A program made the translations under genes and the position numbers. Positions 1-64,000 of a stretch of DNA of 64,000 nucleotides are shown here, one piece after another (the first letter of the stretch is position 1; each line of letters starts with the position of its first letter). Under the pieces are notes generated by a model. It did no database searches. It was not told the DNA's origin and worked only from the letters and a program-made list of their open reading frames with translations. The stretch lies in assembly GCF_014270105.1 (NCBI RefSeq), contig NZ_JACNMF010000004.1, forward strand, positions 308,944 to 372,943, in the 5' to 3' direction. Origin of the DNA: Hyunsoonleella aquatilis. GTDB taxonomy: Bacteria > Bacteroidota > Bacteroidia > Flavobacteriales > Flavobacteriaceae.

Positions 1-900
1 ATCAAAAGGGCCTCTCCCATCGTAAGCACGAATATCTTGCTGTAGCCGTCGGGGACTACCTGGTTGCCGTCTTCGGTGGCGCTGATCTCAACGCCGTCGC
101 CCACTAAGGTTACCTTGCCCGCTGTAGCCTGCAACGTTCCGGCATCCGCAGTACAGGACTCTACCTCAACGGGTGCGCCCGGCACGTCCAGCGAGGCACA
201 TAAACCGTTCTCTATAACTATGTTCAGCACGTCAACACCCGTGGTGGTCGGGCCCACGACGCCAAGGTCCAAAAAGTTGGGGCTGTCCGTCCTGCCGTCG
301 AACACCAGCGTGTGGATCGTGTACATGCCCGCCTCGGTCACCTCGAACACGGGAGCGTCCATGTTAACGCCCTTGATCAAAAGGGCCTCTCCCATCGTAA
401 GCACGAATATCTTGCTGTAGCCGTCGGGGACTACCTGGTTGCCATCTTCGGTGGCGCTGATCTCAGCACTATCGCCTACTAAAGTTACCTTGCCTGCCGT
501 AGCATGCAACGTTCCGGCATCCGCAGTACAGGACTCTACCCCCACGGGTGCGCCCGGCACGTCCAGCGAGGCGCACAGGCCGTTCTCTATAACTATGTTC
601 AGCACGTCAACACCCGTGGTGGTCGGGCCCACCACGCCAAGGTCCAAAAAGTTGGGGCTGTCCGACCTGCCGTCGAACACCAGCGTGTGGATCGTGTACA
701 TGCCCGGCTCCGTTACATTGAATACCGGTGCTTCTTGGTTCACTCCCTTGATCAAAAGGGCCTCTCCCATCGTAAGCACGAATATCTTGCTGTAGCCGTC
801 GGGGACTACCTGGTTGCCGTCTTCGGTGGCGCTGATCTCAACCCTATCGCCTACTAAGGTTACCTTATCCGAATAGGCGTGCAACGTGCCCGCGTCCGCA
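1..900 (-). repeat. Direct tandem repeats, 375-bp period, within a coding region
   Basis: The same sequence starting atcaaaagggcctctccc occurs at 1, 376 and 751, so the period is exactly 375 bp and keeps the reading frame. The first two units are nearly identical. The unit nearest the gene start diverges beyond about 865. Near-identity at silent positions points to recent duplication or gene conversion. Confidence 0.9.
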
Positions 901-1346
901 GTACAGACAGGTTCTTCATCTAAAATGGTAATCGTGTAGGTTTTAGTGTCACACTTAACAATGGCGCGGTCAAACTTATAAATGGAAACCCTAATTCTAA
1001 AATCACCGGTACCCAAATCCCACGCGGAATTTCCTGAGGGAAATGTGTAAGGTAGGAGGTTTTCAACTATAGTATACGTTTGATGCGTCTGTAAATTTTC
1101 AACAGTGTATTTCGCACTTTGTGAATATCCATGGACGTTTACATCCAAGTAAAAATGTTCTGGTAAGTCATTAATATTGTAAACGCCATTATTTTCAAGC
1201 GGAGCTGTTTCATGTCCATTAGAAAACTCAAGGTTTTCAATTTGACCACAAACAGTATTTGCAAAAACATTGGGTGATAACAATAAAAAAGTAAAAAAAA
1301 CTAGTAAAAATGATTTGGGGGTTTGGAAGGATAATTTTTCTTTCAT
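1..1346 (-). CDS. Large secreted tandem-repeat protein, 5' part (runs off window)
   Basis: Reading the minus strand from an ATG at 1346 gives an open frame to the window edge (about 448 codons). It begins with a basic start and a hydrophobic segment ending in NVFA, a probable signal peptide. After a roughly 120-residue N-terminal region come repeats of exactly 125 residues (375 bp), each beginning near CTADAGTL and containing ISATEDGNQVVPDGYSKIFV and MYTIHTLVFDGR. Repeat copies align at 1, 376 and 751. Repeats of this kind are known to me from large cell-surface proteins of Bacteroidota, often with a type IX secretion C-terminal signal; that end is outside the window. The repeat DNA is clearly richer in G+C than the neighbouring genes and almost identical between copies. 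Function unknown; adhesion or matrix is only a guess. Confidence 0.8.
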   Translation of the reverse strand, partial: MKEKLSFQTPKSFLLVFFTFLLLSPNVFANTVCGQIENLEFSNGHETAPLENNGVYNINDLPEHFYLDVNVHGYSQSAKYTVENLQTHQTYTIVENLLPYTFPSGNSAWDLGTGDFRIRVSIYKFDRAIVKCDTKTYTITILDEEPVCTADAGTLHAYSDKVTLVGDRVEISATEDGNQVVPDGYSKIFVLTMGEALLIKGVNQEAPVFNVTEPGMYTIHTLVFDGRSDSPNFLDLGVVGPTTTGVDVLNIVIENGLCASLDVPGAPVGVESCTADAGTLHATAGKVTLVGDSAEISATEDGNQVVPDGYSKIFVLTMGEALLIKGVNMDAPVFEVTEAGMYTIHTLVFDGRTDSPNFLDLGVVGPTTTGVDVLNIVIENGLCASLDVPGAPVEVESCTADAGTLQATAGKVTLVGDGVEISATEDGNQVVPDGYSKIFVLTMGEALL

Positions 1347-1624
1347 TCTTATTTTGTTTATTTATTTTGTTGTAAAGTTAAACAAAATAATTTAATGTTT
1401 AAATTTTTACATTTATTATTAAACAAAATATTTAGTGAAATTAACAAAAGTGGTTCTTGTGAAAGCATTATTCTGTACCGATATCTCTCACTTTACAAAG
1501 GGAATGAGCTCTCAAAAATGAAATAACTCGAGCAAGATTATTTCCAAAAGTGGATAGATAAATTGCTAGAATTCACTCTAATCAAAGCATTATTTGCAAG
1601 AGGTTTAATGGAGCTTAAGACAGG
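1347..1624. other. Intergenic region upstream of the repeat protein gene
   Basis: AT-rich. A 12-bp direct repeat, ttaaacaaaata, lies at about 1379 and 1421 upstream of the repeat-protein start. I see no gene, no clear terminator for argS and no exact consensus promoter. Confidence 0.5.
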
Positions 1625-3436
1625 TTACATCCGCTCCGGCACATCAATCCCCAGCAAAGTAAAAGCATTTTTAATGGTTTGGGCTACAGCTTTTGATAAT
1701 TGTACGCGGAATACCTTTTCATTCTCGTTTTCTGCACCCAAAATGGAAACGTTTTGGTAAAACGAGTTAAACTCCTTGACCAAATCATAGGTGTAGTTTG
1801 CGATTAAAGCAGGGCTATGTTGCTCCGCGGCATACTGAATGGTTTCTGGGAATAATTGAAGTTGTTTGATTAATTCGCGCTCTTTTTCGTGTAAATGCAC
1901 TTCGACAGAGTTTATGCTGAGCGCTGTCGAAGTACTCAACCTGACAGCGTTATTTAAATCGGCCTTTCTTAAAATCGATTGAATCCTAGCATAGGTATAT
2001 TGAATAAAAGGCCCTGTATTTCCCTGAAAATCGATAGATTCTTTTGGGTCGAACAAAATGCGCTTTTTGGGATCGACTTTTAGAATAAAATACTTTAAAG
2101 CCCCCAAACCGATAGTTTTATAAAGTTGCTTCTTTTCTTCTTTGGAGTAACCGTCCAATTTTCCCAGTTCTTCTGAAATCTCTTCAGCCGTGGTTGCCAT
2201 TTCAATAATTAAATCATCCGCATCCACCACCGTACCTTCCCTACTCTTCATTTTTCCACTAGGTAAATCCACCATACCGTAACTTAAATGGTACAAGTTT
2301 TTTGCCCATTCAAATCCTAACTTCTTCAGTATTAAAAAGAGTACTTTAAAATGGTAATCCTGCTCATTTCCAACGGTATAGACCATACCTCCAACATCAG
2401 GAAAATCTTTGATACGCTGAATGGCAGTACCAATATCCTGGGTCATATAAACCGCAGTACCATCAGCTCTCAACACGATTTTTTTATCCAACCCCTCATC
2501 GGTCAAGTCGCACCACACGGAACCGTCGTCCTCTTTAAAAAACACTCCAGACTTCAATCCTCCAGCCACAAATTCCTTTCCTAACAAATAGGTATCGCTT
2601 TCATAATATAAGGTATCGAAATCTACCCCCAAATTCTTGTAGGTCTCATCAAAACCGTCATAAACCCAGCTGTTCATGGTTTTCCATAGCGCAACTACCT
2701 CTTTGTCACCTGCTTCCCATTGGCGAAGCATATCCTGTGCTTCCAACAAAATAGGTGCATTCTTTTTAGCATCATCTTGCGATTGTCCGCCGGCAACCAA
2801 TGCCTCTATTTCCTTTTTATACTCTTGATCGAATTTTACATAATAATTCCCGACCAACTTATCCCCCTTAAGGCCAGTACTTTCAGGAGTTTCGCCATTC
2901 CCAAATCGCTGCCATGCCAGCATACTCTTGCAAATATGGATCCCCCTATCATTGATAATCTGGGTTTTGTAGACCTTTTTCCCGGATGCTTTCAGTATTT
3001 CAGCGACACTGTAACCCAAAAGGTTGTTGCGAATATGTCCTAAATGCAGAGGTTTGTTGGTGTTTGGAGACGAATATTCAACCATAATAGCCTTTTCATC
3101 AGCATTAGGCGATACAAATCCATAATTTTCATCATTCTTTATACTGTCGAAGAAGTTCAAATAGTAAACATCACTGATCTCAATGTTTAAAAAGCCCTTT
3201 ACAACGTTAAAGCCTTTGACCTCATCCACATGATTCACTAAGTAATCACCGATAGTTTCACCGATAACGGCAGGATTTCCTTTCACAAAACGCAACATTG
3301 GAAAAATAACCAAGGTAATATCGCCTGCAAATTCCTTTCGGGTAGCTTGAAATTCTAGAGCCTCTAAATCTACTTGATATTCGGTCGAAACAGCTTGCTT
3401 TACATGTGCAAAAAGGATATTTTGAAGGCTCATCAT
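1625..3436 (-). CDS. argS: Arginyl-tRNA synthetase
   Basis: Class I aminoacyl-tRNA synthetase that charges tRNA-Arg with arginine in the cytoplasm. The HIGH-type signature is HLGHIRNN, and the KMSK-type loop reads KMKSREGTVV. The N-terminal Arg-tRNA synthetase domain, catalytic Rossmann core and C-terminal DALR anticodon-binding domain appear in the usual order. I place the start at the second ATG of a pair (MSLQNILFAHV), giving 603 residues; an ATG at 3475 would add 13 residues not typical of the family. Odd point: residues about 497-513, inside the anticodon-binding domain, are encoded by a palindromic dispersed-repeat element at 1897-1947 that keeps the frame (see findings). Everything else looks intact, so the enzyme is presumed functional. 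Confidence 0.95.
   Translation of the reverse strand: MMSLQNILFAHVKQAVSTEYQVDLEALEFQATRKEFAGDITLVIFPMLRFVKGNPAVIGETIGDYLVNHVDEVKGFNVVKGFLNIEISDVYYLNFFDSIKNDENYGFVSPNADEKAIMVEYSSPNTNKPLHLGHIRNNLLGYSVAEILKASGKKVYKTQIINDRGIHICKSMLAWQRFGNGETPESTGLKGDKLVGNYYVKFDQEYKKEIEALVAGGQSQDDAKKNAPILLEAQDMLRQWEAGDKEVVALWKTMNSWVYDGFDETYKNLGVDFDTLYYESDTYLLGKEFVAGGLKSGVFFKEDDGSVWCDLTDEGLDKKIVLRADGTAVYMTQDIGTAIQRIKDFPDVGGMVYTVGNEQDYHFKVLFLILKKLGFEWAKNLYHLSYGMVDLPSGKMKSREGTVVDADDLIIEMATTAEEISEELGKLDGYSKEEKKQLYKTIGLGALKYFILKVDPKKRILFDPKESIDFQGNTGPFIQYTYARIQSILRKADLNNAVRLSTSTALSINSVEVHLHEKERELIKQLQLFPETIQYAAEQHSPALIANYTYDLVKEFNSFYQNVSILGAENENEKVFRVQLSKAVAQTIKNAFTLLGIDVPERM
1897..1947. repeat. Palindromic dispersed element inside argS
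   Basis: Inverted arms acttcgacag (1899-1908) and ctgtcgaagt (1924-1933) flank a ctgagcg core, followed by actcaacctgacagc. A related sequence lies in non-coding DNA at 13676-13704. It resembles the TTCGAC/CTGAGCG intergenic repeats of Bacteroidota. Here it is translated in frame. Confidence 0.65.
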
Positions 3437-3869
3437 CTTGTGGTTATAGGCTGGCAAAGATAACAAGTTTTTCAAGTTATTTCTAACAATAATTCTAAGC
3501 CTAAATTGGGGTTATAGCTTAAAAAGGTCAAACTTGAAGGATATTGAATGTTAGACATTTATTCCAGATAAAATCTGATGATTTTTTGTTGTCTACATTT
3601 CGTCGATAAAAATGCCGTTTTTCTATGTTTTTTGCCGTTAATCTATTCGTCGATTTTTTCAAAAATACCAGGGCTCCCTTTATCTAATATTTTGGTAGAA
3701 AAACCCATAAATTAGAATATCAAGGGGCTTTTTGCAACTTTTGCTTTGCGAAGCTATTATTGAACAAAAAATTGGATCAATCAACCGACCCCAATAAAGA
3801 CTACTTGATCTCCCTCAACCAAGCATCTTTAGATAGTAGCTTTGAGATAAGCTATAATTTAAAAGCTAT
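3437..3869. promoter_or_regulatory. Divergent intergenic region between argS and the histidine kinase, with paired motifs
   Basis: About 430 bp with no gene. ttcgtcgat occurs at 3599-3607 and again at 3646-3654, and tgccgtt at 3613-3619 and 3633-3639. The two inner copies lie between the two outer ones, an arrangement typical of a binding region for a dimeric or multimeric regulator. I cannot name the regulator. No exact TAnnTTTG promoter was found. Confidence 0.4.
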
Positions 3870-5945
3870 ATGAGGAAGATAATTACCCTGATTTTATTCT
3901 TACCCGTATTCCTAGGTTTTGCTCAAACCAAGGAAATAGATAGCCTATCCATTGCTTTAGCTTTCCAGACCTCTGACACCCTTAAAGTTGATACCTCCCT
4001 CAAACTGATAGAATACCTTTTCGAAAACAAAGACTACGATCGTGCCATAAAATATATAATTGAAAGTGATAAGCTTTCATCCAAAATCGGTTACAGAGAT
4101 GGTATAGCTAAGACCACATATTACAAAGCTTTGATTTATGCCCGAAAGAGCGATTACATTAATGCCATAGATGGTTATACCAAGGCAAAGGCTCTTTTTA
4201 ATCAGCTAAAGGATACGCTTAACGTAGCCAAAGTAAACAATAGCATAGGCCTAATTGAGATTGAGCGTGGCAATTATTCTAAGGGGCTACAATATTCACT
4301 TTCTGCTATAAAGGAGTTAGAGAACCGTAATTTGTACGAAGAATTAAGGACAGCCTATGCCAGTTTGGGAAGAGCTTACTCTGAAATTAATGATATGAAT
4401 AAGGCCATTGAATTCAATACCAAAGCCTTAGAAATTCAAGAACAACTTAACGATAATGAAGGTATAAGCAATTCAAGTCTTAAATTGGCAGAACTCTATT
4501 CCAAAATAAAAGAGCACCGAAAGGCCATTGATTTTTACGAAAGGGTACTGGCGGGCAAAAATGGCAAAAACGATTCGCTACGAAGTGAAATACTTCCAAA
4601 ATTAGGTGGAGAGTACCTTAACTTTAATGATTACGATACCGCGACTAAATATTTAATTCAAGGCTTAAATCTTAACAGGAAAAACCGAAACCAGCAAAAT
4701 TTGATGGTTACTTTGCATAATTTAGGAAGTTTAAATTTAAGCCAAAACAGATTAATTATTGCGGAGCAACAACTGCTAGAAGCCGGAGCCATTGCCAGAA
4801 GGCTTAATGATAAAGAGGAACTTTTAAAGCATTATAAGCTAATGAAGGCTCTGGATTCCACCAAACGGAAATTCGACGGAGCTTTTGTTTGGCAACGCAA
4901 TTATTATAACCTAAAAGATAGTTTGGAAAAAGCCAAGACCAAACCAATATCCGAAACCGTTAAAATCCCTGAAGAAGACCTCAACCTAAATTTCGACCAA
5001 GAGGAAGCCAAAATAGAAGCTGATCTTGAAAATAAAGAACAGATTATAACCGAAAGTCAGGACAAGTTAACCCAATTTAAGTTGTTCTTTTATATTTTAT
5101 TGGGCGCGCTTGCTCTGGTTTGTATATTCTTGGTCTGGGTTTATATGAAACGTAATAATAGCCTGAAATACGCTCAAGAACTTGAAGAAAAGAACCTAAA
5201 AATACAGTTGCAAAATGAAGCTTTTGTGGAGCAGACCAAGCACCTGGAAAATATCAATAACGTAAAGGACAAGTTGTTCTCGATAGTTTCGCACGATTTG
5301 AAAGACTCTTTATCGTCCATTAACGGGTTTATTGATTTGCTCAGGGACGGTTCTCTGTCCCGGGAAGAGTTTGATAACTTAATTCCCGAATTGAGCGAAA
5401 ATGCCAATAATGCTTCTCTTTTATTATTCAATTTATTGAATTGGTCCAAATCCCAAATGCAGTCGCTGAAGCCAAGTCCGAGCTTATTCGATATACAGGA
5501 GGTATTTGAGGAAAAAGTGAAGCTAGTTGAGCAACGCTTGGAGAGCAAAGGCATTGAGCTGGTAGACCATTCGCTTCGAGATTTCGCTTATGCTGATAGA
5601 AGCATGATTGAAATCGTTATCCAAAATCTATTGGCCAATGCCTTAAAATTCTCAAGAAAAGGTGATAAGATTACCATTTCAAACCACATCAGCAATGGCA
5701 CCTGTATTCTCAGCATTGCTGATACTGGAGTAGGTATTTCTCAGCACAATATCGAAAAACTCTTTAAAAGTAGTAGTTTCACTACTATGGGAACCAATAA
5801 TGAAAAAGGTACTGGCTTAGGACTTTCGATTTGCAGAGAGTTGGTAGAACTTAACGGCGGTAAAATTTGGGTGGAAAGCACCGTGAATGTTGGAAGTACA
5901 TTCTACGTTCAATTGCCGAAATCCAAACCCAACGGCGATCACTAA
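3870..5945 (+). CDS. TPR-repeat sensor histidine kinase
   Basis: 691 residues. A signal peptide (about 1-19, ending GFAQ) is followed by a periplasmic array of tetratricopeptide repeats (about 45-330). Next come a charged linker, one membrane segment (about 405-427), a short coiled coil, a HisKA domain with phospho-acceptor His475 in SIVSHDLKDSL, and an ATPase domain with N box QNLLANALKFS, G1 DTGVGIS and G2 GTGLGLSI. The architecture is that of Bacteroidota kinases whose TPR region senses an extracytoplasmic signal. No response regulator is adjacent, so the kinase is an orphan here. It converges on the next gene with a 4-bp overlap of the stop codons. Signal and partner unknown. Confidence 0.92.
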   Translation: MRKIITLILFLPVFLGFAQTKEIDSLSIALAFQTSDTLKVDTSLKLIEYLFENKDYDRAIKYIIESDKLSSKIGYRDGIAKTTYYKALIYARKSDYINAIDGYTKAKALFNQLKDTLNVAKVNNSIGLIEIERGNYSKGLQYSLSAIKELENRNLYEELRTAYASLGRAYSEINDMNKAIEFNTKALEIQEQLNDNEGISNSSLKLAELYSKIKEHRKAIDFYERVLAGKNGKNDSLRSEILPKLGGEYLNFNDYDTATKYLIQGLNLNRKNRNQQNLMVTLHNLGSLNLSQNRLIIAEQQLLEAGAIARRLNDKEELLKHYKLMKALDSTKRKFDGAFVWQRNYYNLKDSLEKAKTKPISETVKIPEEDLNLNFDQEEAKIEADLENKEQIITESQDKLTQFKLFFYILLGALALVCIFLVWVYMKRNNSLKYAQELEEKNLKIQLQNEAFVEQTKHLENINNVKDKLFSIVSHDLKDSLSSINGFIDLLRDGSLSREEFDNLIPELSENANNASLLLFNLLNWSKSQMQSLKPSPSLFDIQEVFEEKVKLVEQRLESKGIELVDHSLRDFAYADRSMIEIVIQNLLANALKFSRKGDKITISNHISNGTCILSIADTGVGISQHNIEKLFKSSSFTTMGTNNEKGTGLGLSICRELVELNGGKIWVESTVNVGSTFYVQLPKSKPNGDH

Positions 5946-6883
5946 TTTAATTTAGGCAAAAATACCTCTGCCATCATACATCGAGCACTTCCTCCTCCAC
6001 AAGTTTCAATTGTATTCAGGTCACTTGAAAGGATTTCACAATGCTTCTCAATAGCATTGATTTGCTGTAGAGAAAGGCTGTCATACGCCGATTGGCTCAT
6101 AATCAAATAGCGCTCATCATTTTGTGCCCTTACCTGCAACATATTGCCCGCAAATTGGGCTACTTGTTTTTCTGTAATATCAATAATTTCTTTACCATCA
6201 TCTTTTAAGTGTTTGATAACATTTTTGCGTTCCTTTTTGTCATCAATACTACTTAGACAAATTACGACAAACGTCTCTGCCACGCACATCATTACATTGG
6301 TGTGGTAAATCGGTTTCCGGTGCCCATCGACTGTTTGGTTGGCCGTGAACACAACAGGAAAATATTCAAAATCCTCACAAAACTCAATAAACAAATCCTC
6401 ATTGGCCCTAGGCGATAATGCACAATATGCTTTTTGGTTGGCGCGGTCTAAAATCACACTTCCAGTGCCTTCCAAAAACACTCCTTCCTCTTCGGCACCG
6501 GTATAATCAATAATGTTATTGATGATGAACCCCTCGGATTCCAAGGTTTCCAAAATATCTTCTCGACGCTCCAATCTCCTGTTTTCAGCAAACATTGGAT
6601 ACAAGCCTACATCCCCATTTTCGTGAAAGGACACCCAGTTATTGGGGAAGATAGAATCGGGGGTATCCGTTTCTATTCTGTCATTTGCCACAATAACATT
6701 TACACCTATATCACATAACTTTTCAACATAGCTATCAAACTCGTTTTGCGCTTTGGCGTTAATGGTTTCAGGCAAAACACCGTCAATGGATTCTTGATAA
6801 TAGTTGTTAACAGCTGTCTGCTCGTTCATTCTAAAATTAACGGGACGCACCATTAATATGGTATTTGTAGTTTGTTGCTTCAT
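5942..6883 (-). CDS. ctlX: Citrulline/arginine hydrolase of the amidinotransferase fold (CtlX-like)
   Basis: 313 residues of the guanidine-group-modifying (arginine deiminase/DDAH) superfamily. Conserved pieces are PDSIFPNNWVSFHENG near residue 75, the central GTGSVILDR, the His-containing YHTNVMM, and the C-terminal CGGGSARCM with the probable catalytic Cys302. I recognise it as the family annotated in Bacteroidota as arginine deiminase-related or citrulline utilisation hydrolase CtlX; the exact substrate is inferred from family, not shown by the sequence. It lies 8 bp downstream of a second member of the same superfamily on the same strand, so the two are probably co-transcribed and handle successive or related guanidino substrates. 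Confidence 0.75.
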   Translation of the reverse strand: MKQQTTNTILMVRPVNFRMNEQTAVNNYYQESIDGVLPETINAKAQNEFDSYVEKLCDIGVNVIVANDRIETDTPDSIFPNNWVSFHENGDVGLYPMFAENRRLERREDILETLESEGFIINNIIDYTGAEEEGVFLEGTGSVILDRANQKAYCALSPRANEDLFIEFCEDFEYFPVVFTANQTVDGHRKPIYHTNVMMCVAETFVVICLSSIDDKKERKNVIKHLKDDGKEIIDITEKQVAQFAGNMLQVRAQNDERYLIMSQSAYDSLSLQQINAIEKHCEILSSDLNTIETCGGGSARCMMAEVFLPKLN

Positions 6884-6891
6884 ATTTAAAT

Positions 6892-7806
6892 TTAATCTCT
6901 AAACAGTGGCAAAGTGGTGCAACGCAACAACCCCTCTTGCTTTCCTATTTCAGCATAGGGTACTTCCTCAACTGTGAAGCCTTGCGCTTGAAGCCAGTTA
7001 TTCAATCGGGTAAAACTGCGTTCGGAAATTATAACATCTTCTGAAATTGAAAACACATTACTGTACATATCGTACATTTCATCCTTTGTAATCTCAAATA
7101 GGTTTTCCTTTCCAAAGAAGTTAACTAGCCAATTATATTCTTCCTCTACCAAAAACCCGTTTTTATGGATAATGGCTTTTCCCTTTCCTAAAGGATTGAA
7201 GCAACAATCTAAATGAAGTGCATTCTCACGGGGATTGGTATTGGATTTTCTCAGTTCGAAAGATTTTACTTTTTTGTTAGGAAATAAATCCTGAATGGCG
7301 CCAACAGCTTGAATATTTGTTCGAGCCGTAATCAAATTTGAATAATCCTCTCCCGAGTAAGTACCCATAAAAATATAGTCATTCCATGGCATAACATCCC
7401 CACCTTCAACATGGCAATTCTCCGGTAAAATAATACGTTTGTCTTCGGACACCTGATTCCAGATATAATCAATGGCATGTACTTCTTCCTCGCGATGGGG
7501 CAAAATATTGGCCTCAATCATGATATCATCAATTACAAAGGCGATATCTCTTGAAAAAATTTGATTACAATTTTCAATGACTTCAGGACGATATACTTTA
7601 ACATCGTACTTTTTTAATACATCCAAAACGGCATTCATCTCTTTTATCATAGCAGCCTCGGTTGGATATGTGCCCGCCAAAATATGCTCGATACTTTTTG
7701 GGTCGTAACAATCCTCAATGTTAGGAACGGGCCCAATGCTTTCAGCGGTGCCTAAAACGACCGAACGTAATCTTGAAGTCTCATTTTGAACATTTAATTG
7801 TATCAT
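6892..7806 (-). CDS. DDAH/amidinotransferase-family protein
   Basis: 304 residues. Features of the five-bladed guanidine-modifying fold: the acidic motif FSRDIAFVID (about residue 90), HVEGGDVM, the catalytic His region ALHLDCCFNPLG, and a C-terminal catalytic Cys296 in LLRCTTLPL. This subfamily is usually annotated as dimethylarginine dimethylaminohydrolase-family or arginine deiminase-family protein; whether it is a hydrolase or an amidinotransferase cannot be decided from sequence. First gene of a two-gene unit with the CtlX-like gene. A putative promoter element, CGTAGTTTAGC on the minus strand, lies about 30 nt upstream. Confidence 0.75.
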   Translation of the reverse strand: MIQLNVQNETSRLRSVVLGTAESIGPVPNIEDCYDPKSIEHILAGTYPTEAAMIKEMNAVLDVLKKYDVKVYRPEVIENCNQIFSRDIAFVIDDIMIEANILPHREEEVHAIDYIWNQVSEDKRIILPENCHVEGGDVMPWNDYIFMGTYSGEDYSNLITARTNIQAVGAIQDLFPNKKVKSFELRKSNTNPRENALHLDCCFNPLGKGKAIIHKNGFLVEEEYNWLVNFFGKENLFEITKDEMYDMYSNVFSISEDVIISERSFTRLNNWLQAQGFTVEEVPYAEIGKQEGLLRCTTLPLFRD

Positions 7807-7835
7807 TTTTTCGACTAATATTTTCGAGTTTTTGA

Positions 7836-7850
7836 AAGTGCTAAACTACG
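7836..7850 (-). promoter_or_regulatory. Putative promoter element of the guanidino-enzyme operon
   Basis: The minus strand reads CGTAGTTTAGCACTT about 30 nt before the start. TAGTTTAG differs by one base from the Bacteroidota -7 consensus TAnnTTTG. The same string with one change lies upstream of gltA (9265-9279), and its TTTAGCACT core upstream of the rhomboid gene. Confidence 0.35.
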
Positions 7851-7895
7851 GATTAAAATGTAATTTTTGAATTATTCTCAAAAATAACAGAAATA

Positions 7896-7929
7896 ACAAA
7901 AAAAGCTTCATGAAAACATCATGAAGCTT
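7896..7929 (-). terminator. Rho-independent terminator of gltA
   Basis: Perfect 10-bp stem aagcttcatg (7903-7912) / catgaagctt (7920-7929) with a 7-nt loop. It is followed on the minus strand by a run of T residues (A-run at 7896-7904), directly after the gltA stop. Confidence 0.85.
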
Positions 7930-7955
7930 AACAATATTATAATCCCCTAAGCACT

Positions 7956-9239
7956 TTATCTTTGATCAATCGGCTTAAACGATCTTTCTGTTGCACCAAC
8001 ATACAATTGTCTTGGGCGACCGATTGGCTCCTTGTTCAATCGCATTTCACGCCATTGTGCAATCCACCCTGGTAAACGTCCCATTGCAAACATTACTGTA
8101 AACATTTCAACTGGAATACCCATAGCCCGGTAAATGATACCTGAATAGAAATCTACATTAGGGTACAATTTTCTATCTACAAAATATTGATCTTCCAAAG
8201 CTTCTTTTTCCAAGCCTTTAGCAATGTCTAAAATAGGATCTTCAACACCTAAATCAGCTAGAACCTCATCAGCAGCCTTTTTGATAATTCGTGCCCTCGG
8301 ATCAAAATTCTTATAAACTCTATGTCCGAAGCCCATCAAGCGGAAAGGATCACTTTTATCCTTGGCCTTCGCCATATACTTTTTAGTATCTCCCCCATCT
8401 TCCTTAATGGCCTCAAGCATTTCCAAAACAGCTTGGTTAGCGCCTCCATGCAAAGGTCCCCAAAGTGCAGAAATTCCGGCCGCTATAGAAACAAATAACC
8501 CTGCATGGGATGAACCTGTGATCCTCACCGTCGAAGTAGAACAATTTTGCTCATGATCTGCATGCAAAATCAATAATTTATCCAATGCATCCCTAACGAT
8601 CTCATTAAGTTCAAAATCCTCATTGGGCTGTTGGAACATCATTTGCATTAAATTATCAACGTAGCTTAATTTTTTAGAGCCATAATTTAAAGGCAAGCCT
8701 TTCTTTTTGCGCATCACCCAAGCCACCAATACAGGGAACTGCCCCAATATTTTAACAATGGCTCTATACATCTCTTCCTCAGAGTCCACATTTACCGAAG
8801 ATGGATTAAATGCAATTAATCCACTCGTTAAAGAAGAAAGCACACCCATAGGATGGGCATTCTTAGGAAATGCATCAAGAATCTTGTGTACGTCCTCATC
8901 CACCATTGAATTTTCCATGATATCATGATGGAACTTCGCCAATTGCTCTGAGGTCGGCAACTCACCAAAAATCAATAAATACGCCACTTCCAAAAAGTCG
9001 GCTTTTTCAGCAAGCTCTTCAATTGAATACCCTCTGTATCTTAATATACCCTTTTCTCCATCTAAAAACGTAATGGCACTTTCACATGACCCAGTATTTT
9101 TATATCCGGAATCTAAAGTAATGACCTTACTCACACCTCTAAGTGTTCTAATGTCTATTGCAACTTCATTTTCTGTTCCTTTTACAAGAGGAAACTCATA
9201 TTTTTCTCCATTAATTTCAAGCGTAGCGGTATCTGACAT
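7956..9239 (-). CDS. gltA: Citrate synthase
   Basis: 427 residues, the length of type II hexameric citrate synthases. It condenses oxaloacetate and acetyl-CoA, the entry step of the TCA cycle. Signature regions include FLDGEKGILRYRGY near residue 60, the substrate-binding histidine region LHADHEQNCSTSTVR, the GPLHGGANQAV motif and the catalytic GFGHRVYKNFDPRA. Monocistronic: a strong terminator follows, and another lies upstream behind the membrane-protein pair. A promoter-like CGTAATTTAGC lies about 26 nt before the ATG. Confidence 0.97.
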   Translation of the reverse strand: MSDTATLEINGEKYEFPLVKGTENEVAIDIRTLRGVSKVITLDSGYKNTGSCESAITFLDGEKGILRYRGYSIEELAEKADFLEVAYLLIFGELPTSEQLAKFHHDIMENSMVDEDVHKILDAFPKNAHPMGVLSSLTSGLIAFNPSSVNVDSEEEMYRAIVKILGQFPVLVAWVMRKKKGLPLNYGSKKLSYVDNLMQMMFQQPNEDFELNEIVRDALDKLLILHADHEQNCSTSTVRITGSSHAGLFVSIAAGISALWGPLHGGANQAVLEMLEAIKEDGGDTKKYMAKAKDKSDPFRLMGFGHRVYKNFDPRARIIKKAADEVLADLGVEDPILDIAKGLEKEALEDQYFVDRKLYPNVDFYSGIIYRAMGIPVEMFTVMFAMGRLPGWIAQWREMRLNKEPIGRPRQLYVGATERSFKPIDQR

Positions 9240-9264
9240 GTATTTGTAGTATTTAATTTTTTGG

Positions 9265-9279
9265 AAGTGCTAAATTACG
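9265..9279 (-). promoter_or_regulatory. Putative gltA promoter element
   Basis: The minus strand reads CGTAATTTAGCACTT, one base from TAnnTTTG in the -7 position. It is nearly identical to the element at 7836-7850 in front of the guanidino-enzyme operon. Confidence 0.35.
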
Positions 9280-9349
9280 AAATATCTGCTGATTTCTGAA
9301 GTTGATTTCTAAAGGTTTTATTAATTGAGATATTGCTAAAATTAATACA

Positions 9350-9385
9350 CAAAAAAAGTGGTTATTTCAAGAAAAGAACTACTTT
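9350..9385 (-). terminator. Probable terminator of the DUF350-like/transglutaminase operon
   Basis: Stem aaagtggtt (9355-9363) / aactacttt (9377-9385) with one G-U pair, followed on the minus strand by seven T residues. It lies about 100 bp past the end of the DUF350-like gene. Confidence 0.55.
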
Positions 9386-9480
9386 GATAATTTAATTTCA
9401 ATCGGGATTTGTTCTTACCTTTTAAGCACTTTTCATGCTGAAAACAATCTCTCAAAGCCCATCGCCTTTGGTTCTGTTGA

Positions 9481-9993
9481 CTAATTAAACTGGACAAACT
9501 CGGGATGAGGCAAAAACGTTTCCAAAAGAAAAATAAGACCTTCCTTTGAAATTAATGTTATTGAAATCAAGATACTTATTAGAAGTAGCGCCACAGAAAG
9601 ATTATTTTGCTTTAAAGCCTCTACCTCCTTGATATGTTTCGTCATCACTTTTACCAAGAAAAACGCGCCCATTTGTATTAAGGAAATCGTTAGAAATCCA
9701 ATCAACAAACTAATAGTCGAATATTTGAGAACTTCTAAATACAGGTTCCCGTCGGTATTCGTTTTTATGAGCTGAACTGCATTGATAATTGAAGGAATGA
9801 TAGCACTAAGTAAATATCCTATGCTGAAAATTATTCCCGAAAAAAATATGCTCAAGGCCAGATTATCGCTGTCAAACTTGCTTTCATTCAATTTAAATGC
9901 CTTAATCAGAATTTTGTACGAAATGAAAAATATCACAATTGACAAGAAAATTGAAATTATCACTTGGCTTAAGGCGAGATAAAATAAGTCCAT
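9481..9993 (-). CDS. Integral membrane protein, DUF350-like
   Basis: 170 residues with about four hydrophobic segments (near 8-32, 48-72, 90-115 and 130-160). The segments starting NLALSIFFSGIIFSIGYLLS and NNLSVALLLISILISI resemble the two tandem modules of DUF350 inner-membrane proteins, a family of unknown function. It starts 3 bp after the stop of the transglutaminase-like membrane protein, so the two are almost certainly co-transcribed. That pairing suggests a shared envelope role. DUF350 assignment is moderate because it rests on pattern only. Confidence 0.6.
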   Translation of the reverse strand: MDLFYLALSQVIISIFLSIVIFFISYKILIKAFKLNESKFDSDNLALSIFFSGIIFSIGYLLSAIIPSIINAVQLIKTNTDGNLYLEVLKYSTISLLIGFLTISLIQMGAFFLVKVMTKHIKEVEALKQNNLSVALLLISILISITLISKEGLIFLLETFLPHPEFVQFN

Positions 9994-9996
9994 TTT

Positions 9997-11058
9997 TTAA
10001 GATTTAGTATTAAATAAAAGTTCGAAATCCCATTTTTTGATATCTGACCATTCAGGATGCAAATAGCCAATAGGGCAACCACGAGTGGTTGTTTCTACAA
10101 AATAATATCTTTTATTGTTAATTGATTTAAACTTTCCTGTAGCAGGAATGTGAATCCCTAAAATTGAATGCTTATAAGCCTGACTATTCAGGATAGCAAT
10201 ATCGTAATTAAAGCGAGAAAGCAAGGTAAAGAGCAAAACGGTTCGTGTATCGCAATCACCCCTTAAATGGGAGATAAACTCTGCAGGTGCATAAAGCCCT
10301 AGTTTTATATTTCCATAGCAAGGTTTGATGTCCAAACTATCGCATCCCCTGCTCAAAATCAGGTTATACGGAATATCCTGAATGGCAGATATCATCAATT
10401 CGGCAAATTCTACTCTACTCAATTTTTCCTGTTGCTGGTAACTATAAAAGGTCTCGGCCAATTCATTTATCAATACTTGGTCGTTGCCACTAAGCTGTTG
10501 GTAAAAGTCACCCCATTTAAATCCAAACGTCACTTTATAATTACTCCTATTTCGAGTGGATAGTTCCACATTATCAAAATTTATTTTGAAAGGCAGGGTA
10601 TGTGGTTTTCTGCTGAAATCCCTCCAATTTTGAGTACTTAAATAGTATTTTTCTACCTCTCCATCAATACTATCGGTATACAAGGTAACCGATTCATCCA
10701 CAATTCTTGGTTTTGAAGGCTTAGGAGCCTTTTTTACGCTTAGGGCGATCACACAAAAAAATAGGATGGCAAATACTAATTTAAAAATCTCAAACAAAAG
10801 AAACCTAAATGAATTTTTATGACCATAAATCTTTTCCCTATTTGACCAAACATATACGAATATGGCAGCTGCCAATCCAATCATCAAGACTAATATAGGC
10901 CTGTTAGTTATTGAATCAAAAGCTACACTTAAGATGATGACCAACGTTAACAGTACTGCAATAATTAGCATAGCACCTACCAGCAGATGATACAATAATT
11001 GAAGATAGTTTCTAATAATTTCTTTAAACTTCAATACGGGAGAATGGGTTAAAAACAA
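9997..11058 (-). CDS. Membrane-anchored transglutaminase-like protein
   Basis: 353 residues in the longest reading. Three hydrophobic segments lie in the first 115 residues, followed by a soluble domain. That domain carries a papain/transglutaminase-type triad: Cys269 in LRGDCDTRTVLLF, His297 in YKHSILGI and Glu322 in YYFVETTTRG. The spacing suits an active cysteine peptidase or amidase of the transglutaminase-like superfamily. The start is uncertain: the furthest in-frame start is TTG at 11058, directly abutting the eno terminator hairpin; the first ATG is at 10971 and would remove part of the first membrane segment. Likely operon partner is the DUF350-like protein 3 bp downstream. Substrate unknown. 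Confidence 0.7.
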   Translation of the reverse strand: MFLTHSPVLKFKEIIRNYLQLLYHLLVGAMLIIAVLLTLVIILSVAFDSITNRPILVLMIGLAAAIFVYVWSNREKIYGHKNSFRFLLFEIFKLVFAILFFCVIALSVKKAPKPSKPRIVDESVTLYTDSIDGEVEKYYLSTQNWRDFSRKPHTLPFKINFDNVELSTRNRSNYKVTFGFKWGDFYQQLSGNDQVLINELAETFYSYQQQEKLSRVEFAELMISAIQDIPYNLILSRGCDSLDIKPCYGNIKLGLYAPAEFISHLRGDCDTRTVLLFTLLSRFNYDIAILNSQAYKHSILGIHIPATGKFKSINNKRYYFVETTTRGCPIGYLHPEWSDIKKWDFELLFNTKS

Positions 11059-11090
11059 AAAATCCTGTTATCGATGATAACAGGATTTTA
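11055..11090 (-). terminator. Rho-independent terminator of eno
   Basis: Perfect 12-bp stem aatcctgttatc (11061-11072) / gataacaggatt (11076-11087) with a 3-nt loop and a T-run on the minus strand. It sits between the eno stop and the start of the next gene, which begins at its foot. Confidence 0.85.
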
Positions 11091-11110
11091 ATATAATAAG
11101 AAAAACTAAT

Positions 11111-12469
<1,359 letters not shown>

Positions 12470-12491
12470 TCATAAATTCTTAAAAAGAAAG

Positions 12492-12505
12492 CTAAAACGT
12501 TTTAG
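12492..12505 (-). terminator. Possible terminator downstream of carA
   Basis: Palindrome ctaaaacgttttag followed on the minus strand by a loose T-rich tract, 20 bp past the carA stop. The stem has little G+C, so this is weak. Confidence 0.3.
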
Positions 12506-12524
12506 TTTGAAAATGCCTCAAATA

Positions 12525-13649
12525 TTACTGAACGGTGGTCAGTTTAGCTTTTTTTATATTTTCTACAAATTGGTCAAATAAATAAGATGAATCATGTGGT
12601 CCAGGACTCGCCTCTGGGTGATATTGGACCGAAAATACGTTTTTATCTTTCATTGCCAGTCCCGCCACAGTATTATCATTCAAATGAATATGGGTAATTT
12701 GCAAATCTGTGTTAGCCTCTGCTTCTTCCCTATTTACGGCGAAACCATGGTTTTGGGAAGTGATTTCCCCTTTTCCTGTGATTAAGTTCTTTACAGGATG
12801 ATTTATCCCTCTATGCCCATTGTACATTTTATAAGTTGAAACACCATTTGCAATAGCAATAACTTGATGACCTAAACAAATACCAAATAAAGGCAAATCC
12901 CTTTTGATGATTTCTTTGGCCACTTCTTGGGCATCCACTAATGGTTCTGGGTCACCAGGACCATTGGATAGGAAATACCCATCGGGCTCAAAAGCCTCCA
13001 AATCCTCAAATTTTGCATTGTATGGAAACACTTTTATGTAACAATCCCTGCTTGCAATATTCCTCAAGATGTTCTTTTTAATGCCTATGTCCAATGCTGC
13101 TACTTTGTAAGTAGCATTTTTATCTCCGAAATAATACGGCTCTTTTGTAGATACTTTTGAAGCTAATTCCAAACCTTCCATACTTGGCACCTCGGCTAAT
13201 TGCTTCTTTAAGCCCTCAATGTTATCCACTTCAGTTGAAATCACGGCGTTCATGGCGCCATGGTCCCTAATATAACTTACCAAGGCTCTTGTGTCTACAT
13301 CCGAAATGGCCAAAAGATTATTTTTATCCAAAAACTCTTCAAGTGAACTATCCGCAGCGGGACGCGAATATTCGTAGCTAAAGTTTTTCACGATAAGACC
13401 GGCAATTTTTATTGAATCGGATTCTACTTCATCTTCATTGGTGCCGTAATTGCCAATATGGGCATTGGTGGCTACCATAAGTTGTCCATAATATGAAGGG
13501 TCAGTAAAAATTTCCTGATATCCTGTCATTCCAGTATTAAAACATACTTCCCCGAAAGCCGTTCCTTGCTTTCCTCCTACTGCTTTTCCATAAAAAATCG
13601 TACCATCTGCAAGCAGAACGATGGCATTTTGTCTCTTTTGGTATTTCAT
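12525..13649 (-). CDS. carA: Carbamoyl-phosphate synthase small subunit
   Basis: 374 residues from the ATG at 13649 (MKYQKRQNAIVLLADG). An upstream ATG at 13679 would add ten residues that overlap a dispersed-repeat element and are not family-like. The protein is the glutaminase subunit that feeds ammonia to CarB for arginine and pyrimidine synthesis. The N-terminal CPSase domain is followed by a class I glutamine amidotransferase with nucleophile Cys in LFGICLGHQVIA and the His/Glu pair in YHPEASPGPHDS. carB is not adjacent in this window. Position directly after rplQ is familiar from flavobacterial genomes. Confidence 0.96.
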   Translation of the reverse strand: MKYQKRQNAIVLLADGTIFYGKAVGGKQGTAFGEVCFNTGMTGYQEIFTDPSYYGQLMVATNAHIGNYGTNEDEVESDSIKIAGLIVKNFSYEYSRPAADSSLEEFLDKNNLLAISDVDTRALVSYIRDHGAMNAVISTEVDNIEGLKKQLAEVPSMEGLELASKVSTKEPYYFGDKNATYKVAALDIGIKKNILRNIASRDCYIKVFPYNAKFEDLEAFEPDGYFLSNGPGDPEPLVDAQEVAKEIIKRDLPLFGICLGHQVIAIANGVSTYKMYNGHRGINHPVKNLITGKGEITSQNHGFAVNREEAEANTDLQITHIHLNDNTVAGLAMKDKNVFSVQYHPEASPGPHDSSYLFDQFVENIKKAKLTTVQ

Positions 13650-13675
13650 TGTGATGCTATATAAGATTCCCGTTT

Positions 13676-13704
13676 GCACTTCGACTGCGCTCAGTGTGAC
13701 ATGC
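13676..13704. repeat. Dispersed TTCGAC/CTGAGCG repeat upstream of carA
   Basis: gcacttcgactgcgctcagtgtgacatgc is an intergenic copy of the family seen inside argS at 1897-1947. It shares the gcacttcgac end and the ctgagcgc core in reverse orientation. It lies in the carA leader. Confidence 0.6.
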
Positions 13705-13727
13705 CGGAAAAAGTTTTACAAAAATTC

Positions 13728-13763
13728 AAAAAAAAAGGATAAACTAAAAATAGTTTATCCTTT
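13728..13763 (-). terminator. Terminator of rplQ (end of the ribosomal supercluster)
   Basis: Perfect 13-bp stem aaaggataaacta (13734-13746) / tagtttatccttt (13751-13763) with a 4-nt loop and a T-run on the minus strand (A-run from 13728), immediately past rplQ. Confidence 0.8.
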
Positions 13764-13786
13764 ATATATTAAATGCTTATTAACAT

Positions 13787-14260
13787 TTATTCTTCTTCGT
13801 TTGATGCGTTAGTTTCAACAGGTACTGCAACAGCTGGCTTACTGCCTCCTCTTCTACTTCTTCTTGTAGTTTTCTTCTTAGGCTTGCCTGCATTGTAGAT
13901 TTCGTTGTAATCTACCAACTCGATCATTGCCATATCAGCGTTATCACCCAATCGGTTACCCAACTTGATAACTCTGGTGTAACCTCCCGGCCTGTCTCCA
14001 ACCTTTGTAGCTACTTCCCTGAACAACTCGGTAACGGCTTCTTTTTGTCTTAAACGACTGAAAACGATACGTCTGTTGTGGGTTGTATCCTCTTTGGACT
14101 TTGTAATTAATGGCTCCACAAATTGTTTTAAAGCTTTTGCCTTGGCAACTGTTGTATTAATACGTTTGTGCTCAATTAAGGAACATGCCATATTGGCCAA
14201 CATGGCCTTTCTGTGGGCCGTTTTTCTACCTAAATGGTTGAATTTTTTTCCGTGTCTCAT
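13787..14260 (-). CDS. rplQ: 50S ribosomal protein L17
   Basis: 157 residues, about 30 longer than the E. coli protein. The conserved core ([20 protein letters not shown], then [20 protein letters not shown]) ends near residue 125 and is followed by a basic then acidic tail ending NASNEEE, as is common in Bacteroidota. Last gene of the alpha operon, but separated from rpoA by 113 bp that contain a strong hairpin terminator, so its expression may be partly independent. Confidence 0.97.
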
Positions 14261-14327
14261 GACTTTTGTGTTAAACCTTTATCTTGCTACATCACTCTTT
14301 TTGAGGAGCAAATTATAAAGGAGTTAA

Positions 14328-14366
14328 TAAAAAAGACCTACAAGGTTATGGAAACCTTGCAGGTCT
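14328..14366 (-). terminator. Terminator between rpoA and rplQ
   Basis: Arms 14334-14347 and 14353-14366 pair over 14 positions with one mismatch around a 5-nt loop, and six T residues follow on the minus strand. It lies directly after the rpoA stop, inside what is usually one operon. Confidence 0.75.
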
Positions 14367-14373
14367 GAATAAT

Positions 14374-15366
14374 TTAATCTTTATCTAATTTATATTTGCT
14401 TAAATCCATTCCGAAGTTCAAACCTTTAACGTGTACAAGCTCTTCAAGCTCAGTTAAGGATTTTTTACCGAAATTTCGGAACTTCATTAAATCATTTTTA
14501 TTGAATGATACCAAGTCGCCTAAAGTATCTACTTCTGCAGCTTTCAAACAGTTCAGCGCACGAACAGAAAGGTCCATATCGATTAACTTAGTCTTAAGCA
14601 ACTGACGCATGTGAAGTGATTCTTCATCATAAGTCTCCGTTTGCGCGATTTCATCCGCTTCTAAAGTGATACGCTCGTCTGAGAATAACATGAAGTGGTG
14701 AATCAAGGTTTTAGCCGCTTCGGTCAATGCATCCTGAGGCGTAATTGAACCATCTGTTATGATTTCAAAAACTAATTTTTCGTAATCCGTTTTTTGCTCT
14801 ACACGATAGTTCTCAATGCTGTACTTCACATTTTTTATCGGTGTGTAGATAGAATCCGTAAAGATAGTTCCCATTGGTGCAGAAGGCTTTTTGTTTTCTT
14901 CCGCAGGAACATATCCTCTACCTTTTTCAATAGTGATTTCCATGTTTAGGCTCACCTTAGGATCTAAATTACAGATTACCAATTCTGAATTCAAAACTTG
15001 GAATCCAGAGATAAACTTTTGGAAATCACCAGCCAAGATTTGCTCTTGACCTGAAATTGAAATTGAGATAGACTCGTTATCGATATCCTCGATCTGTCTT
15101 TTAAAACGAACTTGTTTTAAGTTAAGAATGATTTCAGTAACGTCCTCAACAACTCCAGCGATTGTTGAAAATTCGTGGTCTACGCCCTCAATTCTAACCG
15201 AGGTAATTGCAAATCCTTCCAAAGAAGACAACAACACTCTTCTTAGAGCATTACCTACTGTTAATCCGTAACCAGGTTCTAAAGGTCTGAATTCGAATTT
15301 ACCTTCGAAATCAGTAGAATCGATCATGATTACTTTATCGGGCTTCTGAAAATTAAATACTGCCAT
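14374..15366 (-). CDS. rpoA: DNA-directed RNA polymerase alpha subunit
   Basis: 330 residues. The N-terminal assembly domain carries the dimer signature [16 protein letters not shown] and the insert domain with [10 protein letters not shown]. After a short linker the C-terminal domain (about 250-320) has the helix-hairpin-helix pattern [20 protein letters not shown] and [13 protein letters not shown] that contacts DNA and activators. Lies between rpsD (110 bp upstream) and rplQ as in other Bacteroidota. Confidence 0.99.
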
Positions 15367-15476
15367 ATTGTTTTGTTCTTCGTTTTAATTGTTATTTGGT
15401 TGCGCGGTTTATAAGTTTGAAGAAGTACGAACAAACCCTTTGGCCAAATACCAATGTTGTTAATATATTATTTATA

Positions 15477-16082
15477 TTATTTAGAGTATAATTCGACGAT
15501 GAATTGTTCGTTGATGTTCTCAGGAATTTGGATTCTAGCAGGAACAGAAACGTAAGTTCCAGATTTAGTATCGTTGTTCCAAGTAATCCATTCGTAAACA
15601 TGACTAGAGTTTGAAAGCGACCTATCGATAGCCTCAAGAGATTTCGATTTTTCTCTTACCGCCACAACATCACCTGCCTTTAGTTGATAAGAAGGAATGT
15701 TTACGATTTCACCATTTACAGTAATGTGTCTGTGGGAAACCAATTGACGGGCACCACTTCTAGAAGGGGAAATTCCCATTCTGAAAACAACGTTGTCCAA
15801 TCTAGATTCACATAATTGTAAAAGCACCTCACCGGTAATTCCCTGTGCTGCTCTTGCTTTTTTAAACAATCCTCTAAATTGACGTTCTAAAATACCATAA
15901 GTGTATTTTGCTTTTTGCTTTTCCGCTAATTGAATAGCGTACTCAGATTTTTTACCACGTCTTCTGTTGTTTCCGTGTTGTCCTGGAGGATAATTTCTTT
16001 TTTCAAATGATTTATCTTCTCCGAAGATTGCTTCGCCAAACTTACGGGCGATTTTAGTTTTAGGACCAGTATATCTTGCCAT
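15477..16082 (-). CDS. rpsD: 30S ribosomal protein S4
   Basis: 201 residues. Primary 16S rRNA binding protein; starts [17 protein letters not shown] and contains the S4 RNA-binding domain ([19 protein letters not shown] onward, about 90-150). The N-terminal zinc-ligand cysteines of some S4 proteins are absent. A terminator-like hairpin and a TAAATTTG promoter element lie in the 176-bp gap after rpsK, so rpsD-rpoA may start its own transcript. Confidence 0.98.
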
Positions 16083-16178
16083 TTTTAATTAATTATGAGA
16101 GTAGTTATGAATTCAGGTCTTAATCTTATCCTTCGATAACCGTTATTCTCTCGGTGATACTTGTTTTTTTTCGGTTTG

Positions 16179-16186
16179 CAAATTTA
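16179..16186 (-). promoter_or_regulatory. Putative internal promoter in front of rpsD
   Basis: The minus strand reads TAAATTTG, an exact -7 consensus, located after the rpsK terminator hairpin and about 97 nt before the rpsD ATG. The -33 box is weak (TTTC). Confidence 0.45.
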
Positions 16187-16189
16187 TGC

Positions 16190-16228
16190 AAAAAATTAAC
16201 ACCATCTGAGAAACAGATGATATTAATT
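16190..16228 (-). terminator. Terminator-like hairpin between rpsK and rpsD
   Basis: Arms attaacaccatctg (16195-16208) and cagatgatattaat (16214-16227) pair except for a central bulge, with a 5-nt loop. A T-run follows on the minus strand. It would end or attenuate the spc-side transcript after rpsK. Confidence 0.6.
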
Positions 16229-16258
16229 TCCTTATTCAAAACACGTTATAAAACGTGA

Positions 16259-16642
16259 TTAAACTCTTCTACGTTTCGGTGGACGACATCCGTTGTGCGG
16301 TAGTGGTGTTACGTCGATAATTTCGGTAACTTCAATACCTGTGTTGTGAATAGAACGGATAGCAGATTCTCTACCATTTCCAGGACCTTTTACGTACACC
16401 TTTACCTTTTTCAAACCAGCTTCCAAAGCTACTCCTGCTGCATCTTCTGCTGCTAGTTGCGCTGCATAAGGTGTGTTCTTTTTAGATCCTCTAAATCCCA
16501 TTTTACCAGCTGATGACCATGAAATTACGTCACCCTTCTTATTGGTTAATGAAATGATAATGTTATTGAAAGAAGCCGTTACGTGTGCTTCCCCAACAGC
16601 ATCAACTATTACTTTACGTTTTTTAGTACTTGACTTTGCCAT
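16259..16642 (-). CDS. rpsK: 30S ribosomal protein S11
   Basis: 127 residues, family length. Conserved pieces: [20 protein letters not shown]-type [17 protein letters not shown] and the basic C-terminus ending [13 protein letters not shown]. Binds the 16S platform near the mRNA exit. It lies 99 bp after rpsM; that gap holds one of the degenerate TTAGT-type hairpin repeats. Confidence 0.98.
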
Positions 16643-16741
16643 TTTTTTAGTTTTTAGTGATTAGTTAATAGTCGCTAGAATCCTAAACCTTTTAAATTTC
16701 AAACAGATTCCTTCCAACGTCTAAAGACTAAAGACTATTTA
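16643..16741. repeat. Intergenic degenerate TTAGT-type hairpin, rpsM-rpsK
   Basis: The left arm agtttttagtgattag and the right arm ctaaagactaaagact are imperfect inverted copies of a TTAGTnn satellite. The central part, from agaatcctaaacctt through aacagattc to aacgtc, is shared with the unit at 17117-17221. Confidence 0.6.
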
Positions 16742-17116
16742 TTATTTAGTTGCTTTTTTCTTGTTAGCAACAGTTTTTCTTCTACCTTTTCTTGTTCTAG
16801 AGTTGTTTTTAGTACGTTGCCCTCTTAACGGAAGACCAGCTCTGTGACGAATACCTCTGTAACACCCAATATCCATCAAACGCTTAATGTTCAATTGTGT
16901 TTCAGAACGTAATTCACCTTCAATAGTATAGACCGAAATAGCATCACGGATTGCTCCGATTTCATCGTCTGTCCAATCTTGTACTTTAGTGTCTTCGCTA
17001 ACCTTAGCTGTTGCTAAAATTTCTTTCGCTCTACTTTTACCAATACCGTAGATATAGGTTAAAGAAATAGCGCCTCTTTTTTGTTTTGGTATGTCTACAC
17101 CTGCAATTCTTGCCAT
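16742..17116 (-). CDS. rpsM: 30S ribosomal protein S13
   Basis: 124 residues. Starts [26 protein letters not shown], the helix-two-turn-helix region typical of S13, and ends with the basic tail [20 protein letters not shown] that reaches the A- and P-site tRNAs. Preceded by rpmJ with a 105-bp gap that holds another TTAGT-type repeat. Confidence 0.98.
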
Positions 17117-17221
17117 ATTTTTTTAGTTTCTAGTTGTTAGCCTTTAGTTGTTAGAATCCTAAACCTTCCGATTTCGAACAGATTCGTCTAACGTCCAAAT
17201 ACTAATGACTCATTGTCTTAA
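17117..17221. repeat. Intergenic degenerate TTAGT-type hairpin, rpmJ-rpsM
   Basis: Left part agtttctagttgttagcctttag, right part taacgtccaaatactaatgac. The middle shares tagaatcctaaacctt, then atttcgaacagattc, with the unit at 16643-16741. The two gaps are therefore homologous copies, not independent AT-rich DNA. Confidence 0.6.
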
Positions 17222-17338
17222 TTAACCTTGTCTTTGTTTAAATCTAGGATTCTTTTTGTTTATTACGTAAAGTCTACCTTTTCTGCGCACAATCTTGCAA
17301 TCAGCGCTTCTTTTTTTTATTGATGCTCTTACTTTCAT
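17222..17338 (-). CDS. rpmJ: 50S ribosomal protein L36
   Basis: 38 codons starting [20 protein letters not shown] and ending NPRFKQRQG. Too short for most gene callers but unmistakable by sequence and by its position between infA (8 bp upstream) and rpsM. Only one cysteine remains (Cys14), so this is the zinc-free form of L36; the zinc-ribbon form has three cysteines and a histidine. Confidence 0.96.
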
Positions 17339-17346
17339 CGTATTTA

Positions 17347-17562
17347 TTAATATCTATAAGTTATACGAGCCTTAGTTAAATCGTAAGGGCTCATTTCTAA
17401 TTTCACTTTATCTCCTGGTAATAATTTGATATAGTGCATGCGCATCTTACCAGAAATATGTGCTGTCACAATGTGACCATTTTCTAATTCAACACGGAAC
17501 ATCGCATTTGATAATGCTTCTATAATCGTTCCGTCTTGTTCTATTGCTGCTTGTTTTGCCAT
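17347..17562 (-). CDS. infA: Translation initiation factor IF-1
   Basis: 71 residues, a single S1/OB-fold domain: [20 protein letters not shown], then the conserved [20 protein letters not shown] and [18 protein letters not shown]. It occupies the ribosomal A site during initiation. Sits between secY and rpmJ as in most bacteria. Confidence 0.98.
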
Positions 17563-17651
17563 ATATTATTTTTTTAGTAATCAGTTCCGAATTAGCAAAT
17601 ACCTTGCCGAAACATTCAGTATGCAACTGATTTCTAATTCATTATACCATA
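17563..17651. repeat. AT-rich inverted-repeat gap between secY and infA
   Basis: tagtaatcagttccgaattagcaaat and cagtatgcaactgatttctaattc form imperfect complementary arms (aatcagtt / aactgatt, gaattag / ctaattc). It resembles the hairpin gaps elsewhere in this operon but has different sequence. Confidence 0.4.
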
Positions 17652-19019
17652 TTAAGCTACTGCCTTTCTGTTCTTTCCGGTTTTCATCAATCCGTCATAA
17701 TGCCTATTCAACAAATATGAATTGATCTGTTGCATTGTATCGATTGCTACACCAACCATAATCAACAATGATGTACCCCCAAAGAACAATGCCCACCCTT
17801 GCTGTACGTTAATCAATTTCACGATAAATGCAGGAAACACAGCAATTAACGCCAAAAAGATAGAGCCGGGCAACGTTATTTGAGACATGATTTTATCCAA
17901 ATATTCCGCAGTTTCAGTTCCCGGACGAATCCCTGGGATAAAACCACCACTACGTTTTAAATCGTCTGCCATTTTATTGGTAGGTACCGTAATTGCCGTA
18001 TAGAAATAAGTAAAAATTATAATCAACAAGGCAAAAATCAAGTTGTACCAAAATCCGAAGATGTCAGAAAAATTAGTCTGTAACCATTGTCCTGTTGATG
18101 TATTCTCCAAAAAGGAAGCACCACCTATTAAACCAGGAACAAACATAATTGCCTGGGCAAATATGATTGGCATTACACCTGAAGCATTCAACTTCAAGGG
18201 AATGTATTGTCTTGAACCGCCGGCCGCCGCTCTTTCATAACCTCCAGATGCAGTACGTCGTGCATATTGAACAGCAATCTTTCTTACAGCCATTACTAGC
18301 ATAACAGATGCAAGTATGATTACGAACCAAATCACCAATTCAATTAAAATCATAATCAAACCACCATTGGATTCCGTTACCCTAGCCGCATATTCCTGAA
18401 GGAATGACTGAGGCATGGTAGCAATAATACCTACCATAATCAATAATGAAATACCGTTTCCGATACCTTTATCGGTAATCTTCTCACCCAACCACATCGC
18501 GAAAATACATCCGGTTACCAATATGATTACCGAAGAGAACATGAATGTAGTTGAAGAAAATCCAGTCATCAATAAGGCTCCCATTGAAGGCGCTCCTGAT
18601 AAGGCTGGTAAACTTGCCAAGTAGCCCGGTGCCTGCACCAAACAAATCGCGATAGTTAACCAACGGGTAATTTGAGTGATTTTCTTCTGGCCACTTGCTC
18701 CTTCTTTTTGAAGTTTCTGCAAATAAGGTATCGCTATTCCCATTAACTGTACAACAATAGAAGCCGAAATGTATGGCATAATTCCAAGAGCAAAAACAGA
18801 GGCGTTTGAGAACCCTCCTCCGGTAAAGGCGTTAATTAACCAAATTAATCCACCTTCTTCTGCACTTCCTCTAAGACCAGATAATTTTGAAAAATCTATT
18901 CCCGGAAGTACAATTTGGGCACCAAAACGATACACCAATAATATACTAAGGGTAAGAATGATTCTGTTTCTTAGCTCCTCAATTTTCCAAACATTCTTTA
19001 TTGATTCTATAACTTTCAT
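17652..19019 (-). CDS. secY: Preprotein translocase subunit SecY
   Basis: 455 residues with the ten transmembrane helices of the SecYEG channel. Starts MKVIESIKNVWKIEELRNRI; plug and early helices include GIDFSKLSG and GGGFSNASVFALGIMPYI, and the cytoplasmic loops contain GFIPGIRPGTETAEYLD, a SecY signature. Translocates unfolded preproteins, including the many secreted proteins of this window. Co-transcribed with rplO (14 bp upstream). Confidence 0.98.
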   Translation of the reverse strand: MKVIESIKNVWKIEELRNRIILTLSILLVYRFGAQIVLPGIDFSKLSGLRGSAEEGGLIWLINAFTGGGFSNASVFALGIMPYISASIVVQLMGIAIPYLQKLQKEGASGQKKITQITRWLTIAICLVQAPGYLASLPALSGAPSMGALLMTGFSSTTFMFSSVIILVTGCIFAMWLGEKITDKGIGNGISLLIMVGIIATMPQSFLQEYAARVTESNGGLIMILIELVIWFVIILASVMLVMAVRKIAVQYARRTASGGYERAAAGGSRQYIPLKLNASGVMPIIFAQAIMFVPGLIGGASFLENTSTGQWLQTNFSDIFGFWYNLIFALLIIIFTYFYTAITVPTNKMADDLKRSGGFIPGIRPGTETAEYLDKIMSQITLPGSIFLALIAVFPAFIVKLINVQQGWALFFGGTSLLIMVGVAIDTMQQINSYLLNRHYDGLMKTGKNRKAVA

Positions 19020-19033
19020 ACGTTAATGTAATC

Positions 19034-19486
19034 TTATAAAGTTATCGCTTCTCCTCCTGCCGCTTCGATTGCAGCCTTTGCTGAAGCAGAAAACTTGTGA
19101 GCCGATACTTTTAATTTTGCTTTCAATTCACCTCTGCCCAATATCTTAACCAAATCATTCTTTCCGGCTAATCCATTGTTGAAAAGTGCTTCAAAATCAA
19201 CAGTATCCTTTATTTTTTTATCATCTACCAAAGCTTGTAAAGTATCTAAATTGATTGGCTGATACTCCACTCGGTTGATATTTGTAAAACCAAATTTAGG
19301 CACACGTCTTTGTAGCGGCATTTGCCCACCTTCAAATCCTAATTTCTTGGAATATCCAGAACGAGACTTAGCTCCTTTGTGACCACGTGTAGACGTACCA
19401 CCTTTTCCTGAACCTTGTCCGCGACCTACTCGCTTGCCTTGTGTTTTTACCGATCCTTTTGCCGGTTGTAAGTTACTTAAATTCAT
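19034..19486 (-). CDS. rplO: 50S ribosomal protein L15
   Basis: 150 residues. The N-terminal extended glycine- and arginine-rich tail (GKRVGRGQGSGKGGTSTRG) enters 23S rRNA, and the globular part has the GFEGGQMPLQRRVPKFGFTN signature. Tightly linked to rpmD (15 bp) and secY (14 bp). Confidence 0.98.
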   Translation of the reverse strand: MNLSNLQPAKGSVKTQGKRVGRGQGSGKGGTSTRGHKGAKSRSGYSKKLGFEGGQMPLQRRVPKFGFTNINRVEYQPINLDTLQALVDDKKIKDTVDFEALFNNGLAGKNDLVKILGRGELKAKLKVSAHKFSASAKAAIEAAGGEAITL

Positions 19487-19501
19487 TTTTCAGTTTTATT
19501 T

Positions 19502-19681
19502 TTAAGCTTCTTCTACAGAAACTAAATGTGACACTTTAGCAATCATCCCCAAAATATTTGGCGTAGCCTCATGCTCTTTTACTTGACCGATCTTTTTAAG
19601 ACCTAAAGCTTCTAAAGTTCTTTTTTGTCTTTGCGTGCGATTGATAGCGCTTTTAACTTTTGTTACTTTAATTTTTCCCAT
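19502..19681 (-). CDS. rpmD: 50S ribosomal protein L30
   Basis: 59 codons from an ATG at 19681: MGKIKVTKVKSAINRTQRQK, then LEALGLKKIGQ and VKEHEATPNILGMIAKVSHLV, the short bacterial L30 fold. Recognised by direct translation and by position between rpsE and rplO. Confidence 0.96.
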   Translation of the reverse strand: MGKIKVTKVKSAINRTQRQKRTLEALGLKKIGQVKEHEATPNILGMIAKVSHLVSVEEA

Positions 19682-19779
19682 TTTAATAGTTTTTAGTTCT
19701 TAGTCTTTAGTTGTTAGAACTCAAATTCTAGACTTACATCGAATATCTATCGTCTAAATACTAATTACTAAGGTCTTAT
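19682..19779. repeat. Intergenic degenerate TTAGT-type hairpin, rpsE-rpmD
   Basis: agtttttagttcttagtctttagttgttag on one side and cgtctaaatactaattactaagg on the other are imperfect inverted arms of the same satellite seen at 16643, 17117 and 22952. Confidence 0.55.
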
Positions 19780-20304
19780 TTATGCGTTAAAAACTTGTTC
19801 AAGTGAAATACCTCTGTCCCTTGCTATAGCATTTGCATCCCTTAATTGTAACAAAGCATCGAAAGTTGCTTTTACTACGTTGTGAGGGTTAGACGATCCT
19901 TGGGATTTTGATAGTACGTCGTGTACACCAACGGCTTCAAGAACAGTTCTTACAGCACCACCAGCAATTACACCGGTACCAGGTGCGGCAGGAATGATAT
20001 TCACTCTTGCTCCGCCGTATTTTCCCTTTTGGGCGTGAGGTAAGGTTCCTTTACGGATAGGAATACGCACCAAGTTTTTCTTAGCATCTTCAACGGCCTT
20101 TGCGATTGCGCTGGCAACATCTTTGGATTTTCCTAAACCTTGGCCAACTACGCCGTTTTCATCACCAACCACTACAATTGCCGAAAAACCGAAAGCTCTA
20201 CCACCTTTTGTTACTTTGGTAACCCTTTGTACACCAACTAAACGATCTTTAAGATCCAATCCACCTGGTTTTACCAATTCTGCGTTTTTATATTTATGAT
20301 ACAT
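19780..20304 (-). CDS. rpsE: 30S ribosomal protein S5
   Basis: 174 residues. The S5 double-stranded RNA-binding domain starts at [20 protein letters not shown], followed by the C-terminal domain with [20 protein letters not shown]. Contributes to decoding fidelity and mRNA unwinding at the entry channel. rplR ends 6 bp upstream. Confidence 0.98.
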
Positions 20305-20310
20305 ATTGTC

Positions 20311-20667
20311 TTAGAATTTAAGTCCTGCTTCTCTAGCACCTTCGGCTAATGATTTTACTCTACCGTGGTATAAATATCCACCTCTATCGAAAGAAATAGT
20401 GTCCACACCAGCTTTCAAAGCTTTTTCGGCAACTGCTTTACCAACTAAAGTGGCTATTTCCTGCTTGTTTCCTTTTGCTTTCGCAATATCCTTATCTCGA
20501 GAAGACGCAGCGCTAATGGTTTTTCCAGAAACGTCATCAACTATTTGAGCATAGATTTCCTTATTACTTCTAAAAACAGTCAATCGTGGTCTAGTTGCTG
20601 TACCAGAAACGATCTTTCGGATTCTGTTTTTAATTCTTAATCTTCTTTGATTCTTTGTTAATGCCAT
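20311..20667 (-). CDS. rplR: 50S ribosomal protein L18
   Basis: 118 residues. RLRIKNRIRKIVSGTATRPR and RLTVFRSNKEIYAQIVDD are the N-terminal part of the L18 fold, and the C-terminus FDRGGYLYHGRVKSLAEGAR is the family signature. Binds 5S rRNA together with L5 encoded in the same operon. Confidence 0.98.
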   Translation of the reverse strand: MALTKNQRRLRIKNRIRKIVSGTATRPRLTVFRSNKEIYAQIVDDVSGKTISAASSRDKDIAKAKGNKQEIATLVGKAVAEKALKAGVDTISFDRGGYLYHGRVKSLAEGAREAGLKF

Positions 20668-20753
20668 ATCGATTTACGATTTATGATTAACGATTTTTGA
20701 TTTATGAGTTACTTTATAATTCGTAATTCTAAAATCTACAATCGTAAATTCTG
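20668..20753. repeat. AT-rich inverted-repeat gap, rplF-rplR
   Basis: tcgatttacgatttatgattaacga and the opposite arm ctacaatcgtaaattctg are imperfect complementary arms built on a TTTACGAT-like unit. A degenerate hairpin of a second sequence family. Confidence 0.45.
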
Positions 20754-21296
20754 TTATGCTGATTTACCTGCTTTTCTTCTTAATTCTTCACCAACAAACT
20801 TGATTCCTTTTCCTTTGTAAGGTTCTGGTTTACGGAAACCACGGATTTTAGCGGCAACTTGCCCAACTAATTGTTTGTCGTGAGACGTTAATTTTATGAT
20901 TGGATTCTTACCCTTTTCAGAAACCGTTTCAATTTTTACTTCTGGTGCAATACTCATAACGATATTATGAGAAAAACCTAAAGCTAAATCTAATTTCTGT
21001 CCTTGGTTTGATGCTCTATAACCTACACCTACCAATTCAAGTTCTTTGGTCCATCCCTTAGATACACCCTCAATCATATTGTGCATTAACGATCTATATA
21101 GACCGTGTTTTGCTTTTTGATCTTTAGTATCTGAAGAACGAGTCACCAAAACATTACCATCTTCTACTTTAATTTCAATAGAATCGAAGTTTTGTGTTAA
21201 CTCTCCTAATTTTCCTTTTACAGTGACAACGCCATCTTTAACATCTACTGTTACACCTTCTGGAATGGCTACTGGATTATTTCCTATTCTTGACAT
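20754..21296 (-). CDS. rplF: 50S ribosomal protein L6
   Basis: 180 residues with two tandem alpha/beta domains: MSRIGNNPVAIPEGVTV at the start and the C-terminal signature KPEPYKGKGIKFVGEELRRK. Lies at the base of the L7/L12 stalk. rpsH ends 18 bp upstream. Confidence 0.98.
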   Translation of the reverse strand: MSRIGNNPVAIPEGVTVDVKDGVVTVKGKLGELTQNFDSIEIKVEDGNVLVTRSSDTKDQKAKHGLYRSLMHNMIEGVSKGWTKELELVGVGYRASNQGQKLDLALGFSHNIVMSIAPEVKIETVSEKGKNPIIKLTSHDKQLVGQVAAKIRGFRKPEPYKGKGIKFVGEELRRKAGKSA

Positions 21297-21314
21297 TTCT
21301 TCTAGGCTTTAATA

Positions 21315-21713
21315 TTAGTAAACGTAACATAATACTTCACCACCTACATTGTCTCTTTGCGCTTGCTTCCCAGTCATTACACCATGAGATGTAGAAACTA
21401 TGGCAATACCAAGACCGTTAAGTACTCTAGGTAGTTCTTTAGCACCCGCATACTTACGTAAGCCTGGAGTACTAATACGTTGAATTTTCTTGATTACAGG
21501 CTCTTTTGTCTCTTTATTGTACTTAAGGGCGATTTTGATTGTCCCTTGTACTGTAGAGTCGTCGAACTTGTAGCTTAAAATATATCCTTGTTCGAATAAT
21601 ATTTTAGTGATGTCTTTCTTTAAGTTAGATGCTGGAATCTCTACCACCCTGTGGTTAGCTCTGATTGCATTTCTAACTCTCGTAAGATAATCCGCTATTG
21701 GATCTGAATACAT
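21315..21713 (-). CDS. rpsH: 30S ribosomal protein S8
   Basis: 132 residues. DPIADYLTRVRNAIRANH at the N-terminus and the C-terminal signature GIAIVSTSHGVMTGKQAQ with GGEVLCYVY. Primary 16S rRNA binder and, in E. coli, translational repressor of the spc operon. A 99-bp gap follows rpsN, in which I see no clear repressor-binding hairpin. Confidence 0.98.
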   Translation of the reverse strand: MYSDPIADYLTRVRNAIRANHRVVEIPASNLKKDITKILFEQGYILSYKFDDSTVQGTIKIALKYNKETKEPVIKKIQRISTPGLRKYAGAKELPRVLNGLGIAIVSTSHGVMTGKQAQRDNVGGEVLCYVY

Positions 21714-21812
21714 ATTTATTAATTTGCGGTAATGGTTTTCAATACTGTCCTTTAGATTGAACCTTCTACCAATTTATAATTCTTTTTTGTACAAACGCGA
21801 TTAATCGCGAAT

Positions 21813-22082
21813 CTACCAAGATGCTTTTTTAACCCCTGGGATCAAACCTTGGTTTGCCATTTCTCTAAATGTAACACGAGAAATTCCAAATGTTCTCATG
21901 TATCCTTTAGGTCTTCCAGTAAGCTTACACCTATTGTGCTGGCGAATTGGTGAAGCATTTTTTGGTAACTTTTGTAATGCCTCATAGTCTCCAGCTTCTT
22001 TTAAAGCTTTACGCTTTTCAGCATACTTAGCTACTGTTTTTGCTCTTTTTACCTCGCGGGCTTTCATTGATTCTTTAGCCAT
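21813..22082 (-). CDS. rpsN: 30S ribosomal protein S14
   Basis: 89 residues, the longer zinc-independent form: [20 protein letters not shown] and [19 protein letters not shown] without CxxC pairs. Binds 16S rRNA in the head of the small subunit. 3 bp after rplE. Confidence 0.98.
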
Positions 22083-22085
22083 ATC

Positions 22086-22637
22086 TTAATTCTTTTTAAA
22101 AGGTAATCCTAATTCGCTTAATAATGATTTTGCCTCTTTATCAGTTTCGGCAGAAGTCACAAATGTAATATCCATACCAGAGATTTTGTTCACTTTGTCA
22201 ATGTTTATCTCCGGGAAGATGATTTGTTCAGTAACTCCTAAATTATAGTTACCTCTTCCATCAAAACCCGTAGCCTTTATACCACCAAAGTCTCTTACTC
22301 GTGGCAACGCAGAAGTAACCAAACGGTCTAAAAACTCATACATTCTTTCACCACGTAAAGTTACTTTAGCGCCAATTGGCATACCTTTACGTAATTTGAA
22401 AGACGCTACATCTTTCTTAGACATTGTAGCTATAGCCTTTTGCCCAGTTATCATTGTCAACTCATCCACAGCGTGGTCAATTAGCTTTTTATCCGCAACT
22501 GCTGCTCCAACACCTTTAGATATTACTATCTTTTCCAGTTTAGGCACCTGCATTACGTTTTTATATCCAAATTCGTCTGTAAGAGCCGCAATTACTCTGC
22601 TTTTGTACTCTTCTTTAAGTCTTGGTGAATATGCCAT
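22086..22637 (-). CDS. rplE: 50S ribosomal protein L5
   Basis: 183 residues. [16 protein letters not shown] in the N-terminal half, [20 protein letters not shown] in the middle and [20 protein letters not shown] near the end are L5 signatures. Binds 5S rRNA at the central protuberance. 2 bp after rplX. Confidence 0.98.
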
Positions 22638-22639
22638 AA

Positions 22640-22951
22640 CTATATTACTTCATTAGATTTTACTGAAAATCTTACTTTCTTATCGCCTTCCATTCTATAT
22701 CCAACTCTTGTTGTTTCTCCTTTTGAGGTCAACAACGATAAGTTTGAGATATGAATAGCGGCTTCTTTTTCAACGATTCCTCCTTGAGGATTTTGTGCAC
22801 TTGGCTTAGTATGTTTCTTTACCAAATTTACACCCTCAACAATCGCTTTGTTCTTATCCAAAAATACCTGTTGCACTTTACCTTCGGCTCCTTTATGGTC
22901 ACCAGCAATTACTTTTACGGTATCTCCAGTTTTTATTTTAAGCTTTCCCAT
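22640..22951 (-). CDS. rplX: 50S ribosomal protein L24
   Basis: 103 residues with the KOW motif [20 protein letters not shown] at the N-terminus. An assembly initiator of the large subunit that binds 23S rRNA. A 78-bp gap with a hairpin repeat separates it from rplN. Confidence 0.98.
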
Positions 22952-23029
22952 TTTATTAGTTTTTAGTCGGTAGTTTTTAGTTGATAGAAATTCTAACGTC
23001 TAAAAACTAAAGACTATCGTCTTAAATCT
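22952..23029. repeat. Intergenic degenerate TTAGT-type hairpin, rplN-rplX
   Basis: tagtttttagtcggtagtttttagttgatag pairs imperfectly with ctaacgtctaaaaactaaagactatcg. It fills almost the whole gap and belongs to the same family as 16643, 17117 and 19682. Confidence 0.6.
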
Positions 23030-23398
23030 TTACAGCACTTCTGGTGCTAATGATACAATTTTCATGAATTGTTTATCACGAAGCTCTCTTGCAACCGGTC
23101 CAAATACACGCGTTCCTCTCATTTCACCAGTTGGGTTCAATAATACACAGGCATTGTCGTCAAATCTGATGTAAGATCCGTCTGGACGTCTTACCTCTTT
23201 TCTAGTACGAACAACTACTGCAGTTGAAACGGCTCCTTTTTTAATGTTCCCATTAGGAGTTGCATCTTTAACTGATACTACAATTTTATCTCCCACAGAA
23301 GCGTATCTTCTTTTAGTACCACCTAGTACTCGGATAGTTAAAACTTCCTTTGCGCCAGTGTTGTCAGCTACTTTTAATCTTGATTCTTGTTGTACCAT
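23030..23398 (-). CDS. rplN: 50S ribosomal protein L14
   Basis: 122 residues. Starts [20 protein letters not shown] and carries GVVVRTRKE-type [20 protein letters not shown] and [20 protein letters not shown]. Forms part of the intersubunit bridge with 16S rRNA. 2 bp after rpsQ. Confidence 0.98.
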
Positions 23399-23400
23399 AA

Positions 23401-23658
23401 TTACTTAGCTCTTTCAATTATTTCAACTAATCTCCAACACTTAGATTTACTTAAAGGTCTTGTTTCCATGATCCTAACGGTATCTCCTTCGTTGCAGTCA
23501 TTTTGCTCGTCGTGCGCTACGTACTTTTTTGTTTTAAGTACGAACTTACCATACATAGGGTGCTTTACTTTTTTCACCTCAGAAACCACAATAGACTTCT
23601 GCATCTTGTTACTTGTAACAACTCCTATACGCTCTTTTCTTAAATTTCTTGTTTCCAT
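23401..23658 (-). CDS. rpsQ: 30S ribosomal protein S17
   Basis: 85 residues, an OB-fold: [19 protein letters not shown], then [19 protein letters not shown] and [20 protein letters not shown]. Primary 16S rRNA binding protein. 11 bp after rpmC. Confidence 0.98.
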
Positions 23659-23669
23659 ATTCAGCAGAA

Positions 23670-23864
23670 TTATTGTAGTTCTCTTTTAGTTAACTCCGTT
23701 GCAATTCTAGCTACGGCTCTTCTTAATGAACGTAACTGAATTGGATTTTCTAAAGGAGATATTGCATGAGACAATTTAAGGTCTGAATAACTCTTTTTAG
23801 TTTCACCAAGTTTTTCTTGTAACTCAGCTACAGATAATTCTTTAATTTCTGATTGTTTCATCAT
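23670..23864 (-). CDS. rpmC: 50S ribosomal protein L29
   Basis: 64 residues with an antiparallel helical hairpin: [20 protein letters not shown] and [19 protein letters not shown]. Two adjacent ATGs make the start 23864 or 23861. Lies next to the peptide exit tunnel, where it can contact SRP and trigger factor. Confidence 0.96.
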
Positions 23865-23873
23865 CTTAAATTA

Positions 23874-24293
23874 TTATGCTTCGTAATCTCTAGCAATTAT
23901 AAACTTAGTTTTCACAGGTAGTTTTTGAGCTGCCAAGCGCAATGCTTCTTTTGCAACGTCTAAAGGCACACCTCCAACTTCAAATAAGATTCGACCTGGC
24001 TTAACAACGGCTGCCCAATATTCTACACCACCTTTACCTTTACCCATACGTACTTCAAGAGGCTTTTTTGTGATAGGCTTGTCTGGAAAAATTTTAATCC
24101 AAAGCTGGCCTTCCCTTTTCATGTAACGAGTAGCGGCAATACGTGCGGCTTCAATTTGACGCGAGGTTAAAAAGTTCGAGTCTAGTGATTTTATACCAAA
24201 AGTTCCGCTTGAAAGTTGGTGCCCTCTTCCGGCATTCCCTTTCATACGTCCTTTTTGCTGTTTACGAAATTTTGTTCTTTTAGGCTGTAACAT
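23874..24293 (-). CDS. rplP: 50S ribosomal protein L16
   Basis: 139 residues. Starts [20 protein letters not shown] and contains [20 protein letters not shown] and the [20 protein letters not shown] signature. Helps position A-site tRNA. 20 bp after rpsC. Confidence 0.98.
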
Positions 24294-24313
24294 TTTTCTC
24301 TTGCTTTAAAAAA

Positions 24314-25027
24314 TTACTTTCTACGACGAGGGCCTTTGTTGCCACCACGTCCACCTTTTCCACCTTTTTTGGATAAACCAACAAGAGGAGAAAGCTCTCT
24401 TTTACCATATACTTCACCTTTCATGATCCATACTTTTACACCCAATCTACCATAAGTAGTGTGTGCCTCAACCAAAGCATAGTCAATATCGGCTCTAAAA
24501 GTTGACAAAGGAATACGTCCTTCTTTGTAGTGCTCGCTACGCGCCATTTCGGCACCATTTAAACGACCACTGATTTGGATTTTGATTCCTTCAGCATTCA
24601 TACGCATTGTAGCAGCGATAGCCATTTTGATTGCACGACGGTAGGAAATACGATTCTCAATTTGACGTGCAATACTTGATGCTACTAAAAATGCATCTAG
24701 TTCAGGTCTTTTGATTTCAAAAATGTTGATCTGAACTTCCTTTCCGGTAATTTTTTTAAGCTCTTCTTTCAACTTGTCTACCTCTTGGCCACCTTTTCCG
24801 ATAATGATACCAGGACGGGCAGTAGTGATAGTAACGGTTACAAGCTTAAGAGTTCTTTCAATAATTACTCTACTCACACTAGCTTTTGCTAGACGTACGT
24901 GAACGTACTTTCTGATTTTATCGTCTTCGGCAAGCTTATCGCCATAATCGTCTCCTCCGTACCAGTTGGATTCCCATCCTCTGATAATTCCTAAGCGATT
25001 TCCGATTGGATTTGTCTTTTGTCCCAT
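24314..25027 (-). CDS. rpsC: 30S ribosomal protein S3
   Basis: 237 residues. A KH type II domain with [20 protein letters not shown] and the C-terminal domain ([20 protein letters not shown]), followed by a glycine/lysine-rich tail. Part of the mRNA entry tunnel helicase. 9 bp after rplV. Confidence 0.98.
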
Positions 25028-25036
25028 ACTTCTATC

Positions 25037-25444
25037 TTAGCTTTGTGTGTTATTGTTAGCACCAACCACTAATGTTACGTGATTGGAACGTTTTCTAATT
25101 CTGTGTGCACGACCTTGAGGCGCAGGGCGCAATCTTTTCAGCATTGTACCGCCATCCACTCTGATTTCCTTTACGAATAATTCGGCAGACTCCACATCGG
25201 CATCCTCATTCTTAGCCTGCCAGTTGGCGATAGCAGATAACAACAGCTTCTCTAAACGGTTAGAAGCTTCTTTGTTGCTGAATTTCAAGATATTAAGTGC
25301 CTTATCTACTTTTTCACCTCTTACCAAATCGGCTACTAAACGCATTTTTCTTGGTGACGTAGGACAGTTATTAAGTTTAGCAAAAGCGATGTGCTTTTTT
25401 GCTTCCTTAATAGCGTCTGCCATTTCTTTTTTACGACTTCCCAT
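25037..25444 (-). CDS. rplV: 50S ribosomal protein L22
   Basis: 135 residues. The globular part [20 protein letters not shown] is followed by the tunnel-lining beta hairpin with [20 protein letters not shown]. An N-terminal extension of about 15 residues precedes the usual start, and an alternative ATG at Met8 ([11 protein letters not shown]) is possible. Confidence 0.97.
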
Positions 25445-25450
25445 AGCTTA

Positions 25451-25729
25451 CTACTTTTTACCTTTGTTTTTAGCACCTGCATGCCCACGGAATGAACGCG
25501 TTGGTGAAAATTCTCCTAATTTATGACCTACCATGTTTTCAGTTACATAAACTGGAACAAATTGACGGCCATTGTGTACTGCGATGGTCTGTCCAACAAA
25601 ATCAGGAGTAATCATACTGGCACGAGACCAAGTTTTGATGACTGTTTTCTTGTTAGCCTCAACATTAGCAGCAACTTTTCTTTCTAATTTATAATGAACG
25701 TAAGGTCCTTTTTTTAATGATCTTGCCAT
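25451..25729 (-). CDS. rpsS: 30S ribosomal protein S19
   Basis: 92 residues. [19 protein letters not shown], then [20 protein letters not shown] and the C-terminal [18 protein letters not shown] signature. Located in the head, forming a heterodimer with S13. 3 bp after rplB. Confidence 0.98.
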
Positions 25730-25732
25730 GTC

Positions 25733-26560
<828 letters not shown>

Positions 26561-26565
26561 TCTAA

Positions 26566-26856
26566 TTACATATTAGCATATAAATCAATCATCTCACCTT
26601 CCGCCAGTTGTACAATTGCCTTTTTAACAGCATTTGTTTTACCATGTTGAATACCTGTTTTTGTATAACGGGTACTTCTATCTGGACGGACATTTATTGT
26701 ACGAACTTTTTCAACAGAAACACCATAAGCCGCCTCGACTGCTTTTTTGATTTCTACCTTGTTCGCCTTTGTGTTCACTTCAAACCAATAGCAACCTTTC
26801 AGCTCGCTATCCGCTGTCGCTTTTTCCGTGATAATAGGTTTAATTAAGATACTCAT
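26566..26856 (-). CDS. rplW: 50S ribosomal protein L23
   Basis: 96 residues. [20 protein letters not shown] and [20 protein letters not shown] are the L23 signature. At the tunnel exit it docks trigger factor and SRP. 7 bp after rplD. Confidence 0.98.
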
Positions 26857-26863
26857 CTGTTTC

Positions 26864-27493
26864 TTATTTACTCAAGTTTGATTCAATTCCTTCTAAAGCA
26901 CCTTCTAAAAGCACTATTTGATTTGCATTCAAAATCTTATAAGTGCTTAATTCTGAATTAGTTATAACCTCAGAACCTTTTAAATTGCGCGATGACAAAT
27001 ATACATTATTATTCTGCCCACCCAACACAAACAAAGATTTTTTGTTTTCAAGGTCTAATGCCTTCAAAACTGCAGTAAAGCTTTTAGTTTTTGGAGCCTC
27101 AAAACTGAAGTCCTCCAAAACCGTAATGGCCTTTTCATTAGCCTTGATACTCAAGGCCGATTTACGAGCCAAACGCTTTACGTTTTTGTTCAATTTGAAA
27201 CCGTAGTTTCTTGGTCTTGGACCAAACATACGTCCACCACCTTTAAACACACCAGATTTGATGCTACCTGCTCTAGCAGTACCAGTTCCTTTTTGCTTCT
27301 TAATCTTACGTGTAGATCCAGTAATCTCACCTCTTTCCTTAGATTTGTGAGTACCTTGTCTTTGGTTTGCCAAATATTGTTTAACATCCAAATACACTGC
27401 ATGATTATTAGGCTCAATAGCAAACACATCTTTAGAAAGGTCTGCCTTTCTACCTGTGTCTTTTCCGTTGATATCTAAAACTGCTACTTTCAT
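26864..27493 (-). CDS. rplD: 50S ribosomal protein L4
   Basis: 209 residues from the ATG at 27493 ([19 protein letters not shown]). A longer frame starting at 27538 is not family-like, because it overlaps the rplC end. The internal extended loop [20 protein letters not shown] reaches the exit tunnel. Start and rplC stop share one base (TAATG), a translational-coupling arrangement. In E. coli L4 represses the S10 operon; the sequence here does not show whether that holds. Confidence 0.98.
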
Positions 27494-28110
27494 TACTTCT
27501 GAATTGTTACATAAGCGTTTTTGTGACCAGGAACACATCCTTTTACCACAAGTAAGTTCTTTTCAGGAACTACTTTTAAAACTCTTAAATTTTGAACTTT
27601 CACTTTTTCACCACCCATTCTTCCGGCCATTTTCATGCCTTTGAATACACGTGCAGGATAAGATGCAGCTCCGATAGAACCTGGTGCTCTTAAACGGTTA
27701 TGCTGACCGTGGGTAGCTTGACCTACACCACCGAAACCGTGACGTTTTACAACACCTTGAAATCCTTTTCCTTTTGATGTTCCGGAGATATCAACAAACT
27801 CACCTTCACTAAAGTGCTCAACAGTGATTGCATCTCCTAATTTGTACTCCTCCTCAAAACCTTTGAATTCAACGACCTTGCGTTTTACAGAAGTACCCGC
27901 TTTTTTAGCATGACCTAAGTCTGCTTTAGTAGCGCTTTTTTCTGTCGCGTCATCGAAACCAAGTTGAATAGCTTCATAACCATCCACTTCTTCAGTTCTG
28001 ACTTGGGTAACGATACATGGTCCAGCTTCGATTACTGTACAAGGAATGTTCTTCCCGTTTTCATCAAAGATGCTGGTCATACCGATTTTCTTTCCAATTA
28101 ACCCAGACAT
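27493..28110 (-). CDS. rplC: 50S ribosomal protein L3
   Basis: 205 residues. [20 protein letters not shown] at the start and the tunnel-side loop [20 protein letters not shown] with [20 protein letters not shown]. An early assembly protein near the peptidyl transferase centre. A 173-bp gap separates it from rpsJ and contains a strong hairpin terminator and a further stem-loop in the leader. Confidence 0.98.
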
Positions 28111-28139
28111 TTTTATTATTTATTAATTATTAATATTTC

Positions 28140-28157
28140 GTTGAACTTATGTTCAAC
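28140..28157 (-). promoter_or_regulatory. Stem-loop in the rplC leader
   Basis: gttgaac / gttcaac form a perfect 7-bp stem with a 4-nt loop, 30 nt upstream of the rplC ATG and downstream of the rpsJ terminator. It could be an autoregulatory leader element; no known family was recognised. Confidence 0.35.
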
Positions 28158-28166
28158 ATTCTTATT

Positions 28167-28206
28167 TAAAAAATTTCAGGGACAAAATACCTTTCGTCCC
28201 TGAAAT
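28167..28206 (-). terminator. Terminator or attenuator between rpsJ and rplC
   Basis: Perfect 11-bp stem atttcagggac (28173-28183) / gtccctgaaat (28196-28206) with a 12-nt loop, followed on the minus strand by six or more T residues. This is an intrinsic-terminator pattern inside the S10 gene order. Confidence 0.75.
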
Positions 28207-28283
28207 GTATTTATCCGTTTTTCCCGCGACCGCATCGGTGGGACATGTTTTATAATTCCGAATTCAGAATTCTGAATTTTGAA

Positions 28284-28589
28284 TTACACCTTAATCTCTA
28301 CTTCAACACCACTTGGTAATTCAAGCTTCATCAATGCATCAATTGTTTTTGATGACGAAGAGTAGATATCCAATAATCTCTTATAAGAAGATAATTGAAA
28401 TTGCTCTCTTGATTTCTTGTTTACGTGTGGAGAACGTAAAACAGTGAAAATTTTCTTGTGCGTTGGTAATGGAATTGGCCCAGTTACCACAGCTCCAGTG
28501 CTTTTTACTGTTTTTACAATCTTATCAGCAGATTTATCTACTAAATTGTGATCGTAAGACTTAAGTTTTATTCTGATTTTTTGACTCAT
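28284..28589 (-). CDS. rpsJ: 30S ribosomal protein S10
   Basis: 101 residues. [20 protein letters not shown], then [20 protein letters not shown] and the C-terminal half ending GVEVEIKV. It also pairs with NusB in antitermination. Follows fusA directly (11 bp); tuf is not between them, as in other Bacteroidota. Confidence 0.98.
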
Positions 28590-28600
28590 TTTCTTAAATT

Positions 28601-30727
28601 TTAAGCTTCAACGCCTTTAGCCGCTTTTATTACTTCTTCAGAAATGTTTGAAGGAGTTTCAGCATAGTGTGAAAATTCCATTGTTGATGTCGCACGACCT
28701 GATGATAATGTCCTTAATGTAGTTACATACCCGAACATTTCAGATAATGGCACAGTAGCTTTTACAGTTTTTGCACCAGCTCTATCCCCCATGTCACTTA
28801 CCTGACCTCTTCTTCTATTCAAATCACCAACAATATCACCCATGTTTTCTTCAGGAGTAATTACCTCAAGCTTCATGATAGGCTCCATGATTACAGCTTT
28901 TGCCGCTTTTGCAGCAGCTTTAAATCCGAGCTTTGCCGCCAATTCGAATGATAACTGATCAGAATCCACATCGTGGTAAGAACCATCCGTTAAGGTAACT
29001 TTCATAGAGTCCACTTCATATCCAGCCAATGGCCCGTTAACCATAGCCATTTTGAATCCTTTTTCAACAGAAGGAACAAATTCCTTTGGTACGTTACCAC
29101 CTTTGATCTCAGAAACAAATTCAAGACCTTGTTTTCCTTCTTCAGCAGGCTCTAATGTAAATACGATATCGGCAAATTTACCACGTCCACCAGATTGTTT
29201 CTTATAAACTTCTCTGTGTTCTGCACGCTGTGTAATCGCTTCTTTATACTCTACTTGAGGTTGACCTTGGTTTACTTCAACCTTAAACTCACGCTTCAAA
29301 CGGTCAACAATAATATCTAAGTGAAGCTCGCCCATTCCAGAAATAATAGTCTGTCCTGAAGCCTCATCAGTTCTAGCTGTAAATGTTGGATCTTCTTCAG
29401 ATAATTTAGCCAAAGCCATACCCAATTTATCTACATCAGCCTTAGTTTTAGGCTCAACTGCAATACCGATTACTGGATCTGGGAAATCCATAGATTCTAA
29501 TACAATAGGATTCTTTTCATCAGACATAGTGTCACCAGTCTTGATATCCTTAAATCCTACCGCAGCACCAATGTCACCAGCTTCAATAAAATCAATTGCA
29601 TTTTGTTTGTTGGAATGCATCTGGTAGATACGAGAGATACGCTCTTTTTTACCAGAACGGTTGTTCAAGATATAAGAACCGGCATCTAAACGACCAGAAT
29701 ATGCTCTAAAGAACGCCAAGCGACCAACAAAAGGATCGGTAGCAATTTTAAATGCCAAAGCCGAAAATGGCTCTTTTGCATCTGGCTTACGTACAGCCTC
29801 TTCTCCTGTTCTTGGATCAGTACCTACAATACTATCTCTATCCGTTGGGGAAGGCAAGTAACGGCAAACGGCATCCAATAAAAACTGAACCCCTTTATTT
29901 TTGAACGAAGACCCACAGATCATTGGGATAATGGCCATATCCATTACAGCAGCCCTAAGCGCAGCGTGCACTTCCTCTTCTGTAATAGAATCTTCATCTT
30001 CCATGAACTTCTCTAAAAGGTTTTCATCATAAGTGGCCACCTCTTCAATCAATAAAGCTCTGTATTTTTTCGCTTCTTCCTGTAATTCTTCAGGAATATC
30101 GATCACGTCAAATGTAGCCCCTAGAGTTTCATCGTGCCAAACGATAGCTCTGTTCTTCACTAGGTCTACCACACCTTTAAAGTCTGCCTCATCACCAATA
30201 TTTAATACGATTGGCACGGCATTAGACTTCAACATATCTTTTACTTGCTGGCAAACCCCTAAAAAGTTAGAACCTTGACGGTCCATCTTGTTAACGAAAC
30301 CAATACGAGGCACTTTATAGTTGTCAGCCAATCTCCAGTTAGTTTCAGATTGAGGCTCAACACCATCAACTGCACTAAATAAGAAAACCAATCCATCCAA
30401 TACACGTAATGACCGGTTTACCTCAACGGTAAAATCCACGTGGCCTGGAGTATCAATAATATTGAAGTGGTATCCCTTAGTTTCATCGGTGGGCTGTCCA
30501 TTCTTTAAAGGAAAGTTCCATGTACAAGTAGTAGCAGCAGAAGTAATAGTAATACCTCTTTCCTGCTCTTGCTCCATCCAGTCCATGGTTGCAGCTCCAT
30601 CATGTACCTCACCAATTTTATGGGAAACACCAGTATAATAAAGAATACGCTCGGTAGTAGTTGTTTTTCCTGCGTCAATATGCGCAGCAATACCTATATT
30701 TCTAGTATATTTTAAATCTCTTGCCAT
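28601..30727 (-). CDS. fusA: Translation elongation factor G
   Basis: 708 residues. The GTPase domain has G1 [16 protein letters not shown], the switch I region with RGITI, G3 DTPGHVDF and G4 NKMD. Domains II-V follow, with [18 protein letters not shown] and the C-terminal [20 protein letters not shown]. Catalyses ribosomal translocation. Co-transcribed with rpsG (3 bp upstream) and rpsJ. Confidence 0.99.
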
Positions 30728-30730
30728 GTC

Positions 30731-31207
30731 TTAGAATCTAAAGTGGGAGAATGCCTTATTGGCTTCTGCCATTTTATGGGTATCAACTCTTTTCTTCACT
30801 GCTGCACCTTCTTCCTTGGCTGCTGCCAAAATTTCGGCTGCCAAGCGTTGCGCCATAGATTTTTCGTTACGCTTGCGCGAATATCCGATTAACCATTTCA
30901 TTGCAGTTGAAATTTTTCTATCTGGACGAATCTGCATTGGGATTTGAAAGGTTGCTCCACCTACACGACGGCTACGCACCTCTACGTGAGGCATCACGTT
31001 TGATAGGGCATCTTTCCAAATTTCCAAAGCCGATTTTTCCTCATCAGTCTTTTTAGCATCAACGATATCAATTGCATCGTAAAATACTTTGAACGCCACA
31101 GACTTCTTACCGTCCCACATCATGTTGTTCACAAAACGTGTTACCAACTGATCGTTAAATCTTGGGTCTGGTAAAAGTGGCCTTTTTTTCGCTGCTCTTT
31201 TTCTCAT
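30731..31207 (-). CDS. rpsG: 30S ribosomal protein S7
   Basis: 158 residues. [40 protein letters not shown] and [19 protein letters not shown] are the S7 core. Organises the 3' major domain of 16S rRNA at the tRNA exit. 20 bp after rpsL. Confidence 0.98.
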
Positions 31208-31227
31208 GTCTTCTTCTTAAAGTTTAA

Positions 31228-31602
31228 TTACTTCTTAGGGCGTTTAGCACCGTACTTAGATCTGCGTTGGGTTCTTCCAGCAACACCTGCTGTATCCAAA
31301 GCTCCACGAACAACGTGGTATCTAACACCTGGTAAATCCTTAACCCTTCCACCTCTAACCAATACTATCGAGTGCTCTTGTAGATTGTGTCCTTCGCCGC
31401 CGATATATGCATTAACCTCGTTTCCGTTTGTTAAACGTACCCTTGCTACCTTTCTCATTGCAGAGTTAGGTTTTTTAGGAGTAGTTGTGTAAACACGAGT
31501 ACATACACCACGTCTTTGCGGACAAGAATCCAAAGCAGCCGATTTACTCTTCTTGGTTATTTTGGCTCTTCCTTTTCTTACTAATTGTGAAATTGTTGGC
31601 AT
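31228..31602 (-). CDS. rpsL: 30S ribosomal protein S12
   Basis: 124 residues, first gene of the supercluster. The decoding-centre loops read [17 protein letters not shown] and [17 protein letters not shown]. Both carry the lysines found in streptomycin-sensitive S12 proteins, so no resistance substitution is seen. A consensus promoter lies 45 nt upstream. Confidence 0.99.
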
Positions 31603-31628
31603 ATAATTTTACTATAAAATTTTATTAA

Positions 31629-31642
31629 CCTCTATTTAGAGG
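31629..31642 (-). promoter_or_regulatory. Leader hairpin of the str operon
   Basis: cctcta / tagagg form a perfect 6-bp stem with a 2-nt loop just downstream of the -7 box, so it would lie at the very 5' end of the rpsL transcript. Confidence 0.35.
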
Positions 31643-31646
31643 CGTG

Positions 31647-31677
31647 CAAAGGTAGAAATTAAAATGAATTATTCAAA
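31647..31677 (-). promoter_or_regulatory. Promoter of rpsL-rpsG-fusA-rpsJ
   Basis: The minus strand reads TTTG (31674-31677), 19 nt, then TACCTTTG (31647-31654). This is an exact match to the Bacteroidota sigma consensus TTTG-N19-TAnnTTTG. The best promoter in the window. Confidence 0.8.
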
Positions 31678-31736
31678 CCGTAGTTCGTTAATTTTGAATA
31701 CTTTTTAAAAATAGGGTTTCAGGGCATATTAAAACT

Positions 31737-33530
31737 GTGGTTTTTCCGTTAGATTTACACCTAAAAAACCGAAGTTTGAAGACGGAAGATAGAAGAAAAA
31801 CAAGCATCCCTCAATTCTGCAAATACTTTTTTCACGTGAATAAACTTGGCTTTTTACTCCTTATTATATGTATGTGGTTTTCTTCGGAAGGGGTTGCACA
31901 AAATTTATATTTACATATACATGGTAAAACTGATGCAGATACTGCGGTTATTGATTCGCTTGGCTATACCAAAAGACACGAAAATTTCCTTTCTATAAAA
32001 TCTGAGGTGGATAGCTTGAAACGCCAAATCAATAAAATGGGATTTATTGAAAACCGATTGCTCGAACTCAAAAAGAAAAACGATTCCGTATTCAATGCAA
32101 AATTTCACCTAAAACAAAAATTCAACACCATATATATATATTACAATTCCGAAGACGTCGATTCATCACTTTTGAATTCTATTTCTGAAAACGTTACAAA
32201 TACTTATTTCACCATAAATATTGAAGATGCGGCATATGCTCTAAACTTCTTAAATTCCGAATTGACAAACAAGGGCCTTCCGTTTGCAAAGTTGAAACTA
32301 TTAAATATTAAGAAAAAGAACAGCAACGACCTTCGGGCAGATTTGAGAATCATATCCAATCAGAAGAAAAGAACCATTGACGACATCAAAATTGTGGGTT
32401 ATGAGAAATTCCCAAAGTCGTTCGTAAAACATTATTTAAAATTGAAACCCTTCCAGATTTTTGATTTGGCAACTATCGAAAAGAAAACCGAGCAATTGAA
32501 CAACCTTAGATTTGCCAATCAAGTAAAACCACCCGAAGTTTTGTTTCAGGAAGACTCTACATCCTTATATATATATGTAGAAAAAGCAAAAAGCAACACC
32601 TTTGACGGATTTTTGGGGTTTGGCACAAATGAGGACACCAATAGATTGGAATTTGATGGCTTCCTTAACTTGAGGCTTATCAATAATTTGAATTATGGTG
32701 AATTGTTTAGCCTACTTTATAAAAGTGATGAAAATGATCAGGACACTTTTGATGCGCGATTGGAACTGCCCTATTTATTCGGCTCCTCCATCGGTGTGGA
32801 TTTAAACCTGAGAATCTTCAGAAAGGATTCCTCTTTCACCACCACTGACCAGAAAGCTAGAATAAATTACCAAATAAATGCATTGCACAAAGTTTCGGCC
32901 GGTATTTCAAGTACGGCATCCAGCAATTTAAGGTCAGAAAACGTTGTGCTTTCGCTTCAAGATTACAACTCTACATTTTTCACAGCTTCATACGAATATT
33001 TGAAACCAACCTTTTACGATAGGTTGTTCCCAATAAAATCTAACTTTTATCTGGAATCCAACTTTGGTAACCGCACCTCCTCCAATATTAAAACACAGCA
33101 ATCCCTTTTTGTTTTAAAAGCCTATAATAATTTCAAATTGAATAGAAAAAATAGTATCTATCTGAATGCGGATGCGGCAAATCTCATTTCGGATAATTAT
33201 TTTGAAAATGAACTCTTGCGTTTTGGGGGCATCAACTCTATTCGGGGTTTTGAGGAGAATAGCTTGTTTGCGTCTTTATTTGGCGTTTTGAACACAGAAT
33301 ACAGATACCGTTTAAGTAATTCCATTTACATCCATTCCATTACGGACGTGGCCTATTTCGAGAATAAGATATCGGATATCAAGGAAAAACTCTTTGGATT
33401 TGGGTTTGGTTTTGGAATATTGACCAATTCAGGTCTGCTGAAATTTAACTATGCCAACGGTAAAAATGAAAACCAAAAATTTAAGCTGTCCAATTCTAAA
33501 ATCCATATTAGTTTGGTTGCTCAATTCTAG
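31737..33530 (+). CDS. Omp85/TamA-like outer-membrane beta-barrel protein
   Basis: 597 residues in the longest frame. The signal peptide is LGFLLLIICMWFSSEGVAQ, preceded by about 33 hydrophilic residues. A GTG at 31836 (VNKLGF) would start directly before the signal peptide and is the more likely start. The mature protein has a coiled-coil-like segment (about 75-115), POTRA-like regions (residues 120-260, with DIKIVGYEKFPKSFVKHYL) and a C-terminal barrel containing GGINSIRGFEENSLF, the RGF-type motif of Omp85 proteins. Likely role is insertion of proteins into, or transport across, the outer membrane. It is shorter and more divergent than BamA. Transcribed alone, divergent from the ribosomal block. 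Confidence 0.7.
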   Translation: MVFPLDLHLKNRSLKTEDRRKTSIPQFCKYFFHVNKLGFLLLIICMWFSSEGVAQNLYLHIHGKTDADTAVIDSLGYTKRHENFLSIKSEVDSLKRQINKMGFIENRLLELKKKNDSVFNAKFHLKQKFNTIYIYYNSEDVDSSLLNSISENVTNTYFTINIEDAAYALNFLNSELTNKGLPFAKLKLLNIKKKNSNDLRADLRIISNQKKRTIDDIKIVGYEKFPKSFVKHYLKLKPFQIFDLATIEKKTEQLNNLRFANQVKPPEVLFQEDSTSLYIYVEKAKSNTFDGFLGFGTNEDTNRLEFDGFLNLRLINNLNYGELFSLLYKSDENDQDTFDARLELPYLFGSSIGVDLNLRIFRKDSSFTTTDQKARINYQINALHKVSAGISSTASSNLRSENVVLSLQDYNSTFFTASYEYLKPTFYDRLFPIKSNFYLESNFGNRTSSNIKTQQSLFVLKAYNNFKLNRKNSIYLNADAANLISDNYFENELLRFGGINSIRGFEENSLFASLFGVLNTEYRYRLSNSIYIHSITDVAYFENKISDIKEKLFGFGFGFGILTNSGLLKFNYANGKNENQKFKLSNSKIHISLVAQF

Positions 33531-33835
33531 CCTTAAAATTTCTATTCCACACTAAAAAATTAGCCTTATGAAAAATCGATTTAGTCTTTAAGGATTTGAA
33601 ATCAATCCACTTATACAAAAAAGGCACAACTATTATGCGCGCATAATTAAATAGTAAGCAAATAAAAGAATTTACAGTAAATCCTAAATTTTGATAAATT
33701 TAATTGTAACAAATTCTCGTTTTTTTATAAAAAACACAATCAATTTGGAACCGAAACTCAAATTTTAACCAAATTTTATTGTTTAATTAACTTTATTTTA
33801 TGATTTTTGACACGACTAATTCAAATAATTATAAA
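33531..33835 (+). promoter_or_regulatory. Upstream region of the SusC gene, with palindromes
   Basis: 305 bp without a gene. A perfect palindrome attatgcgcgcataat (33632-33647) is nearly the same as the operator in front of the MarR gene at 62326-62343. A second palindrome, atttacagtaaat, lies at 33670-33682. A near-consensus -7 box (taaattttg) follows at about 33685. The long leader is typical of susC genes. Confidence 0.5.
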
Positions 33836-36800
33836 ATGAAAACAAAGTTTAGTGGAATTCTAACGCTATTACTGGCGTTTGTCGTGCATCTATCTTTTGC
33901 ACAAGAAAGGACAATTTCAGGTACGGTAAATGATGGATCTGGTCTGCCCTTGCCTGGAACAACTGTCTTAGTTAAAGGTACAACTACTGGTACTTCTACA
34001 GATTTCGATGGTAAATATTCTATTACTGCAAACCAAGGGGCTACCCTTGTTTTTAGTTTTGTTGGGTATTCTACCCAAGAAGTTACCGTAGGTGCCTCAA
34101 ACACAATTAACGTAACGCTCAAGGAAGATGCGGCGGCATTAGAGGAAGTTGTTGTAACGGCCTTCGGTATCAAAAGGAATCCGAAGAATTTGGGATATGC
34201 AGTTAGTACAGTTGAAGCTGAAGAGGTGATTGAGAACTCTGAACCAGATTTAGTACGTTCGTTAACTGGTAAAGTACCTGGTGTTGACGTAAATTTCTCT
34301 ACTGGTGTAGCTGGTGTTTCCAACAGAATTCAAATTCGTGGTGCAACTAACTTAGGCGGTGGCCAACCACTTATCATTGTTGATGGTGTTGCCTATGACA
34401 ACACGCAGATTACAACGACAAGCCAAACTACTGGCGGTGGTGGTTACGAATCTGGTATTTCATCCTTAGATCCTAATAGCATTGAGTCTATTAACATCCT
34501 TAAAAGTACGGCTGCGGCGGCACTTTATGGTTCCAGAGCATCTAATGGTGTTATTGTTATTACAACTAAAGGTGGTAGTGCATCCGGCAATACGAACAGA
34601 AAACTGGATATCAGCATAAATTCGGGTACCTATTTCGAAGAAATAGCTAACCTTCCTGAATATCAAAATAAATATGGAAATGGGGTAAATTACGGTTATG
34701 TAAATGCAAATGGTTCTTGGGGACCTGCTTTTGACACCTTAGAAACTATTCCAACTTGGCCAAACTTGCTTAATGCATTTCCAGATCAGTTTGGTCCTAC
34801 AGTACCTTATGAGGCTAAGCCAAATAACGTAAAGGATCTATTTAGAACAGGGGTTGTATTAGATAACTCTATCTCTGCTTCTTATGGTGGTGATAAAGGC
34901 AGTTTTAATGTAACACTTTCTGATTTACAACAAGAAGGTTATATTCCTTTTAACACGTATGACAGAACTTCCATTTCAGTTGGAGGTACTTTTAAATTAT
35001 CCAACAATTTTACTGTTGGCGGTAATATGAGTTACTCTCACACTGATCAGGTTGGTCCATTCCTAGGGAATAACCAATTTGCGGGATCTGCCGGTTCCTT
35101 TGCCCGTGCATTGTGGCTAGGAAGAACTTGGGATCTTAATTTACCTTACACCGATCCTGTTACCGGTGGTTCTGTTACTCCAAATAATGGTTGGGATCAC
35201 CCGTTATGGGCTTGGGAGAATGATCAAATCATTACAGCTACGCATAGGACAGTTGCGAATTACAACATGTCTTATGAGTTTAATGACAACATTTCTGCGT
35301 TATTCAGAATTGGTTTAAACAAATACGACTTAGAAAGAAAGCAAATTCGTCACCAAGCTTCAAGAGCGTCTTTAACAGATGGTGGTTCGCTTCAATTTGA
35401 TAATGCCACTAACGAAGATATCGAATCTACACTTCTAGTGAATTTTGATTATGACATTACAGAGGATATTGGTTTCAGTGCTATTGTTGGTGCAAACAGC
35501 TTACAAAATTCTTTTAAAAGAGACACCTATAATGGTAGCACCTTTGTAGTTCCTGGGATTTATACCCTAAGAAATACTATTAATCAGGCCAGTGATTTCG
35601 ATCTTTTTACTCGTAAACGGAATTTTGGTGTATTTGGTGATGTAACATTCTCATACAAAGATTTTCTTTTCTTAAACGCAACGGGAAGAAATGACTGGAG
35701 CTCCACGTTACCAATAGACAATAGATCATATTTTTATCCATCTGTAAGTGGCTCTGTAATTTTAACGGAAGCACTTAACTTAAACAGTAATACGCTTACA
35801 TATGCGAAATTAAGAGGTGGTTACGCCAGTGTTGGTCGGGATGCAGATCCTGAATTCTTAAATGTTGTTTACACCGTAGGCCAAGCATTTAATAGTATAC
35901 CGGTGATTAGCCAACAGAATTCAGCAGGCGACTTTGTTTTAGGAGATCAAGAAATTACTCCTGAATTTACGGATGAATTGGAATTGGGTCTAGACTTGGA
36001 ATTCTTTAATAGACGTATTGCACTTGACTTTACATGGTATAAAAAAGTGACAACTGATTTGATCGCTGAGGTAGCTGTACCAAGAACAAGTGGTTTTGAC
36101 GAATTTGTCACCAATATTGGTGAGATGGAGAACACCGGCGTGGAAATTGGTTTGACCTTGGTACCATTTCAAACAGAGAATTTCGAGTGGACTTCATTCA
36201 CAACCTTTACAAGTAATGAAAATACCGTAACTGAGCTGGTTGATGGATTAGACAGAGTGCAGTTGGCTCCGCAACAAATTGCTTATGCACAGGTAGGAGA
36301 GCCATTTGGTGTGTTCTATGGTACTCGCTTTGCAAGAGATGATGAAGGTAATTATCTTATAAATCAAGCAGGTGGTGGTATTATTCAGGATTTGCAAAAT
36401 GGTGTAGTTGGTGATCCAAACCCTGATTTTAAGGTTGGTTTTATCAATACTTTTAGATATAAAAACTTATCTTTACGTACCCAATTTGATTGGAGAGAAG
36501 GCGGAGATATCCGTTCCATCAGTATTACGTCACTTCTTGGGCGTGGTGTAACAAGAGATACAGAGGATAGAGAGCGAACTTTCGTAATTCCAGGTTTCTT
36601 GGGTGATGGTGCTGGAAATCCAATACTTGACGGTAGCGGGAATAAAATACCAAATACTACCCAAATTGACATGAACGAGCTGTATTTCTCTCCTGCTGGG
36701 GGTAATACGTTCGGAATAAATTCAACGGATGAAGCCAATATTTTTGACGGTACTGTGTTTAGACTAAGAGAGGTGAGCCTAGCTTATGACGTACCTGCCA

Positions 36801-37003
36801 ACCTTTTAAAGAAGACGCCGTTTGGAAAAGTAAGCTTCAGTATTGTAGGCAATAACCTTTGGTATTTTGCACCGAATGTACCAAAATACACGAATTTCGA
36901 CCCAGAAGTAACGTCGTTTGGTAATGGTGCAGTTCAAGGTATTGAAAATACAACCGCCCCAACGGCCAAGCGATATGGATTTAAGGTTAATGTAACATTT
37001 TAA
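33836..37003 (+). CDS. SusC/RagA-family TonB-dependent outer-membrane transporter
   Basis: 1055 residues from the ATG at 33836 (MKTKFSGILTLLLAFVVHLS, signal peptide ending SFAQ). An ATG at 33800 would add 12 residues before the signal and is unlikely. After the signal come a carboxypeptidase-regulatory-like domain (RTISGTVNDGSGLPLPGTTV, about 25-105), then the plug domain with VVVTAFGIKR and LYGSRASNGVIVITTKGG. A 22-strand-type barrel follows, ending in an aromatic-terminated strand (KVNVTF). Takes up a nutrient together with the SusD-like lipoprotein encoded 13 bp downstream. No glycoside hydrolase or peptidase lies nearby, so the substrate cannot be inferred. Confidence 0.95.
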   Translation: MKTKFSGILTLLLAFVVHLSFAQERTISGTVNDGSGLPLPGTTVLVKGTTTGTSTDFDGKYSITANQGATLVFSFVGYSTQEVTVGASNTINVTLKEDAAALEEVVVTAFGIKRNPKNLGYAVSTVEAEEVIENSEPDLVRSLTGKVPGVDVNFSTGVAGVSNRIQIRGATNLGGGQPLIIVDGVAYDNTQITTTSQTTGGGGYESGISSLDPNSIESINILKSTAAAALYGSRASNGVIVITTKGGSASGNTNRKLDISINSGTYFEEIANLPEYQNKYGNGVNYGYVNANGSWGPAFDTLETIPTWPNLLNAFPDQFGPTVPYEAKPNNVKDLFRTGVVLDNSISASYGGDKGSFNVTLSDLQQEGYIPFNTYDRTSISVGGTFKLSNNFTVGGNMSYSHTDQVGPFLGNNQFAGSAGSFARALWLGRTWDLNLPYTDPVTGGSVTPNNGWDHPLWAWENDQIITATHRTVANYNMSYEFNDNISALFRIGLNKYDLERKQIRHQASRASLTDGGSLQFDNATNEDIESTLLVNFDYDITEDIGFSAIVGANSLQNSFKRDTYNGSTFVVPGIYTLRNTINQASDFDLFTRKRNFGVFGDVTFSYKDFLFLNATGRNDWSSTLPIDNRSYFYPSVSGSVILTEALNLNSNTLTYAKLRGGYASVGRDADPEFLNVVYTVGQAFNSIPVISQQNSAGDFVLGDQEITPEFTDELELGLDLEFFNRRIALDFTWYKKVTTDLIAEVAVPRTSGFDEFVTNIGEMENTGVEIGLTLVPFQTENFEWTSFTTFTSNENTVTELVDGLDRVQLAPQQIAYAQVGEPFGVFYGTRFARDDEGNYLINQAGGGIIQDLQNGVVGDPNPDFKVGFINTFRYKNLSLRTQFDWREGGDIRSISITSLLGRGVTRDTEDRERTFVIPGFLGDGAGNPILDGSGNKIPNTTQIDMNELYFSPAGGNTFGINSTDEANIFDGTVFRLREVSLAYDVPANLLKKTPFGKVSFSIVGNNLWYFAPNVPKYTNFDPEVTSFGNGAVQGIENTTAPTAKRYGFKVNVTF

Positions 37004-37016
37004 AAAATAAAAAAGC

Positions 37017-38714
37017 ATGAAAAATTCAAGTTTTAAGAAGTATTTTAAGTACTTTTTATCAGCACTCATCTTATCCGTTACATTCGGGTGCGATAAATAC
37101 TTAGACGTCGATACGGATCAGGATAACCCAACCGTAGCGCCTTTAAATCTATTATTAACGGATATTCAATACAATACCATAGCCAACTCAGGAAATTTTA
37201 ATTTCTGGTCGGCAGATTTGATTTCGGTTTACACCCATCAGTTTACTGCTAGGGAAGAACAAGATCAATATGGTATTAAGTCTGATAATATTAATTTAAA
37301 TAATGAGTGGGAAAATACATTTTTAGGCCTCAATAACCTTGAAACCCTAATATCCCAGGCTGCAGATCAGGAAAACCTGGTGTATTTAGGTATTGGTCAA
37401 ATTCTCAAGGCTTATCTTATTACTTTAACCGTAGACTTATACGGTGATGTGCCATTTACCGAAGCAACTAGCCTAACTTCTGGGGTTGTAAGTCCAGCTT
37501 TTGATGATGATGAGGCTATTTATCAGGCGGCAATGGATCTTTTAGATCAAGGAAAAGCTAATGTAAACAGTGGCACAGGTTTACTTCCAGGTGCCGATGA
37601 TTTGATTTATGGAGGGGATGTAGATCAATGGACTAAGTTTGCCAACTCCTTCAAATTAAAACTGTTAAATCAAGTGCGTTCTACCTCGCTTTACTCGCAG
37701 AGTGCGGTTGATGCCTTGGTTAACGAAGGTAATTTCTTTTCGTCAAGCGCAGATGATTTTGAGTTTGATCATACGGCCAATATTGCTCCTTCTGATGAGC
37801 GTAATCAATTGTTTCAAAGTGCTTATGGTGGCGCACAGGTTACTCACTATATTAGTCCTTGGTTCTACGAAATCCTAATGGGCATGAACCCTAATATCCA
37901 CACTGGCACTGTTGACCCTCGAATTCCATACTATTGGGTAAACCAGTTACAAGATGGTCAATTCCCAAGAGATCAGGGTGATACTGACACTGGGGACCCA
38001 AATGCAGATTACTGGGATAGATCTACAGGATTCTTTAGTATTCGTTTTGGTAGTATAGGACCTGATAGGGATCATGCGGTTCAAACGGATGCTACATTCC
38101 CTGGTATTTTCCCTTGTGGTGGTCGATATGATGACAATGCCGGATTTGCAAGAACCATTACTAGTGGTACTGGTGTTGCTCCAAAACGTATGTTTACCTA
38201 TGACGAGCTACTATATGTTATGGCCGAAATGATGCATGCAGGCGTTATTACTGGTGATGCAGGTGACAAATTAGAAGAAGCCATGACCGCTAGTTTTGCT
38301 AAGGTTGATGAAGTTGTAGCTGGAACAGGAACCACTCAAACTGTACCTGTTTTGTCAGGTTCCACTGAAGTTACCGACTTTATAGCTGCTATCATTGCTG
38401 AATTTGACGCGGCAAGCTCTGAAAAGCAATTAGAAATTATTATGACCCAAAAGTGGACCGCTACATTCGGCGATCCAATCGATCAATATACAGATTACAG
38501 AAGAACAGGATATCCTATTTTAGCCGACCCTTCTGCTAACTCTGGTGAGTACCAATTAGATAACGGTGATGGTTGGCCTTTAGATGATACGTTAACAACG
38601 TTGAACAACCAATTCCAGACAGCAATGTTCTGGCCGCAAAACGAATTGGACCTTAATCAAAATGCTCCAGAGCAAAAAGATGCTACATCTTACAAAATTT
38701 TCTGGGATAACTAA
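37017..38714 (+). CDS. SusD/RagB-family nutrient-binding lipoprotein
   Basis: 565 residues. Lipoprotein signal with lipobox SVTFGC (Cys25). The mature part has the helical TPR-like pattern of the second SusD class (SusD/RagB nutrient-binding outer-membrane lipoprotein), with YLGIGQILKAYLITLTVDLY, DVPFTEA, and the late QKWTATFGDPIDQYTDYRRT. Forms the lid over its SusC partner on the cell surface. The pair plus the following lipoprotein makes a three-gene unit closed by a terminator. Confidence 0.93.
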   Translation: MKNSSFKKYFKYFLSALILSVTFGCDKYLDVDTDQDNPTVAPLNLLLTDIQYNTIANSGNFNFWSADLISVYTHQFTAREEQDQYGIKSDNINLNNEWENTFLGLNNLETLISQAADQENLVYLGIGQILKAYLITLTVDLYGDVPFTEATSLTSGVVSPAFDDDEAIYQAAMDLLDQGKANVNSGTGLLPGADDLIYGGDVDQWTKFANSFKLKLLNQVRSTSLYSQSAVDALVNEGNFFSSSADDFEFDHTANIAPSDERNQLFQSAYGGAQVTHYISPWFYEILMGMNPNIHTGTVDPRIPYYWVNQLQDGQFPRDQGDTDTGDPNADYWDRSTGFFSIRFGSIGPDRDHAVQTDATFPGIFPCGGRYDDNAGFARTITSGTGVAPKRMFTYDELLYVMAEMMHAGVITGDAGDKLEEAMTASFAKVDEVVAGTGTTQTVPVLSGSTEVTDFIAAIIAEFDAASSEKQLEIIMTQKWTATFGDPIDQYTDYRRTGYPILADPSANSGEYQLDNGDGWPLDDTLTTLNNQFQTAMFWPQNELDLNQNAPEQKDATSYKIFWDN

Positions 38715-38727
38715 AAAAAGATGAATT

Positions 38728-39606
38728 ATGAAAAATTTTAAGTATTTATTTTATTTGCTTGCTGTAACAGTTTTATCTGTTTCATGTGAGAATGATGGAG
38801 GAACATCCGTAATACCTTTAAATGACGGAGCCGTTCCTAACATGACCAAGTCTGCAACTACAGATGCCTTTTTTAATCTTATTAGGCTTAATAATGGTGA
38901 AAATGTTAGCGTATCATTTAACGCGGAAGTGGCTCAGGGTACCCCTGCCTCTGCCGACATTATTGGAATCTATAATACAGCTGACGGAAATACATACAGC
39001 GCAACGTTATTTAGTGATGTATCTTTACCACAGGATTTTACAATTTCGATCAGTGATCTTGTTTCTGCCTTTGCCGAATTAAGTACTTCTGACGATATAA
39101 AAGTAGGTGATGCGCTTACGCTTTCAGCTCGATTTACAATGGCTGACGGTACCGTGCTAAACATTCTAAACGACGATGGATCCAGCGGTACAGGTGCGAA
39201 TATTCGAACTACGGTGTTGTTTACCACTGTGATTACTTATCCTGTGTCATGTCCTTCAGATTTAGCAGGAGAATATTCAGCCATAACCAATGGGGATAAT
39301 ACAGATGGACAACCACCAGCTGTGGATTTAGCTTATGACGTTACCATTACTGATCAAGGTGGAGGTATTTATACAATTTCTGATTTCCCTGCTGGAGCTT
39401 ACATATTATGGTACACTGTTTATGGATTAACTTTTGAGCAAGAAGGTACATTTACTGATGTTTGTGGCGCAATTTCTGCTACCTTTGCAGATGCTTGGGG
39501 CCAAGATGTTCCTGCCACCGGTACCGTTAATGAAAACGGTACAATTACTTTAACTTGGTCTAATCCTTGGGGTGATTTTGCTACTACAATTTTGACAAAG
39601 AAATAA
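38728..39606 (+). CDS. Surface lipoprotein of a SusCD locus
   Basis: 292 residues. Signal and lipobox SVSC (Cys20). The mature protein is rich in beta strands, aspartate and aromatic residues, with two apparent halves (about 30-165 and 170-292). The second half, from CPSDLAGEYSAITNGD onward, resembles the DUF/immunoglobulin-like parts of third proteins in SusCD loci that bind ligand at the cell surface (SusE-like position). Starts 13 bp after the SusD gene. No family could be named with confidence. Confidence 0.7.
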   Translation: MKNFKYLFYLLAVTVLSVSCENDGGTSVIPLNDGAVPNMTKSATTDAFFNLIRLNNGENVSVSFNAEVAQGTPASADIIGIYNTADGNTYSATLFSDVSLPQDFTISISDLVSAFAELSTSDDIKVGDALTLSARFTMADGTVLNILNDDGSSGTGANIRTTVLFTTVITYPVSCPSDLAGEYSAITNGDNTDGQPPAVDLAYDVTITDQGGGIYTISDFPAGAYILWYTVYGLTFEQEGTFTDVCGAISATFADAWGQDVPATGTVNENGTITLTWSNPWGDFATTILTKK

Positions 39607-39640
39607 GGTTATACCAATAAAAATCAATTAATGTTCTTAA

Positions 39641-39678
39641 ATAACCATCAAATTCACTTTTGATGGTTATTTTTTTAG
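39641..39678 (+). terminator. Terminator of the SusCD operon
   Basis: Perfect 12-bp stem ataaccatcaaa (39641-39652) / tttgatggttat (39659-39670), then seven T residues on the plus strand. Confidence 0.85.
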
Positions 39679-39711
39679 TTTACCTTAAATTCTTTTTACC
39701 TTTATACAGCT

Positions 39712-42700
39712 ATGAAACGAGTAATAATCTTATTATTTCTGCTTCATTTTAGTGTATTGCATCTCTTTCCACAACAATTCAAAGAGATATCCTCAGAAGC
39801 AAGACTAAATAATATATCTAAATCCAATGCTATATCCGTTGCTGACTACGATCAGGATGGCCTGTTGGATATATTCATAGTGGCCAGGTTAGAATTTGAT
39901 GAGAACAACCCTAATAGTTACAGTAAACTTTTTAAAAATATTGGCAACGGAAGTTTTATTAACGTTACAGAAGACGCAAAATTAAATGAATTCGTCTTTC
40001 AAGAAAGTAGCCAATTAGAAACCCGATCACTAGGAAACAAAATAGGTGCTTCCTGGGGTGACTTTAATAATGACTCCTATCCTGACTTGTTCTTGTCAGG
40101 GGTGAGTTTCAACCATTTATTTAAAAATAACCGTGATGGCACTTTTACCGAAATTACTGCTAGCGCCAATATTCCGCAGTTTTGCCAAACGTGCACCACG
40201 ACTTCTTCTTTATGGTTTGACCATAACAAGGATGGGTATCTAGACCTTTTTTTAACCGACTACACCAATAGGGAACCCAATCGTATCTATATTAATAATC
40301 AGGATGAGACTTTTAATTTACTGGAATCGAACGTAAATGACCTTATTTCTATTAGCTATTCTTCAATTCCAATTGATGTGAATAACGATGGGGAGTTGGA
40401 TATTTATGTTGCCAATGATTTTGACAGGAACAATTTCTTGTTTATCAAAAATAATGACAACTATATTGAAGATGCCCAAAACTATAGTTTATTGGATCCC
40501 TTCGATGGAATGGGATTGGCTACTCCAGACTTTAATAACGATGGGCTTTTCGATTTATTTGTTACCAATATTAATGAAAATGGCTTCTATGTCAACAAAG
40601 GCAACGGAATTTTTGAGGACGAAAGCGAGACATATGGAGTAAAGGAGACGGAATGGGCCTGGGGTGTTGTATTTGCGGATTTTGATAACGACGGATATGA
40701 AGATTTATACATTGCTAATGGCGTTGCCACTACATTGCAGCCTAATTACTATTTTAAAAATGTTCCCAGCGGAAATAATAACCGAGCATTTGAAAACCAA
40801 AGTTCAAATTTCTCGGATTTCGGGAGAACGACAATTAGCAAGTGCATAGCCGATTTTGATTTTGATAATGATGGGGATTTAGACTTAATCGTAGGAGATT
40901 TTGAAAGTAATCTACAGTTTTATGAGAATACTTTGGACGGTGATAACAATTGGGTAAAAATAGTCCTAGAAGGAACAATTTCCAACAAAAATGCCTTTGG
41001 GAGTATTGTAAAACTTAAAAGTAACAATAATAACCAACAACGGTTATATCACGGATCAAGGTTCTTGTCACAGTCTGTTACACCTGTGCATTTTGGTATA
41101 GAAAAAGCCTCTACTATTGATGAAATTTCAGTGAAATGGCCAAATGGATTAGAAGAAACTTATTTTAACATACCAGCCAACAATACCATTTTACTAACAG
41201 AAAATGAAGGCATTACCTTTATAGACAATACAGATATCACGCCTATTTTTGGTTGTACGGACGTAAACGCCTGCAACTACAATAGTGAGGCCACACAGAA
41301 TGACAATTCATGCACATACTTAACCGGACCAAGTATCACAGGCACCACTACCCCTTCACCTCTTAGCATTCACGACTACACAGTACCTTCTGGAATCTAC
41401 TCCCAGTATGAATGGACAGTCGAAAACGGGAGACTAATATCAGAACCAAATTCAAATTCAATTTCAATTGAATGGGGCATTGCAGACAAAGGTACAATCA
41501 GGCTTGTGGCCCAGAATGGTGATTGCTCCACACAAGAAGTAAATCTTTCTGTTGACATATCCTATGCTCCAAGTACAACAAACAAACACTCGGTTGCAAG
41601 ATTATGGAATGAGGTTTTATTGGAAGCTATTCGGAATGATTTTGCTCGACCTACAGTTCATGCCAGAAACCTGTTTCATACCAGCATAGCGATGTATGAT
41701 GCTTGGGCGCTGTATAACTTGGACACGTCCACCCCATATTTCTCCGATGAGTATGACGCAACAAAAATACCTAGTTTTGATAATGAAGAAGAAAAGTTAG
41801 ACGCTCAGGTAAAAACTATCAGTTATGCTGTGTTCAACATTTTAAAGCATCGCTTTAGGAATTCACCAAAATTTGGTGAAACTTCCGAAATTATGGAAGG
41901 TTTAATGTTGTTACTTGAGCTTAATCCAAGCAACACAAAATTAGACTATAGCGACGGTGATCCTATTGCTTTAGGCAATTACATAGCCTCAAGAATAATT
42001 GATTTTGGATTGAGCGATGGTGCCAATGAAACGAATGATTATGGCAACCAATACTACAACAGCGTTAATCCTGCCTTGGTGCCTTATGAAGATGGAAATT
42101 CAAAAATTGTTGATGGCAATAGATGGCAACCGTTACTGCTCGATGTATTTATCGACCAAAGCGGCAATTTAGTCACTGATAATACCGCAATAGAATTTTT
42201 GAGCCCCGAATGGGGCAATGTAGTTCCATTTTCTTTGAATGAAACCTTAAGAACCGAACTCCAAAGAAATGGAAACAATTATAATGTATATCACGATCCA
42301 GGCCCTCCACCCTACCTCAGCCTAACTTCCCAATCAGCTGAAAGTGATGCTTATAAGTGGGGCAATGCTCTTGTGTCCGTATGGGGAGCCCATTTGGATC
42401 CAGCAGACAATGTATTGTGGGATATATCGCCTGCTTCCATTGGAAATATTGATAGTAGTTTATTCCCTGAGGATTTTTCAGGATATCCCAATTTTTACAA
42501 CCTTTTAGAAGGAGGAGATATTGGAAATGGACGATCGGTCAACCCCGTAACCAATGCACCCTATCCTGCTCAGATGGTGCCACGTGGTGATTACGCAAGA
42601 GTTTTGGCTGAGTTTTGGGCCGATGGACCAGATTCTGAAACACCGCCAGGACATTGGTTTACAATTCTGAATTATGTAAGTGATCATCCTGATTTGGATA

Positions 42701-43689
42701 AAAAAATTATGGGTGAGGGCGAAACTTTGGATAACCTTGAATGGGACGTCAAATCTTATTTTATTTTGGGAGGTGGCATGCACGATTCGGCTATTGCTGC
42801 CTGGAGTGTTAAAGGTTGGTACGATTATGTTCGACCTATTTCTGCAATTCGTTATATGGCTGAAAACGGACAAAGTACTGATCCATCTAAATCTAATTAT
42901 AATATTGGCGGTATTCCCCTTATAGAAGGCTATATAGAGTTAGTAGAATCCGGAGATCCACTTGAGGGTAGCATGCAAGAGAATATTGGTAAAATAAAAT
43001 TATATACATGGAGAGGCCATGACTTCATTAATGACCCCAAGACCGATACCGCCGGGGTTGGTTGGATTTTGGCCGAAGATTGGTGGCCGTATCAAAGACC
43101 CTCTTTTGTGACGCCCCCTTTTGCAGGTTTTGTATCGGGACATTCCACATACTCCAGGGCGGCTGCGGAAATCATGACTCTAATCACAGGAGATGAATAC
43201 TTTCCAGGCGGTGTTGGAGAGTTTATTGCAAAGAAAAATGAATTCTTAGTTTTTGAAGAAGGCCCCTCTGTGGACGTGAAGTTACAATGGGCAACATACC
43301 GTGATGCTTCAGACCAATGTAGTCTCTCAAGAATATGGGGAGGTATTCATCCTCCTGCGGATGACATTCCCGGAAGGCTTATTGGGGAAAAAATTGGCAA
43401 GGAGGTGGTCAGTCATGCATTACCTTATTTCAGTGCAAAACAAATTAACCAAGAAGGTGAAGTAAAAATATACCCTAATCCAATATCTGAAGGCGTTATA
43501 AATATCTCAAATACGCAACCAACTGATAACTTTACACTCTTTGATATAAGAGGAGGCCGAATAGAAATTGAGAACGTTCAATATGATGAATTAAGCCGAA
43601 CCACCCGTATAGACTTACCACCTTCAATTGCTTCGGGCGTTTATATTATTTCAATTAATAGCTCTGCCAAATTAATTGTTTGCAACTGA
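39712..43689 (+). CDS. Secreted FG-GAP/UnbV - vanadium haloperoxidase fusion with T9SS signal
   Basis: 1325 residues. Order: signal peptide (1-21); FG-GAP/VCBS repeats with calcium-type loops (DYDQDGLLDIF at 45, then DFNNDSYPD, DHNKDGYLD, DVNNDGELD, DFDNDGYED, DFDNDGDLD); an ASPIC/UnbV-like domain (about 426-495, ending VKWPNGLEET); a GCTDVNACNYNSEATQND motif (about 513); and a PKD-like segment. The haloperoxidase/PAP2-type domain runs from about 624 to 1240. Its vanadate-pocket signature is complete: Lys1034 and Arg1041-Pro in KGWYDYVRP, SGH with His1144, and Arg1207, His1213 and Asp1217 in SRIWGGIHPPAD. The end (IYPNPISEGVINISN ... GVYIISI) is a type IX secretion sorting domain. It probably acts outside the cell as a haloperoxidase or a phosphatase; the sequence cannot decide. 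Confidence 0.85.
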   Translation: MKRVIILLFLLHFSVLHLFPQQFKEISSEARLNNISKSNAISVADYDQDGLLDIFIVARLEFDENNPNSYSKLFKNIGNGSFINVTEDAKLNEFVFQESSQLETRSLGNKIGASWGDFNNDSYPDLFLSGVSFNHLFKNNRDGTFTEITASANIPQFCQTCTTTSSLWFDHNKDGYLDLFLTDYTNREPNRIYINNQDETFNLLESNVNDLISISYSSIPIDVNNDGELDIYVANDFDRNNFLFIKNNDNYIEDAQNYSLLDPFDGMGLATPDFNNDGLFDLFVTNINENGFYVNKGNGIFEDESETYGVKETEWAWGVVFADFDNDGYEDLYIANGVATTLQPNYYFKNVPSGNNNRAFENQSSNFSDFGRTTISKCIADFDFDNDGDLDLIVGDFESNLQFYENTLDGDNNWVKIVLEGTISNKNAFGSIVKLKSNNNNQQRLYHGSRFLSQSVTPVHFGIEKASTIDEISVKWPNGLEETYFNIPANNTILLTENEGITFIDNTDITPIFGCTDVNACNYNSEATQNDNSCTYLTGPSITGTTTPSPLSIHDYTVPSGIYSQYEWTVENGRLISEPNSNSISIEWGIADKGTIRLVAQNGDCSTQEVNLSVDISYAPSTTNKHSVARLWNEVLLEAIRNDFARPTVHARNLFHTSIAMYDAWALYNLDTSTPYFSDEYDATKIPSFDNEEEKLDAQVKTISYAVFNILKHRFRNSPKFGETSEIMEGLMLLLELNPSNTKLDYSDGDPIALGNYIASRIIDFGLSDGANETNDYGNQYYNSVNPALVPYEDGNSKIVDGNRWQPLLLDVFIDQSGNLVTDNTAIEFLSPEWGNVVPFSLNETLRTELQRNGNNYNVYHDPGPPPYLSLTSQSAESDAYKWGNALVSVWGAHLDPADNVLWDISPASIGNIDSSLFPEDFSGYPNFYNLLEGGDIGNGRSVNPVTNAPYPAQMVPRGDYARVLAEFWADGPDSETPPGHWFTILNYVSDHPDLDKKIMGEGETLDNLEWDVKSYFILGGGMHDSAIAAWSVKGWYDYVRPISAIRYMAENGQSTDPSKSNYNIGGIPLIEGYIELVESGDPLEGSMQENIGKIKLYTWRGHDFINDPKTDTAGVGWILAEDWWPYQRPSFVTPPFAGFVSGHSTYSRAAAEIMTLITGDEYFPGGVGEFIAKKNEFLVFEEGPSVDVKLQWATYRDASDQCSLSRIWGGIHPPADDIPGRLIGEKIGKEVVSHALPYFSAKQINQEGEVKIYPNPISEGVINISNTQPTDNFTLFDIRGGRIEIENVQYDELSRTTRIDLPPSIASGVYIISINSSAKLIVCN

Positions 43690-43806
43690 TCAACTTTTAT
43701 CCTTCATTGACGGATTGAAAAAAACGAAAGTTAAGATTTTCGCTTAATGCATAAAGTTGGAAAAATGACAGGTGCCAAACAATTTAGAAAACCTTAAATT
43801 TACCCC

Positions 43807-44556
43807 ATGCAAAACCAAACCCAAATATTCGGCTTACGGGCTATTATTGAAGCCATAAATTCTGGAGAAACCATTGATAAAGTCTTTTTGCAAAAAGGTC
43901 TAAGAGGTGAATTGTCTACGGAGCTTGAATCATTGCTAAGAAAGCATGCCATTAACAGTTCATACGTACCCATTGAAAAGTTAAATAGGCTCACTAAAAA
44001 TAACCATCAAGGTGCCGTAGCGAATATATCGCCTATTGCATTCCATAATCTAGAGGATTTGGTAATGAACGTTGTTGAAAGTGGTAAAACGCCACTATTC
44101 CTTTTGCTTGATCAGCTAAGCGATGTAAGGAATTTTGGTGCAATCATTAGAACGGCCGAGTGTACAGGGGTTAATGGCATTATTATTCAAAAGAAAGGTG
44201 GTGCACCTATAAATGGCGATACGATTAAAACCAGTGCTGGAGCGGTTTTTAAAGTTCCTATTTGTAAAGTTGATCATATTAAGGATGCCGTTTTTTACAT
44301 GCAAGCCTCAGGCATTAAAGTTATTGCCGCAACTGAAAAGACAGATGCACTCCTTTACGATCTATCATTTAAAGAGCCATGTGCCATAATCATGGGATCT
44401 GAAGGCAGAGGCATTAACCCCTCTACTTTAAAAGTTGTAGATGAAAAAGCCAAGTTGCCACTGTTCGGAGATATCGAGTCACTCAATGTATCCGTAGCCT
44501 GTGGTGCTTTTTTGTATGAAGTTGTGAGGCAGAGAACAGCCCCCCTATCCCGATAG
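43807..44556 (+). CDS. rlmB: 23S rRNA (guanosine-2'-O)-methyltransferase, RlmB/TrmH family
   Basis: 249 residues. The N-terminal substrate-binding domain (FGLRAIIEAINSGETIDKVF) is followed by a SpoU knot domain with motif 1 LSDVRNFGAIIRTAECTG, motif 2 IIMGSEGRGI and motif 3 LNVSVACGAFLYEVVRQR. Methylates the 2'-OH of a 23S rRNA guanosine (G2251 in E. coli) using SAM. It converges on the rhomboid gene: both stop codons lie side by side inside a palindromic repeat. Confidence 0.93.
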   Translation: MQNQTQIFGLRAIIEAINSGETIDKVFLQKGLRGELSTELESLLRKHAINSSYVPIEKLNRLTKNNHQGAVANISPIAFHNLEDLVMNVVESGKTPLFLLLDQLSDVRNFGAIIRTAECTGVNGIIIQKKGGAPINGDTIKTSAGAVFKVPICKVDHIKDAVFYMQASGIKVIAATEKTDALLYDLSFKEPCAIIMGSEGRGINPSTLKVVDEKAKLPLFGDIESLNVSVACGAFLYEVVRQRTAPLSR

Positions 44557-44565
44557 TTATCGGGA
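44548..44565. repeat. TCCCGATA-type palindrome holding two convergent stop codons
   Basis: tcccgatag / ttatcggga is an 18-bp palindrome with one central mismatch. The rlmB stop (44554-44556) and the rhomboid stop (44557-44559) are adjacent inside it. A perfect copy lies at 54034-54051. In both, gac and an A-rich stretch with AAAG follow. Confidence 0.75.
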
Positions 44566-45345
44566 CCCAAAGGGAGAATCCTTACCTTCATCCTTCAAAC
44601 CCTGAGACCTTGGCTTAAAAATATAGTTTACTGTACGATTCGTATCGGTATTTTCCAGTTCTCCCCCTTCGGGGGAGTCAGAGTGGGCATCAATAAAATT
44701 ACCATCTTCATCAAAATGCCTTAAAAAAGGATCATCGTCCGGGTTATAGTTTTCTTGCTCCCAAACATATCGCTTTGGCTTAGCTATCTGTTTTCTAAAA
44801 AACAAAGCGAACAAAAACCCAGATATAAGACCTGCCAAATGCCCCTCCCAGGAAATCCCCTCCTCTATGGGCAAAGTGTACCACACCATACTCCCGTAAA
44901 GGAAAACCACTAGAAGCGACAAAGCTATCAGCCTAAAATGTTTTGCAAAAACTCCCTTAAAAAATGTAAAGCTCACCAATACATAAATTAGGCCACTAGC
45001 TCCGATATGAAAAGATGGTCTTCCAATACACCATGTTAAAAAACCTGATAGTAAAATACCTAAAAACAACACCTTCCAAGCTATAGGCTTGTAGAAATAA
45101 AATAGTGCCATGGATAGTACAAATAATGGAATTGTATTATGATATAAATGTTCAATATCTCCATGTATAAAAGGGCTCAACAGAACACCCCTTAGGCCTG
45201 TTAACGTTTGGGGGCGCACCCCAAATTGTGAAAAATCAAAACCAAATCGCACCTCAAACCAAAACACCAACCATATAATCATTACAAATAATATGGGATA
45301 CGCGATGACCCCTGTTGAAAATTTAAAATGTTGATGTTGTTCCAT
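44557..45345 (-). CDS. Rhomboid-family intramembrane serine protease
   Basis: 262 residues with six predicted membrane helices. Catalytic dyad Ser117 in HIGASGLIY and His169 in SWEGHLAGLISG; the loop HGDIEHLYHNTIPL carries the conserved His and Asn of the oxyanion region. The helices end near residue 183. The remaining 80 residues form a hydrophilic cytoplasmic tail. Part of that tail (SDSPEGGELENTD, and the last SPFGSR) is encoded by short palindromic repeat elements at 44655-44687 and 44548-44565 (see findings). Substrate unknown. Confidence 0.92.
   Translation of the reverse strand: MEQHQHFKFSTGVIAYPILFVMIIWLVFWFEVRFGFDFSQFGVRPQTLTGLRGVLLSPFIHGDIEHLYHNTIPLFVLSMALFYFYKPIAWKVLFLGILLSGFLTWCIGRPSFHIGASGLIYVLVSFTFFKGVFAKHFRLIALSLLVVFLYGSMVWYTLPIEEGISWEGHLAGLISGFLFALFFRKQIAKPKRYVWEQENYNPDDDPFLRHFDEDGNFIDAHSDSPEGGELENTDTNRTVNYIFKPRSQGLKDEGKDSPFGSR
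44655..44687. repeat. CTCCCCCTTCGGGGGAG hairpin element inside the rhomboid gene
   Basis: ctccccc (44661-44667) / gggggag (44671-44677) form a perfect 7-bp GC stem with a 3-nt loop, flanked by ccagtt and tcagagtggg. It is very GC-rich for this genome and lies in frame in the cytoplasmic tail. It resembles known flavobacterial dispersed repeats, from memory only. Confidence 0.5.
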
Positions 45346-45383
45346 TTCTCTAAATATAGCAAATAGCTATCCAATATTTGTTT

Positions 45384-45396
45384 AGTGCTAAATTGG
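45384..45396 (-). promoter_or_regulatory. Putative rhomboid promoter element
   Basis: The minus strand reads CCAATTTAGCACT, sharing TTTAGCACT with the elements in front of gltA and the guanidino-enzyme operon, 39 nt before the ATG. Confidence 0.3.
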
Positions 45397-45496
45397 CAGA
45401 AATACGTTTTCCAAAAGTAAAAGTATTTGTTCAAAACATGGTGAATAACTAACATTTTAACCTTGCAGGTTTGCTTTAAATTCCATTAAAAAGGAC

Positions 45497-45504
45497 TAAA
45501 TTTG
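45497..45504 (+). promoter_or_regulatory. Putative purL promoter
   Basis: TAAATTTG matches the -7 consensus exactly, 32 nt before the ATG. A TTTG lies 23 nt further upstream, slightly more than the usual 19-21. Confidence 0.45.
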
Positions 45505-45535
45505 CATTTTCTTAAACATACACAACTAAAGCGTA

Positions 45536-48500
45536 ATGATTCACTTCTTTGGAAACGTAAACAACACCATTTTTGCGGTTCAAACTTCAAAAGAATTATC
45601 CACTGAAACGATTTCGAAATTAACATGGCTTTTTGGCAACCAGCCTAAAATTGAGCAAGCATCTTTGGATGCTTTTTTTGTTGGCCCCCGTGCTGCCATG
45701 ATAACACCATGGAGTACCAATGCTGTGGAAATTACCCAAAACATGGGAATTGATGGTATTTTGAGAATTGAAGAGTTTAAAGCGGTTTCTAAGGATTTTA
45801 ATGATTTTGATCCGATGATTTCGGAGAAGTTTGATGGTTTGAATCAAGAATCATTTACCATTGAAATTGAACCAGAGCCTATTCTAAACATTGAGGATAT
45901 TGCGGCTTACAATGTGCAGGAAGGGTTATCGTTAAGCGATAAAGAGGTGGCTTATTTAGAAGGGGTTTCTGAAAAAATTGGACGTCCACTGACAGATTCG
46001 GAAGTTTTCGGGTTTTCTCAGGTGAACAGTGAGCATTGTCGTCATAAAATTTTCAATGGAACATTTGTGATTGATGGCGAGGAGAAACCGACCTCTTTAT
46101 TCAAATTGATTAAGGAAACATCTAAACAAAACCCGAATGATATTGTTTCGGCATACAAAGATAATGTGGCGTTTATTAAAGGCCCGATTGTTGAGCAATT
46201 TGCTCCGAAACGCGCCGACATTCCGGATTATTATTCCACCGAAGATTTCGATTCCGTAATTTCCCTAAAAGCGGAAACACACAATTTTCCGACTACAGTG
46301 GAGCCTTTCAATGGTGCTGCAACGGGATCAGGTGGAGAAATAAGGGATAGACTAGCTGGTGGCAAAGGATCTATTCCTTTGGCAGGAACCGCCGTTTATA
46401 TGACATCCTATTCCCGATTGGAAAAAAATCGCCCATGGGAAAACGGCGTGGCAGAGCGTGATTGGCTGTACCAGACGCCAATGGATATTTTGATAAAAGC
46501 CTCAAACGGGGCATCTGATTTCGGCAACAAATTTGGGCAACCGCTTATTTGTGGATCTGTCTTAACCTTTGAACATGAGGAAGATGCTCGTAAAATTGGG
46601 TTCGATAAAGTGATTATGCAAGCAGGCGGTATTGGCTACGGAAAAGCGTCTCAAGCCATAAAAGATACGCCAAAAACTGGTGATAAAATTGTAATTCTTG
46701 GAGGGGAAAACTACCGCATCGGTATGGGGGGTGCTGCGGTATCTTCTGCCGATACTGGGGAATTTGCTTCTGGTATTGAGCTGAATGCAGTACAGCGTTC
46801 CAATCCTGAAATGCAAAAACGTGCCGCCAATGCGGTTCGTGGTATGGTGGAAAGTGAAGAAAACCATATCGTTTCCATTCACGACCATGGCGCAGGCGGC
46901 CATTTGAATTGTTTATCCGAATTAGTGGAAGACACTGGTGGAAAAATAGATTTGGATGCCCTTCCTGTTGGTGATCCAACGCTTTCCGATAAAGAGATTA
47001 TCGGTAATGAATCCCAAGAGCGTATGGGGTTAGTGATTGGTGAAAAGCATTTCGACCTATTGCACAAAATTGCCGACCGTGAGCGCTCACCAATATACAC
47101 CGTTGGTGATGTGACGGGAGACGATAGATTTACCTTCCAGTCCAAAACAAAAGGGAATACCCCCATGGATTTGGCCATGGAAGATATGTTTGGGAGTTCA
47201 CCCAAAACCGTGATGGTTGACAATTCTGTGGTAAGGAACTATGCAGATGTAGATTATAACCCAAGTGAATTTTACGATTACCTTGACCAAGTTTTACAAT
47301 TGGAAGCTGTTGCCTGTAAAGATTGGCTTGTGAATAAAGTGGACCGTTGCGTCGGTGGAAAAGTGGCCAAACAACAATGCGCAGGACCTTTGCAATTGCC
47401 ATTGAACAACGTTGGCGTGATGGCATTGGATTACAAAGGAAAGGAAGGGATTGCAACCTCAATAGGCCACTCCCCTATTTCTGGATTGATAGACCCAGTA
47501 GCAGGAAGTAGAAATTCTATTACCGAGGCATTAACCAATATCATCTGGGCACCTTTAAAAGATGGATTAAAATCGGTTTCTTTATCAGCAAACTGGATGT
47601 GGCCTTGTAAAAATGAAGGAGAAGACGCGAGATTATATGAGGCTGTTGAAGCGGTTTCTGAATTTTCAATTGATTTGGGTATCAATGTGCCAACAGGAAA
47701 GGATTCACTTTCGATGAAGCAGAAATACCCCAATGAAGATGTGATTTCTCCAGGAACGGTAATTATTTCGGCGGCAGCCAATTGTAATGATATTACCAAA
47801 GTGGTGGAACCTGTTTTGAAGAAAAACGGAGGCAATATTTATTATATCAACCTTTCTCAGGATAGTTTCAAATTAGGTGGGAGCTCGTTTGCCCAGATTC
47901 TGAACAAAATAGGAAATAAAGCCCCGAACGTTAAGGACGCTGGTTATGTAAAAATGGTTTTCAATACGATTCAAGATTTAATAAGAAACGAGCAAATCTT
48001 AGCAGGTCATGATGTAGCCTCTGGTGGATTGATCACCACACTTTTGGAAATGTGTTTAGCCGATAACAATCTTGGCGCTACTTTAGACTTATCTGCTTTA
48101 AATGAAAAAGATTCTTTTAAAGTTCTATTTGGGGAGAATGCAGGTATAGTGATTCAGGCAAAGGACGATTCTGTTGAAAGTGTTTTATCTGGTGCAAATG
48201 TTGATTTCGTCAACATTGGAAAAGTAACTGAAAGCGACACACTCAGCATTATTAATGATGCTGACGTATTTACGATGACCGTTTCAAGACTGCGAGATGT
48301 TTGGTATAAAACATCGTATTTGTTGGACCAAAAACAAACTGCTAATGGATTGGCGCAAGATAGATTTGACAATTATAAAAATCAACCGCTTCAATATAAA
48401 TTTCCAAAACAGTTTACCGGGAAACTTGCCGATGTCATTCAGAGCGTAAGCGAAGAATCTGAGATTACCACGTCGCAAACTCCTCGTAATGACAATGAGA

Positions 48501-49246
48501 GACCTAAAGCTGCAATACTTCGAGAAAAAGGTTCCAACTCTGAACGTGAAATGGCAAATGCCATGTATTTGGCAGGTTTTGATGTGAAGGACGTGCACAT
48601 GACCGACTTAATTTCTGGTCGTGAAACCTTAGAAAACATACAGTTTTTAGGTGCCGTGGGTGGGTTTAGCAATTCCGACGTTCTGGGTTCTGCCAAAGGC
48701 TGGGCTGGTGCTATTAAGTATAATGAAAAGGCGAAAAAGGCAATCCGAAACTTTTTTGATAGAGAAGACACTCTATCCGTGGGAATTTGTAATGGCTGTC
48801 AATTATGGATGGAGCTGGACCTCATCAATCCTGACCATGAAATTCATGGCAAAATGCATCACAACGACTCCCATAAGCATGAAAGCTCCTTTACTTCTGT
48901 AAAAATTCAACAGAACAACTCTGTGATGCTTTCAACATTGGCGGGAAGTACTTTAGGTGTTTGGATATCCCACGGTGAGGGGAAATTCCATTTGCCGTAT
49001 TCCGAAGACAAGTATCATATTGCTGCCAAATATGGTCATGAAGGCTATCCTCATAACCCGAATGGATCAGATTTTAATACCGCTATGCTATGCGATAAAA
49101 CTGGTCGTCATTTGGTAACCATGCCACATATTGAGCGTTCCACTTTCCAATGGAACTGGGCCAACTACCCTGAAGGGCGAAAAGACGAGGTTTCACCATG
49201 GCTGGAGGCTTTTGTAAATGCTCGAAAGTGGATTGAAAAACTTTAG
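45536..49246 (+). CDS. purL: Phosphoribosylformylglycinamidine synthase (fused synthetase-glutaminase)
   Basis: 1236 residues, the long single-chain form. Converts FGAR, glutamine and ATP to FGAM in purine synthesis. Synthetase part: FGFSQVNSEHCRHKIFNG, KAETHNFPTTVEPFNGAATG, GQPLICGSV and HDHGAGGHLNCLSELVED. The glutaminase domain starts at RPKAAILREKGSNSEREMAN and has nucleophile Cys in VGICNGCQLWMEL and the GEGKFHLPY region. Residues about 967-986, in the linker just before the glutaminase domain, are encoded by a 60-bp dispersed-repeat element (48434-48493) that keeps the frame. Single-gene unit. Confidence 0.97.
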   Translation: MIHFFGNVNNTIFAVQTSKELSTETISKLTWLFGNQPKIEQASLDAFFVGPRAAMITPWSTNAVEITQNMGIDGILRIEEFKAVSKDFNDFDPMISEKFDGLNQESFTIEIEPEPILNIEDIAAYNVQEGLSLSDKEVAYLEGVSEKIGRPLTDSEVFGFSQVNSEHCRHKIFNGTFVIDGEEKPTSLFKLIKETSKQNPNDIVSAYKDNVAFIKGPIVEQFAPKRADIPDYYSTEDFDSVISLKAETHNFPTTVEPFNGAATGSGGEIRDRLAGGKGSIPLAGTAVYMTSYSRLEKNRPWENGVAERDWLYQTPMDILIKASNGASDFGNKFGQPLICGSVLTFEHEEDARKIGFDKVIMQAGGIGYGKASQAIKDTPKTGDKIVILGGENYRIGMGGAAVSSADTGEFASGIELNAVQRSNPEMQKRAANAVRGMVESEENHIVSIHDHGAGGHLNCLSELVEDTGGKIDLDALPVGDPTLSDKEIIGNESQERMGLVIGEKHFDLLHKIADRERSPIYTVGDVTGDDRFTFQSKTKGNTPMDLAMEDMFGSSPKTVMVDNSVVRNYADVDYNPSEFYDYLDQVLQLEAVACKDWLVNKVDRCVGGKVAKQQCAGPLQLPLNNVGVMALDYKGKEGIATSIGHSPISGLIDPVAGSRNSITEALTNIIWAPLKDGLKSVSLSANWMWPCKNEGEDARLYEAVEAVSEFSIDLGINVPTGKDSLSMKQKYPNEDVISPGTVIISAAANCNDITKVVEPVLKKNGGNIYYINLSQDSFKLGGSSFAQILNKIGNKAPNVKDAGYVKMVFNTIQDLIRNEQILAGHDVASGGLITTLLEMCLADNNLGATLDLSALNEKDSFKVLFGENAGIVIQAKDDSVESVLSGANVDFVNIGKVTESDTLSIINDADVFTMTVSRLRDVWYKTSYLLDQKQTANGLAQDRFDNYKNQPLQYKFPKQFTGKLADVIQSVSEESEITTSQTPRNDNERPKAAILREKGSNSEREMANAMYLAGFDVKDVHMTDLISGRETLENIQFLGAVGGFSNSDVLGSAKGWAGAIKYNEKAKKAIRNFFDREDTLSVGICNGCQLWMELDLINPDHEIHGKMHHNDSHKHESSFTSVKIQQNNSVMLSTLAGSTLGVWISHGEGKFHLPYSEDKYHIAAKYGHEGYPHNPNGSDFNTAMLCDKTGRHLVTMPHIERSTFQWNWANYPEGRKDEVSPWLEAFVNARKWIEKL
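48434..48493. repeat. 60-bp dispersed repeat element inside purL
   Basis: Begins gtcattcagagcg and ends ctcgtaatgac, so its ends are inverted copies (gtcatt / aatgac). The opposite strand begins gtcattacgaggagtttgcg, closely like the GTCATTxCGAGG repeats seen in many bacterial genomes. Sixty bp equals twenty codons. Confidence 0.65.
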
Positions 49247-49411
49247 GATTTTTTAACTCTTTTATTCTACCAAGGCCATTTAAAACTTGATGTATTTTCA
49301 AAAATACACCAGATTAGCCCTTGAAGTAAACTGGGATACGTCCCTGTTTCAGCTTACTTTTTTCTAAATTAGCCCCTGGCCATCGGCCGTTACCCGCCAA
49401 TTCAATCATTT

Positions 49412-49930
49412 ATGGGAAAGCAAGTAAAGGTTATTATTGTCGCATGCATACTCTTTGGGTTCCCTTTCCTGTTAAAAACAATCGACTTCAAACTTGAAAT
49501 TTTCCCTTCTGTAACGCTTCCTTCGTATTCTGACCAGGTGAAAACAGATCGGGATCTTCACCTAGTGGAATTTGAACTTTTTGGCATTGATAAATTTGGG
49601 AAAGAACAAAAACTTGACCGCCAGAAATTTTTTAGAAGCATTCCTGCAAAATATGCGCCTTGGATTATTAAAAACAGTTTTGGTCTTGAACAAAACAGAT
49701 ATACCGAGCATACTACAGTAAGATTTAATATTACCTACAGAAAGACCATTAACAATACTGAAAAGGACATTGTAAAGACCAAAACATGGCTAAAAGAGGG
49801 ACTTATAGGTCAGAAATGCCAAGATTCTTTCTTAATTGTTAAAAGAAACAAACTGACGATCTCGGAAAAAACCAGAAGATTAAAAGACAAAGCATTCATT
49901 AACGATACCCTATTCCGTCTCTATGATTAA
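49412..49930 (+). CDS. Hypothetical protein with one N-terminal membrane segment
   Basis: 172 residues. A hydrophobic stretch VIIVACILFGFPFLLKTI (about 7-24) is followed by a basic, mostly beta-like extracytoplasmic part with no motif I can name (LHLVEFELFGIDKFGKEQ, then TEHTTVRFNITYRKT). Its end overlaps the start of the HTTM-like gene by 8 bp, so the two are translationally linked and probably form one functional unit. Confidence 0.6.
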   Translation: MGKQVKVIIVACILFGFPFLLKTIDFKLEIFPSVTLPSYSDQVKTDRDLHLVEFELFGIDKFGKEQKLDRQKFFRSIPAKYAPWIIKNSFGLEQNRYTEHTTVRFNITYRKTINNTEKDIVKTKTWLKEGLIGQKCQDSFLIVKRNKLTISEKTRRLKDKAFINDTLFRLYD

Positions 49931-51020
49931 TCTGATTTACCGCATTATTTCGAGGTTGGAAAAAAACGCATCGGTGGATGGCAAAAGTTTATCCTTTTAC
50001 CGCATTGTGTTTGGGGTGCTTTTGCTTGTCTTTTTTTTACCCTCATGGTCGTGGGTCGGTGGCATCCCTCCATCATTTTTCAATCCCAATATTTTTAGTT
50101 TTGCTTATTTAACGGGCGGGTATCTGCCTGCTATTGTCTATGAAACCGCAGATATTATCGCCATCATTTTGATTGTGATGATCACCTTGGGTATTCGGGC
50201 CAGAATGGCTTTAATAGGCATGTTTTTTATCAGTGCCATAATGTACAGCTACTCCTATAGCTTTGGAAAAATTGACCACAATACCTCTTTTCTAATATTT
50301 GCCTACCTCCTCTTGGCATTAACCAACTGCGGACACGAAGTGGCATTGTTGAAGGACAAAAAACTATCGGAAAAAACACAATCGCTTGCCATACTAATCA
50401 TTGCCTTAATGATATGTTTTGGCTTTTTTACTGCGGGCATTTCTAAATTTATACGTTGGGTAGATTTTGATTTGTCCACCAGCGGTTTTTTGTACTGGTT
50501 CAATGGTCAATATTTTTTGGCGAATGAACCCAAAATGTTTTTGCAGGCATACGTTTTCGATATCCCACTTATAGTTTTAGAAATAATGGATTCAGTAGCT
50601 TCGATATTTGAAATCAGTGGCATTTTCTTTTTGCTCAAAAGCAAAAGAACGTGGTACATATTTTTACTCCTTGCGAATATATTTCACCTTTCCACGCTAT
50701 TAATCTTGAATATTGATTTCTCATTAAATCTGCTTACCTATGGTATTTTCATGGTTACGCCAATGTTTTATTCTTGGCAATTTGAAGCTAAAAAAGGGAA
50801 GGGTTTAACAAAATGGTTCGTTGGAATTATTAGCTTAATCGCTCTAATTAAGATCATTGCTACACTTTATCAGGTGGAACATCCTTTATTGAATTATTGG
50901 TCGAATGATTTGGAAACTCAAAATTATATGTCCCTAGTCTTTTGGGTCATCAGTATTGGCTTACAGATGTATATCTTAAGAAAATGGAACATGCATGGTT
51001 TAAAAGAAGGCCAAAGATAA
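49923..51020 (+). CDS. HTTM-domain (vitamin K gamma-carboxylase-like) membrane protein
   Basis: 365 residues with about eight membrane helices. The N-terminal SLSFYRIVFGVLLLVFFLPS and the loop KIDHNTSFLIFAYLLLALTN match the HTTM domain shared with vitamin K-dependent gamma-carboxylase. In bacteria this family is often found with small anchored partner proteins; here the partner would be the overlapping upstream gene. Whether it is an enzyme is unknown. Confidence 0.65.
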   Translation: MINLIYRIISRLEKNASVDGKSLSFYRIVFGVLLLVFFLPSWSWVGGIPPSFFNPNIFSFAYLTGGYLPAIVYETADIIAIILIVMITLGIRARMALIGMFFISAIMYSYSYSFGKIDHNTSFLIFAYLLLALTNCGHEVALLKDKKLSEKTQSLAILIIALMICFGFFTAGISKFIRWVDFDLSTSGFLYWFNGQYFLANEPKMFLQAYVFDIPLIVLEIMDSVASIFEISGIFFLLKSKRTWYIFLLLANIFHLSTLLILNIDFSLNLLTYGIFMVTPMFYSWQFEAKKGKGLTKWFVGIISLIALIKIIATLYQVEHPLLNYWSNDLETQNYMSLVFWVISIGLQMYILRKWNMHGLKEGQR

Positions 51021-51149
51021 ATTATTGGACGTGAAAGATTTTCAGCATCCAATTTTATTTACGAAGTCATTTAATCGTAACGCAAAAGCCCCGAAATGTT
51101 ATATGCATCCCGGAGCCTTTGGACTAAAATAATTATAAAAAACGAAAAA

Positions 51150-53879
51150 TTATAGCGTTGCCTTAATAGCAGCCTGTGCGGCAACCAAACGTGCAATCGG
51201 CACACGATATGGCGAACAGCTTACATAATCCATTCCGACATTATAACAGAATTCCACCGAACTTGGTTCACCACCGTGCTCACCACAGATACCCACCTTT
51301 AAATTAGGCTTAGTGCTTCTGCCACGTTCCGTCCCTATTTTCACCAATTGACCAACACCTTCCTGGTCCAACACTTCAAAAGGATCAACTTTTAAAATGC
51401 CTTTTTCGATGTAAATTGGTAAGAATTTACCAGCGTCATCACGGGAATAACCAAAGGTCATTTGCGTTAAATCATTGGTTCCGAATGAGAAGAAATCTGC
51501 TTTTTCAGCAATCTTATCCGCCATTAACGCAGCTCGTGGAATCTCAATCATGGTGCCGACCAAATATTCCACAGTATCATTTCTCTCTTCAAAAATCAGA
51601 TTTGCAGTAGATCGGACAATAGTTTCCTGAGCTTCGTACTCCTTTACAGTACCCACCAAAGGAATCATGATTTCAGGCTTACAAATAATCCCTCGTTCTT
51701 TCAAATTCAATGCGGCCTCGATAATGGCACGGGTTTGCATTTCGGTAATTTCTGGATAGGTGTTTCCTAACCTACAGCCCCTATGCCCCAACATTGGGTT
51801 GAATTCTTCCAATTCGGCTACTTTGTTTTTTACAGCTTGAAGAGAAATATGCATTTCGTCCGCCAAATCTTTTTGGGTTGCTAATTGGTGGGGCACAAAC
51901 TCGTGCAAGGGTGGATCCAACAAACGAATAGTTACCGCCAAGCCTTCCATGGCCTCAAAAATACCCTCAAAATCTGAGCGTTGCATAGGCAACAAGTCTT
52001 CAAGGGCTTGCTTTCTCCCTTTTACGGTATCCGCAAGTATCATTTCACGCATGGCCTTAATTCTATCAAGCTCAAAAAACATATGTTCTGTTCTTGTCAA
52101 CCCAATCCCCTGTGCGCCAAAATTACGTGCTACTTTTGCATCTTTAGGACTATCGGCATTGGTCCGTACTTTCATTTTGGCATACTTATCGGATAATGAC
52201 ATGATTTCAGCAAATTCGCCACTTAACTCAGGCTCAATAGTGGCTACTTTCCCCTCCAAAATATTTCCTGTTGAACCATTTAAGGAAATCCAATCCCCTT
52301 CATGGTATTCATGTTCGCCTACGGTTAAAGTTCTTTTTTTATAGTTGATCTTTAAAGCACCCGCTCCAGAGATACAGCACTTGCCCATGCCCCGTGCCAC
52401 AACGGCGGCATGGGAAGTCATACCACCCCGTGCGGTTAAAATACCTTTGGCAATATTCATACCTTCCAAATCTTCGGGAGAGGTCTCGATACGTACCAAA
52501 ATACTATTCTTGTATTTACCAGCTTCATCAGCAAAAAATACAATTTTGCCTGTGGCGGCACCAGGAGAGGCCGGAAGTCCTTGTGCAATTGTTGTTGCTC
52601 TTTTTAACGCTTGGGGATCAAATACAGGGTGTAACAATTCGTCTAACTTATTTGGCTCAACCAATAAAAGTGCCTCTTTTTCGTTAATCATCCCTTCCTT
52701 GAGCAAATCCATTGCAATTTTCACCATAGCAGCTCCGGTACGCTTTCCGTTTCTGGTCTGCAATATCCACAGCTTACCATCCTGAATAGTGAACTCCATA
52801 TCCTGCATATCGCGATAGTGCTTTTCCAGAATATCTTGATATTCATTCAATTCTTCAAAAATAGATGGCATTAATTCTTCTAGTGACGGATAATTTTCAG
52901 CCCTATCGGTTTCTTCAATTTTTGCCAATTCCGCCCAGCGTTGAGACCCTAATTTGGTAATTTGCTGTGGTGTTCTCACGCCAGCAACCACATCTTCACC
53001 TTGGGCATTGATTAAATACTCTCCGTTGAATACATTTTCACCTGTACCGGCATCACGGGTAAAACATACCCCAGTTCCAGAGTTGTTCCCCATATTACCA
53101 TACACCATGGCCTGAACATTTACGGCCGTACCCCAATCTGCCGGATAGCCATTCATACTTCTGTAATATACCGCTCTATCGCCGTTCCAGCTATTGAACA
53201 CCGCCATAACAGCCCCCCAAAGCTGTTCCCAAGGATCACTTGGAAAAATTAGACCCTTCCGCTTTCTTATAACATCCTTAAAATCGAAAACCAGATCCTG
53301 TAAATCCTGAACCGAAAATTCAGTATCTAATTGAATACCTCGCTTTTCTTTAAGGTTTTCAATGATTTCCTCAAATGGATCGATATCCTCTTTTGACTCA
53401 GGTTTCATTCCTAAAACCACCCCACCGTACATTTGGATAAATCGGCGATAGGAGTCCCAGGCAAAGGCTTCATTTTTGGTTTTTTTGGCAAGGCCTAGAA
53501 CAACCTCATCGTTCATGCCCAAATTAAGAACGGTATCCATCATCCCTGGCATAGAAACCCTTGCGCCCGATCGGACCGAAACCAATAATGGATTTTTCTT
53601 ATTCCCAAATTCCGTTCCCATAACGGCCTCAATACTTGCTATGGAAGCCTTCACTTCTTCTTTTATCAAATCTATAACTGCTTCCCTTCCTAGGGCGTTA
53701 TATTCGGTACACACTTCGGTAGTTATCGTAAATCCAGGTGGCACTGGAATTCCAATAGAGCTCATCTCGGCCAAATTGGCCCCTTTACCTCCCAAAAGGT
53801 TTTTCATTGAACTGTTGCCGTCGGCCTTTTTGTCTCCAAAACTGAAAACCCGAGCCTTTACATTTTCAAGTATTTCCAT
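51150..53879 (-). CDS. ppdK: Pyruvate, phosphate dikinase
   Basis: 909 residues from the ATG at 53879 (MEILENVKARVFSFGDKKAD). An ATG at 53954 would add 25 residues outside the family. Interconverts pyruvate, ATP and phosphate with PEP, AMP and pyrophosphate. The N-terminal ATP-grasp domain (LGGKGANLAEMSSIGIPVPP) is followed by the swivelling domain with phospho-acceptor His490 in GGMTSHAAVVARGMG. The C-terminal TIM barrel has GICGEHGGEPSSVEFC. It lies next to the formate-lyase genes, consistent with pyruvate metabolism under low oxygen or with gluconeogenesis. Confidence 0.97.
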   Translation of the reverse strand: MEILENVKARVFSFGDKKADGNSSMKNLLGGKGANLAEMSSIGIPVPPGFTITTEVCTEYNALGREAVIDLIKEEVKASIASIEAVMGTEFGNKKNPLLVSVRSGARVSMPGMMDTVLNLGMNDEVVLGLAKKTKNEAFAWDSYRRFIQMYGGVVLGMKPESKEDIDPFEEIIENLKEKRGIQLDTEFSVQDLQDLVFDFKDVIRKRKGLIFPSDPWEQLWGAVMAVFNSWNGDRAVYYRSMNGYPADWGTAVNVQAMVYGNMGNNSGTGVCFTRDAGTGENVFNGEYLINAQGEDVVAGVRTPQQITKLGSQRWAELAKIEETDRAENYPSLEELMPSIFEELNEYQDILEKHYRDMQDMEFTIQDGKLWILQTRNGKRTGAAMVKIAMDLLKEGMINEKEALLLVEPNKLDELLHPVFDPQALKRATTIAQGLPASPGAATGKIVFFADEAGKYKNSILVRIETSPEDLEGMNIAKGILTARGGMTSHAAVVARGMGKCCISGAGALKINYKKRTLTVGEHEYHEGDWISLNGSTGNILEGKVATIEPELSGEFAEIMSLSDKYAKMKVRTNADSPKDAKVARNFGAQGIGLTRTEHMFFELDRIKAMREMILADTVKGRKQALEDLLPMQRSDFEGIFEAMEGLAVTIRLLDPPLHEFVPHQLATQKDLADEMHISLQAVKNKVAELEEFNPMLGHRGCRLGNTYPEITEMQTRAIIEAALNLKERGIICKPEIMIPLVGTVKEYEAQETIVRSTANLIFEERNDTVEYLVGTMIEIPRAALMADKIAEKADFFSFGTNDLTQMTFGYSRDDAGKFLPIYIEKGILKVDPFEVLDQEGVGQLVKIGTERGRSTKPNLKVGICGEHGGEPSSVEFCYNVGMDYVSCSPYRVPIARLVAAQAAIKATL

Positions 53880-54033
53880 GATATTATTTGTTAAATTTCC
53901 TGTACCGAAGTGATTCAAACTTTTTCTTTCGCTTAGAAAATGTTGCAAATTCACTCACTTTTCGTTTCTTTTTTTAACCGTAGCTGCGACTATGCTTTTC
54001 AAAAAGAGCCTCAATTGAGTAAATTTTCGTTCA

Positions 54034-54051
54034 TCCCGATAATTATCGGGA
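54034..54051. repeat. TCCCGATAATTATCGGGA palindrome
   Basis: A perfect 18-bp palindrome, second copy of the element that holds the two stop codons at 44548-44565. Confidence 0.75.
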
Positions 54052-54251
54052 CAAAAAGCCCAAATCACTTCTTTAAAAACTCCAATAAAAGTAGTTTTAA
54101 ACCACAGAAACATCTATGATAAAAGTCATATATCCCTTGTTATTATTGAAGAATTAACAATTTAACATCTGTTTTTTGTGAATATCGTTTTTTAAAATCC
54201 GTATAATGATAAAATCGCAAAAATGGTTTGCAGAAAAATGAGTAGCTACAC

Positions 54252-54286
54252 AAAAAAAGCACCATCATTTTCATGAAGGTGCTTTT
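54252..54286 (-). terminator. Terminator of the OFA transporter gene
   Basis: Stem aaaagcacc (54255-54263) / ggtgctttt (54278-54286), loop 14 nt with an inner pairing atcat/atga, and T-run on the minus strand. Confidence 0.7.
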
Positions 54287-54307
54287 CTAACTAACCAAAT
54301 TTAAAGC

Positions 54308-55576
54308 TTAGGCAAACTTTAATTTTTTATCAACCGAATTATCTTTTTTTTGGTACGCCTTTACCACCGTGCGCTTCATAAGCAAGGATACTAATAAAGC
54401 CACTACAAATAAGCCTGCAAAAACTTTAAGCGTAGTATCTAAAGAGCCCGTAGCGTTCTTGACCATATCATAAATAGTTGGACCCACAACACCTGCTAAT
54501 CCCCAAGCCGCCAATACCATACCGTGGATGGCTCCTAACTGTTTGGTTCCGAATAAATCTCCCAAAAATGCTGGCAGGGTAGCAAAGCCGCCACCATACA
54601 TTGTAATTACCGTAAATAGCACTACTAAAAACATTATTTCTATACCAATTTTTGGCAAGAAGAAAAATGCTAAAATTTGGAATCCAAAGAATATAATATA
54701 GGTATTGGCACGTCCTAGATAGTCGGATAAAGTGGACCACATAATTCTACCAAGACCATTAAACACACCTATCAGACCTACAATCGTGGCAGCTTCCATT
54801 GGGGTATAATTCAGTTTTTCCTGCATCATCGGACTAGCAGCCGAAATAATGGCGATACCACAAGCAATGTTGATAAACATCATAATCCAGATGTAGTAAA
54901 AACGTGATGTTTTTAAGGCTTCGTTGGCAGTAATGTTTGCCATATCCTTTTTGATGGTTTTGCCTTCACCTGGTTTGAAACCATCAGGTAAGTATCCCTC
55001 TGGAGGTCTTTCAATGTATCTGGCGGACGATAAAATCAGCACCATATAAATTAAACCTAAAACATAAAATGCATTGGAAACGCCAACGGCATCAAACAGC
55101 GATTGCATCACAGGGCCGAATATCAGCGCCGCAAAACCAAATCCCATAATGGCCATTCCTGTTGCCAAACCACGTCTGTCCGGAAACCATTTTACCAAGG
55201 TACTTACAGGCGTAATGTAGCCCAAACCTAAACCGATACCGCCGATAACGCCATAGCATAAATAAAATAACCATAACGCTTCTAGTTGAACGGCCAATCC
55301 CGAACCTAAAATACCAACACCGTAAAAAATACCGGCAGCGGTACCACTAATTCTCGGGCCTACCTTTTCTACCCAACGGCCTAAAAATGCTGCGGAAAGT
55401 CCGAGCAATAAAATGGCGATTTTGAATGCCCATTTTATCACACTCCCGTCAACATCAAAAATATCCTTAACAGGGTTGGTCATTACTGAATAGGCATATA
55501 CCGATCCGATTGAAATGTGTATCCCTACTGCCGAAGCTGCAATCAGCCATCGGTTTTTTAGTTGTTGTGTTTTCAT
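54308..55576 (-). CDS. OFA-family MFS transporter (probable formate/oxalate-type antiporter)
   Basis: 422 residues, twelve membrane helices. Starts MKTQQLKNRWLIAASAVGIH; typical OFA pieces are GSVYAYSVMTNPVKDIF in helix 1, FYGVGILGSGLAVQ, GLGLGYITPVSTLVKWFPDR (loop 4-5) and MGFGFAALIFGP. The family includes the oxalate:formate antiporter. Placement 60 bp after pflA suggests export of formate or another fermentation acid. Substrate inferred from context only. Confidence 0.8.
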   Translation of the reverse strand: MKTQQLKNRWLIAASAVGIHISIGSVYAYSVMTNPVKDIFDVDGSVIKWAFKIAILLLGLSAAFLGRWVEKVGPRISGTAAGIFYGVGILGSGLAVQLEALWLFYLCYGVIGGIGLGLGYITPVSTLVKWFPDRRGLATGMAIMGFGFAALIFGPVMQSLFDAVGVSNAFYVLGLIYMVLILSSARYIERPPEGYLPDGFKPGEGKTIKKDMANITANEALKTSRFYYIWIMMFINIACGIAIISAASPMMQEKLNYTPMEAATIVGLIGVFNGLGRIMWSTLSDYLGRANTYIIFFGFQILAFFFLPKIGIEIMFLVVLFTVITMYGGGFATLPAFLGDLFGTKQLGAIHGMVLAAWGLAGVVGPTIYDMVKNATGSLDTTLKVFAGLFVVALLVSLLMKRTVVKAYQKKDNSVDKKLKFA

Positions 55577-55636
55577 CGTTTTGAAATTTATTGTTGTAGG
55601 CTCAGGCTTAGTTTACATACTGTTGCCCCAACTTTT

Positions 55637-56404
55637 TTAATTAATTCTAACTTCCTTGAAGTAGTTTTTTAAGATGGCTTTCGCGGCATCTATTTCTTCC
55701 ATAGTGTTTTCCCTTGCATCCTTCAATTCGTATTCCCACCCCATGGTTTCCCATTTATGCACACCCAAGGTATGGTAAGGTTGCAATTCGATTTTTTCTA
55801 TGGTTTTATAATTTTTAAAATACTCCCCCATGCTGTGTAGGAGTTCTGGTGTATTAGTAATTTCGGGGATCAGCACATATCTCAACCACATTGGTTTTCC
55901 TGAGGCTTCGCGATATTTTGCAAAGGTGAATGTAGTGTCCTTGTTTTTTTGTCCTGTAATAAATTGATAACCCTCCTCCGTCATATGTTTAATGTCCAGC
56001 ATCACCAAATCGGTGTAGTTATCCAAAAGTTCTTCGGAAAAATGATTGAGCAAACGCCCATTGGTGTCCAAATTAGTATGGATGCCCTCTTCTTTCAATC
56101 GTTTAAAAAAAGGAATCAATTCTTTTGCCTGCAATAATGGCTCTCCTCCGGACACCGTAACCCCGCCTTTTTTTCCAAAGTAGGCCTTTTCCTTGAGCGC
56201 CATTTGCACCAAATCTTCAATATGGTAATCCTTACCGCCGTGTGTGTCAATGGTGTCTGGGTTATGGCAATATTTACATCGGAGTTTACATCCCTGCAAA
56301 AAAATCACCATTCTGATACCCGGACCATCATGGGTTCCAAAGGATTCAATTGAATGTACGTGTAATATGTTGTCTGTATGTTGGATGACTTTATATTTTA
56401 GAAT
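55637..56404 (-). CDS. pflA: Pyruvate formate-lyase activating enzyme (start unclear)
   Basis: Radical-SAM enzyme with CKLRCKYC as the [4Fe-4S] cysteine motif and GGVTVSGGEPLLQ. It installs the glycyl radical on PflB using SAM. The first canonical start in frame is ATG 56311, but that removes the conserved HVHSIESFGTHDGPGIR, which is clearly encoded upstream in the same frame. Between that segment and the upstream stop (TGA near 56440) there is no ATG, GTG or TTG. I mark the ATT at 56404 as a nominal start, giving about 255 residues, near the usual 246. Alternatives are another near-cognate codon (ATA, ATT) or a sequencing error. 92 bp after pflB. Confidence 0.85.
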   Translation of the reverse strand: MLKYKVIQHTDNILHVHSIESFGTHDGPGIRMVIFLQGCKLRCKYCHNPDTIDTHGGKDYHIEDLVQMALKEKAYFGKKGGVTVSGGEPLLQAKELIPFFKRLKEEGIHTNLDTNGRLLNHFSEELLDNYTDLVMLDIKHMTEEGYQFITGQKNKDTTFTFAKYREASGKPMWLRYVLIPEITNTPELLHSMGEYFKNYKTIEKIELQPYHTLGVHKWETMGWEYELKDARENTMEEIDAAKAILKNYFKEVRIN

Positions 56405-56495
56405 TATAATAGTTAATATTTGGCAATTAGCATCTGAAAAAGAAGCTTTTATACTTCAATTTCAGATGCAGATGCCTACAAAATATTAAATTAGT

Positions 56496-58721
56496 TTACA
56501 TGGACTCATGGAAAGAACGGGTGATGACCTCCATCTGTTGCTCTTTGGTCAATCTTACAAAGTTAACCGCATAACCTGATACACGAATGGTCAACTGAGG
56601 GTATTCTTCAGGATGCTCCATTGCGTCAAGCAAGGTTTCCCTATTCAGCACATTCACGTTAAGGTGTTGTGCTTTGTGTACAAAGTATCCATCAATTATG
56701 GAAGATAGGTTTTCAATGCGCTCTTCATTATCTGCACCCAAAGATTTTGGTACAATTGAGAAGGTATTTGAAATACCATCCAAAGAATCTTTATAATCAA
56801 TCTTGGCAACTGAATTCAAAGAAGCAATAGCGCCGTTACAATCACGACCGTGCATTGGGTTTGCCCCCGGTGCAAATGGAATACCTTTGGCTCTACCATC
56901 AGGTGTAGCTCCGGTTTTCTTACCGTAAGATACGTTTGAAGTAATGGTCAACACAGACATTGTTGGTTCAGCATCTTTGTAAACCGGTAACTTTTTAAGT
57001 TCGTCATTAAAGTCTCTTACTGCATTTGACGCTAAAGTATCCACGCGGTCATCATCATTACCAAAGCAAGGGAATTCACCTTCAATTTTAAAATCTATGG
57101 TCAAACCTTCTTCATTTCTAACCGGTCTTACTTTTGCATATTTAATAGCCGATAATGAATCCGCTACAATAGACAGGCCAGCGATACCGTAAGCAATATT
57201 AATGCTTGGGTTGGTATCAATCAACGCCATTTGTGCTTTTTCATAATAGTACTTATCGTGCATGTAGTGGATAATATTCATCGAATCGTTATACACACGC
57301 GCCACTTCTTTCATGGCTATTTTGAAATTGGCCATTACCTTATCAAAATCCAACACTTCACAAGTGCAAGGCTCGATACCCTTCACCATTTGCTTTCCTG
57401 TGATTTCGCAACGTCCACCATTGATAGCCAATAACAGCGTTTTAGCCAAATTGGTACGTGCGCCAAAGAATTGAATGGATTTACCCAAAGATTGGTGAGA
57501 CACACAACAAGCAATACCATAGTCATCAGTGCCACGCTCATCTCGCATCAACTTGTCATTTTCAAATTGAAGGGAAGATGTGTCAATAGCTACTTTTGAA
57601 CAGAAATCCTTGAAATTTTGTGGCAACTCTTCAGACCAAAGTACTGTCATGTTTGGTTCAGGCGAAGGGCCTAAGTTATACAGTGTGTTTAGGAAACGGA
57701 AAGACGTTTTTGTTACTTTAGTTCTTCCGTCTTCAAACATACCACCAATAGCTTCGGTTACCCAAGTTGGGTCTCCAGCGAATATTTCGTCATAGGCACC
57801 CATTCTTAAGTGGCGCACCATACGAAGTTTCATCACAAACTGGTCAATATACTCTTGAGCTTCTTCTTCGGTAATCAACCCTTCTTTGATATCATTCTCG
57901 ATATAAATATCCAAGAATGTTGATGTGTTTCCTAAAGACATGGCAGCACCATCTTGCTCTTTTACAGCAGCTAAATAGCCCATGTATGTCCATTGCACAG
58001 CTTCTCTTGCGTTTTCGGCTGGACGACTTAAATCCAAATCGTATTTTGCACCGAGCGCAATCATTTCTTTAAGCGCCCTGATTTGTTCTGACACTTCTTC
58101 ACGCAAACGAATCACAGATTCTGTCATAGGCCCTGTGATTTTTGCCAAATCCTTTTTCTTTTCTTCAATTAAGAAATCAATACCATAAAGGGCAACGCGA
58201 CGGTAATCACCGATAATTCTACCACGTGCGTAGTTGTCAGGCAAGCCTGTTAAAAATCCTAACGAACGGAATTTTCTAATCTCGGCCGTATAGGCATCAA
58301 ACACGCCGTCGTTATGTGTTTTTACATACTTAGAAAACAATTCGGTTAAAGCGTCATTTGGTTTTACACCATGCTCTGACAATGCTTTTTGTACCACTTT
58401 AAAACCTCCAAAAGGCTTCATGGCTCTTTTCAGCAATACATCGGTTTGTAAACCAACAATCACCTCATTTTCCTTATCGATATATCCAGCATCAAAAGCA
58501 CTAACCGTTGAAACTATTTCGGTATCAACAGAACGTACCCCATTATTTTGGCGTTCTTCCTTGGTTGCTTGTTTGCAAAGCTCCCATAATTTTTCAGTTC
58601 TGGCACTTGGGCCAACTAAAAATTCGTGTGTACCGTGGTAAGGTGTAATATTGTTCAATACGAAATCGCGAACGTTCACCTTTTTGGTCCAAACTCCTGG
58701 TTTAAATTGTTTAACTTCCAT
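56496..58721 (-). CDS. pflB: Formate C-acetyltransferase (pyruvate formate-lyase)
   Basis: 741 residues. Converts pyruvate and CoA to acetyl-CoA and formate. Catalytic cysteines Cys405-Cys406 in [13 protein letters not shown]; the glycyl-radical site is Gly716 in [12 protein letters not shown] near the C-terminus. Other landmarks are [20 protein letters not shown] and [10 protein letters not shown]. First gene of a likely unit with pflA and the OFA transporter. A 14-bp palindrome and a TACCTTTG box lie upstream, as expected for a Crp/Fnr-type anaerobic activator. Confidence 0.97.
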
Positions 58722-58772
58722 CTCTTTATATATTTAATATTTTGTAAAAAATGTTTGTCTGCTAAGACGTAT

Positions 58773-58780
58773 CAAAGGTA
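58773..58780 (-). promoter_or_regulatory. pflB promoter -7 box
   Basis: The minus strand reads TACCTTTG, an exact TAnnTTTG, about 52 nt before the ATG. No TTTG at -33; an activator would compensate. Confidence 0.5.
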
Positions 58781-58802
58781 AATACAGCCCTTCTGAAAAA
58801 AG

Positions 58803-58816
58803 ATGACAATTGTCAT
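58803..58816 (-). promoter_or_regulatory. ATGACAATTGTCAT palindrome, candidate Crp/Fnr-family operator
   Basis: A perfect 14-bp palindrome with TGAC/GTCA half-sites, the sort bound by Crp/Fnr/HcpR-family regulators. If transcription starts about 5 nt past the -7 box, its centre is near -41, the position of a class II activator site. That distance is an estimate. Confidence 0.5.
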
Positions 58817-59104
58817 TAAACGCAAGAAATCAATGATTTAACCAATAATTTTTTGAACGCAAACGTTTGAAATTTTAAGTCAAAATAACCACTTTTTCAA
58901 TATTTCAATTATTTTGATAAATATTCGATCTGTTTTGACAGTAATTTTTAATGAATATCACAACTATTTTCATAAAATATTTCATTATTCATAAAATTAT
59001 CGGGGCCGAAATCTTATCTTTTTGCAAAATTTTCAAAATAAAGGGCTATTTGAAAATCCTATTTAATTTCATATTTTGCATAATGGCTCTCAAAATTATT
59101 CGCT

Positions 59105-60874
59105 ATGAAAGAGATAACAAGACTTTTTGATTTTCCATATTATCAGCAGAACAACCATCCTTTGGATGCGGCTTTGAACACCAAACAAAATGGCCAATGG
59201 ATAAAAACATCTATTCATGACTATTTGGATAAAGCTAATGCCATCAGTAGGGCGTTGCTAAAATTGGGCGTTAAAAAGAACGATAGAATTGCTGTTATTT
59301 CCACCACAAACCGAACGGAATGGAACATTGTTGACATTGGCGTGCTTCAGGTTGGGGCACAAAATATACCGATTTACCCAACTATTAGCTCCGATGATTA
59401 CGAGTACATTTTAAATCATAGCGAATCTATTTATTGTTTTGTTTCGGATGAAGAGGTATTGGAAAAAGTCAATAAAATCAAAACCAAAACTGGGCTAAAG
59501 GAAGTGTATTCCTTTGATGAAATAAAGGGGTGCAAACATTATTCTGAGTTAATTGAACTCGGCAAAGACGATGCCAACCAACCTGAAGTCGAGGCCAGAA
59601 TGGCCGATGTAAAACCCGAAGAATTGGCCACCATAATTTATACCTCCGGCACTACTGGAAAGCCAAAGGGCGTGATGCTCTCCCATAATAATATTGTGTC
59701 CAACGTACTTTCTGCATCCAACAGATTCCCTTTGGAAGCTGAAAACAGAGCCCTAAGCTTTTTGCCGATATGCCACATTTTTGAACGCGTATTTACCTAT
59801 TTGTACCAATATCGTAGTATTAAAACTTATTATGCCGAGGCGATAGATAAAATTGGAGACAACGCTAGGGAAGTTAGGCCACATACGATGACCGTAGTGC
59901 CAAGATTAGTCGAAAAAGTGTACGACAAAATCATGGATAAAGGTGCGGATTTGACTGGCTTCAAAAAGAAACTGTTCTTTTGGGCAGTCGAGCTTGGAGC
60001 AGTATTTAAACCCTATAAGCAGAATGGTTTTCTATATGAATTAAAATTGTCAGTTGCGCGCAAATTGATTTTCAGTAAATGGCAGGCAGCCTTGGGCGGT
60101 GAAATTGTTTTTATGGCCTCCGGAAGTGCGGCATTGCAGTCGCGATTGGGACGGATTTTTGGCGCGGCCCAAATGCCTATTATGGAGTGCTACGGATTGA
60201 CCGAAACCTCACCAGGTATTTCAGCGAGCGATAGACGCAACGGAGGGTGGAAAATCGGCTACGTGGGCAGGGTGATTGATGGTGTTGAAGTTAAAATAGC
60301 TGAAGATGGCGAGATACTCTGCAAAGGCCCCAATGTAATGATGGGTTATTACAAAGACCCTGAGAAAACAGCCTCGGTGATGACGGGCGATTACTTTCAT
60401 ACCGGTGATAAAGGTGAAATTGACGCTGATGGTTTCCTCAAAATTACTGGGCGTAAAAAAGAAATGTTTAAAACCTCAGGCGGGAAATATATTATCCCTA
60501 CCCTTTTGGAAAATCAATTGAAACAATCGCGATTTATCGAACAGATCATGGTAATTGGAGAAGGCGAAAAAATGCCTGCCGCACTCATACAACCTAACTT
60601 TGAATTTTTGCAGGATTGGATCGAACGGAAAAATCATTCGGTAGGAAATACTTTAGAAGACATATGCAGTTCCGAAATTGTACAAAAGCGCATTCAAAAG
60701 GAAGTTGACAAATGCAACCAAAAATTTGGCAAGTGGGAGCAGATCAAAAAATTTGAAATCACCCCCGAAGAATGGTCCATCGACGCCGGCCACCTTACCC
60801 CTACCATGAAAATGAAACGGGATGTGATTAAAAAAATGTATGCCGATTTGATTGAGCGGATTTATAGGCCATAG
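59105..60874 (+). CDS. Long-chain fatty-acid-CoA ligase (AMP-forming)
   Basis: 589 residues of the adenylate-forming superfamily. The ATP-binding P-loop reads IIYTSGTTGKPKGVMLSHNN, A5 motif MECYGLTETSPGI, and the later core GDYFHTGDKGEIDADGFLKI with TGRKKEMFKTSGGKYI. Activates fatty acids through acyl-AMP to acyl-CoA. Lies upstream of the probable beta-oxidation genes at 62.4-64 kb, consistent with fatty-acid use. Precise chain length is not visible. Confidence 0.93.
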   Translation: MKEITRLFDFPYYQQNNHPLDAALNTKQNGQWIKTSIHDYLDKANAISRALLKLGVKKNDRIAVISTTNRTEWNIVDIGVLQVGAQNIPIYPTISSDDYEYILNHSESIYCFVSDEEVLEKVNKIKTKTGLKEVYSFDEIKGCKHYSELIELGKDDANQPEVEARMADVKPEELATIIYTSGTTGKPKGVMLSHNNIVSNVLSASNRFPLEAENRALSFLPICHIFERVFTYLYQYRSIKTYYAEAIDKIGDNAREVRPHTMTVVPRLVEKVYDKIMDKGADLTGFKKKLFFWAVELGAVFKPYKQNGFLYELKLSVARKLIFSKWQAALGGEIVFMASGSAALQSRLGRIFGAAQMPIMECYGLTETSPGISASDRRNGGWKIGYVGRVIDGVEVKIAEDGEILCKGPNVMMGYYKDPEKTASVMTGDYFHTGDKGEIDADGFLKITGRKKEMFKTSGGKYIIPTLLENQLKQSRFIEQIMVIGEGEKMPAALIQPNFEFLQDWIERKNHSVGNTLEDICSSEIVQKRIQKEVDKCNQKFGKWEQIKKFEITPEEWSIDAGHLTPTMKMKRDVIKKMYADLIERIYRP

Positions 60875-60914
60875 TTTTTAAAAACATATTATTTACAATT
60901 GAAATCAATATGAA

Positions 60915-61736
60915 ATGATAAGAGCAATACTTTCAATGATTATCACTTTTCTATTCTTAGATAATATTAGTGCTCAAAATACCATTACGTTTCAAGTGGA
61001 TGTAACTCATGAAGAATCCGCAAAAGAAGTTGGTATACGCGGTGGCTTCGCACCTCTTTCTTGGAACGAAAATCTACTTATGCAGGACATCGATGGTAAT
61101 GGTGTCTATAAAATAACCATTGAGTTTCCTGATTCACTAACAGGAAAAACCTTAGAGTATAAGTTTCTTAAGGATAACATTTGGGAGCGACAGGACGTAA
61201 ACAATCGCAAACTATTTTTAACTGGTAAGAAGCAAATTTTACCAGCCAATACATGGAAAATACACAGTGATGCGTATTTGTTCAATAAAATGAGTAGGTC
61301 GTATTTTGGAAAATTTGTATTCATTTTTCATTCAGGCAAAAAACAAGGCAAGACACCAAAAGAGATTGTTTGGGAAATGATCGAATATTACAGCTGGCGT
61401 CCGAGCGATTGGCCCTCAAAACCCAGTGACATAATGGACAGGATAAAGTCCGGACAAGAAGGACATAAAGGTTCATTTTTTGAAATACTTGTTGACAAAC
61501 CCAATAGAGTCAAATTTATAATGGGTAGGTATTGGAGAGAATGGTTCGATTTATATGGCGCAGGCCTAGGCATTGATGAGAAAGGTGTTATTCAGGGCGT
61601 GTCCAAGGAAGACCTTGAAACATATTACAGTACTTGGATTGAATATTACTGCAATAAGAACGACAAGAATTGGGAATTATCAATTGAGGATGACGGTGAA
61701 TCGAAATGGATTGTAACTATTACAAATCCTCAGTAA
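60915..61736 (+). CDS. Secreted protein with an N-terminal CBM20/E-set-like domain
   Basis: 273 residues. Signal peptide MIRAILSMIITFLFLDNISAQ. Residues about 23-112 look like a starch-binding/AMPK-CBM-type beta sandwich: VDVTHEESAKEVGIRGGFAP, MQDIDGNGVYKITIEF and LEYKFLKDNIWERQDVNNR. The C-terminal 150 residues are aromatic-rich with no family I recognise (IEYYSWRPSDWPSKPSDIMD, GRYWREWFDLYGAGLGID). No neighbour suggests a substrate. Function unknown. Confidence 0.6.
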   Translation: MIRAILSMIITFLFLDNISAQNTITFQVDVTHEESAKEVGIRGGFAPLSWNENLLMQDIDGNGVYKITIEFPDSLTGKTLEYKFLKDNIWERQDVNNRKLFLTGKKQILPANTWKIHSDAYLFNKMSRSYFGKFVFIFHSGKKQGKTPKEIVWEMIEYYSWRPSDWPSKPSDIMDRIKSGQEGHKGSFFEILVDKPNRVKFIMGRYWREWFDLYGAGLGIDEKGVIQGVSKEDLETYYSTWIEYYCNKNDKNWELSIEDDGESKWIVTITNPQ

Positions 61737-61847
61737 TTAAAACTTTGGCTAAATTTGTTTAAAGCTACCTACAATACACACCCCCTGTAATGCCTTCTAT
61801 TCCAATTTTTTAGTACTTTTAAGCATAACCAATTAAAAACTAATACA

Positions 61848-62240
61848 ATGAAAACAAAAAATTTTCTAGTTTCAGGTATTGTCGGTGGTATCGTCGATTT
61901 CCTTTTAGGATGGCTATTTTATGGTATCCTTTTTGCCAACGTGTTTCCACAACCAGAAGAAAGCAGTTCAACCATGCTGTACATCTTTTTGGGCTGTATC
62001 ACTTTTGGGCTTTTTGTTGCCTATATTTATACCAAATGGGCGCAAATTACTACGGCCGCAACTGGTGCTAAAGCGGGTGCAATTATTGGGCTATTTATCG
62101 GTTTGTTTTACAATTTCTTCAACATGGCTATGGTACCAGGCATGGAATTGCAACTCGCAGCACTTGATGTGGGCATTTCTATTGTAATGACTACCATTAT
62201 TGGTGCTGTTATTGGAGCAATAAATGGAAAATTGGGCTAA
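61848..62240 (+). CDS. Small four-helix membrane protein
   Basis: 130 residues with about four hydrophobic segments: a first helix SGIVGGIVDFLLGWLFYGIL, a glycine-rich segment and a last helix TTIIGAVIGAINGKL. The glycine-rich helices resemble DUF1761-like or similar small membrane proteins of unknown function. A terminator follows immediately, so it is a single-gene transcript. Confidence 0.6.
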   Translation: MKTKNFLVSGIVGGIVDFLLGWLFYGILFANVFPQPEESSSTMLYIFLGCITFGLFVAYIYTKWAQITTAATGAKAGAIIGLFIGLFYNFFNMAMVPGMELQLAALDVGISIVMTTIIGAVIGAINGKLG

Positions 62241-62264
62241 TACTTAAATATCATATTATTCTTA

Positions 62265-62293
62265 AAACCACCCGATCTTGGGTGGTTTTTTTA
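62265..62293 (+). terminator. Terminator of the small membrane protein gene
   Basis: Perfect 9-bp stem aaaccaccc (62265-62273) / gggtggttt (62280-62288) with a 6-nt loop, then a T-run on the plus strand. Confidence 0.85.
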
Positions 62294-62325
62294 ATGTTTA
62301 CAACAGAGAACACATTTATTTTATT

Positions 62326-62343
62326 TATTATGCATGCATAATA
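62326..62343 (+). promoter_or_regulatory. MarR operator, 18-bp palindrome
   Basis: TATTATGCATGCATAATA is a perfect palindrome that lies just upstream of the -7 box of the MarR gene, where a bound repressor would block the promoter. The palindrome at 33631-33648 upstream of the SusC gene matches at 15 of 18 positions. Confidence 0.7.
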
Positions 62344-62352
62344 TATTTTTAT

Positions 62353-62360
62353 TATATTTG
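62353..62360 (+). promoter_or_regulatory. -7 box of the MarR/fatty-acid operon
   Basis: TATATTTG matches TAnnTTTG exactly, 20 nt before the MarR ATG and 10 bp after the operator palindrome. Confidence 0.6.
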
Positions 62361-62379
62361 GGAATTCTAACTCTCAAGA

Positions 62380-62820
62380 ATGAAGGACAAAACTATAGAT
62401 TATGTATTGCGAACAACGTGGTTAACCGTGAACAAGATGTACAACGAAGAAGCATCAAAGTTTGAGAGTACTATGGCCACAGGATTCACATTATTAAGCA
62501 TCGACCCTGAAAAAGGAACGCCTTCTACAGCTCTTGGTCCTAAAATGGGTATGGAGGCCACAAGTTTGTCGCGTATTTTAAAAACCATGGAAAAAAGGGG
62601 TTTAATTGAGCGGCATCCAAACCCTAACGACGGCAGGGGCGTCCTCATTCATTTAACCGATTTCGGCAAGGAAAAACGAGACCTTTCAAAAGAAAAGGTT
62701 CTCACATTTAACGAAACCATAAGAGAGCACATTCCTGAGGAAAAAATCAACCATTTTTATGAAGTTGCCGAAACGATTAATGAAATGGTCTGCAATAAAA
62801 AAATTTATAACAATAAATAG
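62380..62820 (+). CDS. MarR-family transcriptional regulator
   Basis: 146 residues. Winged-helix DNA-binding domain in the middle: LSIDPEKGTPSTALGPKMGM, then the recognition helix region ATSLSRILKTMEKRGLIERH and wing NPNDGRGVLIHLT. Long N- and C-terminal helices form the dimer interface. It precedes a 3-hydroxyacyl-CoA dehydrogenase by 14 bp, so it probably represses its own operon for fatty-acid degradation; a fatty acyl-CoA is a plausible inducer (inference from context). Confidence 0.92.
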   Translation: MKDKTIDYVLRTTWLTVNKMYNEEASKFESTMATGFTLLSIDPEKGTPSTALGPKMGMEATSLSRILKTMEKRGLIERHPNPNDGRGVLIHLTDFGKEKRDLSKEKVLTFNETIREHIPEEKINHFYEVAETINEMVCNKKIYNNK

Positions 62821-62834
62821 AAGTTTAAACACGA

Positions 62835-64000
62835 ATGGGTAAACGCATAATTAAAAAAGTTGCCGTAATTGGTTCTGGTATTATGGGAAGCGGTATTGCT
62901 TGTCATTTTGCCAATATTGGCGTGGAAGTATTGTTACTTGATATCGTCCCAAGAGAATTGTCGGAAGCTGAAAACGCGAAAGGACTCACATTAGAGGATA
63001 AAATCGTTAGAAATCGCTTGGTAAACGATGCCTTAAAAACTGCCTTAAAATCCAAGCCCTCCCCTATTTATCATCAAAAATTTGCCAATAGGATTACTAC
63101 CGGAAATTTGGAAGACGATATTGCGAAAGTAAAGGATGTAGATTGGATTATTGAAGTGGTAGTGGAGCGTTTGGATATCAAACAAAAAGTGTTCGAAAAT
63201 CTTGAAAAGCATAGAACTCCGGGTACGTTGATTACGAGTAACACTTCTGGTATTCCTATCAAATTTATGAGCAAAGGAAGAAGTGAGGATTTCCAAAAGC
63301 ATTTTTGTGGTACCCACTTTTTTAATCCGCCTAGATATTTAAAGCTGTTTGAAATTATCCCAGGGCCAAAGACCGATGCTTCTGTTTTGGAATTCTTAAA
63401 CAATTACGGTGAACAGTATTTGGGCAAAACTTCAGTGGTGGCGAAAGATACCCCGGCCTTTATAGGAAATCGCGTTGGTATTTTCAGTATCATGAGTTTA
63501 TTCCACGCCGTAAAGGAGATGGATTTAACTGTTGAAGAAGTGGATAAACTAACAGGCCCAGTAATCGGAAGGCCAAAATCTGCAACCTTTAGAACGGTTG
63601 ATGTTGTCGGTTTGGATACTTTGGTGCACGTAGCCAATGGTATTGCCGATAATTGCAAAGATGATGAGCGTTTGGAACTGTTTAAACTACCAGATTTTAT
63701 CCATACGATGGTAGAGAATAAATGGTACGGTAGCAAAACAGGTCAAGGGTTTTATAAAAAACAGGTCACAGATGGTAAAAAGGAAATTTTATCGTTGGAC
63801 CTAAACACTTTGGAATACCGCTCAGCCAAAAAAGCAAAATTCGCAACACTGGAATTGACCAAATCTATTGATAAGGTTATTGACCGATTTAAAGTACTGG
63901 TTTCAGGAGAAGATAAGGCTGGGGAGTTTTATAGAAAATCTTTCGGCCAATTATTCGCGTATGTAACCCATCGTATTCCCGAAATTTCAGATGAATTGTA
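62835..64000 (+). CDS. 3-hydroxyacyl-CoA dehydrogenase of beta-oxidation, 5' part
   Basis: Partial: about 388 residues from the ATG at 62835 to the window end. The NAD-binding Rossmann motif VAVIGSGIMGSGIACHFANIG is followed by the dehydrogenase signature HFFNPPRYLKLFEIIPG and the start of the C-terminal helical domain (DTPAFIGNRVG). In Bacteroidota such proteins are typically about 800 residues and carry an enoyl-CoA hydratase domain after the dehydrogenase (FadN type); that part would lie beyond the edge. Likely co-transcribed with the MarR gene. Confidence 0.9.
   Translation, partial: MGKRIIKKVAVIGSGIMGSGIACHFANIGVEVLLLDIVPRELSEAENAKGLTLEDKIVRNRLVNDALKTALKSKPSPIYHQKFANRITTGNLEDDIAKVKDVDWIIEVVVERLDIKQKVFENLEKHRTPGTLITSNTSGIPIKFMSKGRSEDFQKHFCGTHFFNPPRYLKLFEIIPGPKTDASVLEFLNNYGEQYLGKTSVVAKDTPAFIGNRVGIFSIMSLFHAVKEMDLTVEEVDKLTGPVIGRPKSATFRTVDVVGLDTLVHVANGIADNCKDDERLELFKLPDFIHTMVENKWYGSKTGQGFYKKQVTDGKKEILSLDLNTLEYRSAKKAKFATLELTKSIDKVIDRFKVLVSGEDKAGEFYRKSFGQLFAYVTHRIPEISDEL

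Follow-up and report, generated by a model that had tools for sequence, protein, structure and literature searches.

The flexible hinge of PurL in Hyunsoonleella aquatilis probably carries an inserted dimer of YGTC-tagged palindromes of the REP type, and the inserts of the different carrier lineages would be independent acquisitions, each drawn from the repeats active in the respective genome. The insert lies in the window, a stretch of 64,000 nucleotides to which the coordinates below refer unless a locus or contig is named. Its host gene is purL (45536..49246, plus strand), encoding a phosphoribosylformylglycinamidine synthase of 1236 aa. The assignment is based on the open reading frame, the Pfam domains (FGAR-AT_N, FGAR-AT_linker, AIRS_C, FGAR-AT_PurM_N-like and GATase_5) and the PDB match, the best being 9n9w_A.

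The 60-bp element in purL and its repeat family

A preliminary description of this DNA had placed a 60-bp repeat, beginning with gtcatt and ending with aatgac, just before the glutaminase domain. Both ends were confirmed from the sequence. The element (48434..48493, plus strand) comprises exactly 20 codons of the open purL frame, as had been described, and encodes VIQSVSEESEITTSQTPRND, residues 967-986 of PurL. The glutaminase domain GATase_5 (residues 989-1233; 48500..49234, plus strand, converted from the Pfam match) begins two residues past the insert, in agreement with the order proposed. Sequence and repeat matches identified the 60 bp as a head-to-head dimer. Two inverted half-elements of 27 bp (48434..48460, plus strand) and 32 bp (48462..48493, minus strand) are one base apart, with outer TGTC tags at 48433..48436 (plus strand) and 48491..48494 (minus strand). 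Neither half has an identical second copy in its own genome. The left half is the only 27-bp left half there, and the nearest other copies of the right half are 91% identical over 32-33 bp (repeat matches).

The element is a member of a repeat family. Comparison of the 60 bp with its own genome showed that the repeat is not unique: with E values up to 10 allowed, 10 further partial matches appeared, and seven of these reached E 0.0013 or better (best 1.4e-6). A search with the half-element pattern GTCATTNNGAN{6,34}AATCT returned 69 matches in the genome, compared with 5 for a reversed-pattern control. These 69 half-elements are spread over 47 sites, with at least two exact halves at 18 of them. 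There are 16 head-to-head dimers, including the purL copy, and 24 of their 96 frame-orientation combinations are open. An Rfam search of positions 48000-49000 gave no match up to E 1.

The half-elements were then compared base by base. The seventh base is complementary to its partner before AATCT in 66 of 69 halves, against a maximum of 37 in 10000 permutations, and the covarying pairs are GC (25), AT (18), CG (18) and TA (5). The base before GTC, GTC itself belonging to the search pattern, is C in 37, T in 28 and another base in 3 of 68 half-elements. From this complementarity and the C or T before GTC, each half-element is a hairpin with a YGTC tag. Half-elements are 26-48 nt long and have an outer stem of 5 bp, followed by a variable inner part. 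The A and T at the first two stem positions are complementary in 69/69, as fixed by the search pattern, the fourth pair in 66/69 and the fifth in 56/69. In the captured elements the stem is followed by CT and variable bases; CT is part of the pattern, and elements with other bases may be missed. Folded as RNA, the whole dimer (48432-48495) forms one long hairpin (-15.3 kcal/mol, z -2.24, 3 of 200 shuffles as good), and the single purL half-elements fold no better than shuffles. By eye, the tag base seems to go with the variable base that follows, CGTC having mostly X = G/A and TGTC mostly X = C/T.

Some further arrangements of repeats were seen. Seven half-elements lie within 800 bp at locus L041 1970-2763 (G000 C15:363969-364762), one of them overlapping the upstream end of a small frame that is GIY-YIG-like by eye. 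Genome G255 has six copies of one half-element (C1:841098-842563), mostly in 242-bp steps, which suggests a tandem array containing the repeat. In the window, positions 1917-1933 and 13678-13694 match a CTGAGCGAAGTCGAAGG-type repeat with up to 3 mismatches and are perhaps part of the other repeat class to which the preliminary description alludes.

PurL linkers in relatives

The preliminary description had called for a comparison of PurL linkers across the family. Linkers were read in 207 of 210 loci (L258, L263 and L268 were unreadable). The loci came from 80 named relatives (the best 80 of 591) and from 130 family genomes (30 plus 100 best-scoring, from 150 listed; 380 of 397 genomes searched gave matches). 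This sample of best-scoring loci, in two overlapping sets, leans to near relatives. It contained 192 distinct linkers, 40 with a repeat of class A, B or C and 152 without. Assigned by motif, class A, the window's element, is present in 21 linkers, class B (TGTCAGGTCGAGC...) in 12 and class C (GTCACTTCGAGTG...) in 7; for the tree counts, L099 was assigned to class A manually, and the assignments of L124, L125 and L220 are uncertain. Linkers of classes D (L133/L136/L141), E (L071/L074/L077/L170/L172) and F (L129/L137) are repeat-like by eye only and were counted among the 152. Class A and C elements have a constant outer frame with different nested inner hairpins in some copies, e.g. TCCCGATAGCTATCGGGA. 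The PurL linker of L179 (G088) is 43 residues long and holds, by eye, one repeat nested in another of class B.

The comparison bore out the earlier proposal that an intergenic-type repeat sits in frame at the synthetase-glutaminase junction. Counted after FP..FTG, the linker has 26 residues in the window's PurL versus 8-12 in 139 of the 152 linkers without a class A-C repeat. In this latter group, P is the third linker residue in 107/152, and 23/152 combine D or E at position 4 with a residue other than P at position 3. By eye, unfilled KLPxIDxSKP-type linkers appear in all parts of the tree, distant rows included, and the closest relatives are mostly without the insert (carriers assigned by eye). 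The suggestion that an insertion is tolerable at this place was also supported, since relatives hold three repeat classes in this one linker. Such tolerance finds weak support in the structure model of a PurL fragment. The 20 insert residues are exactly one of its segments below pLDDT 50, in a mediocre model with several other low segments (mean pLDDT 66.5, pTM 0.57, 134 of 514 residues below 50).

Carriers are scattered among the relatives. On a 107-row PurL tree built without the linker, the 13 class A carriers required 13 changes against a mean of 12.4 for shuffled labels. Thus class A is as scattered as chance allows. For any insert, 30 carriers required 25 changes (shuffle mean 26.3). Class A as one clade was rejected on these 107 rows with p-AU 7e-53, the group having been named after the tree was seen. 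A 192-row tree from a shorter stretch gave changes per carriers of 21/21 for class A, 12/12 for class B and 6/7 for class C, in a parsimony count that is blind to gain versus loss, and no class A carriers are neighbours on it. The PurL hinge seems to have gained such repeats on many separate occasions in related bacteria. Gains are favoured over losses, because KLPxIDxSKP-type linkers turn up throughout the tree (by eye) and would have to be re-created each time an insert was lost.

The inserts were also compared for their exact position. A strict-motif start lies exactly 12 nt after the FTG codons in 16 class A rows with filled linkers (14 distinct; one, L114, was scored as C in the tree count), in five class C rows and in one class F row. 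Class B inserts start 16 or 22 nt after these codons. Diverged class A copies also start at 12 nt, except L099 and L124 (by eye), and a class A motif start at 9 nt in L239 is a chance match in an unfilled linker. The strict-motif inserts of classes A, C and F nearly all follow KLxD. Most carriers have D at linker position 4 (25 of the 28 with class A or C, 11 of the 12 with class B); the copies elsewhere in the own genome have no context of this kind. Full class A dimers in PurL have one common orientation, and many class A inserts have similar spacer lengths (both by eye). The flanks of class A carrier pairs exceeded the expected identity by 0.014 (46 pairs, p 0.002, the pairs not being independent). 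The fixed start and the D context may be due to a preferred target, to selection at the protein level or to alleles being exchanged. Together with the single orientation, the fixed start could point to shared descent or transfer; tolerance alone would not predict it.

Origin of the inserts

Repeat load was compared in 80 genomes, the first 74 family genomes and six added ones, five of which were added as class B/C carriers. The purL copy was subtracted beforehand, and carriers were assigned by eye. Class A copies elsewhere had a median of 49.5 in the 12 purL carriers versus 20 in the 68 others (one-sided p 0.002), class C copies 5.5 in 6 carriers versus 1 in 74 others (p 0.007, one-sided), and class B copies 1 in 8 carriers versus 0 in 72 others (p 0.013, one-sided); these p values are optimistic because the genomes are related. 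Another exact copy of the own class was absent in 1/6 class C and 3/8 class B carriers.

Subtypes of the halves were traced as well. The 27-bp left half was found at 30 places in 17 of 397 genomes among the matches listed. The window's left half, of the GTAAGCG subtype, recurs in the congener G321 and in G345, with identical copies in both (pattern search). The purL left half of G255, of the GCTAGCG subtype, has an identical sequence at two other G255 places among the matches listed. The right-half subtype CGAGGAGYTTGCGAYGNGG occurs once, only in purL, in the carriers G000, G125, G145, G163 and G255. It is present in 12 other genomes, away from purL in 11, and the purL place in G394 is not among the matches listed. 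The single 27-bp left half of the window's genome and the confinement of this right-half subtype to purL in five carriers speak against a local origin, for which the higher copy load of carriers and the left-half matches speak. A 27-bp left half peculiar to purL had been considered as proof of common descent; this was dropped, since 27-bp halves lie elsewhere in several genomes.

The genomes were further searched for a mover. The three Y1_Tnp loci of the own genome had no class A element closer than 1.5 kb. PF01797 matched in 35 of 80 genomes, comprising 6/12 class A carriers and 29/68 others, and gave no match in the genomes holding 89, 79 and 74 element copies. Element copies and PF01797 counts were weakly correlated (Spearman 0.28, p 0.011). 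Mobilisation by RAYT as a demonstrated mechanism was rejected on account of the Y1_Tnp loci without elements and the high-copy genomes without PF01797, a weak positive correlation remaining. No dedicated transposase was evident, PF01797 being the family looked for. One Y1_Tnp match lies in a 517-aa frame (L011 1417-2967; G000 C12 near 670113) that combines an IS200-like Y1_Tnp part (29-142) with coproporphyrinogen III oxidase (219-513). Y1_Tnp matches in 490-553 aa frames of eleven other genomes suggest that a wider haem-enzyme fusion may exist, the composition having been read in L011.

We propose that the element is a non-autonomous hairpin and that its insertions elsewhere in coding sequence would mostly be removed by selection. 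The PurL hinge between the synthetase and glutaminase parts would tolerate up to about 35 extra residues. With selection elsewhere and a tolerant hinge, the survivors would be the inserts that are in frame and free of stops.

A further step, which we put forward tentatively, is that the PurL hinge is a true integration hotspot, at which an activity on single-stranded DNA would repeatedly insert several families of YGTC hairpins at one precise position, family-wide; for most class A and C inserts this position would be the one 12 nt past the FTG codons. The identical start position can also be read as exchange of alleles. A KLxD-plus-insert allele of rare origin would then have passed from genus to genus through homologous recombination of short tracts of the conserved purL gene. 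The D at position 4 in class A/C carriers, set against the P at position 3 of most other linkers, the similar class A spacer lengths and the small excess of flank similarity agree with such a spread. We nevertheless consider it rather unlikely, as the same linker holds different repeat classes, the class of the insert follows the repeat load of the host genome, and, in both cases examined, the left-half subtype has matching copies within the genome or genus of its host. In addition, the right flank of L063 (Tamlana nanhaiensis) resembles its sister L145 (by eye), and the excess flank identity of carrier pairs is 1.4% only.

The shared position and frame of most class A and C carriers would likewise fit a single insertion that dates back to the ancestor of the family, was passed on by vertical descent and was then lost or decayed on many occasions. 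Some of the 23 linkers with an acidic fourth residue (D or E) and a third residue other than P could be its decayed remnants, and the authors of the R. japonica study lean to a common origin for RPE-4/6/7 in the available parts of their paper (PMC3767692). This history is improbable, for unfilled KLPxIDxSKP-type linkers across the tree could hardly be restored by repeated deletion, every class A carrier stands alone, and three classes occupy one linker. Retention of the insert for a function in PurL or its mRNA, such as hinge mechanics, folding or translation, could likewise account for the D before it and for the constant start, yet we hold it to be very doubtful. The closest relatives mostly do without the insert, unrelated sequences stand in its place, it is of low confidence in the structure model, and the single halves do not fold better than shuffles. 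That a native variable linker resembles the repeat by chance, as the variation among relatives and the chance match in L239 might suggest, was ruled out with near certainty by the matches in the own genome (69 versus 5 in the control) and by two complete half-elements with matching, complementary hairpins.

Related repeat systems and inserts in other genes

The closest known kind of repeat is the CGTC-tagged REPs, which include Rickettsia RPE-4/RPE-6 in the available text of Di Nocera, De Gregorio and Rocco 2013 (PMC3733652). Shared with that account are the CGTC/TGTC tag, the occurrence of dimers with outward tags, and a mostly intergenic location with some intragenic dimers of 20-30 aa. A-T pairs opening the stem, set here by the search pattern, and the failure to find a dedicated transposase, PF01797 being the family looked for here, may be further common traits. 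The families CGTC-1 to CGTC-4 are described there as predominantly head-to-head dimers with the tags outside, carrying CGTC, TGTC or CCTC at one end, and the purL-type half-elements have such a tag. Their stems of 8-9 bp, loops of 4-5 bases and unpaired CCA tail differ from the half-elements found here, which are 26-48 nt long and have a 5-bp outer stem, a variable inner part and CT after the stem. Judged by these descriptions, the element departs from the known families in its stem, loop and tail and is therefore a new variant. The same text gives one example, recB of two Xanthomonas species, in which distinct REPs lie at nearly the same site. The GTAG REPs with RAYT (TnpA_REP) transposases are also alike in being short palindromes with dimers and intragenic copies, so far as that text describes them; here, however, the tag is YGTC, and no class A element was found near the Y1_Tnp loci.

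Like the Rickettsia palindromes RPE-4, RPE-6 and RPE-7 of PMC3767692, in its available parts, the present elements are in-frame and protein-coding and carry an ATGAC motif (here AATGAC; PurL, GltX and IcmF), and different groups occupy one place in orthologues. The Rickettsia palindromes are reported there to occupy solvent-exposed protein regions. The hosts in that account are obligate intracellular alphaproteobacteria, and all aligned Rickettsia orthologues carry an insertion, whereas here most relatives are unfilled. Further literature on the known kinds, available in part, is found in PMC10969869, PMC12306157 and PMC6006769. The titles and abstract openings of open-licence PMC literature gave no report of such inserts in PurL or in Flavobacteriaceae genes.

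PurL is not the only enzyme with such an insert. GltX of the own genome has 22 element-type residues at 370-391, about 19 more than the congener L272, where the catalytic Pfam match (3-345) gives way to the anticodon-binding one (390-518). Inserts were present in 3 of 29 readable GltX loci, the congeners L271 and L273 having different inserts of the same style at this site (39 genomes matched and 30 loci were read, L292 being a wrong ORF and left out of the count). The GltX of congener G400 (C1:113882-115597) showed a two-piece match in one open frame of 670 aa, with 162 nt between the pieces. G409 is similar, and both perhaps have larger in-frame insertions at another place in GltX. In IcmF of the own genome, 27 element-type residues lie at 500-526, 16 more than in most congeners, at a domain junction in a stretch that does not align with the solved IcmF structure. 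Among the 26 IcmF loci read, that of G403 (L305) has a different short variant. Further copies in long open frames lie in an A2M-family gene (L051), in a membrane-protein-like ORF without a Pfam match (L012) and in L017, also without a Pfam match.

For RPE-4/6/7, all aligned Rickettsia orthologues carry some insertion, and the available parts of PMC3767692 leave the choice between hotspot and one old insertion unsettled. In the present family most relatives are unfilled and carriers are scattered, and the same question is therefore testable with available genomes. If the hotspot is true, Rickettsia-type protein-coding palindromes would be a general and ongoing process in free-living bacteria. 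In Flavobacteriaceae, mobile repeats supply linker sequence to the core enzymes PurL, GltX and IcmF.
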